DNA from: Liolophura sinensis
Lineage: Eukaryota; Mollusca; Polyplacophora; Chitonida; Chitonidae
Direction of reading: 5' to 3'
NCBI RefSeq assembly: GCF_032854445.1
Contig: NC_088300.1
Span: 66,934,984 to 66,998,983, forward strand
DNA length: 64,000 nt
The notes under the pieces were generated by a model that saw only the letters and a list, made by a program, of their open reading frames with translations, made no database searches and was not told the origin of the DNA. Of the stretch, positions 1 through 64,000 are shown one piece after another (position 1 is the stretch's first letter; every line of letters begins with the position of its first letter). Position numbers and translations under genes: made by a program.

Positions 1-29
1 TTGCTATCCCGGAGTAAAGACTCTTTGTT

Positions 30-280
30 ACCTCTCTCAAAATATTAATCTGTTAATTTTAACAGAAAATCTGCTGTCTGAGTGATCTTAGAATGTATTG
101 TGCTATGACAAGCAGGTTATTCTGTTAGATATAATACACATACTCTATTAATTTAACATAAGGATTCTGTTAAACTAACAGAATATGACAGAATATTATG
201 TCATAATAACAGAATACGTTCTAGCATCACTCAGACAACAGACATCCTGTTAAAATGAACAGATTAATTTTTTGAGTGTA
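30..280. mobile_element. Palindromic MITE, copy 1
   Basis: About 250 bp whose two ends are inverted copies of each other: 'ctcaaaatattaatctgtt' at the left and, in reverse complement, 'ctcaaaaaattaatctgtt' at the right. The interior is rich in 'taacagaat' motifs and is itself largely self-complementary. It has no coding capacity. A second diverged copy lies at 10279-10530. The outer ends read TAC..CTCAAA, which would fit a TA target duplication of the Tc1/mariner type, but this was not proven. Confidence 0.6.
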
Positions 281-949
281 CATGCAGCTATGGCGACAGA
301 GATTAATTGATCGGATTTACCAACAGGGACTTATGTACTATGTGTTTGTAAAGTGTGCTGTGTACACATATATGCATGTACCAGCGCCTGTGCAATTCAT
401 GAACCACGGGTACCGTCTCACAAATTGTATGGACGCCTGTAACGTTACACTACGTTACAAACGTGCCCCAGAGGCCGATTTCTCGAAGGGTCATTAGCGA
501 TGTTTTCCCTATGGGATGGAACTACACATGTACGATTGCAACGCGAGATATACGTACGTTACTATGCATGGCAGCCATTGTTGTGGTTGTCATGTAAGTT
601 ACCAGTGACTCGTTGTTAATGTGCTTATGTTTTAACAGAGTTAGTCGGGCCCTAGAGTGGATTCTTTCACAGTCTTGAGCAGGGAACTTTCCCGTCTCTC
701 CCTTGGTGGACTTGGTGACAATATTTAATTTACTAACGATGACCATTCGACGGTGCTCGGACAATGTGTTCGGATCCGTTTAGTTGGCCTTAATTGGAAT
801 TCGTTGTTTCCCTATATACATACATGGATAATAGTTCTACTGTCATGGGTTATTTGCATAAATTATGTTTTTGGCGTCGCCCAGTCACTTACATATTAAC
901 CACTGCCCAATATAGTTGAAATCTCGATATGTTTATCTATTTCTTTGAT
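281..949. other. Spacer with no recognised feature
   Basis: The reading frames here are short (at most 80 codons), have no recognisable domain and look like chance openings. I see no repeat, RNA gene or splice-supported exon. Confidence 0.5.
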
Positions 950-1110
950 ATGTAGTTTAGAGTATTTCACTTATACGATGGCGGCCAATGGTGGGAGGGA
1001 AGCGGGCAGAGTAAGAGGGAACCGAAGACCATCCGCAGAGGAAGCCAGCCGGAGCTGGGCTTGAACTCACAATGACCTTATTTGAGAGGCTCCAGTGTCC
1101 CTAGTAATAA
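950..1110 (-). repeat. SINE family A, degraded copy
   Basis: It contains 'tatttcacttatacgatggcggcc' in pieces and ends in the 'gagctgggcttgaactcac' B-box side, so it reads on the minus strand. The poly(AAAT) tail end is lost. Confidence 0.6.
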
Positions 1111-1462
1111 TAAGTGGTCGGCAATTTTCGTGTGGCCGTGTACTTAATCTAAAGTTCGTGCATATCTGTAAGTCACACATAGGAAAGGTTAAGTCGGTGG
1201 GTTAATTTAGGCAATCGATCCACTAATAACAAAAACCGCCATCGTATAGGTGAAAAATTCTGGAAGGTGGCGTTGAACAACAATAAAATAAATAAATAAA
1301 TAACTTTAGGTGCAGGTAACTCCGATAACTACAATTGGGGCCTCATGGTACATAGTGACAGGTAACTCGACCACAGTAAGTTCATATTATATTACTGATC
1401 AATTTACAAAGAGAAATCATAAAGTACAACTCAGAAATATTTATGTATTTTAACTTTTTAGA

Positions 1463-1695
1463 TTGGAGTTTTACGCCCTTCCCAAAAATATTTCACTTAA
1501 ACGACGGCGACTACCATTATGGTGGGAGGAAACCCGGCAGAACCCGGTGAAAACCCCAGCAGGTTGCTGCGTACGACTGGAGACCAAGACAGCGTGAGCT
1601 GGACTACGAATCACAGCAATGTTATTGGTGAGAGGCTCCTGGGTTATGCATTGTGCTGCGATGACACGCAAACCACTAAACCAAGGAGGCCACCA
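1463..1695 (-). repeat. SINE family A copy
   Basis: It starts with the reverse complement of the tail side ('gattggagttttacgcc'), then 'atttcacttaaacgacggcg', and runs to the tRNA-like head with 'gagaggctcctgggt'. It is moderately diverged from the best copy at 22987-23250. Confidence 0.75.
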
Positions 1696-1989
1696 ATTCA
1701 GGAAAAGCAGAAAGTTTCAGTACACGGAACGGCAACTAGATCTGCAAGATTTTCGATAAACTGTCACCGAAACAGAAAATTCAAGACGACAGATAACCCA
1801 CATGAATCGAACACATCACATCGGTGGAGTTTGTCAGTAGTACAATACATAATTGTGCCGTGTTTGAAACAATTGCAAATCATATTATATAACCCATGCA
1901 AAATCATAAGCGCTTTATAATTTGTATCTTTAAAGAATCTCTTGTCAATTTTACATATATGACTATAGAGTCGTACGCGGGAAGGTCTG

Positions 1990-2165
1990 ACAGGGACCTG
2001 ATGTGGATGGTCGCGGGTTTCCAAGTGGTTCTGCCCAGCTTTCTTCACCGTAATGCTGGCCGTTGTCATATAAGTGAAATATTCTTGAGTACACATTAAA
2101 AGAACAAATAAATATATCGGGATTTCAATACCAAATAAATAAATAAATAAATAAATAAATAAATA
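1990..2165 (+). repeat. SINE family A, 3' part with AAAT tail
   Basis: It carries 'gatgtggatggtcgcgggtt', then 'aatgctggccgttgtcatat', then 'aagtgaaatattcttgagta'. It is followed by about ten AAAT units. The tRNA-like head is missing, so this is a 5'-truncated or decayed insertion. Confidence 0.65.
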
Positions 2166-2274
2166 TCATGTATATAGAGTAAGGGGTGCTTTTGCCTATC
2201 CTCTGGAGGAGATTAAAACATTGTAGGAATTGCAATAAATAATGGAACTTAGGGACATGTATTATATAGAGATT

Positions 2275-2540
2275 TGATTTGATTTGATTGGTGTTTTACG
2301 CCGTACTCAAGAATATTTCACTTATACGACGACGGCCAGCATTATGCTGGGTGGAAACCGGGCACAGCCCGGGGGAAACCCACGACAATCCGCAGGTTGC
2401 TGCCAGACCTTCCCACTTACGGCCGGAGAGGAAGGCAGCATGAGCTGGACTTGAACTCACAGCGACCGCATTGGTGAGAGACTCCTGGGTCATTACGCTG
2501 CGCTAGCGCGCTAACCGACTGAGCCAAGGGGGTCCCGTAT
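2275..2540 (-). repeat. SINE family A, near full length
   Basis: A complete minus-strand copy. The tail side is 'ttgattggtgttttacgccg'. The central block carries the CG-rich 'gggcacagcccgggggaaa'. The tRNA-like head ends in 'gcgctaaccgactgagcc', the reverse complement of an A-box region. The reading frame inside it is an artefact of the repeat. Confidence 0.85.
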
Positions 2541-2799
2541 TATATAGAGATAACATATAGCTATGAGAAATTATTTATGACATGTAGACATACCTATGGT
2601 TGTGAGGACAGTGACGACAAAAGACATGGAACCTGTGTAATCCCACACGGAACTGTCATTGTGCAGCATTCTGATCATTATGTCACAGTGACTTGAAGCG
2701 TGCTCCAGTAATCCATGTAAAGCGGATTCATTTACCAGTGGATTGTCATCTGAAAAAGATAAAGGGAATTTGACACTGTCAAATCATGTCTGGAATACG

Positions 2800-3010
2800 T
2801 TTCACGCAGGGAGGTACATAATGTCTCCATATCTCCTCAATGGGTGGAGGAAGCCTAAGAGATATACCATACAAACCTTTTGATACGGAACCGAATTCGA
2901 AGCTGAGCGAGAGCTGGATTCGAACACGCGACCTCATTTGCCAACAGTTGTCGTTTGCCCTACAGAAGTTCTTTAATTAGACCACGGAACCAGCGGATCA
3001 TACCAAAGAA
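2800..3010 (-). repeat. tRNA-like SINE fragment
   Basis: Read on the minus strand, it has 'ggttccgtggtctaattaa' followed by 'gaggtcgcgtgttcgaatcc', which resembles the A and B boxes of a tRNA-Leu/Ser-type head. A degenerate body containing 'ggaggaagcctaag' follows. It is not a tRNA gene: no closed acceptor stem or anticodon arm is apparent. Confidence 0.5.
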
Positions 3011-3040
3011 TGGTACTTGTTGCTGCCTCGCTTAGCGCTC

Positions 3041-3176
3041 AGCACTGAGAGGTTAGAGCAAGGAAACATGACTGGTTGAACAGGTTTATTTGAGATGTTT
3101 TGTTTCCTTGCTCTAACCTCTCAGCACTGAGAGGTTAGAGCAAGGAAACATGACTGGTTGAACAGGTTTATTTGAG
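3041..3176. repeat. Hairpin plus 82-bp direct repeat
   Basis: A 54-bp stretch at 3041-3094 is repeated identically at 3123-3176. Between them, 3101-3122 is the exact reverse complement of 3047-3068 (22 bp). The whole can fold as a snap-back hairpin followed by a second forward copy, the pattern left by template switching during replication. Confidence 0.85.
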
Positions 3177-3412
3177 TTGTGTTTTACGCCATACTCAAGA
3201 ATATTTCACTTATACGACGGCGGCCAGCATTATGCTGGGAGGAAACCAGGCACAGCCCTGGGGAAACCCACGACCATCCGCAGTTTGCTGTCAGACCTTC
3301 TCACTTACGGCAGGAGAGGAAGCCAGCATGAGCTGGACTTGAACTGACAGCGACCGCATTGGTGAAAGACTCCTGGGTCATTTCGCTGCGCTAGCGCGCT
3401 AACCTACTGTGT
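3177..3412 (-). repeat. SINE family A copy
   Basis: A minus-strand copy from 'tgtgttttacgccatactca' to 'tagcgcgctaacctactg', with all central blocks. It directly abuts the hairpin repeat on its left and a family D copy on its right. Confidence 0.8.
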
Positions 3413-3605
3413 TGGTGTCAGTATAATGTGTCTGGGTGGGGTGTTATGTCCGGAGTCTTCGGCATGATACTTCAGTGGCGACAGCACTTTGGCTGCACGG
3501 CTCCCACAAGAATATATAGTATATGTACGCACACATAATGCCCCCTCTTCGTCAGATGACTGAACAATTAAATACCCCAAGCATACATACACACATGTAC
3601 ATACA
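3410..3605 (-). repeat. SINE family D copy
   Basis: Reads on the minus strand. Its head has 'acattatactgacaccaac' and 'gaagactccggacataac'. The tail has 'cagtcatctgacgaagagg' and a TG-rich simple repeat. It translates to the short PPRHIILTP-type frame often seen in such repeats, so the reading frame here is not a gene. Confidence 0.55.
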
Positions 3606-3884
3606 TACATACACTGGCACGTGTCAAGGAATTAGCAGGAACTTTAAGCACGTGCATTATTTGCTCCCACCGCATTTGTCCCGTTTGCTTTTGTGACATT
3701 AAACATATACACAAAAACAAAACAAAATAAGACAATCCGCATAAATACCCTTGTGGGCCTATATTATAGTGTACGACATACGTGAATTCTTCATTTTTTC
3801 TTCACACGGGTTCAGGTGGAAACTGTGTTCGTCTATTTGTCTGTGTGTCCGCTGGTTGATCTGCTGGTCGAGCGGTGAAACTTT

Positions 3885-4215
3885 TAAGTGAGTGAGTGAG
3901 TACTTAGGGTTTAACGTCGTGCGATTTTTCAGTCATATGACGACGAAAGAATCCTTAGAGTGCATGTACTTGCAATATGCCTCCTTGTTGCAGGACGGAT
4001 ATCCACCGCTCTTTTATCTAGTGCTGCTTCAATGAGACGACTTACCGAAGGCAAGTAGGCCGCGCCACCCGAGTCATCATACTATCCCCTTAATGCTGAA
4101 CGTCAAGCGAGGAAGCTACAACTTCCTCTTTTAAGATGGTTTAGGTGTGACCCGACCCAGGATTAGCCCTGGATCTACCGTCCCCGAAGCGAGCTGAACC
4201 ACTGGGGCCCGTCAA
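3885..4215 (-). repeat. SINE family C copy
   Basis: Read on the minus strand: 'gggccccagtggttcagctc', then 'acggtagatccagggctaat', then 'gcagcactagataaaagagc', and the tail 'gtcgtcatatgactgaaaaa'. It ends in a GTGAGTGAGT simple repeat. The same family occurs on the plus strand at 39895-40198. The first 70 bases look tRNA-derived. Confidence 0.8.
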
Positions 4216-4304
4216 ACCTTTAACTTGGGCAAATCACTTAACCAGACGCCTGCGTGCAAAATAACTTCGGCTTTTGCCGGGATGTCTGCGAAAATTTGCT
4301 GCGA

Positions 4305-4485
4305 AATTTATTTATTTATTTATTTGATTGGTGTTTTACGCCGTACTCAAACATATTTCACTTATACATGCGTCAGACCCCAGGGGAAACCCACAATCGT
4401 CCGCCGGTTATTGGCAGAACTTCCCACGTGCGGCCGAATACGGCGAAAACTGCCATCATTATTATCGAGTAGGAGACTGGGACTC
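4305..4485 (-). repeat. SINE family A, truncated copy
   Basis: It starts with (TTTA)n and 'ttgattggtgttttacgccg' and runs through 'ggggaaacccacaatcgtcc' before breaking down. A plus-strand family A fragment follows at 4560-4715, so two copies sit tail-out in opposite orientation. Confidence 0.75.
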
Positions 4486-4559
4486 GAACCAGCGTTCTCA
4501 CGGATATGAACTCCCAAACGCACGGTTTGATCTTCGTTGTACGTGCCTCAGGCCAAACA

Positions 4560-4715
4560 TTCAGGGGAATCTCCGTGGCTTGTGGTGGGCGTGCTAGCGC
4601 AACGCAATGACCCGGGAGCCTCTCTCACCGACGCGATTGCTGTGAGATCAAGACCAATTGATGCTGGCTTCCTCTCCTGTCGCAACCAGCATATGAGTGA
4701 AATATTTTTGTGTAG
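4560..4715 (+). repeat. SINE family A, internally deleted copy
   Basis: The head side is 'gcgtgctagcgcaacgcaat', then 'gaccaattgatgctggcttc', then a jump straight to 'catatgagtgaaatattttt'. The central proline/glycine-coding block is missing. Confidence 0.7.
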
Positions 4716-5944
4716 GCCTACGACATATAAAACCCTATTGAAATGAATAAAGCATTTCAACACGGTTTACATGTACATGTATTTTTTTGTTTGATTGATG
4801 TTTTGTGCAGTGCACCAAAGATATCAGATTTACATGATGAAAGGATCAGGATGTTTAAACATTACATGATTCCGTCGGTTGGGAAGGTATAGTCGTCAAT
4901 TATCGCCTTAAACATCACACAGTGAGAGTTATTTTGAGCAACACCTGTCGGTTTACTTTGCAATGAATTGACGCTTTCAGAGTATAGGAAACCCGAGTAA
5001 TCTAGCTGGTGTTTGGCATTCGCACGAGGGAGGGGTATATACATATGTTGTTGCAGTTTGAACATGGAACTACAGGACCCGGGTAAATCCCAAGGCCGTG
5101 TACAATCGTTGTATATTGTCTTCAGATGTATATCCAATACTTTACTATAAATTACGATAGCACCTGGCTAAATTAACAACGCAATTGGCTGCAAATTTAC
5201 AGTTGGGGGAAAGAGTCAGGAAAATGCATGTAGACCGAACTGCCAGCAAATGTGTCTGTAAAGATATACAATTTTATTACGCGGTATATGTACACACATA
5301 AGCCAGTCGGCAAAGCATGATGGGAAGAGATAATAATGGTTATATAAAGGGGTAAAGCCTGTGGCACTAATAGTCCACCTGCAGAATCCAGATTTATACC
5401 GGTATGCAAGCTTCCATATGAAAGATGTTTTACTTATATAGCCGATGTATTTGCCACAAAAAGAAGTTCATACGAACATCCGGCATTGCCAAGGCAATAT
5501 AACGAAATGTTTCTACCTCATCACAAAACAGCATCATAAAGTTTGTGCCATTTTGCTTGTAACAAATATAGAATATTTACACACTGTAGAATGAACGGTA
5601 TACGCAAATATTTGGGTAAACGTTTGTGTATGTGTATGTATGCTTGGGCCTCTTACGTCGTACTTAACAATTTTCAGTCTTATGACGGCGATTGTAAACG
5701 TAAACAAATACATGGACACAAACATATACGCCACCGTGCTTATGTATTATAACATACAAGTTCAAGTACAGAAAAGGAAAACAAAAGATATTTATGGATG
5801 GAAATGGTTTTTCATAGCACTCAATTGCAGAAATAAAGCTTTTTTTAAAGCAGCATTGAGCCAGTGTTCATGGAGGTTATTGAATTCATAATGAAATCAT
5901 AATATCGACAATATACCTCTCTCATCAAACATAAAATTACTAAA
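4716..5944. other. Spacer, mostly unique sequence
   Basis: No exon-like reading frame with splice signals was found. A short stretch near 5636-5695 ('tcttacgtcgtacttaac', 'cagtcttatgacggcg') is a remnant of the family C/D tail. Confidence 0.45.
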
Positions 5945-6200
5945 GCAACTCGCTGGGCGTTCGTGGCCGAGGAGGTTAGACTGCCAGCATGGTGCAATGA
6001 CCCAGGAACCTCTGTACCAATGTAGTCGCGGTAGGTTCAAGTTCAGCTCATGCTGACTTCCTCTCCAGACGTACGTGGGAAGTTCTGCCAGCAACCTGCG
6101 GATGGGCGTGGGTTTCCTCCGGGCGCTGTCCGGTTTCCTCCCACCATAATATTGAAATATTCTGGAGTACGGCATTAAACACCAATCAAATAAATAAACA
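5945..6200 (+). repeat. SINE family A, full length
   Basis: A plus-strand copy: head 'gcgttcgtggccgaggagg', 'caatgacccaggaacctct', B-box-like 'gtaggttcaagttcagctc', the CG-rich centre, and the tail 'acaccaatcaaataaataaa'. Confidence 0.85.
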
Positions 6201-6227
6201 GATATAGCGACATTTTATCCTCGAACC

Positions 6228-6330
6228 TTGATCTATTTATTTTTTAAGTGTTCATCGTCGTGCTCAAGACTTTTACACGTATATGCATGACAGCTTGGAC
6301 AAACTTGTGGCCAGGCCAGGGGCAAAATTC
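6228..6330 (-). repeat. SINE family B tail fragment
   Basis: It contains 'gttcatcgtcgtgctcaaga' and 'cttttacacgtatatgcatg', matching the tail side of family B copies such as 34320-34510. Nothing of the head remains. Confidence 0.4.
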
Positions 6331-6424
6331 CTATCAGTTTTCATATATACATATTTTACCGTATTAACGTCATACAATCACATATAAAAGTCAATATAAG
6401 GAAAGTCTTGACGTATATCCTATA

Positions 6425-7810
6425 TAGAATGTCTCATCATAACCTTTTCGTGTACACAGAGTAGTTACATTTGGTGACAAAACATTTCCAGAATGTCTCA
6501 CCATCATCTTTTCATGTAGATATAGAGTAGTTATATTTGGTGACAAACACACCCAGAATGTCTCATCACAATCTTTCCTTGTGGCATAGAGTAGTTACAT
6601 TTGGTGACAAACACACCCAGAATGTCTCATCACAATCTTTCGTTGTGGAATAGAGTAGTTACATTTGGTGACAAACACACCCAGAATGTCTCATCACAAT
6701 CTTTTCTTGTGGCATAGAGTAGTTACATTTGGTGACAACACACCCAGAATGTCTCATCACAATCTTTTCTTGTGGCATAGAGTAGTTACATTTGGTGACA
6801 AACACACCCAGAATGTCTCATCACAATCTTTTCTTGCGGCATAGAGTAGTTACATTTGGTGACAAACACACCCAGAATGTCTCATCACAATCTTTTCTTG
6901 TGGCATAGAGTAGTTACATTTGGTGACAACACACCCAGAATGCCTCATAATAATCTTTCTTTGTGGCATAGAGTAGTTACATTTGGTGACAAACACACCC
7001 AGAATGTCTCACCGTACTCTCTTCGTGTACACATAGAGTAGTTACATTTGGAGACAAACACACCCAGAATGTCTCATCACAATCTTTCCTTGTGGAATAG
7101 AGTAGTTACATTTGGTGACAAACACACCCAGAATGTCTCATCACAATCTTTTCTTGTGGCATAGAGTAGTTACATTTGGAGACAAACACACCCAGAATGT
7201 CTCATCACAATCTTTCCTTGTGGAATAGAGTAGTTACATTTGGTGACAAACACACCCAGAATGTCTCATCATAATCTTTCGTTGTGGAATAGAGTAGTTA
7301 CATTTGGTGACAAACACACCCAGAATGTCTCATCATAATCTTGTCGTGTAGACATAGAGTAGTTACATTTGGTGACAAACACACCCAGAATGTCTCATCA
7401 CAATCTTTTCTTGTGGCATAGAGTAGTTACATTTGGTGACAACACACCCAGAATGCCTCATAATAATCTTTCTTTGTGGCATAGAGTAGTTACATTTGGT
7501 GACAAACACACCCAGAATGTCTCACCGTACTATCTTCGTGTACACATAGAGTAGTTACATTTGGAGACAAATACACCCAGAATGTCTCATCACAATCTTT
7601 CGTTGTGGAATAGAGTAGTTACATTTGGTGACAAACACACCCAGAATGTCTCATCATAATCTTTCGTTGTGGAATAGAGTAGTTACATTTGGTGACAAAC
7701 ACACCCAGAATGTCTCATCATAATCTTGTCGTGTAGACATAGAGTAGTTACATTTGGTGACAAACACACGCAGAACGCCTCACCATAAACTTTCGGTGTG
7801 GGCATAGAGT
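6425..7810. repeat. 64-bp satellite array, homogeneous part
   Basis: About 21 head-to-tail units of roughly 64 bp, each containing 'agaatgtctcatcacaatct' and 'agagtagttacatttggtga'. A higher-order pattern is present: the block around 6856-7041 recurs almost unchanged at 7369-7554, 513 bp later, which is eight units. The open frames in the array are products of the repeat and not genes. Confidence 0.95.
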
Positions 7811-8330
7811 AGTTACATTTTCAAGAGGAAAGCAAATCCAGAATTTCTCACCATAAACTTTTCGTGTAGACATGAGTGCTGACATTTAGACTGACACACA
7901 CATCCAGAATGTCTCCCAACAGAGGTTTGGGAAGAAATGGTAAAAACGTTCACCCAAAGTTTTCTGTAGACATGAGGTGTGACATTTTGGGCTGAGAAGC
8001 ACACCCAGAATGTTTCGCCATCAACATTTTGGAAAAAAATTTACAATAACATAGGCCTAAATATTTCCTGTAGACATGAGGTGTGACATTTTGGACTGAC
8101 AAGCCACACAGAATGTTTTACCATAATGAGTTTTGGAATGAAACACCAATAACACCCGTCAAAAATTTATTGGAGACATTGAGCAGTGATATTTCCATGT
8201 GACAAGCACGCGTACAATGTCTCATAAAGGTTTTGGAACAAACGGCAATAAAATCTACCCGAAGTTTTCACGAGTGATGAGTAGCGACATTTTGGGCTGA
8301 CAAACCACCAATAATTATAGCGTTTGGAAA
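7811..8330. repeat. 64-bp satellite array, decayed edge
   Basis: Units become longer and diverged but keep landmarks: 'ccagaatgtctc' or 'cagaatgttt', then 'tgtagacatgag', then 'tgacattttggactgaca'. The gradient from uniform to degenerate suggests an old array edge no longer homogenised with the centre. Confidence 0.8.
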
Positions 8331-8592
8331 CAGAGTGATACAGCAATAAACTTCAGTCCCACAAATAAGTAATGTATATGTATGATTGCGTAATTAACAA
8401 TTTTTTCAGTGCTATTACGACAAATAGTCATTGGGTGGGTTCGTGAAAGAATAACGAAAGTGTAAGTGGGCCTATACACGTGATGATTGTGCAGCTGCTA
8501 TAGCACGAATGACATATATATGCTATCGGAAACGGATTCCAACCACTACGTTTTAACATTTTGTAAAATACTCCAAAAATACAATAACTCAC

Positions 8593-8734
8593 CCATAAAT
8601 TTGTTCATTTCGTCTTCCAAAAAGTTTTTCATTTCAGTTTCCTTCTCAGCTTCGAGACCTCGAAATATAGCCGCTCCTATGAGAATGTATCCAAACACTA
8701 TAGCAAACAACACCCATAGATATTTGTTGTGCAT
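8593..8734 (-). CDS. Two-pore-domain K+ channel, first coding exon (partial gene)
   Basis: An isolated exon of 47 codons plus one base. It starts at an ATG (8734) and ends at a good donor (ATG G|GTGAGTT). In-frame stops lie just upstream of the ATG, so the start is well placed. The peptide has about six residues, then a hydrophobic segment (LWVLFAIVFGYILIGAAIF), then RGLE and a charged helix (EKETEMKNF...). This is the layout of the N terminus and first transmembrane helix of K2P channels, where TM1 ends in a G-A-x-[IV]-F-x-x-LE motif. K2P channels carry background potassium current in the plasma membrane. The pore exons should lie at lower coordinates, but I saw no GYG-coding exon down to base 1; the next exon may be outside the window. 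It could also be a stranded exon copy. Confidence 0.6.
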
Positions 8735-10278
8735 GGTTATTAGCTCAGGGTGTCGAATCCATGACGGCTGGTGTGAAAAATGTCAGGAAGGCTGGTATCC
8801 AGCGAGAGATCTATATATCTTTTGGCAAGCCGTGTTATAGCTTGCAGGGCGGATGGGAAGGTTTCCTGGTACAGTCCTGCATGGCTTGTGGATTGAAACA
8901 TACGGGTCGCGTCATACATTTATGCATATGGTACTATGCAGGCCTACACAGTAAGGGCCTTCTCATGTAGCGACAAAACTATATGTATGTTTCAGGCTCC
9001 GTTATATCACGTGCAGGCGTATCGACGGTTTCACTAAGCATGACTATTACACATGCGTATTATCTTCCTTCCATGTATAACTAAATATACACTAGTAAAC
9101 AAGACTGTATTCACATTGTAAATAATAGGTCTTCACATATAAAGTATTAGAGCCGTTTGTGAATGCTTAACGTATATATAAATATGTACTGCTGTACTGA
9201 TAAATTCTTAGAAATTAGGCCTACATGCCCCACAAGAATTATACAACGATGCAGATATGGCTGTTTTCTTTCCCCACGTAATAAATACTCCACAGAACAG
9301 TTGATGGCTAAAGGACACCGCCGTCCTTCATGAAGTAAGTCACAAATCTCCAGACATAAGGACGCGGCCTAACTCGCGAGAGGTGGATTATAACACGTGA
9401 CTTAATTCATGAACAGTGGTTTATGCCAAAAACGTGCTCCAGCAGCAATGAAGAGGAAATAATCGTTATATGGATCCATTCGACATATAAAACTTGACCT
9501 GTAACCAGTTATGAATTGTACTTTGTTTGGAATACGTTGATCTGTGCAAATATATTTGCATTGTGACTTGTATTGTTATAATACTATCACTCAGACGGTA
9601 AAAGCATTGGCTGGCTTCGACTATCAGGCACTTAACCACTGAGGTCGCGAGTTCGAATCCAGCTCTCACACCTTCTGCCTGCGAAGGGAGACGGTTTGCG
9701 TTGGTTTCTTCCACCAATAAAAACCTGACTGACCCTTTGTACCACTGTCTTTTTGTAGTGGGCGCGGTTCCACGTATTCCGCGGGAGCACGAGGGTCGCC
9801 CAGGACGCACTTTTAACAAAAAGCGACCCCGATCTTTGCGTGTTGCGGTTGTTCTGCGGGACATGAAGGTTGCGATTGTGTTAAAGGTCGCAGCCTAGAT
9901 AGCCGCTATCAGCCACCATAGCAAAAGCCACGTGCACTTTGTTTTAGTATCGAATGAATGATTATGGCATAACGTCATGTCAGCAAATGTTTCAGGTATA
10001 TCCTGGTTATGTATGAATAGTGCACCCGCTGGTCTTACTGACACACAGCTTCGTCATTCCACTGTTGCCATTATACATGTAATATATCGAGAAATGTAAT
10101 ATATCATAAATAATTATATACCCACGTAATTATGCATCGCCCGTCGAACTATTACGAACTAGCGAATGGAGACATTTGCCACGCACATCAAGGATATTGG
10201 GGCCTACATACTTATACCAATCCTCAGCTGATGTTGGTCGAGGGCTTAATTAGCATTAGACGAGAAGCACAGTAATGC
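8735..10278. other. Spacer with a tRNA-like SINE fragment
   Basis: Around 9590-9710 (plus strand) lies a SINE fragment with 'caggcacttaaccactgagg' and a B-box-like 'gcgagttcgaatccagctc'. It resembles the head found in the foldback element at 25.0-25.5 kb. The GC-richer stretch 9700-9900 has open frames on both strands without a recognisable domain. The rest shows nothing. Confidence 0.45.
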
Positions 10279-10530
10279 TACCCTCAAATATTAATGTAAA
10301 TTTTAACAGAAAGTTTGTTGTCTTCATGATGCTAGAGTTTGTTCTGTTATTATAGCATAATACAGTGTCATATTCACCATAATATCCTGTTAGTCTAATA
10401 GAATCTGTATGTTAAATTAATAGAAAATGTGTGTTGTAGTTAATAGAACAATCTGCTGCAATAGCAGAATACATTCTAACCTCACCCAAACAGACTTTGT
10501 CAAAATTAACAGGTTAATTTTTTGAGTGTA
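10279..10530. mobile_element. Palindromic MITE, copy 2
   Basis: The same element as at 30-280, diverged. It begins 'taccctcaaatattaatg' and ends 'ggttaattttttgagtgta'; read inward, both ends give TAC[AC]CTCAAA. The interior carries matching 'taacag' and 'aatagaa' blocks. It is non-coding. Confidence 0.65.
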
Positions 10531-12004
10531 CGACAGACAAATGCACGATAAAAAAAGGGTCATGTATAGCTGGTTCAGCTAAGGCTCCGTGTCTATATAA
10601 CCGGCTGGATTCTACCCGCTTAAGCACTCCATCCATCAACACTGTGCCATCAGTAGGAGAGCTATACACTACTGTACAATACATGTGACGCGGAGCTGTC
10701 CATACATGTACCTCATATAATGCATGGTGCAAGAACCTTCAACGAACTTCAGTGCAGAGACGGCCACACGAGCGTCGGCGACAAAAGAGCGGAAAAAAAC
10801 GACAAATTTCTTGTCCAAGGCCAGGATTGAGTTTGTACTTTATGCTCGTTCTGGCGACTCATGTATATATAACTAAGATGTACAGCACAAGGAGAAAGCC
10901 AGAGAAGCAACGACAGTGTGATAGCTGGCAAATGGTGAAGTGCGGCCTCTTGTCAATTTACCTCAGTTAGGGTTTTATTCTAACTGTTCATGTAAATGCA
11001 TAAATTGTAGCAAATTACACGCATCGTGGCACCAAGCAGAAATAGTTAAAAAAGGGAAAAAAACAATGATGTTAATTACAATTAACCATAAACACCAACG
11101 CCTTAACCGATTGCACAAAGCCTTTTATGGCTTCAATCAGAAGTCAAAACCTCCTCACAACGCTTAGTGCTCGGTACTGGGAAATGAAATTTGTACACAT
11201 TTGTTGTCCGATCACATTTATCAGGTCGTTAATTTATATAGCCCCAAAATAACATTTTAAAATTCCACTTTGTTAGAAATGGCTTTGTGGAATTGGCCCA
11301 CAATGTTCTAGGGGAATGAGTGAAATGGTAAGGTATTCAAACTAATATGTAAGTTGTCGACAATACAATATGTATCTCAGTTGGGCTTTGATTGCACCGG
11401 TTCACATATCCAACCCGGCAATGTTGTTCAACACTCCCGGTTGAGCGCAATTAGACAAGCAGAGTGCAAAAGAGATTCTGGACACTCCCTCCATATTTAC
11501 TTCCAGTTTCTACATTGCACGCACGCACGCACACGCACACAGAATTTACTTTCATTCTGATGATTTTAATTTTATTACAACTGACTCATCCCCGCATAAC
11601 TTTCATATACACTGGTGTTAGGGGTGTACAAAACAAGGAATAGCTGATTTTATATATCCATGACAGAAACAATTTGCATTCTGGCAATTTTACATCATGA
11701 TCATACAGACTAAAGAAAGCAATCCTTTAAATCCACGAAAACCAACTAAATATTAATTCATTTAAATCTGTTGAACTAGACGAGCATATGATCATTTTAC
11801 AAATCATTTTAATCTCTGGCAAATGGTACGATCACCTTTGCACAACTTGTTTAATCAACCTGGCCTGTAATACAAATCCGACATAGCAAACTATACTGTA
11901 TAATGTTAACGTGTAATTGTAGATTTATCTCATTTCCTCTCAATTTCATCGAAAGCATTCATTCCACGATGAGGGGGGACATCCACTGATATCTATTATG
12001 ATAT
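10531..12004. other. Spacer with no recognised gene
   Basis: Reading frames are below 80 codons and without recognisable motifs. A short CGCA/CACA simple repeat lies at about 11519-11540. Nothing else was seen. Confidence 0.45.
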
Positions 12005-12190
12005 TTTATTTGTTTACTTGATTGGTGTTCTACGCCGTACCACAACAATATTTCACTTATAAGACCACGGCCAGCATTATGATGAGAAGAAACAGGGCAG
12101 AGACTCGGGGAAAGCCACGATCATCCGCAGACTGCTGAAAGACCTTCACAATGCGGCCGGAGAAGAAGTCTGCATGAATTCACAGCGATC
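12005..12190 (-). repeat. SINE family A, partial copy
   Basis: A minus-strand copy from 'ttgattggtgttctacgccg' through 'ggccagcattatgatgagaa' to 'gcatgaattcacagcgatc', where the head breaks off. Confidence 0.75.
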
Positions 12191-12676
12191 TCTTGATATT
12201 TAATTATGAATTTTATAGTATTTAACCAACACAATTTTTTAATACACAATGCAGTATGGCCTTAAAGTAAATCATGAACAAGGCATTCAGAGAATACCAG
12301 TAACTCGCCCGAGTAGTTCGTAAAACTGCATAAAGTTCAAGTCATGTGAGTAGTTCGAATACCAACCTCTAAACCGAAATAAAGTACAATGAACGACACT
12401 GTCATACAAAGATATTACTCTCTAATTATAAACTGCTAAGATTTTGCCATTAAATCAACGTCGGCCAAAATTATTATGGTCACAACTATTATTGTTTATC
12501 GTATGCGTAATGATTGAAGAGCAGTGAATTCGTATGTTATGGAGTTGTAAATCATTGCGGAGGCACGGGGGGTGGGGGTGGGGGGTGAGATACCTAAGGC
12601 TGGCTTGGCCATTTAGAGTCCTTTACAGTTCAGAAAGTTTGGAACAAAAAATAAAGTATGATCACTTTATTCTGTA

Positions 12677-15600
12677 TCAAGACGATTTCAACAGCTTCTC
12701 AAAGTCTGGTACACAGGTCACTTTGTGGTCTACCTGGCCTAAAACGGTCATGTGACCACCACCTTCTTGGCCTAGTTTCACAGACACGGCTTCCTGCAAT
12801 CAAAAGAAGGCGACAAAAACAACTTACAAAGATAGCTTCAGATCAAAATTGACCAGCACAATCTCAGTTTTATTATGAAAGTGAAAAAAACCCCAAAAAC
12901 TTAAGAGAGCATCAGCTAAAAGACTACCAAAACTATACAGAAACTACTTTTAGCTTTTTTCCCCCTTTTTTTAATTAATTATATAAATAGTCAAATAAAC
13001 AAATTCTATGGCGGGCTTAATGGACTATATTTGCAATGCTGGACAACAAGGATGTGAAACTGATTTTGTTATGTTGTTTGGCAGAAATTCGTGTAAAGGT
13101 ATACACATGAAGTTACATGTTCAATGCACATCAATGTACATGAGTGAGGTATTCCCATGTAAAACAGTGTTTGGTAAAAAGAAAAAAGGTTCAGTGACGT
13201 AATCGATAAGCAGTCCATAGAATCTACTTCAGAAATGAAAAATTTGACTTTTTTATCCAGTCCAAAAAATCTAAAACACCAAGTAAAGATATTTTGGATA
13301 TAGTTTTCAGTGGTCTTTCCACTCATGCTTACTTCATCTTTACGTTTTCTTTCACATAAAACAAAGGTATGTGATATTACTTTAAAATATGCTATGATAT
13401 CAAATTTCAAATCAAGTCCTATAGCCAATTTGTCAGATTTAAGTGAACAATCCCATGGAAGGACAGACAACCAAAGCACTCTTAAACAACAGAAACCTGT
13501 TTGTTCCAACACTGTTGGGTCTACATTATTTGAAAGAAGTTAACATGTTTTCATGTTAAAATATTTCAGACAATACGAGTACTTTTGCCTCAGCTTACCT
13601 GAAGAAAGGAGCATGTAGTTCCAGGTAAGACATCTAAAACTATGTTTCCCAAAATCAGTTGGGTTTTTCCAGATTTCCTTATCTGGATTTTCCCTATATG
13701 CCCTTCCGAGAAGTTCTTGAGTTTACAAGAATTTTTAGTTTTGTCAGACTTCTGAAAAAAAATTGATCAATACAGACAGCTTAATAATGCAAGTAACAAA
13801 CACCCCTTTTTATATCCACATGAAAATCTTCATTTTAGTTTGACTGTTTATAGTTTTCTTATTTTTGCTATTCAGACTAGGTCAAAGTCAAACTTTTATA
13901 ACAAAATGTTACATAATAACACAAGCACATGTATTTGTGAAAAGTCCTACCTCTTCCTCCTTCTGTGATGTAGACTGGCTCTGGGCTGCACCAGTTCTTA
14001 CTCCTGATCTCTCTTGTTTTTTACCACCAGAGGGAGCTTTTGTATCATCCACGCTTGATGGTGGCTCACCAGGAAGTACATCAGGGAGTTGAAAAAACAG
14101 CAACTCTCCTTTCTCTAAAAAACATAAGTAAAATCAAGAATAGTTAAAATAAAACATAAGTGATATATATTCACAAACATATTCAGTACAGTACAGAAAT
14201 GGAACCGTCTACCAGATACAACTTCATGATTTGCTGACATTTAAGAACTTAATTTGAACATAATGAACGGTTGCAGCAAATGATATTTTAATTATCTACT
14301 GGACTGTCATTTAATGCCATTAATTTTGCACTTCTATGATAGTGGCTGGTTTTGTGGAAGCAGGAAACCGGAGTGCTCTGGGTTTTGTGGGGGGGAAGAA
14401 ACCAGTGTGCTGTGGGTAAACCATCCACATTTTCACAAAGTACAGTCTACTTTCCCAAGACTTCTACGCCATACTGATAGATTTATTTATTTATTTGATT
14501 GGTGTTTTACATCGTACTCAAGAATATTTCACTTATGTGATGACGCGCAGCATTATGATGGGAGGAAAACGGGCAGAGCGCGGGGGAACCAAAAGGCCCC
14601 AGAAACAATGATAGACTTGCGAGTAAAGTTCCTTGTGTGCCAGCAGTTTTGGAATCCTGCACCTTGACACAGGGCCACATCCCATTACCAAAAAAGGAGG
14701 TAACATTGCGAAAAGAAATAATTTCTCCCAAATAAGTACAAATGAAATTACAGCTGAATGATGTATTGCATGAATGTCATGGGATTATTTTTAAACCAAT
14801 AAAAATCCATATGAGCATTAGCATATTTGTTCCCTCACCTGACTTTGCCACCTCTGTAAATATCTGTTTACAGGTCAGGTTAGGCTTCCTTTCCTTTTTT
14901 ACAACTGTCACAATAGAGTCAGACATATTCTCCCCAGGGATCAAGGCAGAAGGGAGACCGATTGATGGATCAGCCGTCGCATCTGGCATGTCAACATCTG
15001 GCTCCACTGGAAAGATCAAAGTATAAGACAAAACATGCACATGTAGATAATAGTGCATAATTACATGTTACAAAGCAATTTAAAAGGAGAAACAAAATGA
15101 TTGTAAGTATATTTTATATCACAGATGTACAAGAAAGAAACGAATCTGTATGCACAAAAAAGGTTTTTTTTCTTCTATTCCTTGCTTCCCTTCAATACAA
15201 GTAACAATAAGCCTGATAGGTCAATGCCAAGCTGCGAAGTTCAGGCCCTGCTGCCTGGTTTACTTATTTGATTAGTGTTTTATGCTGTACTCAAGAATAT
15301 TTTACTTAAACGATGGCAGTCAGCAGTATGGTAGGAGGAAACCCACAACCATCTGCAGGTTGCTTCCCACGTACAGCTGGAGAGGAAGTCAGCATTGGCT
15401 GGACTTGATCTCAACAGCGACTGCATGGGTGAGAGGCTCCTGGGGTCATTGCATTGCACTGGCACACTAGCCACCTCAGCCATGGAAGCCCCCTGAAGGG
15501 TTTATGCCAAACAGGAGTACTAGTGGGAACCTCCAGGTGTTTCTATAATTGTGCATGTATATGAATCTGGAATGGTGATGAAGTAATAACTTGTGCTGAT

Positions 15601-18600
15601 CATAATAAACAATATTCATAACCCAGAACAAACACATAGCAGTCTGAGAAGAAGTCATACTGTGAATAGACAAGAAATCAAGCTGTGAACAGACAAAAAA
15701 GAAATCAAGCTGTGAATAGACAGGCACTTGTCTGCCAAGAAATCATGCTGTGAACAGAGAGGCACTTGTCTGCCAAGAAATCATAAAGTGAACAGTCAGG
15801 CACTTGTCTTCCAACAAATCATGCTGTAAACAGACAGGCACTTGTCTGCCAAGAAATCATGTCATGAACAGACAGGCACTTGTCTGCCACAAAATCATGC
15901 TGTGAACAGACAGGCACTTGTCTGCCAAGAAATCATGCTGTGAACAGAGAGGCACTTGTCTGCCAAGAAATCATAAAGTGAACAGACAGGCACTTGTCTG
16001 CCAACAAATCATGCTGTAAACAGACAGGCACTTGTCTGCCAACAAATCATGTCATGAACAGACAGGCACTTGTCTGCCAACAAATAAGACTGTAAACAGA
16101 AAGGCACTTGTCTGCCAACAAATCATGCTGTAAACAGACAGGTACTTGTCTATAATGTGAACAGATTGAGGTGTGAATTGCCAGGCACTTGTTTGCCAAT
16201 AACTAAACAGGATATCTGATAGAACACACACACACACATACACAAAAGCAACATATAATAATGTGTAACACAGATATATGACCCTAGAACAAGGGATTGT
16301 GAAACTACATGTAGTTTCATATGATTTTCTATTCTACTGTCCTCATACCATTAGTGAGCATAGCAAGCAAATTAAACACATAACACTGGCTGTGTGACAT
16401 TTGCAACATTTACATAGCCAGAAACCCATGATAACAACCCCAGACAAACCTGTGAGGTCTACTCCACTTTGGCCAGCTAGAAAATGAAAGTTGAAATCAA
16501 CCCTAGTAATACAGTGCCATTGTACTTTAACACATTTTCTTCTACTGTTTATTTATTTATACATTTTTACATAAAATAACTAGTATTTTCACCTACAAAA
16601 GGTTTGCCAGCTTTATGGGCGGAGGAAACTGGAGTGCCTTAGATAAACCACTGACCTTCTACAGGAACCTGACAAACCTACTGACCTAAAGCTTTGAATG
16701 TACGAGCACTAACTGAACTCTATAAATGTGGTCTCACTGGTCAGACAATTAAGCCATGGCAGTCGCAAGAGCAACTGTATATGAGCCAACTACATGTACA
16801 TCCCTTGACTTTTAGAGAAAATGGCTGTCGTTAGCTTGTTCAACAGTACATATATTCCTGAACATGAGAATTAAACACAAAGATATTTTTCTTCATTCTT
16901 AAATCATGATCTTCATTCTTTAATCATTTAAATTTTCAAAATTAATAGTAGCCACGGAGCATTATTGGAATGTTCTGGGAAAAAAAAACCCATTCAGTTT
17001 CTGTTTATTTCATGTCATTAACATACCTTTTATTTCAAGTTTGGGTTTCAGTTTATCTTTCCTAATTTCCTCTTTAATGGAGACATGTGACAGTGGAAGG
17101 TATATTGGAGTTAAGCCAGAATCTTCTCCACCCACAGAATCATCTATAAACTAAAGAAACCATGAACAATGTTTACTACGAACACAACAATGACTTGTGT
17201 ACATTACAAAAGAAGCCAATATCTTTTTAAAATTATTATTCTGCAATTAAGATGAGAGTTTCAGTGGTAAATTTTAATACTGGATGAGAAATAGAACATA
17301 AACTACTTACATCATCTCTGAGGAGGTTATCAAGAACTCTCTTTGTGTCCTCAGATTTCTCCTTCTTGATGGTGCTGCGAGAAGTACCTGCTCCTCGTGA
17401 CCTTCGATCTCCATAATCTTCCGAGAATGATGAAGCTGGAAACAAGCAATGAGGTTGCAAACTTTCTGACGCTGATGATGATAAGCTTTGTATTGTTTTT
17501 TTTTTTTGGGTAAAAATCCAGAACCATAGTCTGTTAACGTGGATTGAAAACATTTATCTCCTTCATATTTCCTGAATACAAATTAATCTGCAAGCATTCT
17601 GCAATGACTCTAAAAATCTGTAACAGAATCTAAAAGTATCTCCAATTTTGACAAATATTGTGGTCCAATACCTAGTAAATCTACAGCATGATGAAAATTA
17701 CAGGAAACAGTTCTTACTGTGACGAATACGCCTCTCTGTCGGCCCTTGTTCAAAAATGGAATGTGATTGTAGAATGTTCTCATCTCTGCCCCGTCCTCTT
17801 CCCCTACCACGCCCACCTCTGCCCCTCTCTGGGCGTCCATTGCGACCCCGTCTACTACTGCTTCCTGGTGTGCCACTTGAGGACGCTTCTTCAGTTCTAT
17901 ACCATTAAGTAAACATATAGTCATTTTGTTTAAAATTCAATATTTTAACATACATGTACACCAACATTCATGCCATAGAAGGCATGTGTGTGCTACCATG
18001 CAGGGTAATTCGATAAATTTACCTCTAAATGGACACATGAAAGATGTGCACTGGTTTTGGTTGATGCTTGTTTGGTAATTTATTGTAACCCGCAAACTGG
18101 TCTTAAGGCTTTGCCATTTACAATAGAAATCAATTTGAACACTGTGCGTTATTTCCTGTACATATCTACTTTATAACAGAATACCAGGCATTTGCCTTTA
18201 ATACTAATCTAGGTCAATGTTCGTAAGTTTTTGTAATTCATAAATCGAACCTAGGATCAGTAATACATAGGCATCCAACAAAAATAACAAACATCAGCTG
18301 GGAAACTTACTGAGCCTTGCTTCTATCTTTTCGGACAGGAATGCTTGGAGTGAAAGATTTCTTTGGAACACCACCAAGAGTTAGATCCCTGGGACCTCTT
18401 AACGAGGGTAATCTGTTAAACGTAAATGTGACAGTAGTGAGTACTTATCTTGTTACAATACATCTGATAAACATCAATTTTCAAACTTCCATTGTTTTAT
18501 CATATCGGTATTACACCTTTACTGTTATGATACTGATTTACATTATCACCAAAAAAAAAAAATTGTATCTTTTTGTCATATATCTGTTTTTATTTCTAAG

Positions 18601-18866
18601 TGGAAAAAATTTGCCGTTTACATATCAGTAAATCTCGTAGTAAGTCGGGGTCGAACTCATGTATATGCTCTAACAGGGGCTCTAACAAAAGGACAAACCT
18701 AGTCTTTACTTTACAACTGTCTGTTCTAAGTAGTAACAACAAAATACCAATACTTTGAATGGCAAGTCGCAAGGTTGGCATATACAAACCTAGCGCTTTT
18801 TCCTGTTGGAGTGCCGCGCCTGCCAATCAACCCACGAGGTAGGTTCGGCGCATCGCCCGATGCCAT
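12677..18866 (-). CDS. POLR3D: RNA polymerase III subunit RPC4 (POLR3D), nine exons
   Basis: RPC4 forms with RPC5 (POLR3E) the TFIIF-like heterodimer of RNA polymerase III, which acts in initiation and termination at tRNA, 5S and SINE promoters. Coding exons (minus strand, high to low): 18866-18790, 18412-18311, 17896-17718, 17435-17311, 17150-17027, 15006-14839, 14114-13951, 13751-13599, 12793-12677. All junctions are GT-AG with consistent phases, giving 402 codons and a stop, close to the roughly 400 residues of animal RPC4. Recognisable parts: N-terminal RGLIGRRGTP; a KKSFTPSIPVRK segment; an RG-rich tract followed by QSHSIFEQGP (exon 3); acidic RDDFIDD (exons 4-5); FFQLPDVLPGEPP at about residue 265 (exon 7); and the conserved C-terminal domain (exons 8-9) with GKIQIRKSGK, GTTCSFLQE and HMTVLGQVDHK. 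An AATAAA lies only about 5 bases after the stop. It is head-to-head with the RDH13-like gene. UTRs were not determined. Confidence 0.95.
14340..14480 (-). repeat. SINE family B fragment
   Basis: It contains 'aaaccggagtgctctgggtt' and 'gtaaaccatccacattttca', the family B body. It is immediately followed by a truncated family A copy. Lies in intron 6 of the RPC4 gene. Confidence 0.5.
14480..14600 (-). repeat. SINE family A, tail half
   Basis: (TTTA)n, then 'ttgattggtgttttacatcg', 'cagcattatgatgggaggaa' and 'gcagagcgcgggggaacc', then it stops. Lies in intron 6 of the RPC4 gene. Confidence 0.75.
15262..15495 (-). repeat. SINE family A copy in an intron
   Basis: A minus-strand copy from 'ttgattagtgttttatgctg' to 'actagccacctcagccatgg', with a deletion in the CG-rich centre. 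Lies in intron 5 of the RPC4 gene, in the same orientation as the gene. Confidence 0.75.
15655..16200. repeat. 38-bp minisatellite
   Basis: About 14 units of 38 bp built on 'caggcacttgtctgccaaga' plus 'aatcatgctgtgaacaga'. Variant order repeats every 190 bp (five units): the block starting near 15733 recurs near 15923. Lies in intron 5 of the RPC4 gene. Confidence 0.9.
16540..16800 (-). repeat. SINE family B copy
   Basis: It contains 'gggcggaggaaactggagtg', 'gataaaccactgaccttct' and a head-like end 'ctggtcagacaattaagcc'. Lies in intron 5 of the RPC4 gene. Confidence 0.5.
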
Positions 18867-20339
18867 GCTGATGTAATGTACGTCACATTCGCTGTTGTGA
18901 AGTTCTCGTTGTTGTTGTTGCAACGTTAAAATTTATCCCAATACATTCTAGCCTTGTCATCAAAATTAAGTTATCTCATGGTCAGATATGCTTATGTTAC
19001 CATCGTAGAATACACTGAGATTGTTGAATCTCCCAACAAATTCACCACTTTCCTGCGAAAACAAGAATTCCTAAATTTTACTGAAAAGAACACGGTGACT
19101 TCGTTTACTCGCGACAACACGCACCTTGCGATCACTACAAATTGCAGCCCTCCATATGTTCGGAAACAAATTTCCAAGTAAATTGCTCTGGGGTTGTCCA
19201 AATAAACACCCCAAAACCGCACCAGATCTATGTAAAATATTCTTGAAAATAATATTAATTAACACAGATAAACTGTACAACGTGCATACATATATTGTAT
19301 TTTAACGCAACTAGCGCTGTTTTCCGTAGTGAATCAGAGTTGTCGTTTTCATGCAAAGCTTTGCTTGGCGACTTGGAGGACTCTATCCTGCTGCCCGACA
19401 ATGAGGATCTCTAGCAATCATATTTATCCAAATACCAGTGCAACAAAATATTGTGCATTCGCTGATTAGGTCCATTTGTTACTCTTTTAATTATAGTAAA
19501 TATATCATGAAATCAAAATTCTGACCTGTGGAAAACTTTAAAGTATCACCTTCCAGGAAACAGGGTAAAGCAATTAAAGTTGCCTAAAATTTAACAGATA
19601 CCGGTATATACGTGGATTGTTGTTCGTGACATCGTCACGCTAACAGAACATAGGCTGGTATGCGTATATCCATAGTACTCCAGCATGGCTGCCAAAAGTA
19701 GGCATGAAATTCATGTAAGGCGAAATCACGCTTGGAACTCTGACGAGTGAGTCTTGTCATTCTGAAAAGATTCACTTTTAGTCTGAGAAGTGGGATTTTG
19801 CATTACATGAACTGTAAGCCAAATGCTTTGTCATGCTGTTTACACAAACAATTTAAAAACCTGGGGAAATGTCCGGAACTACATGTTTTCTGGGTGTTGA
19901 AGGTGGGTGGAGGTATGTGGGGAGGGGGTTTGCAGAAGACATCGTCATGCATCCTTGTGGAACAATATGACTGTTAAAAGTATCGTAGGTCATGCAACCA
20001 GTCTGCTTGTGAATGCAGTCTGTCAGACTTTTAAAAGTTGATCGATTGCCAAAGATCAGTTTAAATAAATAAATAAATAAATAGATAAATATATGAATGA
20101 ATAATTAAAACCTTAACATGTACTGGTTGTTCGATCCATACACTATTCCGTCCTACAAGGCAGATTATTATAACATGGGTCAGGTCATGTAGCAAAAAAT
20201 AAATTTGTGAATGAAATATAATTTATGATTGTGTTTCTATAGGCCAACCATACACAATTTCAGTATCACCATGCAATCAAGCTTAGTCTGTTTCAGGTGC
20301 ATTCAGCCGGACAGCCAGACGTGTGAGCTATAAGAAAGA
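18867..20339. promoter_or_regulatory. Divergent promoter region, RPC4 / RDH13-like
   Basis: The 1.47 kb between the two start codons must hold the 5'UTRs and promoters of both divergent genes. I could not fix transcription starts. No convincing TATA box was placed, which would be usual for a housekeeping gene such as RPC4. An (AAAT)n tract lies at about 20062-20085. The 60-80 codon open frames here show no conserved feature. Confidence 0.5.
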
Positions 20340-23300
20340 ATGGGCTATCGGATGCCCAAATATGCTGTGCCCTGCAGCATAGCTGGTGTCCTGGTGGGTG
20401 GGTGTGTCCTCGTGAAGTAAGTTTATTTAAATCTCTATGTAAAGGCTACTCAAAAGGAATACATGAACCAGTGTTAAATATGTTAAGGGTGATCATCTTC
20501 AGTTTTAGTTTTTGTCATATCTGTGCAACAAGTGTTTCCTTAATTTACTTGAACATGTCTTATAAATGACTTATATTTTTAGTAACTCCCACCTCACCAA
20601 TGTAGGCAACTGGATATCTGAGCAGAGTCTGGGACAGACTACACCTCTCCCTGTACCAATCTTTCTGACATATGGGTCGAGTTTGGAAACACCCCACCTC
20701 TCAAACTGTACCCTATTTTCTGACATAAAATCAGAACAGAATTCAATTTTCTAATTTTTAAGCGATTATAGCATTATAAAGCCTGCAGTTTTAATTACAT
20801 GCATTCATACTAAAGCAAAAACAAAACATCTGAATAATAAATAAATGAAAAAGTAAGAAAATATGAATATTACAATATGAATATGTTTTGGTAAAGCCGA
20901 TAACATGGATTTATTACATGGGGGAGTAATCACTAGTTATGCTAGTCACACACATCCTTCTGTGGCTGACCTAATGCTTATTGTTGTAGAGATTACATGG
21001 GTGGTCAAATGTACAAATCTACAGAGCGGATTGTGGGGAAAACAGCTATTGTCACTGGTGCTAACACAGGAATAGGAAAAGAAACATGCAGAGAGTTAGC
21101 AAGGAGAGGTAACATTCTGCCAAATACATTTTGCTACTAGGCAGTTGTCATCATTATTTTTTGTGGATGTGATAATTCTATATACTGGTACAGTATGATT
21201 ATATTCAAAGGATAAAATCTCCTTAAGATTTCCCCTATATCACAGTGTGATGGGAAAGATGCTTCACCTGATGAACTGCATACCTTTCTTTGATGTTGAC
21301 AAAAGTTAGACTTTGAACTGGCAACCTGATGGCTACCTCACTGGCTGTTCAGTATTGCTTGGCCAAGGGGCTGGGTGTGGTTTTGGGTTTGATGTCTTTG
21401 ATGTGATTTTTCAGTGAGGCAGCATCTTAATTTAGACATATTCAGCCATAATCACTCATTCATGCATTCATTCAGTGAGACAAAGCAAAGAAATAAATTA
21501 AAAAAGAAAATGTAGGCTCTCTTAATTTTAATACTTGTCCCAAAAACTGACTGTCATCAAGTAACTGAAATCATGTTGAAAAACAACATTAAATCTGCAG
21601 CAAACAAACAAACAAATAAAACCCCTGCCTCAGGTCTGTATTACTCATCTGTAAATAACATAACTAAACATATGATAAAATGTAATAATGTCATGTTAAT
21701 GGCTCTTTGTTTTTCTGTGTACATGTATTAACTCCCAGGTGGCCGTGTGATTATGGCTTGTCGGGACCTGGAGAAGTGTGAGAAGGCTCGTGCGGAGATC
21801 GTGCTGGAGACAGCCAATAGGAACATTCAGTGTAGACACCTGAATCTAGCCTCGCTTGCATCCATCAGAACGTTTGCCAAAATAACGAATGAAAGTAAGC
21901 ATAAAAGTTGCCTGAGATGCTTGGTCTGATTTCTCAAAGCCATTTCTGACTTATGTTGAGATCTGGCAGAATTCATTGGTTCACTTGACCTCAGTGGCCC
22001 TGTGTTCAGAAGAAAATGCCTGCTTTACTGTAAGAGTTATCACCCCTTTATTGGTGGATCAATTCCCCTTTAATGTTATCTCTCAACAACTGTTAAATGT
22101 ACATGATTTACTTTCCTTAGATATGGATATGGTATGGGTGTGACATGGTTACAATCTGAATTTTGTAGAGGAGCCTCATGTTGACATACTGGTAAATAAT
22201 GCTGGAGTAATGAGATGCCCTAAACTACTGACAGAAGACGGATTTGAAATGCAGCTGGGTGTCAATCACTTGGGTAATCAAACACTGCCATCTGTAATCT
22301 GAAATACAGATGCTGACACAACTTGTGTGGTGATGAGGGGCTGTCACCCCCAATTCTTCTATTTTTGGGACAGATAGTAGTAGTGTTGAAATTAGAATAT
22401 TACATTTCTTTTATTACATTTATTACATTTCTTATTACATCTACCAGTCTTTTGGAAAAGTAAAAGTCTGAGTATGTTGTTTATTAGATGATCTAACAAG
22501 AAGAAAAAAACTCAATACTGGTAATCCTGCTACAGTTAGATATATATTGGCTAAAATGAGGAGACCAGGTTATTAAAAAATATTAGAAGAAATAAGGTAG
22601 CATCTGAAAACATTCCTATAAAAGAACTGTGTGCTGGTTACTATCTTTTATCTTGTAAAATGTTTACATGCTGGATGCTTATACTTGTGAATTTCAATGC
22701 AACTCATCTAGCTTGGCATGAATATAGAAGAAAGATCTCATGAAGATCACTAACAAAAGTCATCTTAGTGTCTGTATTTCTGATTATTCCACCAACTAGA
22801 ACAATGTTAGAAGTTCATTAAATCTGTTACCACTTAGAATTTGGTGTATCAGAATTATGGCAATTCCTTCTCTCTCACACTTTTTAGTATGTTCCACTTT
22901 TCTTTTTGAAGTTGTCATTCTTCATATTTGACTTGTAAGCATGCACTACAGTTCATGTATTCATGCCTGACACATTGATAAATTGGGGGGCCTCCGTGGC
23001 TTAGTTGGTTAGCAGGCTAGCGCAGCGTAATGACCCAGGAATCTCTCGCCAATGCGGTTGCTGTGAGTTCAAGTCCAGCTCATGCTGGCTTCCTCTCCGG
23101 CAGTGGGAAGGTCTGCTGCAACCTGCGGATGGTTGTGGGTTTCCCCAGACTCTGTCCAGTTTACACCCACCATAATGCTGGCCGCCACCGTATAAGTGAA
23201 ATATTCTTGAGTACGGCATAAATTACCAATAAATTAAATAAATAAATAAATTGATAAATTGGAGAAAATATATGAGCACATTATAACTTGTTTTGAAAAG

Positions 23301-26300
23301 GATTTAAGTGATTTGGGAGTATTTATTGGTAAAGAATTACAGTTTTTTCTGCTTTTTCTCCTGTTTTTTAAGGACATTTTTTGTTAACAATGTTGCTGCT
23401 GGACAAGCTGAAGAAGTCAGCCCCAAGCAGGATCATTAATGTATCCAGCATAGCTCATAACCGAGGCAGGATTAACTTTGAGGATCTCAACAGTGCCAAG
23501 TCATACAACCCTTCTGAGGCTTACAATCAGAGTAAACTAGCTAACCTACTCTTCACCAAGGAACTAGCCAAACGCTTGGAAGGTAGGACTCATTGTACAT
23601 AAAATATGTGAAAATATGTATATAAAAATATATATATAAATATTAAATTAGTGCCAGCTTTTGAACAGATGTTGAGTTGAAAACATGTATTGTGTGAATA
23701 AGAAACTGTGGTTGGGTACAACTTCCTTAAAAGGGAAAAAATTAACAGTTGGAACAATGTTGATCTGCCTACATATTGTCATGTATAAAATATAAAGAAT
23801 GATGTTTACAGTGTCAAAAGCAAAAAGGCATTTATGCTTTAATAAGCAATATTGAGGCTGGATAGCTCTCTAATGCTTAGAGTAATAAAAAGAAATGGCA
23901 GGGACACTGGGAAACTCAAAACAGCTGAATGACAATTGAGGAAAATGTTTATGCTTGTATAATACACAAACAGGTTCGCTTTTGGTTATCTTCTCCTTTT
24001 TGTGAGATCTCTCTATCACTACTGACATAAACTTTACTTTGTTTTTTTTAGAAACCTTTAGTCTGTGTACTAAGGTAAATAACTTCTCACTAAGAACTGT
24101 GTGAAATATATTTTTGTGGTCTTCAGGTACTAAGGTAACAGTAAATGCGGTTCACCCTGGGATAGTGAAGACAGAGTTGGGCCGTCATATGAGCATAAGT
24201 AAGTCCTACCTTTCGTGGATCTTCCTAGGCCCACCCAGCTGGCTACTGATGAAGACCCCCAAACAGGGAGCACAGACCACTTTGTTCTGTGCCTTGGACC
24301 CAAGTCTAGAAAATGTCTCTGGAAAGTACTTCAGGTAGGTGTTGTTATAATCAGTTTAGCTATTCATCTGTACTTCAGGTGGGTTCGTTATAATCAGTTT
24401 AGCTATTCATCTGTACTTTAGGTGGGTTCGTTATAATCAGTTTAGCTATTCGTCCGCACTTCAGGTGGGGTTGTAATAATCAGTTTAGCTGTTCCTCTGC
24501 ACTTCAGGTGGGGTTGTTATAATCAGATTAGCTGTTCGTCTGCACTTCAGGTGGGATTGTTATAATCAGATTAGCTGTTCCTCTGCACTTCAGGTGGGGT
24601 TGTTATAATCAGTTTAGCTGTTCGTCTGCACTTCAGGTGGGTTCGTTATAATCAGTTTAGCTATTCATCTGTACTTCAGGTGGGTTCGTTATAATGAGTT
24701 TAGCTATTCATCTGTACTTCAGGTGGGTTCGTTATAATGAGTTTAGCTATTCATCTGTACTTCAGGTGGGCTCAATATAATGAGTTTAGCTATTCATCTG
24801 TACTTCAGGTGGGTTCAATATAATGAGTTTATCTATTCATCTGTACTTCAGGTGGGTTCGTTATAATCAGTTTAGCTATTCATCTGTACTTCAGGTGGGT
24901 TCGTTATAATCAGTTTAGCTATTCATCTGTACTTTAGGTGGGTTCGTTATAATCAGTTTAGCTATTCGTCTGCATTGCAGGTGGGTTCGTTATAATCAGT
25001 TTAGCTATTCGTCCGCACTTCAGGTGGGGTTGTAATAATCAACAGTATTATCGTTAATAAGGATTACACTTTCTGAATATAGCACAGATTCTAGTGCTGA
25101 AATTTGGCTGAGACCACTGTGGGTTTCGAGCCAGCGACCTCAGAGTCAGGCACCTAACCGCCAGCAATACATGTCAACCGTCTAGACCACTCGACCAACA
25201 GGCCTTCCACAAAAAAATGGAAGGTAGTTGACCGGTAGACTTTACAGCGAACATGCATTACCCCTCTGATGATCATAAACGACGTCACTCCCTTAGGTGA
25301 ATATATCAGATAGGTATAGATGTCATTTAGAAAGTGGGATTAAGTAACAGTATTATGGAAGGCCTGTTGGTCGAGTGGTCTAGACGGTTGACATGTATTG
25401 CTGGCGGTTAGGTGCCTGACTCTGAGGTCGCTGGCTCGAAACCCGCAGTGGTCTCAGCCAAATTTCAGCACTAGAATCTGTGCTATATATTCAGAAAGTG
25501 TAATCCTTATTAACGATAATATTGTAATAATCAGTTTAGCTATTCGTCTGCACTTCAAGTGGGTTCGTTATAATGAGATTAGCTGTTCCTCTGCACTTCA
25601 GGTGGGGTTGTTATAATCAGTTTAGCTGTTCGTCTGCACTTTAGGTGGGGTTGTTCTAATCAGTTTAGCTGTTCGTCTGTACTTCAGGTGGGTTTGTTAT
25701 AATCAGTTTATCTGTTCCTCTGCACTTCAGGTGGGTTCGTTATAATCAGTTTAGCTGTTTGTCTGCACTTCAGGTGGGGTTGTTATGATCAGTTTAGCTG
25801 TTTGTCTGCACTTTAGGTGGGGTTGTTATAATGAGTTTAGCTGTTCCTCTGCACTTCAGGTGGGTTTGTTATAATCAGTTTATCTGTTCCTCTGCACTTC
25901 AGGTGGGTTTGTTATGATCAGTTTAGCTGTTCCTCTGCACTTCAGGTGGGTTTGTTATAATGAGTTTAGCTGTTCGTCTGCACTTCAGGTGGGGTTGTAA
26001 TAATCAGTTTAGCTGTTCCTCTGCACTTCAGGTGGGGTTGTTATAATGAGTTTAGCTGTTCCTCTGCACTTCAGGTGGGTTTGTTATAATCAGTTTAGCT
26101 GTTCCTCTGCACTTCAGGTGGGGTTGTTATAATCAGTTTAGCTGTTCGTCTGCACTTCAGGTGGGTTTGTTATAATCAGTTTAGCTGTTCGTCTGCACTT
26201 CAGTTGGGTTTGTTATAATCAGTTTATCTGTTCCTCTGCACTTATGGTGGGGTTGTTATAATGAGTTTAGCTGTTCCTCTGCACTTAAGGTGGGTTCGTT

Positions 26301-26670
26301 ATGATCAGTTTAGCTGTTCATGTGATGTATTTTTTATGGCATTGATGGTGCTAGTGGAAGAAACTTCACCTCACTTCACATAAAGTTTCTTATGTACAGT
26401 GACACATAAAGACTTTGAAATGATATCTTTTATGCCAACACCCAAAGTTTTCTGATGAGAAATTTATCCAACTTCACAAAAAAGCTTGTAAGATGGATGG
26501 ATCAATTATAATCAAAGAAAATGTGATCACTGAAAAATACCTAACTTTAAGTGAAGTACATTACTCTACTGTACTTCTTCATTAATTGACCTGTGGATGA
26601 AAGGATAAGGAAGAATTGCATTGATACATAACTAAACATGTTTTGGCTCTGTTTACACCGACTGTATCAT

Positions 26671-26702
<32 letters not shown>

Positions 26703-27226
26703 GACATACATGTATTGTGGTTCTGCATTATAGTGACTGTAAGGATAAGGAAAAATTACAGTCATGCTTGACTAAACATGTTATGGTTCTGCATTATAGT
26801 GACCGTAAGGATAAGGAAAAATTACAGTCATGCTTGACTAAACATGTTATGGTTCTGCATTATAGTGAGTGTAAGGATAAGGAAAAATTACAGTCATGCT
26901 TGACTAAACATGTTATGGTTCTGCATTATAGTGACCGTAAGGATAAGGAAAAATTACAGTCATGCTTGACTAAACATGTTATGGTTCTGCATTATAGTGA
27001 ATGTAAGGATAAGGAAGAATCACAGTCATGCTTGACTAAACATGTTGTGGTGCTACATTATAGTGACCGTTAAGAGAAGAAAGAATTACAGCAATTCTTA
27101 ACTAAATATGTTGTGGTTTTGCATTACAGTGACTGTAAGGAGAAGGAAGTGGCCCCTGAAGCAACTGATCCAGCTGTGGCAGCTAGACTTTGGGCAATCA
27201 GCGAGAAATGGACTAGACTCACGTGA
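20340..27226 (+). CDS. RDH13: RDH13-like retinol dehydrogenase (SDR7C type), seven exons
   Basis: An NADP-dependent short-chain dehydrogenase that interconverts retinal/retinol or related aldehydes; vertebrate RDH13 is mitochondrial. Exons: 20340-20416, 20990-21108, 21739-21894, 22169-22273, 23373-23582, 24127-24334, 27130-27226. All junctions are GT-AG and phases agree, giving 323 residues and a stop. Residues 1-26 are hydrophobic (membrane anchor or targeting). Cofactor motif TGANTGIG is at 48-55, NNAG at 127-130, and the active site is Ser178, Tyr203, Lys207 (AYNQSK). RDH13-typical stretches include [20 protein letters not shown] and [16 protein letters not shown], with a C terminus [14 protein letters not shown]. 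An AATAAA is at 27275-27280. Intron 4 holds a fresh SINE. Intron 6 is swollen by arrays made from its own splice sites (see separate entries). The paralogue on the opposite strand at 31133-35879 has matching exons. Orthology to RDH13 rather than RDH11/12/14 is likely but was not tested by phylogeny. Confidence 0.93.
22987..23250 (+). mobile_element. SINE family A, intact insertion with target duplication
   Basis: The best copy in the window: a 264-bp element flanked by a perfect 12-bp direct repeat (ttgataaattgg at 22975-22986 and 23251-23262). The head 'ggggcctccgtggcttagtt' carries an A-box-like sequence. 'gctgtgagttcaagtccagc' is B-box-like, so the head is tRNA-derived. The body contains 'cctgcggatggttgtgggtt'. 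The tail is 'gtacggcataaattaccaat' plus (AAAT)n. It sits in intron 4 of the RDH13-like gene, in the same orientation. The perfect duplication suggests a recent insertion. Confidence 0.92.
24332..25032 (+). repeat. 43-bp minisatellite derived from a splice donor, part 1
   Basis: About 16 units of 43 bp starting at the very 3' end of exon 6. Each unit reads 'tacttcaggtgggttcgtta' followed by 'taatcagtttagctattcat'. The real donor is TACTTCAG|GTAGGT. Every unit repeats TACTTCAG|GTGGGT, so the exon tail and donor have been copied in tandem. A foldback element interrupts the array. Confidence 0.95.
25041..25524. mobile_element. Foldback element with 169-bp inverted arms
   Basis: The left arm 25041-25209 and right arm 25356-25524 are near-perfect reverse complements separated by about 146 bp. 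An 8-bp duplication of the array sequence (taataatc at 25033-25040 and 25525-25532) flanks it, as for hAT-type insertions. Each arm holds a tRNA-Leu/Ser-like head ('ttggtcgagtggtctagac', then 'gctggctcgaaacc'), so it may have grown from two divergent SINEs. It has no coding frame. Confidence 0.9.
25525..26322 (+). repeat. 43-bp minisatellite derived from a splice donor, part 2
   Basis: Continuation of the array, about 18 further units, mostly of the 'ctgttcctctgcacttcag' plus GTGGGGTTGTTATAA type. This variant puts a pyrimidine-richer run before CAG|GTGGG than the left part has. The array decays after 26310. Confidence 0.95.
26668..26702. repeat. (ACTA)n microsatellite
   Basis: About eight ACTA units immediately before the 66-bp array. 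Confidence 0.9.
26703..27129 (+). repeat. 66-bp minisatellite derived from the exon 7 acceptor
   Basis: Six to seven units of 66 bp leading into the true exon 7. Each unit contains 'ttctgcattatag' plus 'tgactgtaaggataaggaa'. The real boundary is 'ttttgcattacag' plus 'tgactgtaaggagaaggaa'. The acceptor and first 19 bases of exon 7 have therefore been multiplied upstream. Because 66 is divisible by 3, the frame stays open from 26717 to a stop at about 27071, encoding a 22-residue repeat (LHYSD[CR][14 protein letters not shown]). Confidence 0.95.
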
Positions 27227-27274
27227 CACCCACACTTTCACACATAATTATTTATGCTGTATTTTACCATTAAT

Positions 27275-27280
27275 AATAAA
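27275..27280 (+). terminator. Polyadenylation signal of the RDH13-like gene
   Basis: AATAAA 49 bases after the stop codon, giving a short 3'UTR. Confidence 0.7.
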
Positions 27281-30200
27281 GAAAAGATTGCCATTGTCCA
27301 TGCTTTGTGACACAGTAGTGGTGTTTTCGTTGTTGGTGAAAAGCCATTGTCTGTATTTATTCAGTTATAACACAGTTTCCGCCGTAACAGGAAGGTCAGC
27401 ATGCTTAAACGTCCTCATGACATCTCTGCCCACAGACATAGCCAGGTGCATATATAGATTGTGAATAGCTATGATCATGTACATATACAACATATAAAAC
27501 TATCAAAAACATCATTGGAGAACTGCTTTCACTCACACATTTAGGAAATGCAGGTGATCCAAACATCAGCTTACAGCAATACATCTGGGAATTCCAACTT
27601 TCATGCCATGTATTGGATTGATGTACTCAACCCTGTATTGCTCTAATCAGGAATTCTCAGGTTTATATGGGTAGAGGAACCTGTGGTGCCTAAACAACCA
27701 CCCTTCACGAGGTACCTGACAAGCCTCTGTCTGAAAACCACAGCAGGATTCGAACCTGGGACTGCTTTTTTCTTACAACTGGCAGATCAGCATTTACTGC
27801 CTTACTGGGTGTTATGACAAAGACACAGACAGGATACTCCGTCCAGTAATAGTAAATGGATGCTTTATACAAGTACAAATATTACCTGGTATGAGAGTGA
27901 CATAGCAGAGGTATTCATTTAGGTTAAGGTGATGGCATGATTGAGGATGTCAGCACCGTCTGATGTGGTTTGAACAACAGGTTTATTTTAGTAGTTCAAA
28001 AACTGGAGCGGGTTATGGCCAGGTAGTTAGCACGCTTAGATATATCTTTCAGTTTCTTAGGCGCAGAAAGAATGGGTTTATTTCCAACGTTGAACAGGAA
28101 AATTTAAGGATGCCCCTCCTCTTACCTGCCCACTGTTTATGTTGCAGAAGCTGGTGGAGTGGATGGTGTTGGTGTGGTAGTTAGCACAGTCTAACATGTT
28201 ATGCTGGTAATTCAGACATGGGATAGCTTGTCAGTAACTTGTCAAATGTCAATTGTTTATCCTGTGCACTATGGTTTTCTTCATCCATAAAACTCACAGC
28301 TGTCATATGATTATGGCATCAAACAACAATCAAACAATGTACAATACACCTCTACAAGAATTAGCAGTAGTGGAAGTGCAAGTAAAAGGATAATCATAAT
28401 AAAGTTTTATTATGAGAACTGGCCAAAAAGGAAGAGGAGATAACTATATCACAATAGATCTCATAATGCAAGACATCATATTTCCCAGAATTCCTTTCTT
28501 TGAACAACTTTGTGCATACATCAAAAAAACCAAAAAAAAAACCGTTGCCACAAGGTTGTATTTAAACTGTTGTCCAGTCATAAATTTCTTAACCGAGCGG
28601 CACTTTCTTTTGGCATTACTGTGGCGTTCATATCGGGACTTCACAGATGTGCAAAAATTCCATTTCGTTGTTTTGTTAAGAAAGCACTATCATAAATTCT
28701 TATATTTTTCGCTTAACATATATGTAAAAAAAAAAAAAATACAAAAGACTTCCTATGCGAATCTTTAATCTGCAGGAAGACAACCTCCCTGCAGGCTTTT
28801 ATTAAATTCAGTTTAATATGAAAGATACAACTGAGAAAAGAGAAACCATTCATCTTGAGAGTTCTTACACTGAATTTACATACATAACTGTATCATATAT
28901 ATGTGCACACATAATATTTTGTGCTCAGGTAGTCCTACATGTACGCCTTCAATAATTTACAGGATACCCCATACATGTATCCTTGAAGAAGATCATTCTC
29001 CCCAGTTCTAAAACCATAAAGGAATGCCATACATTTACTAATTTTTGCGCTGAGTATATTTATAATGTACATTGATAACGCAAAGCAGCCGGGTTCCACA
29101 CAGTAAATGTTGTTTAATGAACAGCGTAAAGAATGCAAGACAACCAATGATACGCAAAACATAATTTGGTTATTATTTTCACAAAAACACTATTTACAAG
29201 TGGTAATCAAAATTCTCTATACAATATTTGACTTATTATGTATATTGATTTAGATCTGAGTAGTATGAAACAAGGTCAGGGTCAAAGATCAAAGTATCCA
29301 CCTCAGTAGTTTAAAAAAAAAAAAAAGGGTTGAACAAATGTGAAAAACTACTTGTGAATATAAAGAAAATCCTGATATTATTCCTTAAAAAAAATAAACA
29401 AACAAAAGCAACTATAGAATCCCCAAGAGTCTGAATAAGTACATTTCCTACTCATTCAACACTCTGACAAACAGGAGGAAAATGTATCATATTTGATGTA
29501 ACTAAAATATGTAACAGTATTGCATAGATTCACAATGAAAACTGGTATCAAAGTCATTAAAAATCTTCAAATATGATATTAAAAATTACAATAATGTATT
29601 TTGATAAGTGTTTTATATGGACTGCCAGAAAATCTTAACACCTTCATGGCTACCCAATAAATTGTTTGATGTCATGCTGAAGATTAACCCAGACAAAACT
29701 GGATATGAACTGGCCATCTCACTGTTCAACATGACCAAGGCTTACTAGCCTAAATTCACCTCCACATTCATTATTTTACCTCCAGGCATCCTACCATTTC
29801 CTGGTATTCACCTCCATCTCCATCAGTCTAAACATAATGAATTGCCAGGAATTCAAGTCAAGCTTTCACATGTATATATGCCAATGGAATACATTACATA
29901 CAACACAGTTTACAGTGTTCTGATATATAGTTTAGTTGGTCACCCTATAGAATGTGAATAAACTCTCATTATGACAAAAAGAGCTAATATTTGCTAAACC
30001 AATGCCCATGCATCCAAACTCTGCTTTCTGAATGGTCAAACACAGTAGCAAATGGTTTTATTTACGTTCCAAACACAGAACTGGTGAACTCGTGTATTCT
30101 CTCAGGTGCCAGTTGAATTACCTGTACATACATGTATGTATCTGGATGAATGACACCAGACAAAATCTGGGTGAAAACATACCTTAAATTGACACTCATA

Positions 30201-31132
30201 TTTAAACCATGACATTCATTATCTGTATCTGGCAGAATCTCTGCAGGTCTGCTAGAATGGACCGAAACAAAGGGATGGCAAATCCATCCGTACAAATCAA
30301 CATGAAAGATAGCGCGTCTCTGGAGTTGCCTCCCTTTGTAGAAGGCCAGCAAACATATTCCTATCTTGGTTAACATTCAAGCCAGTGAGAACTTATGGAA
30401 AGAAAATGTCTGGCTAGACTTCATGACATGATCAAGATGTGTGGCTGTTTTGTCTATAATGCCACAAATTCTGCAAATGACAAGTGATAAATGTAATATA
30501 ATTCAGACAAGCTGATAGCTAAAGCTGAGTATGATACATTACCCCTGTGGCACATAAATAAATGTAAAGAAAGATACCGTACAAAATTAGTTGTTAAGCT
30601 CTGATTTTGTGCAAGATGCACAATTGTCCAATTGCAACAGAACAGCTAAAACATCACCACATCCTCAGTATGGGACTGGCCAGAGGTGGGGTTGGCCAGA
30701 GATTAGCCTGTAAATCCATCTGTAATCTTCATCAGGGAAATCTAGCAAGATCCACATTATAAACTGTGGTTCCAGAAATATATCAAATGAGTAACCAAAT
30801 TCAGTCGAGAGTGCCCCACATCATGTAGATGTAGTGTATTGAAATGGATTATTAGAAATGGAACAATATTTCCAGAAGCCTATGAAGTGGTTAAAGTTTG
30901 AGTTCAAGCAAAAAATTTGCCTTTCTGCTGTTTTTGGGTGACATCCTTGTTTTCAGAACACGCAATAAATCAGCTGGAACTCAAGTTCTTCTTGCATCAC
31001 CACAGTTTGTCTTCTCGCACTTCACTGATGTCTCTCTTGTCTGATTCTGCCTTCAACATACTGACACACTCCTTTGTTTCACACTGCATGTGCCACATCC
31101 TGTCACCACAGTCATGTCTGAATGATAACTTC
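27281..31132. other. Spacer between the convergent RDH genes
   Basis: No exon was recognised. A family B fragment lies at about 27650-27830 ('gtagaggaacctgtggtgcc', 'caggattcgaacctgggact'). Long A runs lie near 28540, 28725 and 29310. The longest frame (28412-28768) covers an A-rich low-complexity stretch and shows no domain. Confidence 0.5.
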
Positions 31133-34100
31133 TCAGCTATCCCCGCTGTTTAAGCTTTTCACCGCAGTTGCGTCCCTCTCCAGGCGTGTCCATTTTACAC
31201 TTTCTTGCCACAGCTTTTTTGCCAGATCATCATCTATAGCCTGAGATTCTAGGACAGCCTCGTTGCATTCACTGCAAACAACAAGAGCACAATCCCAGCA
31301 AATCATCAATGAAATCATTCCAACAAGTATTCAGATGGTTTGTCCCCAAACATATAGGCTACTGACAGTTATCACATGTAACTGAACTGGGACTCCAGAG
31401 GTACTGCTACCTATTAAACATGCAAAACTGTAAATTCAATCACTCCAGTAGTTCTGCTACCTTTACAGCTAGAGCTTGACTCCAGCTTGACTGTACAGTT
31501 ACATGCGCAGTCTTTTTGCCGTGCTTCTGCCGACCATGCATGATTGTGTATGTATACAGCCTGATTGCACCACAGTTACATCCTGACTCCAGCAGTCCTG
31601 TAACTTTACATGCTGGCACTACCATTACATCCTGACTCAAGTAGTTCTGCTATTTACATGTTTGGCACTACAATTACATCCAGGCTCCATGTAGTTCTGC
31701 TACTTTACATGCTTGGCACTACAGTTACATCCAGACTCCAGTAGTTCTGCTACTTTACATATACATGCTTGGCACTACAATTACATCCAGACTCCAGTAG
31801 TTCTGCTACTTTACATGTACATGCTTGGCACTACAATTACATCCAGACTCCAGTAGTTCTGCTACTTTACATGTACATGCTTGACACTACAGTTACATCC
31901 TGACTCCAGTAATTCTGCTACTTTACATGTCTGGCACTACAATTACATTCTGACTCTAGTATAAATCCACTACTAAACATGCAAGGAACTACAGTTACAT
32001 TCTGACTCAAATTATTGTGCTATTTACATGTTTGGCACTACAATTACGTCCTGATTCCATTAATTCAGCTATCCAACACATTGCAGCATGACTCAAGTAA
32101 TTCTGCTATATGTATACAGGCATCCTAATGCTAAACAGCAGACATACCTATGTTGACAACAGAGAAATGGTAACAGACATAAGTTTTTTAACCCGTTATT
32201 TTTGACACAGATTAGACAAATATTTCAGTAATTGTAGCACAGCAGCAGTGAGGACACGAATAAAATACCTGTAGTATTTGCCAGTGCTGTCTTTGACTTC
32301 ATCGGCCACAGCACAGTGTATCGCAGTCTGTGCTCCATCATAGGCGGACTTCATCAGGAACCAGGTAAACGGAGAGAAGCTAAGACTGACGAAGGCGTTT
32401 GTCTTGAAGACGAAGTGTCTGTGGATATTGGTATTGGTGATACCTGGGTTTGCACAGTAGACATTGATGCCTGTACCTGTAAAAGATCATATAGAAATTA
32501 GCTTTATCTATTGTTTTTATTATGTGTCCAAGAATATTTCACTTTCATGAGGTTTATGCATGTAATATATATATAAACTTTTGATGTAAGGCTGTAGACT
32601 TTGGGAGTTGCACCTGAACAAAAACAAAACATATTCCAGATTATAGAAAATGTTTAATTCTACAATATACACATAACATCCAATTAACAACTAGAACTCT
32701 AATATCTTCTGTGTGGCTTTTCAGTGATACAGCACTATAACACTGTAAACAGTGAATATAGCTTGCTATAAGGAGACAGTGTCATGAAATGACCAAAATC
32801 ATGTATTACAAGCAATGTTCAACACCAAAGTGAAAAACCAAAAGAACAAAAAAAAAAAAAAGGGTGATGAATCAAAGAATTTAAGGCCTGAGAGTCTGCA
32901 GACATAACTAAAGTCAACCAAAAAAAAAAAAAGCTTCAAGGAAACCTACAGAAGTGATAGAAACCAAGAGCATTTAATCTATTTCGTATGAATGCAGCGG
33001 CAAAGATTTGGCCATGTGTGCATATCATATTCTCTTGATGACATTTACATAAAAAAGTCACCTTCTAATCTACGAGCCAATTCCTGGCTGAACAAGATGA
33101 CGGCTAGTTTACACTGAGAGAACTGCTTCCCGGAGTTGAATTCTGCTTCTTTCTCTCCATTAATATCGTCAAAGTTAATTTCTCCCAGCTTGTACGCTGA
33201 TGCAGTCACATTGATGATTCTGCCCGAGCCTGAGGATTTCATCACATCCAATAGCAGGTTGGTCAGCAAAAAATGGCCTGTAGACAAGACATTTTTCATG
33301 ATGTATTACACTGTTTGAACTTGTGTTACTGAAAGACACTGATGCTTAAATTTGGGAGTACAAGCAATTAACATATTTAGTATAAATAACAACATATGAT
33401 ATTTGGCTTCTTTTGAACAGAGGCATTTCTGAATACAGCTATTAGTGCTTTCATGTACGTACTACTGCTCATGGCAACCTTCAATTAACTACTCTTGCAT
33501 CATATATGCTTTAAATTACATTGGGTTACAATAAGATCTGAGGCCATTTCTTAAAATTAAAGTCAAGCTATTTTGCAATCCTTTGTGGCATATTTATTTT
33601 TGGTCAGCTTTACTTTTTGCAGAGAAACTGGCATACTTGTCCATGAAGCTACATACCCAAATAGTTCACTTGAAATTGCTCTTCAAATTTATCCTCCGTT
33701 TCTTTCTGGGGTCCCATCATTGTACCAGCATTGTTTACTAGAATATGCAGCTTGTTTTCCACTGAAAGTAAGACAACAAAATACACTGCAAAATATAGGA
33801 TTTCATTGATTTAACATTTGTCAGTGTTTTTTCAAATACATTGCAGTTACACATTATTATAATAGACATATGTATTTATGAAGATAAAGACATTACATCC
33901 AACATTAATAATTTTATTATTAGGCAGTGTTACAGCTATGGTGTGTCAAATGCAATGAAATGTAATCACGTATAAAGTTCTTCTGTCATGATAAAATACT
34001 ATAAATCCATTTACTCAATTCTACATGTATGTCCAAGTAAATCAACAGTCACTCTTACATACTGTCAGCTAGTCAGCAACTAGGTATTTCTTACTTGTTT

Positions 34101-35879
34101 TGAAAGTTTCCACAAACTTTCTAATACTCTTAAATGATGACAGATCAAGGGGCAGTACAACGACATCATGCTTCTTTTTTGACTTGCGTTTGATATATTC
34201 CACAGTTTCTTTTGCAGCTTCTTCATTTTTACACGCAAGGATAACCCTGGCTCCTGTGATACAGTAGAAAAATAACAGGTATAACAAGTACATACAGCGA
34301 GATTGTATTTCCCTGTATTTATTTCACCAGTTATTAATTTATCTGTTTCAATGTTGCTTAATGCCATACTCAAGACTTTTTCACTTATATGATGGCAGTC
34401 ATGAATATGAGTGGATGAAACTAGAGTGCCTGGTGCAAATCTATGACCTTTGGCAGTAACTGGCCTTTGGCAGGTTACAGACAAAATTTTCCACACGTGA
34501 TTTACAGATACAATATGGTCAAACATGTCACATTCACGCTGAAGTCATTTAACAAGCAAATGTATGTATACTTTAGAAAATGCTACAACATGGCTATTGG
34601 ATAAAAATGTCATTCATAAATACCAGAGGTAGAAAAAATGCAGGATATACATGTATGTCGTTTGCATATGGCATTCTTAATATTTGATGGTCTCATCATA
34701 CACAGTTTCAGATTGGTACACTGAAGACTGTGTGAGATGGAGAGTTTAATCTGTGATTTTCGATTTCTCCTGTTGGCCATCAAGACTGGTTATTTATTTA
34801 CACATTGTCCCTGTTTTCACCCACCAAACAGGGACAATGTTTATATATTTATTTGAATGTTGTTTAATCATGTTGCCATACTAAAAAATTATTCACTTAT
34901 ATGAAGGCTGTATTGTGAGGACATCCTGAGTGCCTAAGGAAAACCACCGACCTTTGGCAAGTTACTGACAAGCTTTCCCACATGGGCGTACTGATAGATC
35001 ATGGATGTGCACCAATTTGGTGGAACACAAGCATCTTTAACCACAAAACCATGGCCCGAGCCCGATGACGACTATGTGAGTTATTCTATTTATAGCTGCC
35101 TCTTTCATCAGACATTCTGTACCTACCTCTCTGAGCGAAGTCCAGAGCAATCTGTTCACCAATTCCTGAGCTGGCACCTGTGACAATAGCTGTCTTTCCT
35201 GTCAGCTTAGTAGCACTATAACACTGAGCACCCCTGAAATAAGCTCTGAAGAAAGAAATAACATGATACGTGTCTCAATTCATAGTAATTTTAATAATGA
35301 TGCATGAACCAAGCTAAAGAATTGACATTAAACTACATGTATGAACCACAAGAAGTGAACATTCTATGGCGTGATTTTATCGAGATTTTGACTGTAACAT
35401 AATCAGACTGTCAAAAAAAAAACAAAAAAAAAACATCCTATCCATAACTAAAACTGAGGAAACATAAATCCCTTAAATTATTCTTTAGTATATGTACTAG
35501 ATTTAAGTATCTTAGCTGAAATCTAAATGAATGCACGCGCACTGAATCAGGGGGAGGTAACTAAGAACATCATACAAATCTGATCAAACAGAATCATAAA
35601 AGATTTAAGATAAAATATCACCAATAGTCAAACAGTTTGTTGTCATAGCCGAAATACAAAACAAATGTCACATTCAAAGAAAGTAAGCATGCTCTAGCTG
35701 AAACAACGCAATGTATGGCAGGCGTCAAGAAGAGTGAAGTGAAGAAGGCTCTCTGCTCACATTTCGAATTTTTGTTCTTACCGAAAGCCATAGAGTACTC
35801 CAATCACGATGCCAATCAAAATGGGATACCATGAATCGAAGATCTTATCAGGATTGGGGAGACCTTCAAGGTTAACCAT
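31133..35879 (-). CDS. RDH11/12/13-like short-chain dehydrogenase with altered active site, seven exons
   Basis: Exons (minus strand): 35879-35782, 35245-35127, 34253-34095, 33761-33657, 33277-33062, 32476-32269, 31271-31133. All junctions are GT-AG; phases agree and give 347 residues plus stop. Residues 17-32 form a membrane anchor (WYPILIGIVIGVLYGF). The NADP-binding motif TGASSGIG is at 55-62, NNAG at 135-138 and the structural Asn158 (VNYLG) is kept, as is Lys217. The catalytic Tyr is Phe213 (QFSQCK). The serine that binds substrate in RDH12 is Ala186 (INVTASAY where the paralogue has INVSSIAH). So the fold and cofactor site look intact, but reductase chemistry may be lost or changed. Exons 2, 4 and 6 equal those of the RDH13-like gene at 20340-27226 in length and phase. 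There is no frameshift or stop, so it is not an obvious pseudogene. Confidence 0.93.
31440..32110. repeat. 52-58-bp minisatellite in the last intron of the minus-strand RDH gene
   Basis: About 12 units built on 'ctccagtagttctgctactt' plus 'tacatgcttggcactacaat' plus TACATCCAGA. Units differ by presence of an extra GTACAT. The outer units at both ends are diverged. Lies wholly in intron 6 (31272-32268). Confidence 0.9.
34320..34510 (-). repeat. SINE family B copy
   Basis: Tail side 'gttgcttaatgccatactca', 'cttatatgatggcagtcatg', body 'gaaactagagtgcctggtgc' and 'ggcaggttacagacaaaat'. Lies in intron 2 of the minus-strand RDH gene. Confidence 0.65.
34802..34840. repeat. Perfect 15-bp hairpin
   Basis: ACATTGTCCCTGTTT (34802-34816) pairs exactly with 34826-34840 across a 9-base loop. 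It sits at the tail edge of a family B copy, inside intron 2. Confidence 0.9.
34845..35070 (-). repeat. SINE family B, near full length
   Basis: 'gaatgttgtttaatcatgtt', 'cctgagtgcctaaggaaaac', 'ccgacctttggcaagttact' and a head-like end 'catctttaaccacaaaacc'. Lies in intron 2 of the minus-strand RDH gene. Confidence 0.65.
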
Positions 35880-36570
35880 GACTGCAGAGTAGGCCTATTT
35901 CTTACACCTTCTTTCCGCCACCAACGTGTAACTTGTTCAGCGTGGGTTACGGATCCGGTTGAACGAGAAAGGCGTTCGAAGGGAGATAACTCCCAGAGTT
36001 GCAATGCCACTTCTGCACAGGCGTGGTCTACATCCCTTGGATCAGAAGACGTACGCATTCGTGGGAAGAGTTTACATTATTTCGCTGTCATGGCTATAAC
36101 AACAGCCATAATGATTTGTAGCTATTGTCAAATCTGTACTATAAAAGAAACAAAAAGAGAACACTTTAAAAATATATAAAAAGAAAAGGAACCAAAAGCT
36201 TCGATCTCTTTTTGCATCTTATATATGAAAAACTTTGTTAATTTGCAAAGCCTGTACAAAAAATTTTTAGGCCTAAAAAAGGCTCCACTATCTAGCTGTT
36301 GAACAGACATAGCTAAATATGTTCCATTGCTGTTGCTGTGTTCCACTTACGTAGCTGTGTTACTATCCATGCGCATATTAATTGTATTGCAACCCTAAAG
36401 GCCTATTTTGACTTATGGCGCCTGCTGAAAAAATGTGACCTCCGTGACTTGTATTTGTATAGAAGCAAGGAAACAATATTTTCTATCAAGTGAGAAAAGT
36501 TTCATTTATATAAGGACTCTGGGAGTATTTTGTGGATGAAGGAAACCATTTAGACAGATCTTGTAAATTT
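35880..36570. promoter_or_regulatory. Upstream region of the minus-strand RDH gene
   Basis: Must hold the 5'UTR and promoter of the gene starting at 35879. A GC-richer stretch at 35900-36070 is a plausible promoter, but no TATA or initiator could be fixed. The frames here show no domain. Confidence 0.35.
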
Positions 36571-36574
36571 TGCT

Positions 36575-36735
36575 GTTATTTATTTATTTATTTGATTGGT
36601 GTTTTACGCCGTACTCAAGAATATTTCACTTATACGACGGTGGCCAGCATTATGGTGAGAGGAAACCGGGCAGAACCAGGGGGAAACCCACGACCATCTG
36701 CAGGTTGCTGACAGACCTTCCCACGTACAATTTTG
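36575..36735 (-). repeat. SINE family A, tail half
   Basis: (TTTA)n, 'ttgattggtgttttacgccg', 'ggccagcattatggtgagag', 'ggcagaaccagggggaaac', ending at 'cagaccttcccacgtac'. The tRNA-like head is absent. Confidence 0.8.
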
Positions 36736-36739
36736 CTGT

Positions 36740-37184
36740 TATAGGCCTACATCTATATGATGTAGACCACAGGGAGATTCCTATCATGATTCATGTAACT
36801 ACATGTAGTATAATTTGATTATAATGAGTTAATGTGCTTCGTCTTTTGTGATTTATTTGTCACAACTACATGTTCGAAAGGTAGCCTACTGTACCGCGGT
36901 ACTAAATTTCACTGGAACGATTCATAGTCGCTTGGGTAAGATTATACCTATTCTGTAATTCATTGTTGAAAGCGACCCATCAAAATATCCAAGGCTGTAA
37001 TTCAGCCTCGTTGGACGTAAGAAAATATGGGCCATATTTATCTTCGGTCTATACTATTATTCAAAAGCATATATAGACTTCAAATAGACTGAGAAGTCGC
37101 TTCGATGACGTTTCAACATTTCAACAAGGTTTATTCGCCATCTTTAGGAGACATCAAAATCTATTTTCTCTGTTTATTCGAAGT
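36740..37184. other. Spacer with no recognised feature
   Basis: Unique sequence with no exon, repeat or RNA gene that I can support. Confidence 0.4.
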
Positions 37185-37449
37185 GACATGTGCTTTTGCC
37201 ATACGCGAGGCCTATTGGTTAATCAGCAAAACCTTTGATTCGGCCTGTTGGAATGCTGTGATTGGGTCAGATGTTCGGTGTCTTCGACATGCATGATGAT
37301 ACAGTGAGGCAGCATTGACATGTGTTTTTGCCATACGCGAGGCCTATTGGTTGATCAGCAAAACCTTTGATTCGGCCTGTTGGAATGCTGTGATTGGGTT
37401 AGATGTTCCGTGTCTTCGTCATGCATGATGATGCAGTGAGGCAGCATTG
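37185..37449. repeat. 132-bp tandem duplication
   Basis: Two head-to-tail copies (from 37185 and from 37317), about 95% identical, containing 'catacgcgaggcctattggt' and 'tgattcggcctgttggaatg'. The low divergence suggests a recent event. Confidence 0.92.
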
Positions 37450-38517
37450 CAAATGTGTCAGTTGCAAGGACCGCTCAACTGTATGGAGAAACTGTTATCA
37501 TAGGGTTGAAATAATATTGAAAGCGACAAGTATGAACTCCAAGTAAGCCAATATTAAAATCATAAATAAATAAGCCCAGAGATTGAAACACTTGCTCCAT
37601 ACCACGGTCCTTTTTGTCTACCGGGGCTTCGCACAAAGAGCTATACTGATGTGGAAGGCGGAAGTACAAATACAGCACTGTAGATCTACACCAAATGGTC
37701 ATTTGAAATCCCTCGAGCACCCGGTCCTATACAATGTTTCTCTGCCTGCCTACAATCACTTGAACTGACAGCTCTGTTATTGAAGATGGCGCACTGTAAG
37801 GTCAACATGCAGACGGAGATGACAGGCGTATTGTGGAGCAGAACACTGTAAACTAAGCTCATCTTCAGCGAGGCCAGTTTCTTCAGCATCTCCTAGCTTC
37901 TCCCCCACCCTCCATCCTCTCTGTATACGACATTAATGTCCCAGTTGGACGTATGCCAAATCCTCCTAGCCATAAATATGACCCCACTGTACAAGCGCTC
38001 CCGTCTCAATTGGCGCCAGTTTGTGTCACATAACACACAAGAGTAGCCAGGTATACATATCTGTCGTCTCCTCAAAGGTTTCCTTAAAACACTGCGCCAG
38101 AATGTATAGCATTCAATATTTATGGCAGAAAATGCTTTCGGCAGATGAGCTACGTATGTCTTATAGATTGGATAGAAGCAACAGAAGCGAAAATCAATAC
38201 TTTGAAGCTTTAATTTATTTATGGAAAAACGTCGACACTTTTTCTTTTAAAGTTAATCACCCAAGTTGGAATGATTATCATGTGAATATTTTGTGTGTCC
38301 AAAATTGGCACAGTCGATATGACAATGCTGTTCAAGATGGCTGTCAGTACTGTGGGTTTTATATCTGCGTGTTGTATTCAATGCTCTGAGCTTGTCTATC
38401 AAACCACAAGGCGATCTGTATCATTCGGGTGTTAAACCAATGCTTTAATAAGGTTGTGAAACGTCCTCTGCCTCGGTTAAAATATCTCAATCATTATTTG
38501 ATTGTGTCTTGAAGTAA
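37450..38517. other. Spacer with no recognised gene
   Basis: A 122-codon open frame (38021-38389) has no recognisable domain, and I see no flanking splice or promoter evidence. Nothing else was identified. Confidence 0.4.
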
Positions 38518-41161
38518 TACTGGATTACATGCAAATTTACTTAACCTTCAAGAGTATACCGGTATAGGATAAAATCGGAGACTTGCAGGATGACGAGAGA
38601 TTAGATCGTGTGTCCATTGCAGGTAACAGATCCATATTTCTGGAGACTTGCTTTTCGCTCAGTTTAACTCGGTGTACATGCATGAATCACATTGCCACCA
38701 ACTTGCGGAATAGAATGCCCGTCTCGTGTCCCGAAGAACCGGGGTTCAAGCCCGTGTCATACCTAAGATCCTGTATGAAATTTTTTTGGGCTTGGTGCTC
38801 AGTATGGAATGATATTTATTACTTATTTGTTGTTTAACCCCATTCTTATACCATGGCAGTTTGTATTATGAGCGGAGAAAACTGGAGAGCATGGGGTAAA
38901 CAAGAGATATTTAGCAAGTTAATGACAAACTTTTCGACGGGTGATTTACAGGGCTTCTATTAGCTATGCACGATGTCGAAATGTTGCAGCAACTGCGATT
39001 TTGCGCTTCTTTTATCAGACCAATTTTGACACGTAGCCCTGTCCCATTTTCGTAATCGATATCTAAAAGACACGATGTCTTAAAGTCCACTGGGTAAGAA
39101 GGTAACGGTAGATTTAATATGATGCTGGATAAGGGTGACAGCGCGGGAATAAACTGACAGCGCGCCTGACAATCTCTAGATGGTAAATGTTGCCATTTAA
39201 GGCGTCCTCATACCTCCAGTTTAATAGGCCACTTCAAGCACAGAACTAAATCATAAACATTTTTATGGTCTTGACAATGAGCCATTTCACGTAAATGATT
39301 GCCCATTTAGGGGGTGATGTTGTTTTTTGAGGTAACATTTCGACAATCTTTCAGGATCTGTTCTTAATGGAAATTCAGCTATTTTGTTTGATTAGATCAC
39401 CGATTCTCTGGGCCTTGGAGAATAGCTTTAATAAATGCTGCTGTTGAGAAACAATGAATCAAAAACCAATCGGAAAGCCAAATTCTTAACACGGCTATAC
39501 ATTAAGCAACTATGCAAGCAATCGATTCGACAGTTTATTTTGGACATTGTTACTTGCATTCATGAAGCAGGCTGTGTAGGGACAGTCTTCTTTATGGTAA
39601 TATCAGGCTATGGATAATTCACCTGAGGGATATAGTATGGCAGGTTAGAAATCGATCTCAGTGTATATACACCGCATTGACCTGCTCCGATATTCTTTCC
39701 AGGTGGTTTATGTACTCCTTTGATAAGGTGAATGTACTGAGTACAAACAATTTTACAATGCATGGATATATTTTCTGGGAAAGAGAACATTTTCCCAGCT
39801 AATGTAATTCGGGTCCACGCTGTGTAGTGTATTGTTAATTCCTGCATTTACGATGACCAGTTGTGGGCTAATTACGTAGTGTACTCTCAAAGAAGAGACC
39901 GGCCCGGATATCACAGTTGGTAGAGCGTCCGCTTCGGGACCGGTAGATCCAGGATCAATTCTTGATCGAGTCACACCTAAGACTCGCTTGGCGCTCAGCA
40001 TGAAAGGGATAGGGAAACTACCCGTATCAGTATTATGGCTCGGGCGGGGCAGTGAAGCAGCACTAGATACGGTGGAAATCCGTCCTGCTACAAGGAGGCA
40101 CATTGCACGTACATGCACCCTAAGGATTCCTTCGTCGTCATATGACTGAAAAATTGTTGAGTACGACGTTAAACCCCAAGCACACACACACACACACCAG
40201 GGTTCCCTGGATGCCACTGCAAGCCCTTTTGACTATAAAGTGTGACCTTTATAGTGAGACAATGGGCAAGATAGGAACGGTTCCGTTAACTGGGCCTATC
40301 AGGGATATCCTATAGAAATGTAAATCAATCTATTTATTCAATCACGTTCTGTTAGCCAAGTATTGGTTTATTGGACTATTGCAGACACTTTTTGCATTAA
40401 TCACATACTGGTGTGATGTACATATTTACACGTAACCCAGTTGATGCAAACAGAGTTAATGGTTGAATCAGAGGCCTGCTCTCTCTCCCATGAAGTTACA
40501 CAGCCTTTGAATGAATGCATACGTGAATGTCTTGAATTTACATGTATAAATGATTACCTATTTCGGGGCGAAATAAAAGCTGATTACAATATAGCCTTTC
40601 ATGTGTGAGATATGTGTGAAATATGCTGACTTATGAACAAGAAAAACATTCATTTACAGACAGCCAATCATTGCAGCAAACAGCTATATTTTCTGCAGAA
40701 GATGACAAAAACTCGTGCTCGTACAATTACGACATCATACAGGTTTCAGTCATGTGTTACAGTTTTGTACATAATAAGCTATATATGAAATTGCCTTTGT
40801 CTGAGAAATAGATTTCAGTGAGGCTATAGTCTTGTGGAAAATCCACTGGCACGGGATCCATTAATGGCGTTACTGAACAGCAAACAGCGAAACTAATTTT
40901 AATCTGTGATAGACTAAATAGTCAATTAATTTTCGCAACTAGTCATTTAACGCGGATTCCAAATAATGAAAGAGACATGAAGAATGACAAGGGGTGATCA
41001 TTTGGTGATTCGTCTCGCCCATTCCGCCGGTAATTGTGTGTACCATGTGGTATTAGAGCGGCCTGATGTGACGAACAGCCAGGAAACACCCCAGCGTCAT
41101 TAAACGTTATGTTCACCCCAATGGACAGGGTAATACTCATGTCTCAAATCATGTGGTAGTG
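38518..41161 (+). repeat. Large tandem unit, copy 1
   Basis: The first of about five diverged head-to-tail copies of one long unit. It starts with a roughly 440-bp block (tRNA-like 'gaaccggggttcaagccc' plus a family B body at 38805-38990) that recurs at 41162-41610. Ordered landmarks that follow: 'ttgacaatgagccatttcac' (39273), 'cccagctaatgtaattcggg' (39794), 'agggatatcctatagaaatg' (40301), 'agacatgaagaatgaca' (40974). The CCAAT/TATA block seen in copies 2 and 4 is missing; a family C SINE sits just before that point. Confidence 0.75.
39895..40198 (+). mobile_element. SINE family C copy
   Basis: A plus-strand copy: head 'cggcccggatatcacagttg', 'agcgtccgcttcgggaccgg', 'tagatccaggatcaattctt', 'gcagcactagatacggtgg', tail 'cgtcgtcatatgactgaaaa', then (CA)n. 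It matches the minus-strand copy at 3885-4215. It lies inside large unit copy 1. Confidence 0.85.
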
Positions 41162-41498
41162 TCTGGATTACATGCCAGTTTACTTAACTATCAAATGTAC
41201 AAAGGATAAAATCGGAGGTTTGCAGGATGACGAGAAATTAGATCGAGAGTCGACTGCAAGTGACAGATCCATATCTGTGGAGACATGCTTTTCGCTCAGA
41301 ATAACTTGGTGTATATACATGAAGCACAGCGTGGGACGGACTTGTGGGATAGAGCGGTCGTCTCGTGACCCGAAGAGCCGGGGTTCAATCCCGATATATA
41401 CCTAAGATCATTTATGATACTTTTTTTTTAGCTTCGTGCTTAGTATGGGATGCTATTTATTTAAGTATTTGATTGTTGTTTAACCCCATTCTTATAGG

Positions 41499-42134
41499 AT
41501 GGCGGTCTGTAATATGGATAGAGAAAACCGGAGTGCTCTGTGCAAACCACCGGTACTTGGCAAGTTACTGACGAACTTTTCGACGAGAGACTTACAGATA
41601 TGTAAACCATATTGGTGGTATACAAGTGTTGTTCAAGGAACGCCTACACAAACAGCCACGCGGGCGAGCATTGCCAGCAAGGCCCCACAGTTACAACACG
41701 AAGTCAGAGTCATCAGAGTTGAGTTATTGCCGCATTCATTTGTTACACAAAAGTTATACAAATCACAATCAAGAACATTAAAACATAATACGAATATAAA
41801 TATATATCCAGGCATACAGTGCTCAAACACACAAATACACATGAAAGACTTGGCTCACAATGCCTATACTAACTATGATACACTGGCTGACATGTTCAAT
41901 AAAGCTAAACACCATAACTCAGAGTGGGTACATATGGGCGGGAATCAGCTAATGCACAAGCTATCGGACAGTCGAACATATGGTCAACCTGAACAAAAAA
42001 TGCAGGGGCGACCACGGACTCACGGGCACGGACGGAAGCAGCTTACTCGAGAAACTTGCAATGGTAACCTACAATCCCGAGGAGACCACTCTAAGAGTCC
42101 AGGCAGCACACACGGGCACGTGAGCGAAAATTAA
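41499..42134 (+). CDS. Hypothetical 211-codon open frame
   Basis: The longest uninterrupted frame in the window. Its first 40 or so codons run through a family B repeat, which argues against a real start. The rest is rich in T, N, H, K and Q, with a basic, histidine-rich end (RPRTHGHGRKQLTRE). It has no transmembrane segment, signal peptide or known motif. It lies in large unit copy 2 and has no counterpart that I could see in the other copies. Either a chance frame or an unrecognised lineage-specific gene; I favour chance. Confidence 0.15.
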   Translation: MAVCNMDRENRSALCKPPVLGKLLTNFSTRDLQICKPYWWYTSVVQGTPTQTATRASIASKAPQLQHEVRVIRVELLPHSFVTQKLYKSQSRTLKHNTNINIYPGIQCSNTQIHMKDLAHNAYTNYDTLADMFNKAKHHNSEWVHMGGNQLMHKLSDSRTYGQPEQKMQGRPRTHGHGRKQLTRETCNGNLQSRGDHSKSPGSTHGHVSEN

Positions 42135-42514
42135 CTATTTTGAAATTTCCCACAATAGCCCGATTAATCTACAAATTCTCTGCCCAAGGTCGGGTTTTAA
42201 CCCCCACCTCGCGAGTCGTTTGATGTGATTGGTCAGCGCTGTGCATGTCACTACAATCTGACTGGGTGTCTTATTTGGGATTGACGTTCCAGTATGAAAT
42301 TTTGAAAGAAGAAAATAATATCGAAATCGGCATTGAAACACCAAGCAAAGCAACCAATACCTGCAATGAGGTATGAGAAAACAATGTTCATTTTTTTACC
42401 ACGTGTTTAGGACTTTCTTTCACTGAAATGACGGTGGTCAGGTGTATGGTGAATGAAAACGAACAAAGCCCGAAAGAAACCACCCGTCGCGATATAAGCT
42501 GGATTTGATTTGAT

Positions 42515-42690
42515 TTATTTATTTATTTGATTGGTGTTCTACGCCGTACTCAAGAATATTGAGTATATGCTGGCGGCCAGCATTATGGTGGGAGGAAACC
42601 GGGCCGGGCCCTGGGAAACCCAAGACCATCCGCACGTTGCTGTCAGACCTTCCCACGTACGGCAGCTGGATTTGAACTCCCACCAATGCG
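42515..42690 (-). repeat. SINE family A, partial copy
   Basis: (TTTA)n, 'ttgattggtgttctacgccg', 'ggccagcattatggtgggag', 'accatccgcacgttgctgtc', ending at 'gctggatttgaactcccacc'. Confidence 0.8.
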
Positions 42691-43963
42691 TTACATGAAG
42701 CACTCCATTATAAGCTATGTAAGTTTGTTTTGATCGGTCTGTGAACTCTCTCTTAACATAAACCTGTCACCTAACAACATGCCTGAATTCAGGACGACCT
42801 CCACCCTTCTGGATGTCATACATCAATTTAAGGTGTGGGCATATCACCTTTTTCATGACCAATATCTAAAAGAAACGACTTCTTAACGTCCACTTAGTAA
42901 GGAGGTAACAGTAGATTTAATATGATGCTGAATAACAGTGATAACAACCCGGAAATAAACTGACAACGAGTCTGACAATCTCTTAATGGTAAATGTTGCC
43001 ACTTTAGGCACCCTCATAACTCCAGCTTAATAAACAATTTCACGAGTAGAAACACAGTCATAAGCATGTTATCGCCTTGACAATGAGCCATTTCACGTAA
43101 ATGATTGCCCATTTAGTGGATTATGTTATTTTTGAGGTTACATTTCGACTATCTACTGATGGTTACTTGATGGACATTCAGGCAATCATTTTCTTTGACC
43201 AGGACACGGATTCCCTAAGCCTTGGAGAATAGCTTTAATAAAGGATTCTGCCCGGAAACAATCAATCAAAAACCTTTATTGTTGTCATTGTTATCTGCTG
43301 TCATGAATCAGGATGTATAGGAACAGTTCTTTTGGGGATAATTTGGTATGTATAATTCATGTCAAGGATGTAGTATGATAGGTTATTGATTGATCTCAGT
43401 TTATAAACGCCTTGTTGTTCTATATGTCGATATACCCGTGACGCTTTCATTTTCCATACAACCAGGGACCGCTTGTACAAAAGTGTATTAAAAGTTTAGC
43501 CAGGCTTAAGATTTAATTCTTGTTGTTCTCTTGTTACAAAACTAATTGACTAAACCCAATTCCATACTAAAGCTAATACCAGACTTAACTGCTAGTATGC
43601 CATTGAACATCTGGGCCCAGGTCGTTGATGTATACGTTTCATTAACTAAATGAGTACTGTGTACACGAGCATTTATAATGCATGGATATCCTTTCTTGGA
43701 AAGAGGAACATTTCCCAGCTTATGTAATTCGGGTACTAGCTGTGTGGTTTATTATTCATTCTACCCTTTGCGATGAGCATTTATGGTTGAGCTAATTAGG
43801 TAGTGTACTCATGTATAACTCTAACAAGAGAACAATGGTCACTCCGGCTTCGGCCCAAGTCGTCATTACTGGTGAATCGGAGTTGACCCGCATATATAGT
43901 AAATTCTAAGATGCAGTAAGAAAGACACGGGATTTCCCTGGACGCCACTGTGCGTCCTTCCAA

Positions 43964-44045
43964 CCAATGGCCACCACGTCCCGCCAGTTCCATTTCCTGT
44001 GGTATAAAGGATCCTTTTCAGACTTGTTCGTCACGTTGGGACTTG
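43964..44045 (+). promoter_or_regulatory. CCAAT/TATA promoter-like block, unit copy 2
   Basis: CCAAT at 43964-43968 and TATAAAGG at 44003-44010, 39 bases apart, followed by TCAGACTTGTTCG about 10 bases on. The same elements with identical spacing recur in copy 4 (50274 and 50313). The arrangement fits a Pol II core promoter reading rightward; activity is inferred only. Confidence 0.4.
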
Positions 44046-46935
44046 TTAGCCGCTTAGATAACAGGGCGTCTCACTGTAAAGTGTGACCTTCACAGGACAA
44101 TGGAAAAGACAGCTAAGGAAAGGTGGCGTTAACTGGGCCTATCAGGGATATCCTATAGAAAATGCAAATCGATTGGCTTAATCAATCACGTTCTGTCAGC
44201 AGAATGGACGTTCATTGGCAGATAGGATCACCGGAAACAGAGTCTAGTTCGCAGGTTAACTGTTTCCCGGCGAGGTTTCGTGTATACCAGATATACTAAC
44301 CTTTTTGCACACCTCGTCCAAATGGCATGTTCTCCATATTTCTCGCCTGAAGTTACACACGCAGGCTTTAATTTAATATATACGTGAATGGTTGGAAAAT
44401 ACATACACAGATGATGGCCGATTTTGAGGCGAAATAATGACTAATCACATCTTAATCATTTTCAGCACATGCTTGACAAATGCCGATAAAGGCAGGCAAT
44501 AAAAGCATTCGTTTGCAGACTGTCAATTATTGCAATGAACAAACGTTCTCCAAAAGGCGAAAACAATGTGTATTTCTATGACTATGTTTGCAGCTATTGT
44601 AGGGGAGTCCACTGATGCGGATCCGACGCTGTGGCGTTACTAAACCGCAGATACCGAAGCCAGTTTTGTCTGCGTATATGGTGTGTACATATCCGGCCTT
44701 GTAGTATTTGTTAGATCTGGTGCGTTATACGTGACGAATTCAACCAAAGTCACAAGTTATTACTGCAAACATTAGTGTGTCACGGTTATTCCATCAAACG
44801 CCTTCACTCTATATAAGCTTTTACAAAAAGTAAAATTCATTTGTAAGTAAATATGGACAGTGTTCAGAATCTCTGTGTCGAATTCCGCTTGAACAAGGAC
44901 TAGGGGCCATTTTGGGTTTTTTGTTTATACTCGTTATCCATATAACGGACATCCCCTGTCCCTGATCACCCTCGGTACTGGTTAGCTATGACGCGCGTGG
45001 GATACGTCAAGTTATAATGCTGTTTGTATAATGTCACTGCTTGCCACTCCGTCTGCAGCTATCCTGAAAGGTATCCTGGGCTGGATACGCCGTGTATCTC
45101 CTTGTGTGTTCCTGGTCAACAGGGGGTTATTCACGGGACCAGTGAATAAAATTATACACATGAAGACCTCGCCACCACAAATGTGCGAGTTTCGTTCATT
45201 TTCCACGCCACAACAGGAAAACGTCAAATATTCAAAGTCACTCACACAATATATAAACTATCATAGTGCATAATTTGCACGCGTATTTAATTCATTCGCT
45301 TAGAACATTCTTTGCGCCTTTGTAATAACATTGGAATCTGTTTCTCTTTGCATGAACCCGTCTTATTTTGTACTTTCTTAGACCTTTGGTAGTTTGTGTT
45401 GTACGTCGTTTTAGGAATTTTCCATACGATTATTAACCTCGAACGTCCATTTCGGTTGACACCAGGTACGCGAATGTTTAGAAGGTATACGAGTGTCTGT
45501 CTGAATTAGACACAGAAATTCTGAACACTGACTAAATAGTCAATTAATTCCCGCAACATGTCATTTAATATGGAATTCAAAGAATGACATAGACAGAAAG
45601 AATAATAGACACGAAGAATGACAGCCGGCGACGACTGAAATTATCTGTACCATGAGTAGAGTGGCCCGAAGTAGCGAGTATTCACGGAACACGCCGCCAT
45701 CATTAAACGCTTTGTTGACGTTACCGGGCATGACTAAACACATGTCTGAAGCCATACTAGGCTCTGATTGTTGCCAAACCTGGAGTAAGTCATTTATGTT
45801 ACACTATAAGATTTATAGGCAATATCTGGCGCTATAGATTATGGAATCTTATTTTTATAGGAATGGCAAATATAAACATCGAACAAAATTTGTTTTAAGC
45901 TCTACTAAAATGTATTATGATAGACTGACGATCCATTAAGCTTAGTACAAGATGTATTAAGTTATATTGAAAGAGTATTTATTACAAAACTGAAAGAAAT
46001 AAAATGTAATATATAAATAGTATAAATATTCAACCGCTTCAAATGTTTAAATTGCTTATGCTTTTGCAATGAAGAAAAGTCTCACCCACATGGCCCAATG
46101 TATCCCTCAAACCATGCGAAAGGCGATAATAATGGGTAATTCACAACTTAACTACTTGTGCATTTGACATTTAAGTTCCATCTAGGGCTCACTACATACT
46201 GATTAATACGGACACAATATTCATCTGGAAATACAGTTCCATTTTATCGATCTCATATTTTATTGTACAACTCTCTGTTATTAATCATGTATACACTTGG
46301 GTTTCTCAAAAGAGCGTTCAAGACTATGACGTTTACAACCACAAAGTGTAAGCCTATAATTCGTCTTCCATAGAAGAACCAAGAAGGACTTGATTAATTC
46401 TTGTTCACACAGACCTGTACAGACTTGATTAGAATATCTCGATCGTATATGAACCTAGGCCATTGTATAACTAACACAGAAACTACCATAATGTGTAGTT
46501 CATATCTACTTTGGCACAACTGTTTATATAATATACGGTCCATTGGGAAATGTAGAGCTAATACCGCATGCTGCCTCTGTATAACATTGTTCCTTGATAA
46601 CTTTCCCAAGTTGTTTAACAACTTTCCTGTGTGGACACATGGTGATATTCTTGGCCAGGGATTTTCTTAATTAAACCTTGCATGCTTCAGCATTAACATC
46701 TGTTTACGTTAATAATTTTAGCTCCTTTGATCATTATGTACGTCCTTACACACAAAACCTTCCTATATTGCAACATTCATGGTTAGGTCCAGTTTATATG
46801 CCTTCGTCGTTTATCTATACATTAAAACATGTTTCACATAAAGAATGATGACGATCGTGGATGGTTACAAACACATTTACATGGCGATCAGTCATTGCCA
46901 GGATCGACCTTGACGACAAAGGGATAACGGTGTGA

Positions 46936-47193
46936 TTGAGGAATATTGAAATTACAAATGAAGAAGGTTGTCCACAACGTAAGTACCCTTCCCAGAGGAT
47001 CGAACGAGAATCCGAGGGAAGACTTTACCCAGAGGATTATGACAGGATAAAATATCGAACCGAGAGATTCCAAAAAGACTCGGGGAAATGTCTGGGACTG
47101 AGTGTTTCGAGGGTGCTCAATGTGCCAACCGACCTTGAGACGCCTGTATGTGGTGTTCACGGCGGGCGCCAATATGGTTTTTGGATCATGTAG
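46936..47193 (+). CDS. Short reading frame related to 56012-56431
   Basis: An 85-codon frame. Its centre (CPQRK, then EGRLYPEDYDRIKYRT, then FQKDSGKCLGL, then PTDLET) matches the frame at 56012-56431 (CPQRK, EGKVYPADYERAKYRT, FQEDSEKRLGL, PTDFET). The match continues over about 60 codons with mostly conservative changes (D/E, K/R, I/V) and one 9-base in-frame gap. That pattern suggests coding constraint. No family was recognised. It may be one exon: CAAC|GTAAGT near the start of the shared part would be a donor. Both lie at the right end of large unit copies. Confidence 0.3.
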   Translation: MRNIEITNEEGCPQRKYPSQRIERESEGRLYPEDYDRIKYRTERFQKDSGKCLGLSVSRVLNVPTDLETPVCGVHGGRQYGFWIM

Positions 47194-48654
47194 AGTGACC
47201 AAATGGCGGCTGAGAAATTATTTCAATCTATAGGAGGCGTGCTCAGGGTAAACCACCGATTCAAGTAACTGACAAGCTTTTCCACGTGTGACATAAGGAC
47301 ATGCAGTTCATACTGATGGACGGCAGGAAGCTTCGTGGTGTACTTATTGTCACCGAGGTTCCTAAAAACAGGGTAGGGAAATGGACAAACATCTTGTGGA
47401 CAGCAGTTTTGGAGTTTTCGCTTTGTGCCAAAAGACGACACCAGAGACACGTTTGTGATGGAGTAAGATAGCGAATAAAAACATGATTACGTGACACAGT
47501 AGGGTGTTGGCGTTCATATATAGCCTTATGTATGTCACTGCCGAAGTTAATCATTTATTCAATTGGAAGACATTTAGTTTGATATGTGGAAGAAACCGGA
47601 GTGCATAGACTGCACTACTTTCGGCAGTTAAACTGACGATCTTTCGAACATGTGATGCGCAGAATTTTACCCGAAGAATGAGGTCAGTTATGCTGTGTGA
47701 AGGTCCCGATATGTGCACGGCATGCGACTCAATAAAAGTGAGTGTTTTACAAATACAGGGGTTGGTCGGTTTCAAGACTAACGGTTAGTCAAATATTAAT
47801 CATTTTAGGCACATGGGGACGAATGCTGGTAGCATTTGTCGATTAATACGGGCAACAAACCATTTACAAGCTGTCAAGTGTTCTAGTAAACACGTGTTTT
47901 CCAAATGGCGAGTAAACGCCTGTCTCACACAAAACTGGTGAATTTTTACCTACAAGGCCTCAGATATGCGTAGATGGCAAATCAAGACATAATTAACTAT
48001 ATTTAATTATTTGATTGCTTTCTGACGCCGTTCTCAAGAATCTTAATTAGCTATACCAAACACGTGATTAATTAAGTACTCAGTTTCAGTGAAATTCCAG
48101 TCTTGATGAATTTGTATGATTCTTTACGGCTGGTACGCGAATGTCTGTTTTATAAGAGAAGCCATTGACACAGTTATTTTACCGGCGTTACTGAAACGTA
48201 GATACCGAAACTAGTTTTAATTTCAGTGTAGAAAGTACCACTGACTACACAGTCAATGAATTCCCGCAACTAGTCACTGAATGTGGAATTCAAACAACGA
48301 AAAAGACATGAAGAATGACAGCCGGTGACAAGTGGGTTACTCGTCACGGCCATTCCGTTGGTAATGTGTCTATTAGAGCCGCGCGATGTAATCGTGGACT
48401 TTAAACCGAACTTTCAGGCTAATTACTACGATAATACACGTTCTAATTAAAACAAATCTGTTTTCCATCCTTGAGTAACTCAGTGCTGAAGGATGTTACA
48501 GCTATGAGATTCAGTGATTTCTTTTTGCGCCAGAGATTGTGGGATCGGATACGTTAATTATACATGTAGTTTACCATATTGTTGTAATCAATAAACATAC
48601 GAAGTGAAAATTGCACTTAACTGTATTAAATGTATTAACCTCTATGGGCTAAAG

Positions 48655-48810
48655 TTTATTTATTTGTTTATTGTAATTCATTGGTGTTTTTCGACGTAGT
48701 CAAGAATAGTTTACGTGTGCGACGGCGGCCAGCATCATGATGGGAGGAAACCCGACAGAGCCCGGGGAAAACACCACGACCATCCGCAGGACAATGCCAG
48801 ACCTGAATAA
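48655..48810 (-). repeat. SINE family A, partial copy
   Basis: 'gtaattcattggtgttttt', 'gcgacggcggccagcatcat', 'gagcccggggaaaacaccac', ending near 'acaatgccagacct'. Confidence 0.75.
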
Positions 48811-49484
48811 AATGTATTAAGGTTCGCTAAAAAGGTCACTATTAAGCTTTTCCTTAAAGCCTGTGTCTGAATGAAAACAGGTATAACTCACCATCGTTTT
48901 GGATTTTTTTGACTGCTAACATATGTATTTAAAACAAAGGGAATTCTAATTCGTGATCGAAATTGTAACAAACTTTTTTTTACTGAGGTTTAACTCATAC
49001 TTAGGATTCATAATACATATCATATGGCCACAGACACAATCCAAATCTCAAAGCACATTTCCATTTATCGATTGCACAGTTCATTGTACAACTCCGTGTT
49101 TCTCGACATACCCAGCTGGGTCTCTTGAAAGAGCTGGCAAGAATGTGACTTTTTACAACCACAAAGCGTATAATTGGCCTCCCAGAGGACGACTTTGAGG
49201 GATTATTAATTCCTGCAAACACAGACCCGTGGACTTAATTATGGAATGTGATGGTCTTCTCCTTACATGATTCTGGGAGAAACTATAACTGTCACGTGAC
49301 ATAATGTGTAATTCATGAATATCCTTCATAAATGTTAGTCGTAGCACAACTATTTTTATAACATGAGTAGATTTCCATGGGATAATTGATCACATCAATA
49401 TTGCTCATGTAAAACACAACTGATTCATATCTCAAACAGTTTAACACTTTAATTTCAAGCACACATTACCAGCAGTACAGTACA

Positions 49485-49585
49485 GCCCGATTTCCTCCCA
49501 CCATAATGCTGGGGGTAGTCATTTAAGTGAAATATTCTTGTATACGGCGTAAAACACCAATCAAATAAATGAATGAATATTTAAG
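49485..49585 (+). repeat. SINE family A, 3' end only
   Basis: 'tttcctcccaccataatgct', 'aagtgaaatattcttgtata', 'taaaacaccaatcaaataaa'. Confidence 0.75.
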
Positions 49586-49810
49586 ACATATTCCTGTGAA
49601 TAGGTCTTCCATATTTGTTTATTTGATTTTCCTAGATCTAATGGAAATGTATTTCAAAATTGTCATTTTCTATAAACTTTACCAAACATTTCTTGCTTCT
49701 TCTTTAAATTTTTATTCACATTAATAGTTTGAACTGTTCGTTTTTATGTGCTTACTTACAAAACTTCAGTTTAGTGCAGCACCGTGGTCATGGCCAGGTT
49801 ATTTCACATT

Positions 49811-52160
49811 GGCTTTGTCCCAAAAGACGGCGTCTCGAAAATACCAACCTAAAAAGTATATTTTTAACATGAAAACTACGGCCTTAAGCATTTTAATGAA
49901 GCTAGGAAGTTTTGTGAATCCGGGCCCAGATGGTTTTTGTACACTTTGGATTAGCTATCTGTAAAGGAACATATTAATCCTATGAGTTACGGAGTACGTC
50001 AATGTATTCTCTTCGGATAGAGGAACGTTTAGGCACTAAAGTAGTTCGAGTCCAAATTGTGTGGTGTATTATGCATTCCTGTTTTTGGGATATCCAAATT
50101 ATTTAAAAAGCACCCGTGTATTACATGAGGACAATACTTAACAGTGGTCAGTCCAGCTTGGGCTCGGGTGGCCATTACTCGCCTATTTGACCCATATATA
50201 CAGTAGCAATCAAAAATTAAGAAGATGCGGTAAAACTGCTACGGGGTTTCCCTGGGCACCCCTGTTCTTTCGACCAATGGCCATCAACTCAGGCCAGTTG
50301 GATGTCCTGTAGTATAAAGGATCCTTGTCAGACTCGTTCGTTACGGTGGGACTTGTTAGTCGCTTAGATAACAGATAAGGAGCGTCTCACCATAAAGTGT
50401 GACCTTCACCACACAACGGACAAGACATCCAAGGAACGATCCCGCTAACATGACCCTTGTAGGGATATCCTATAGAAATGGAAATCGAGTCACTTAATCA
50501 ATCACTTTGTGTTAGCCAAGTAGACGTTTCTCGGCAGATCGGAACACCGGAAACACGGTAGTCTGGCTCGAAGGTTAACTGTTTCCCCGGTAAGATTTCG
50601 TCTGTATCGTACCAGATATACTAACTCTGTGCATACCGCGTTCAAATTAAGGTTTCACAGGCTTTAATTGATTGAATAAATACGTGAATGTTCTGAGCAT
50701 ACATAATAAACAGGTGTTGGCCGATTTCGAGACGAAATAACGGGTAATCACAAATGCTGATATACGAGCAATGAAAACATTCATCTGCAAACTTCTATTA
50801 AACAGGTCTACCCTAGAAGACGAGAAAAAAAATACATAAAAAATAAAAACTTGTGCTTGTACAACAATTACGACAACATAGGACATACAGGCCTTCATCA
50901 GCTCTGCAGACAATCAAGAGATAATTATATATAGTTATATATAAAAATGTTTTATTAAAATCTCGATTTCATTTAAGCCATAATCTCTTTGAAACTTATG
51001 TATCTGTATGTAGCTATTGTAGGAGAATCCATCGGCACGGCTCTGTTACTGGTGTTGATATACCGCAGATACTGAAGCCAATTTTGGTTTGCCGATAGGA
51101 AATACCATTGACTATATAGTCAATACACTCCCGCAACTGGTCATTTAACACGCAATCCGAACAAAGAATGAGACAGGAAGAATGACAGGCCGAGACCATT
51201 GGGTGATTCGTCACGGCCATTCAGCCAGTAATTGTATATACAGTGTAGTATTAGAGCGGCCTGATGTGGCCTGTAGCCAGGAAACACCCCAACGTCATTA
51301 AACACTATGTTGGAGTTACTAGACACGACTAAACATTTATCTCAAGGTATACGAAATCTTTGTTATGAAAACCTTGAGTAACTCAGTGTTGAAGGGTGTT
51401 GCAATGTGGGATTAAGCAGTCTGTTGTGCCAGATTGTGAAATGTTATAGTCCTACCACAGTAATACGCTCATATAAATATGTAGGTGCCCATGGTATAAA
51501 CGAAGAAACGAAAATTGTATTGGTGATCTAAAGATGTATAGATTATGACTAAAATGAATTATGCTGGACTAATTTGTGTAAAGGTAGGCTAAAATGTGAT
51601 TATCTATATCACTAATGATTAGACAATGAAAAAGTGTGTGCGAATGAAAATAAAATAGAAATATTCAACCACCTTGAATTTTTTTTACAACTGCTTGTAC
51701 TTTTACAACGAACGCATTATTCACTCGGCCACATTATGGTTACCAAATTTGCATCTGATGTTTCAAGTTTCACCCAGGGCTCCTTACATATTGATGACTA
51801 TATAGATACAATCGCCGACATGTTTCCATTTTATCAATCGCGTATAGTTCATTGTACAACCCTCTGTTTTTGGCTGTTACCACTTGGGTCTTCTAAAAAA
51901 GCTAGCAAGGATGTGACGTTATACAACCCCCAAAAAACATATCCCCCTGATGTGTGTATAAACTTGTATCTTTTTATTTCTAGATCTTTCTAGATTGAAA
52001 TGTATCAAAAAATTTTTCATTTCCTATAGATATTCTACCATTTTATCATTAATTTTATTTGCATTAATAATTTTAACTCCATAATCGTTTATTTGCTTAT
52101 GTACAAATCTCAGTTTATTGTAACATCCATGGTCAGGTTATTTCAATATTCACTGTGCCC
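49811..52160 (+). repeat. Large tandem unit, copy 4
   Basis: Carries the CCAAT/TATA block (50274-50320), 'agggatatcctatagaaatg' (50460), 'ggttaactgtttccccgg' (50573), 'gaagaatgacaggccg' (51177), 'gagtaactcagtgttgaagg' (51373), the 'ttgtacaaccctctgttt' block (51853) and the 'tatgtacaaatctcag' end (52098). Confidence 0.7.
50274..50360 (+). promoter_or_regulatory. CCAAT/TATA promoter-like block, unit copy 4
   Basis: CCAAT at 50274-50278 and TATAAAGG at 50313-50320, with 39-base spacing as in copy 2. It is followed by TCAGACTCGTTCG and 'gggacttgttagtcgcttag', which also match copy 2. Confidence 0.4.
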
Positions 52161-54284
52161 CAGACGACACCAGATAGGCGTAAGTCGGAGAGCTGGAGGT
52201 CCAGGGTTCAAACCCGAGTCGGGTCACACCTCAGGCGCTGTAATTGACCGCAATCGTGGTACGTTTTGGTGTTAGTGCTCGTGCATCATGAGGTAATAAG
52301 TCCCGCAGGTGTCACTGACTCTAACTGTGATGCATGGTATCAAGTCGGCAATAGTACAGATGGAAATAATGTCCAAATCGACGTTGAATTGACCAACAAT
52401 CTAACCAATTGGCAGCTGCCAGGTATATGGATGAAGGTAAATTAGGAAAATTCGAAAGAAATCCATTTTCCAACATACCTGACAAACCTCCACACGAAAC
52501 ACCAATCTGGAGACTCAAACTGGATTAGACCTCGCAACTTCTTTGATCGCATGCTTGTGGATCGGATCGAGTGAGGCGTCGAACTTACCTAATGAATTAT
52601 CCGGGGCACTTCGTTTCAAGATTCCCGCTTAATAGGCCTTTCCAAGAGTAGAACTAGATTTTTTGTTATCTTGACAGTGGACCATGTCACATAAATGATT
52701 GCACATTATGGGAATAATGTTGTTTTTGAGGTTAAATTTCGACATTTTTTCAACCGATGTTTGCGGTTGCTCAGAAACAATGAATCAATCACAAGCCAAT
52801 CCGAAAAGTAAATTTTTAACATGCTTACATTGAACAATTGTGCATGCAATACGGCAATCCGTTATTTACAATCAAGAATCAGGATATAGGGATGTTCTAT
52901 ATACAAACAAACTACGTAGTACTCATGAGAACAGTGGTCAATCCAGCTTGGGTCCCGGTGGCCATTACTCGTCTATTCGACGCATACAATAAAAACAGTA
53001 GCAATCAAGAGTTAAGAAGATACGGTAAAACTGCCACGGGTTTTCCCCGAACGCTGCTGCTCTTTCGACAAATGACCATAAGGATATCCTATAGAAACGG
53101 AAATCGAGTGACTTAATCAGTCACTTTGTGTAAGTCAAGTAGACGTTTCTTGGCAGATCGGAACATCTGGTTCGCAGGTTAACTGCTTTCCCGGAAAGAT
53201 TTCATCTGGATCGTACCAGGTATACTAAGTCTTTGCATGACTTACTCAGATTAAGGTTTCACGGTCGTTGATGGGTTGAATATATGCGTGAATATTCTGC
53301 GCATGTGTTGGCCGATTTCAAGGCGAAATAACGGGTTATCACAAATGCTGATATACGAGCAATGAAAACATTCCTTTACAAACTTCCATTAATCAGATCT
53401 TCTCCAGAAGACAAGAAAGAAAAAGTAAAAACTTGTGCTTTGTACAGCAATTACGACAACATATGCCCTTCATCAATTGTGCAAATGATCAAGGGATATC
53501 ACACCCATTTATATACATAGCTATACATAAGAATATTTCATTAAAATCTCGATTTCATTGAAGCCATAATCTCGTTGAAAGTCCTGTATCTGTTTAAAGC
53601 TATTGTAGGAGAATCCACCGGGACGACTCCATCGCTGGTGTTACGACACCGCAGCCAATTTCGGTTTGTCATTGACTATATAGTCAATAAATTCCCAACT
53701 AGTCATTTGATGTGGAATGGGAACAATGAAAGAGACATGATGAATGACAGCCGGTGACCATTGGGTGATTCGTCAAGGCCATTCAGGCCGTAACTGTGAG
53801 TAGTGCGTGGTAGTGGAGAGGCTGACGTAGCAAGTAGTCTGGGTATACGCCAACATCATTAAACACTATGTTGACTTTACTGGACACGACCAAAGATTTA
53901 TCTCAAGCTACATGAAATCTTTATTGTGAAACCTTGAAGAGTGTTACAATATGAGATTTAGCAGTCTATGTTGTACCAGATTGTGAAGTGCTATAGTTCT
54001 ACCACAGCAGTATGGCACTACAAACACGTATAGGTTTCAAACTGTATTGAGATCATCTAAAAATGTACAAATTTAGACTAAACCGATTAAGCGGGACTAA
54101 AACTGTGCAAAGCTAGACTATGATGTCATTAGCTATATAACTAATAAGTAGACGAATAAAACGTTTGACTGATATATGGATATATTCAACCGCCTTTATT
54201 TATTAAAACTGTTTGTAGTTTTTCACCGAACGAAGTTTCAATCCACCCTAACGTGATTACCAAATTTGCATTTGATGTTTTAAG

Positions 54285-54505
54285 TAATGGCCCAGGAATC
54301 TCTGACCAATGCGAGTTCAAGTCCAGCTCATGCTGGCTTCCTCTCCTTCCATACGCAGGAAGGTCTGACAGCAACCTGCGGATGGTCTTGGGTTTCCCCT
54401 GGGCCCTGCCCGGTTTCCACCCACCATAATGCTGAACGCCGTCGTATAAGTGAAATATTCTTGAGTACGGCGTAAAACACCAATCAAATAAATAAATAAA
54501 TAACT
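54285..54505 (+). repeat. SINE family A copy
   Basis: 'aatggcccaggaatctctga', 'gcgagttcaagtccagctca', 'cctgcggatggtcttgggtt', 'gtacggcgtaaaacaccaat' and the (AAAT)n tail; the first part of the head is lost. Confidence 0.85.
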
Positions 54506-56011
54506 ATATAGATACAATCGCCAACATATTTCAATTTCATCAATCGCATGTAGGTCATTAAACAACTCTCTGTTTTTGGATACATCCACGTTGGTCTCCT
54601 AAAAGAGCTGTCAATATATTTTATAACCACAAAATGCGTAAATTGGTCTCCCAGAGGTCGACTTCAAGGGATGTTCACACAAACTTGTGAATTTTATTAT
54701 TGAATGTGATTGACCTCTCCTGTACGCACGATCTGACCAAAAGTCCCATAATGTGTAGTTCATGAATACATTTCATAAATGTCAATCGTGGCATAACTGT
54801 TTTTATAACATACAACCCAATGGGATAAATAATGCCTTGCAGTGTTACAGATTGTTTGGACAAAAACGGCCATAATGTTATCAAAATTGGGCGCATGGGT
54901 CCGAAACTCGGACAATCTGTAACTTGCTAAGGTAAAGGCGTTTTCCAAGTTCCAGTTCAGTACTATGATCCGTTTTGAAAAAAAGCTGGAAAACTGTGAT
55001 GAGAATTGTTCATTTTGGTCATAGGTGTACGAACTTGATCTATAACTTGTGATGGTTAAGCCATGTACCGTACAAACTTTCACTTCTGTATGATGAACCG
55101 TTTAAAAAAATGCAAAGCATCTCTGACGGACTGACATATAATCTCCCGGGTCTTGGGACTGATAACTAAAGTGCAAAGCACTACAAATACACACAAATAC
55201 ATCAAGTCAATGCATTCAGAAAACCACAGGGAAAGTGAAATAAAATGAAATTATGCATGCAAAACTTCATCACGCAGTAATTTCCGTTCTCTGAGCATCT
55301 TGGAATGATTGAACATGGTTAAATAAACCTGTTTTTTTTTTTAATTCTAAAATATTTGAATTATTGTCAATGTGACTTATAAACCTGCCTTAGTTAAACA
55401 AAATCCGCAACATTTTAATAATGGCTTTCATTGCAACGCGTGTGGAAATAATTATTTCATTAAGAGTTACAATACAAGCTTATTGAAACAATTATTTCAA
55501 TAAGGGCAATTCATTTCATTAAGAGTTGCAACTGTCGCAACTGGCGTAAAACATCGAACAGTTCAATAACTTTCGTTGGTATAACACATTTCCATGCTTG
55601 AGACCTGTGTACAAACATCTCTCTTTTTCTCCTAAATGTTGATTTTTGCTACTTCAAAAACTTTCGAAAAACGACTTCATACTTCAGTGCCTGGAATATT
55701 AGAGTAAATATTATTCCGAGACTAAAGGGGAAATTGGTCTCAAATTCGTCACTTCCAAAATTTGATTAAGCTTTGCTTGTTTCCGGATTAATATTTCTTT
55801 GCGTTAATACTTCGAACGCTGTCGATCCTTTACATACTTACACGCGAAACCTTCCTTTATTTCATCATACATGGCCAGATCCAGTGTCCCAGTTCCATTT
55901 GTCTACATTATAATGTGTTTCACATAAAAGTGATGACGGCTGTGGATGGCTATATACACATTTACATGACAATCAGTCATTGCCAGGGACGACCTTTTCG
56001 GCACCGAGATA

Positions 56012-56431
56012 ATGGTCTTATTGAGGAATACTGAAGTGACAGGTGAAGGACACCTCAGCTGTCCACAACGAAAGAGCCGCACTGAGCGAGACCTCGAGGG
56101 GAAAGTTTACCCAGCGGATTATGAGAGAGCAAAATATCGAACCGGTGGATTCCAAGAAGATTCGGAGAAAAGGCTAGGGCTCCGGAGAAATGCACCAACT
56201 GACTTTGAGACATGCCGGTATGAGGAATTCACGGCTGAAGCCCTATATGACTCATGGATAACATGTACTTGTGATATGCTAACGAGGACGGTACAGTGCA
56301 CAATTTGCTTCAGTGTAGCGACAGTGCTCACGGAGATTTTATATTGGATAAACACCGTTATTGCATGGGCACCTGCAGGAACAATACAAGAGCAGGGAGT
56401 GCTCATGATCATAGACAATACTGCTGTTTAA
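56012..56431 (+). CDS. 139-codon reading frame related to 46936-47193
   Basis: The longer of the related pair. Residues 17-70 carry CPQRK, EGKVYPADYERAKYRT, FQEDSEKRLGL and NAPTDFET. After that the frame diverges, with a cysteine-containing stretch (WITCTCDMLTRTVQCTICF) and a hydrophobic segment (VATVLTEILYWINTVIAWA). Upstream non-coding sequence is also shared with 46800-46935 ('acatttacatgacaatcagt'). It shows no known family, and no splice partner was found. It could be a gene fragment carried by the duplicated unit. Confidence 0.3.
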   Translation: MVLLRNTEVTGEGHLSCPQRKSRTERDLEGKVYPADYERAKYRTGGFQEDSEKRLGLRRNAPTDFETCRYEEFTAEALYDSWITCTCDMLTRTVQCTICFSVATVLTEILYWINTVIAWAPAGTIQEQGVLMIIDNTAV

Positions 56432-56435
56432 TTGG

Positions 56436-57224
56436 CTTTTAACGACGCAGTTAAGAATGTTTTCAGTTTTACTCGTGGATGAGGTCGGAGAGCCCGAAGA
56501 GAACCTCCATTGAATGGCAAAAAACCAATGAACTGTTAAACATGTGACGCACTGATGTTTACGAGATTATGTATGCTATATTTGTGGATGACGAGTAATC
56601 TCCACTTAACATCACTTTAGCTATGGAGAACTTTTTAAGAGATGCAAGTTAAAGATTGATCCACGGGAAAAGACGACACCGGTATTTTAATTCAGAGTAT
56701 AGGCTTCTATTGGTTCTACACACAGAACACTGAATATATTGTTGGACGATATTTTGCATTTCTAACACTGGCCACAGTTTTACTGGAAACACATGGACAG
56801 ACACCGGAGGTGGCAACTTCATACACACATAAGTATTACATTCTTTCAAACTACAAAGCTGAACTTCTCTGAGTAGGCCAATAATATACTTGTAGTTCGA
56901 GGAATGTTAATATAACTATAAAGGAAATAATCCCTGCCTTTCGCTTTTCTTCAAAACCGTTCATCCGATCGTCTTCTCATTTGCCGGGTGTTCTGCCGAG
57001 GACTTAAGGCCGAGGACTACAGTGAACAGTATTCCGGAAATTGCGCATTGTGCATGCAAATTATAGGCAATTATGGCACCATAAACGGGCACTGAACTGG
57101 TTTGAATAATACTAGTCACGATTACTTAGCTTTGTTTTCAATGTTAAGTTTAGAAAGAGCTATTCGTCTAGTCTATAGCTATTAGGTGTTCCGCAGTTTG
57201 ATCTTTGAATTTATAAATGTCTCC
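56436..57224. other. Spacer with a family B fragment
   Basis: A family B-like body occurs at about 56430-56560 ('gaagagaacctccattgaat', 'gttaaacatgtgacgcactg'). No gene was recognised. Confidence 0.4.
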
Positions 57225-57435
57225 CAGGCAGCAGAATGACTTAGGAGCCTCTCACCAGTACGATCGTTGCGAGTTCAGGTCTCTCCGGTCGTACGCTGGA
57301 AGGCCTTCCAGCAATCTGCGGATGGTCGGGGGTTTCCCCCGTTCTTTGCTCGGTTTCCTCCCACAATAATGCTGACCGCCGTCATGGATCAATGTTCTGG
57401 AGTATCACGTAAAACACCAATCAAATAAATGAATT
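57225..57435 (+). repeat. SINE family A copy
   Basis: 'gcagaatgacttaggagcct', 'cgttgcgagttcaggtctct', 'ctgcggatggtcgggggttt', 'cgtaaaacaccaatcaaata'. Slightly diverged. Confidence 0.8.
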
Positions 57436-58694
57436 GAAATGTCGTGAAATAGAACGACTGTTTCATCTAATACCAGCAAATCAGTAGACGTTTAAGTTTT
57501 TTATGAGGCTGTATGTTTCTGGATCAGGAAAATAATGTTCTCTTCCATTAACGGCAAATGCATGGCACAACTCTACCTCGTGTGGAAATGAGAAGCATCA
57601 ATACTGAGCGCCAAAGATAAAGCCGCACAATCTACAGAAGATCATGTACATGAGAATTTGAGCTTCTCTTGATCTCTGTTACCAATCGCTGCTATGTATT
57701 AGCATTTCAGACGTTCTCAGACTGGTGCGTGATCTAATCACGGCCAGCTATGCCAGCCTAACCTCCATTAACACAGCCTTTACACATTGCCACCTCAGCC
57801 TAATACGTAACTTCGTCTGAGTCTGCGGTCAAAAAAAATATGGCACGAGCGTGGCATAAATAAATGTCATATCACGGTCTCCATGGCAATTCTATTTATT
57901 TTACCCTGGCATAGCCGTGGAGAAAAGGAAAAACTACGCTGACTCAGACATTGGAAATGAAAATCGGCATAACTCGATTATACTACATGCCGTTCCAAAT
58001 TCCGGTTTATAACAAATCATATTTTAAAGCTCCGCTGAGCATTACCACTGAAGGGAGAAACTTGACATGTAAAGGAGTCCGGTTGCTACATGAGGGATAG
58101 CTGTTAAAAGAAATCTAACTGTACAAGCGGCAGATTCACACACACACAAGGATTCTTTCAGGTGAAAAACACGACTTGGTGTAAATTTAAGTGATCTCTT
58201 TAGTGTTTTTGTTTGCTTGAATTAGCATTCATTGTATTTTACCACCCATCGAGAATTTGGAGTACTGAATAATTAAACATGACGAAACACGCGTGGATAT
58301 TTTCTGTTTTGCAGCTTACGTGAGACCAATCTATTCAGCTGTGATGTGTTTTTTGAAACTTTCTTGTTGTAATTTTTTTTACAAGAAAAGGAAACAATGA
58401 TTACAAATATACGGGTGTACAGAAACTTATTAATGCTTTGAATGAGGATCATGTTACAACCAATTAAGCCAAATGGCAAGCTATATAAACGTGATTATGG
58501 CTTCTGAAACATACTGCTTACAGCGCATCTTGACGTTCGTTTTATATCACTGACTCGACCAGCAAAATTTGTATAGAAATCTTGAACAATGCCAAGGACA
58601 CTGGGCCGGTCGGGTCAAGGTAATGAGGCAGGAAGTGGTGTCAGAAAGCAGAAACCTCTGTCTCAACGGTTGTCTCTGTTTATACTTGATATAG
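57436..58694. other. Spacer with no recognised feature
   Basis: Reading frames are all below 70 codons. No repeat, exon or RNA gene was identified. Confidence 0.4.
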
Positions 58695-59210
58695 ACATGC
58701 ATTCTCTTTATCTAAAGTAAGCCCAACATGATTCTAACGGACACCTGAAACACTTTTATTGACGAATGCTGATTGTGCGGGAGGGCATAAGTGATGAGGC
58801 TATAAGTCTAAACAAGCCCAAGGGTAAATCAAAAAGATTGGTCCAATACATTTAAAACAGGACACAGTCGACTTGTGATATCGTGCAGAACACTGACATC
58901 TGGGGAAATATTACTGGCAAAAAAGATTACATCAACATATTTTCTGTATACGACTCTTGAGTTCTCAAATTTGATGTCATACCCATGTCCCTACAGCGCA
59001 TGTGCCGCTCTCCACGCTAGCTTTACATCACCCCCACAACTAGGCAAGTTTGACTTTTGAGCCTGTATAATGCACGTAGGGCTTGTTTAGGCTTAACCTC
59101 ACTACTGGTGTCCTCGTGCGGAACTATTTAATCAGCATTTATCGGTAAAAAATGACTCAGGTGTTGGTTAGGATCATGTTGTGAATACTTCAGATAAAGA
59201 GAATGCATGT
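58695..59210. mobile_element. Inverted-repeat element, about 516 bp
   Basis: The left arm 58695-58819 starts 'acatgcattctctttatcta'. It is matched in reverse complement by the right arm 59079-59210, which ends 'agataaagagaatgcatgt'. Arms share several blocks ('caacatgattctaac', 'aatgctgatt', 'aaacaagccc') with about 75-80% identity by eye. The 260-bp loop has a 61-codon frame with no domain. A non-autonomous foldback or MITE-like element is the simplest reading; no target duplication could be fixed. Confidence 0.7.
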
Positions 59211-61348
59211 GTATGTATTGTTATATCCAAAGATTGAGTTTTAGTGGTTTCTGACTGTCTTCCTTTCATAACAGAAAACTGTTGATTTCTTCTCTTTTAC
59301 ATATTATCAGCTTTTTAACTATTTATGTATTATTTCTTACATATTCTTCTAGGAATTTGTGTTATAAGTTGTTTTGCAAATGGGTCTTACGATTTTCGAC
59401 TTGCAACGCCCTGTATACTATATAGGGTATACGAATGTCAGGCTTGACGTATATATCCCGTATTTTTACCTAATTTTATCATTGCAAAAACTTGTTACTA
59501 GTAGCTTTAAGATCCCGTTTGAACTTTTGACAATTAGAAGTGACCAAAATGTTTTTGTATGAAACATGAGAAATTCATCTAGATTTAGTTGTCTTCCTTT
59601 AAAGTGAACACAAAGTCTGTCACTATATGTACATAGAAAAAAGGATGTAGGACACAGTTATCACAGAAAAATGTGTATGAATTCTATGAAGTTTTGAAAG
59701 TCCAGAAGACGAAGTTCAGGACTGGGGATATGGCACTGCCGGACAATTCACTCCAAGTTCCCCTAGCCCTATGTTGTAGAAACCCTTATAAACTTGGTCA
59801 ATCACTAGCGTTGATAGCGCCACGTGATAATTGGCTGTCACGTCAAAAAAGCTATTAACTCTCGATTGTCAGTGTAATTTCTTATATTGGATAGACAGAT
59901 TTCAAGGCAATAAACTGGATTTTGCGGTTTGTTTAAGTATTAAACTCATGTATTTTGAACCCACACATTTATGAGCAGGGAACTGGGAACGGCTGCCCGT
60001 GTCACAATGCGTACATGTTGATTAGAATACTACAGTACTTGTCAGGGTGAGCTGGCAAGAAAACCGCCTCGGGAGAGTCATTGCTTGAAGAAAAATATTG
60101 TGACTTTGTATTATTTTTCCATAGCAATGTCAGATTTATTACGAAAATATATTCCTAAAGTCTGAATGAAAGGGTCTATTGTCAATCAGAAGGTCCTGCA
60201 ATGTTGGGTAAATTCCCTGAAGTTGGCACAGCCAGCTAGGCCAAATACTTACACCTAAGGAGGACCAGGACGACTAGGGCCGCTAAACACAACGCTTGTG
60301 TCCACCAATAGCGCCCTGACCGAGCGCCAAACTAAAAGAAACTTCGGCCCTTTGAACATGGAACAGAGATGATACTCTTTAGCTGGGTATCAGGAGTTTT
60401 TGTTTGTATTTTCTCATTGTCACATTGTTTAATACTGATGGTACGGTAGAGCCCCTAGGTTTTGTGACGTCACTCTAGATAGCTATAACATGGCAAAATG
60501 GCGTCACCAAATGAGTGACTTGGTACTGACGATTGTTTACTATTTCCATTGTTGATAAGCAATGTAGAATTTTCGAAATAATTTTAGAACATTTCTGGAA
60601 TACTACTTTATTAATCAATTCAGATTTCGTGGCTGACTTTATGTTCACTTTAACCACTGAAGTCCAAACGTCTGGGATCATTTCAGGGTTATATTCCCTT
60701 CATCACCGTTATGTTCCTGGATAGTCTTCTTACTGGTAACTTATTTACATATGTACATGAAACAGATAAGGCCTTTTTTTATTTTCATCACTTTGCTGCT
60801 GATTATTAGTGTTCAAAGACTCGCATGTCGTCATTTGCTTGTACACTCCACAACATGTAGGATTCCATTACACGGCTTTTTTACAGTCCACAGCATGTAT
60901 CCGTTAGATACCCTGCTTTTTAAACTATAGTATCTTAAGTCTAATCCTATATCCAATGCCTTTCCAATACTCTAATGTTAATGTATACCTTTGTTTAAGT
61001 ACCTGATCTTGGCCATGTGTATGAAATGCCCTAAACTGCCTAAATTCCGGACTTAGTCTAGACAAACCGAAAGTGGTCAGTACAAGGTTCGTATTGATTT
61101 CACTGGGCTCAGAGATCTTTAGGGTATTAGACCAGCAATTCTAGAAAGGCTTAGTTTTGCCTCTGTACCTAGTCTTTTTTCTAGACGTACATGGCCTTTC
61201 AGATGAAGAATCTTTTTTCAATCTAACCCAAATTACTTTTAAAGCACCACAGTAGAAATTTCCTCCCTCGTGAAACAGAATGATAAGTATAAGGTTGATC
61301 ACGGCCAACCGTGAGGTACCTAACTCTCACGATTGCATGCAAACGTTA
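59211..61348. other. Spacer with no recognised gene
   Basis: Only frames up to about 68 codons, without domains or convincing splice sites. I see nothing further. Confidence 0.4.
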
Positions 61349-62942
61349 TATTTCGGGTGTCCCAAAAGAAGTGAACCGCTTTTCAACAAGTATTTTCTCA
61401 GTGATAAATAAACTGAATTCATTGTAAAATTTTCACACAGTAACCATAGGGTATCATCAACAAGTCTGCAAAAATATCTAAATGATCGGACGCACATTAT
61501 GTCAAAAAATCCAATATGAAAAGAAAACTCAGTTATTTTAATTTACGCTCAATGTGGCCTCCATCTTCCTCCACGACTAAACGAAGCCGTTTCTTCTAAG
61601 CAGAAATGCTTTTAAGTATTTCGTCCACCGATATCTCCGCCCATGACATAATTATCCTGTCCTTTAACGCCTGCTCGGTCAATTTGTCTGTCACTCCTCG
61701 GTAAACTTTCTCCCTCAGAGAGTCCCATATGGCATCCTCCATTTGGTTACAGTCAGGACTTTGTGGAGGCCATTTATCGTTCTTGATGAATTCTGGTGTA
61801 GCCTCTTCCAGATGAGCCTGGGTTACCGTCCTTGTATGTGAAGGAGCCCCATCTTGCTGAAACACCTAATTATTTCTAAGATAAAGGCGCCTACAATCCG
61901 GGAAAAGATTGTTATCCAATAACTGAATGTAGCTTTCAGTATTAACCTTGGTCCTCTGTCTGTGTCAATAAAACGAATATTTGTTTTTCCTTTCCAGTGT
62001 ACTCCAGCTGAAAACATTATCCTGATGATAGAGGCAAGGTGGCTGAATTTATCGTTTCCATTTCCCAAAAAACGCTTTCGTTTTGGCGATTTTTATCTAT
62101 CTTTAACGTAAAGTCTTTCTCGTCTGTGAAAATAATCTTCTCCACATCAGTGGCCGAGTAGCAGTCATTTAAGTTGCGCCAGAGAGTTTATCTTTTTTCT
62201 CTAACATTTGGCCCCTCATTGATATCCATATCCTCTTGAAGGGCTTCAGCTCCAGTCCTTTCGCCATTCTTTGCACAGAAGACTTGCTCATTTGTAACTC
62301 GCTTGCAACTTCGCTAAGAGACTTGTGGGTCCCTGGGTTCTCCTGATGTGATTGAATCAGTTCCTCAACACGGTCTAGTTCTCCGACGAACATGCGGTCT
62401 TAGGTCTACGAATACGAATTTTACGTGCTACTGACCCTGTGGTGCCTACTTTTAGCAATAAGTTTATAGTTACATGACTCCACCCTTTGCGTGGAAATTC
62501 CTTTACAATCCTTCTTCCGCCCCAGCCTTTCTCCTTGAAACAGTTTTCAATGGTAACTTTATCACTTTCACTCAAAGGCATGGTTGATTCTTCCAAACTG
62601 AGACTTTTGACAGAATTGACAGACGACAATAAAAAAAAAAATCAATAGAGTTGACAGCCAGACATGCTAATTTTAGACTGACATTGACTGACAGACTATC
62701 ACCCGGCAGGTGGCGTGAACATAATGAAGGCCACATTGCACAGGTCTGATACTGGATTTTCCACATGCTGTATTGAATTTGACAATACTCACACAATTAG
62801 TTTCCGATCTCTTGAGATATTTTGCAAAGTTGTTGATGATACCCTAACGTTCATTTGTTTTTTTCAATGGATTCGTTTATCTATCACTGAGAAAATACTT
62901 GTCAAAAAGCAGGTTCACTCTTTGGGGGAACAGCCGATATAT
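61349..62942 (-). mobile_element. Tc1/mariner-type DNA transposon, decayed copy
   Basis: About 1.59 kb with terminal inverted repeats of roughly 65 bp. The left end has 'tttcgggtgtcccaaaagaa' and 'caagtattttctcagtgat'. The right end, in reverse complement, has 'caagtattttctcagtgat' and 'atatcggctgttcccccaaa'. TA dinucleotides flank both ends. It encloses one broken transposase gene on the minus strand. Confidence 0.9.
61533..62581 (-). pseudogene. Tc1/mariner-family transposase, broken
   Basis: The start (MPLSESDKVTIENCFK) is at 62581. The N-terminal helix-turn-helix region reads in two frames: SDKVTIENCFKEKGWGGRRI, then SLSEVASELQMSKSSVQRMA. The catalytic region follows with the first aspartate in NIRFIDTDRG (about 61966). 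After another frame change come the second aspartate in FQQDGAPSHTRT and the last acidic residue in PPQSPDCNQMED. There are 37 residues between the second D and the E, so it reads as a DD37E type. Frameshifts break the gene at least twice. An in-frame TAG near 61596 cuts the last 20 or so codons, which remain readable beyond it (KKRLRLVVEEDGGHI). It cannot make active transposase. Confidence 0.9.
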
Positions 62943-63640
62943 TGTGTTTTCTTAATAAAAAATGTTACATATAAATATATTTTCAGTATTCTTTTAGTTT
63001 CTTTTAACAACTTATATGTCACCTAATTATTAAGCACAAAATAACACGATTCCATTAGGCTTGTATGATAAAGTCAGGAGTATCGTCATGTACCCAGCGA
63101 GGTACTGTGGACTCTCCCGCGCTGTGTTATGTTTCCTTCGCGCTGTGCCAGATAGATCAAAGTATGATTTTACCTGGTGTGTGACCATTTTGGTTGGGTA
63201 TATATTTATAGTTTGCCATGTGTCCATAAATTTCAGTTTTAAACAAAATCGTCTTTAGACAGGTAGTCAGCTTGTACCCCGTCCAATTAATAGGTGTATC
63301 CAGTTATACTGTTAGTTGATAACAACTCACGACTGGCGTGTGTTACGAGTAATCAGGCGTTTTGGACAAGGCAGATGTCAATTTTTTCCATTAATGTCTG
63401 GAATGATAAAATTTGGCTTTTCTCTCATATTCTCATATTCGCGTTTAACGTCATTGTTCCTAAGGTATTATTAATCATTGTGTGATCCTGTCATATCCAA
63501 TTAGGCTATATATCGCCATTATACCATGAAAAGGCCACCTGTGGCTCGTTCATTTAGGGGGATATTAAACACACTGACTGGTTTGGCTGCCACACACAAG
63601 GATATTTTATTTATACGACGTTGGCTGTGACGGTTGTTCG
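62943..63640. other. Spacer with no recognised feature
   Basis: Open frames on both strands at 63030-63260 and 63294-63485 lack recognisable motifs. Nothing else was seen. Confidence 0.4.
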
Positions 63641-63858
63641 ACACTTGACCTGTCTGACCCTTGACCAGTGAGGTGGCGTGTTCGAATCCAGCTTCGTTAG
63701 GACTCTCCTGACTGCATATTTAATTCAGGAGGTTTGTCAAGTGCCTGACGAAGTGCGATGGTATAGTCCTGGAAGCACAAAACTAACCGTCGGCATATAA
63801 TTGAGAAATTCTTGAGTACGGCATTAAACACCAATGAAATAAATAAATAAATAAATGA
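63640..63858 (+). repeat. tRNA-headed SINE with family A tail
   Basis: The head has 'ccagtgaggtggcgtgttcg' and 'aatccagcttcgttag' (B-box-like). The tail is 'gaaattcttgagtacggcat' and 'taaacaccaatgaaataaat' plus (AAAT)n. The head differs from ordinary family A copies and resembles the one at 9590-9710, so it may be a hybrid subfamily. Confidence 0.65.
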
Positions 63859-63864
63859 TTTTCA

Positions 63865-63975
63865 TCGGTGTAAGAAACCGGAGTACCCGTAGACACCCAC
63901 TAAACTTTGGCAAGTAAATGACGGACTTTCTCAAGTGATATAGTGTAATTCATTTTGGTGGAAGGCTAGTAACTC
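63865..63975 (-). repeat. SINE family B, partial copy
   Basis: 'gtaagaaaccggagtaccc', 'actaaactttggcaagtaaa', 'tgacggactttctcaagtga'. It continues towards the window end. Confidence 0.5.
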
Positions 63976-64000
63976 CATCGAACTTCATGTTAGACCGCAT

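Follow-up and report, generated by a model that had tools for sequence, protein, structure and literature searches.

The RDH-like gene examined here, from the chiton Liolophura sinensis, has an intron between its sixth and seventh exons that opens with the authentic splice donor and then repeats that donor dozens of times, which raises the question of how these copies arose and whether they do anything for the gene. The gene lies on the forward strand of the window (the whole stretch of DNA analysed, 64,000 nucleotides, C6:66934984-66998983, from a 632-contig genome totalling 609,464,459 bases), where tblastn with the paralog L005 gave matches near 20973, 21744, 22162, 23372, 24135-24335 and 27119-27214. 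Pfam places L005 among the short-chain dehydrogenases (adh_short, 1.5e-33); exons 6 and 7 of the RDH-like gene, taken alone, gave weak Pfam and PDB matches. The intron between them (24335-27129) is 2,795 bp long, and its features are collected in Table 1.

Table 1. Features of the exon 6-7 region of the RDH-like gene, in window coordinates
Feature	Position	Strand	Description
Exon 6, RDH-like short-chain dehydrogenase gene	24127..24334	+	tblastn with L005, paralog residues, translation; ends GKYF-AG, phase 2
Authentic 5' splice site GTAGGT	24335..24340	+	strongest U1 pairing among 35 sites
First block of 43-bp units	24371..25041	+	16 junctions; donors 24379 to 25024
Inverted-repeat transposon (MITE) inside 43-bp array	25042-25525		484 bp; 8-bp target duplication AATAATCA
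Second block of 43-bp units	25526..26321	+	18 junctions; AG|GT lost in three
66-bp array copying the exon-7 acceptor	26718..27148	+	six extra acceptors (TATAG|TGAC-like) before the authentic one; last copy includes exon 7 start
Exon 7 (SDCKEKE...WTRLT, stop)	27130..27226	+	translation; authentic acceptor is the sole CAG among seven copies

Splice-site arrays at both ends of one intron

The donor-side array, which spans 24327 to 26321 and begins at the exon-6 donor (24334|24335), contains 35 junctions, the authentic one and 34 copies, in units that carry the motif YACTTCAG|GTGGG and of which 8-9 nt derive from exon 6. The sequence-only reading, which had estimated that the donor was copied about 35 times, was right in this respect. 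It had also described AG|GT as present in every unit and the array as a 43-bp repeat, and both descriptions hold in part: AG|GT is kept in 31 of the 34 copies and lost in those that begin at 25551, 26196 and 26239, while the spacing is exactly 43 bp per step except at the first step (44 bp, with GTAGGT) and at the step across the inserted MITE. At the far edge, the last three units show junction changes that are rare or absent in the rest of the array. When pairing with U1 was calculated, the authentic donor reached -13.7 kcal/mol, and the 34 copies a mean of -10.4 and a best of -11.4, with none of them matching the authentic site. The array is far beyond what chance would produce. In a genome search with 713 bp of it, this locus alone matched, a missing match elsewhere being no proof of rarity.

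Since joining the flanks of the MITE gives a single copy of the 8-bp target together with an intact unit, the element entered an array that already existed. Its arms comprise 136 nt at 99% complementarity, plus 40-nt outer arms, and from the length of the target duplication we take it to be hAT-like. Related sequences are found across the genome as at least 215 matching pieces (the best 40 of 654 candidates were scored), some of them side by side. By eye, the arms contain a tRNA-like stretch; ARAGORN found no tRNA in it, and Rfam and tRNA scans over the window gave no matches.

The acceptor side of the same intron is duplicated as well, so that both of its ends are arrays. Here the six extra acceptors follow one another in 66-bp steps and all read TATAG|TGA, while the authentic acceptor reads TACAG|TGA; a genome search with 439 bp of this array likewise matched this locus alone, again without amounting to proof of rarity. 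Other minisatellites in the window lie at 6426-7915 (64 bp x 23) and 15699-16151 (38 bp x 12). A related RDH-like gene lies on the reverse strand, starting at about 35259 and reaching about 31.1 kb, and its homologous intron holds a 56-bp minisatellite (31567-32071) that, by eye, is not derived from a boundary.

Exon ends and donor-motif arrays elsewhere in the genome

Within the 43-bp unit, TACTTC encodes the YF of GKYF, and this segment recurs in the intron-bearing paralogs L007 (GKYF) and L009 (GKYY), in whose fetched stretches blastn-short found no match to the 43-bp array. Because GKYF-type residues recur in paralogs that lack this array, the direction of copying was from exon to array, in agreement with the earlier proposal that the array began as a duplication of the exon 6 boundary. 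L007, a paralogous RDH gene at C6:31.19 Mb (L007 1-1720), has a degenerate donor array of its own in the homologous phase-2 intron (983 bp), with a period of 103 by TRF and 12 copies of its exon-end junction at no more than 4 mismatches of 18, for which shuffling gave means of 0.025 (mononucleotide) and 0.01 (dinucleotide). As there is no blastn-short match between them, the two arrays look independent. The possibility that the RDH-like array is an ordinary intronic minisatellite that meets the exon end by chance, or that gave rise to it, can draw on the shortness of the exon-derived part, but we give it next to no credence, given that the copies cover the exact junction, that the encoded residues recur without the array, and that far longer exon copies occur at eight other genes (below).

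Arrays of this kind were sought across the genome as triplets of CAGGTRRGT, with the reversed pattern, CAGTGRRGT and CAGGARRGT as controls. At spacings of 34-64 bp, the triplets number 1,669 (CAGGTRRGT), 583 (reversed pattern), 817 (CAGTGRRGT) and 507 (CAGGARRGT); at 3-33 bp they number 780 for CAGGTRRGT and 298 reversed. The corresponding single 9-mers number 29,237 (CAGGTRRGT), 24,403 (CAGTGRRGT) and 19,067 (CAGGARRGT). Counted by hand among the matches listed, the first 18.84 Mb of contig C1 hold 22 distinct CAGGTRRGT arrays, 6 of CAGTGRRGT and 7 of CAGGARRGT, one of these seven (L036/L118) being a mutated stretch within a donor-motif array. In L118 (C1:2774813-2775884) a donor-motif array includes units that have changed to CAGGAAGGT, so that it also appears under the control motif. 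Among the matches listed, donor-motif arrays seem denser near the start of C1 (the first 7 Mb) than further in.

The share of donor-motif arrays among those listed (22 of 35) exceeds that expected from the abundance of the 9-mers (p = 0.006), and random seeding may therefore not be the whole story. One explanation would be that duplication starts preferentially at 5' splice sites, for instance via R-loops or effects that depend on U1, and does not strike at random. We regard this as doubtful, though it fares best among the alternatives considered: matching to a strict motif favours homogenised arrays, the copies within arrays inflate the 9-mer counts, and the excess comes from a hand count among the matches listed on one chromosome segment, with only two control motifs. 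From about 23 (3-33 bp) and about 22 (34-64 bp) distinct arrays per 100 matches listed on one chromosome, the genome would hold some 180 and 370 arrays of the two spacing classes, respectively.

To these counts we add the 5' flanking sequences of 39 donor-motif arrays from contig C1 and of 20 control arrays. Three of the 23 arrays in the 3-33-bp list were left out (two look like copies of listed ones and the third has a short repeat period), three arrays are common to both spacing lists, and the 39 include a near-duplicate pair (L022/L023). The Pfam scan omitted four of the 39, L012, L044 and L048 for having fewer than 20 residues and L023 for being the same as L022; eight ORFs picked by eye were compared with PDB, five of which gave the protein named, and ten, also picked by eye, with NCBIfam. 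On the control side, 15 of the 20 ORFs were compared with Pfam, ten with NCBIfam and none with PDB.

In eight of the 39 donor-motif arrays the 5' edge proved to be a conserved coding exon, and 31 are without such verification. By Pfam, the match runs to the last-but-one residue before the donor in a Fe-hydrogenase domain (L016, 1.8e-12), to the final residue in an alpha-mannosidase (L019, Pfam 4.2e-5, PDB 3.5e-23) and a SNF2 protein (L037, 9e-6), and one unit beyond the first donor in a GH31 segment (L020, 6.4e-14). By PDB, matches reach the final residue before the donor in a choline transporter (L047, 1.1e-13), OGDH (L041, 8.9e-20), Pol III RPC1 (L045, 2.7e-7) and ABCC (L046, 9e-16). At E < 0.001, none of the 15 control ORFs compared with Pfam and none of the ten compared with NCBIfam gave a match. 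With Pfam alone the difference is four of 35 versus none of 15 (p = 0.23); with Pfam, PDB and NCBIfam together it is eight of 39 versus none of 20 (p = 0.03), a comparison for which the extra ORFs were selected by eye and PDB was searched on the donor-motif side only. Not counted were a PDB match of L036 (a repeat-protein composite), a deoC match of L024 (E 0.0058) and Pfam matches with E > 0.001; L043 and L024 gave no PDB match. Open-frame length was set aside as a weak test of exon seeding (5' side 38 of 39 versus 3' side 34 of 38, p = 0.04; versus the 20 control arrays, p = 0.21).

All eight verified exon ends recur in the best-matching unit of their array, over 21-59 nt at 76-100% identity. 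We then considered 12 whole arrays, which include four (L024, L036, L042, L043) whose exon has no verification by database match: an exon-end copy of 11-59 nt at 76-100% identity is present in 11, and L042 has only 2 nt. These arrays comprise 8 to about 94 units, with donors 31-64 bp apart. Read-through is stopped within about one unit in 11 of the 12, and only the first donor therefore preserves the protein. Two general rules suggested by the RDH-like locus were rejected, namely that the first donor is stronger than its copies, which is true there but does not hold in general (mean rank 0.60 over the 12 arrays), and that unit length is chosen for frame, since periods are divisible by 3 in only three of 12. 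By sequence, the same kind of duplication recurs at other genes of this genome, the eight verified exons and L007; given eight verified among 39, it may affect on the order of 100 conserved exons genome-wide.

Origin of the array and consequences of site choice

We take the array in the RDH-like intron to be a passive, boundary-spanning minisatellite (a 'mirage') whose exon-proximal copy alone keeps the frame, with a probability of roughly 0.86. The mechanism we infer is that a segment over the junction of exon 6 with the intron, comprising about 8-9 bp from the exon and about 34 bp from the intron, would have been duplicated in tandem and then expanded to 34 extra units through unequal exchange or replication slippage; a transposon would later have landed within the array, and a separate second event would have copied the intron|exon 7 junction. 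The outermost copies would make the right mRNA and the remaining ones would leave with the intron, no function being needed. Both arrays would be tolerated because the exon-proximal copy at each end still gives a correct message.

By translation, on the donor side, only the first donor of the array keeps the frame and all 34 decoys yield the identical protein end ...GKYFR*. It had been expected that decoy use would shift the frame; the frame is indeed lost, and the effect is more than a shift, as every decoy leads at once to the same stop, the in-frame AGG TAG of the authentic site being responsible. On the acceptor side, the exon-7 frame stays open through the 66-bp unit. Splicing to any of the five upstream acceptors between 26734 and 26998 would therefore insert 22-residue repeats followed by a stop, and use of the one at 27064 would give a short protein end. 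From frame and conservation we infer that splicing of this intron uses the outer copies.

A speculative extension, which we think improbable, is that such arrays owe their persistence to being self-healing. In most units GT follows the last bases of the exon, and a junction made from an internal donor (for example ...CTGCACTTCAG|TGACTG) would constitute a new acceptor that could be re-spliced from the authentic donor; re-splicing would restore the normal mRNA, and every order of splicing would converge on one product. Were this true, introns of this lineage would be free to lengthen at both ends.

The uniform end product of the decoys might instead point to a regulated off-switch, whereby internal donors, with their moderate U1 pairing, would divert transcripts into one truncated protein, perhaps with nonsense-mediated decay, and so tune expression. 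Since the authentic donor already contains AGG TAG, however, the early stop needs no selection; the stop distance in the 12 other arrays varies from +1 to +275, and the junction is not conserved. We therefore consider a switch very unlikely.

Marginally less credible still is recursive splicing, in which exon 6 would be joined to successive AG|GT units as ratchet points before reaching exon 7, a ratchet or decoy role that the sequence-only reading had put forward. Besides the AG|GT retained by most units, the pyrimidine-leaning run noted earlier before the AG is real, with a mean share of 73% over -20 to -4, which equals or exceeds that of the two measured acceptors of the gene (71% and 59%, exons 6 and 7). 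Yet any duplicated CAG|GT donor necessarily shows AG|GT and so brings it for free, the intron is short, and the pyrimidine share in the 12 other whole arrays ranges from 25% to 74%, with four at or below 41%. Nor is the junction preferentially conserved: AGGT stands 11th of 43 unit positions here and has a mean rank of 0.45 across 11 other arrays (the twelfth has too few units), so that selection on the junction was rejected, while the donor 9-mer is slightly better conserved (mean rank 0.34) in arrays that were chosen for that 9-mer. Taken together, these data do not uphold a recursive, ratchet or decoy function.

Relation to known systems

A passive boundary minisatellite makes each such gene a natural test of how a 5' splice site is chosen, with up to dozens of similar donors of which the exon-proximal one is right in nearly all. 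In the RDH-like intron an outermost-copy rule is needed for the acceptors as well; there the copy that must be used is the last to be transcribed, which would fit exon definition better than first-come splicing. Gene finders may misplace exon ends in genes that carry mirages.

The human gene IFI6 is said to contain a minisatellite that supplies many donor sites to one transcript; its donors are likewise supplied by a minisatellite, but it is a single human gene. Tandem duplication of AGGT segments was reportedly described as a route to new introns by Rogers in 1989 and by Gao and Lynch in 2009; splice signals are duplicated there as well, whereas in the chiton an existing intron is lengthened. 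In human segmental duplications, tandem minisatellite-type repeats at exon-intron boundaries alter gene structure, and are discussed as producing novel introns or longer exons (PMC2812944), while in the chiton an existing intron grows. PMC5126111 describes recursive splicing in long introns, at zero-length exons with the consensus (Y)nNCAG|GTAAGT. The chiton units resemble such sites in having pyrimidines followed by AG|GT, a fit that is partial at best, their donor half being mostly GTGGGT or GTGGGG; they differ in that the intron is short, the units are tandem and near-identical, and the junction is not conserved within the array.

For boundary minisatellites as a class, our literature search of open-licence papers, mostly judged by listing, found amphioxus only, plus the human cases. 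The amphioxus 'mirages' are minisatellite-like tandem duplications of 5' and 3' exon-intron boundaries in Adh3, the globins BflGb6/BflGb9, TnC and PGBD5, with units of 10 to about 160 bp, many with AG/GT (PMC3087553, PMC3902484), and regular splicing, tested by RT-PCR, is reported there to be undisturbed (PMC3087553). On that description, the chiton arrays share with them the tandem minisatellite form, a unit spanning the exon-intron boundary, AG/GT in many units and both types of boundary. They differ in occurring in a mollusc, in several genes within one sample of arrays, with up to about 94 units, and perhaps also in the duplication of both ends of one intron, the RDH-like one; splicing was tested by RT-PCR in amphioxus, whereas the chiton arrays are known from their sequence. 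Boundary-duplicating minisatellites are thereby extended from amphioxus to a mollusc, in which they appear to be common.
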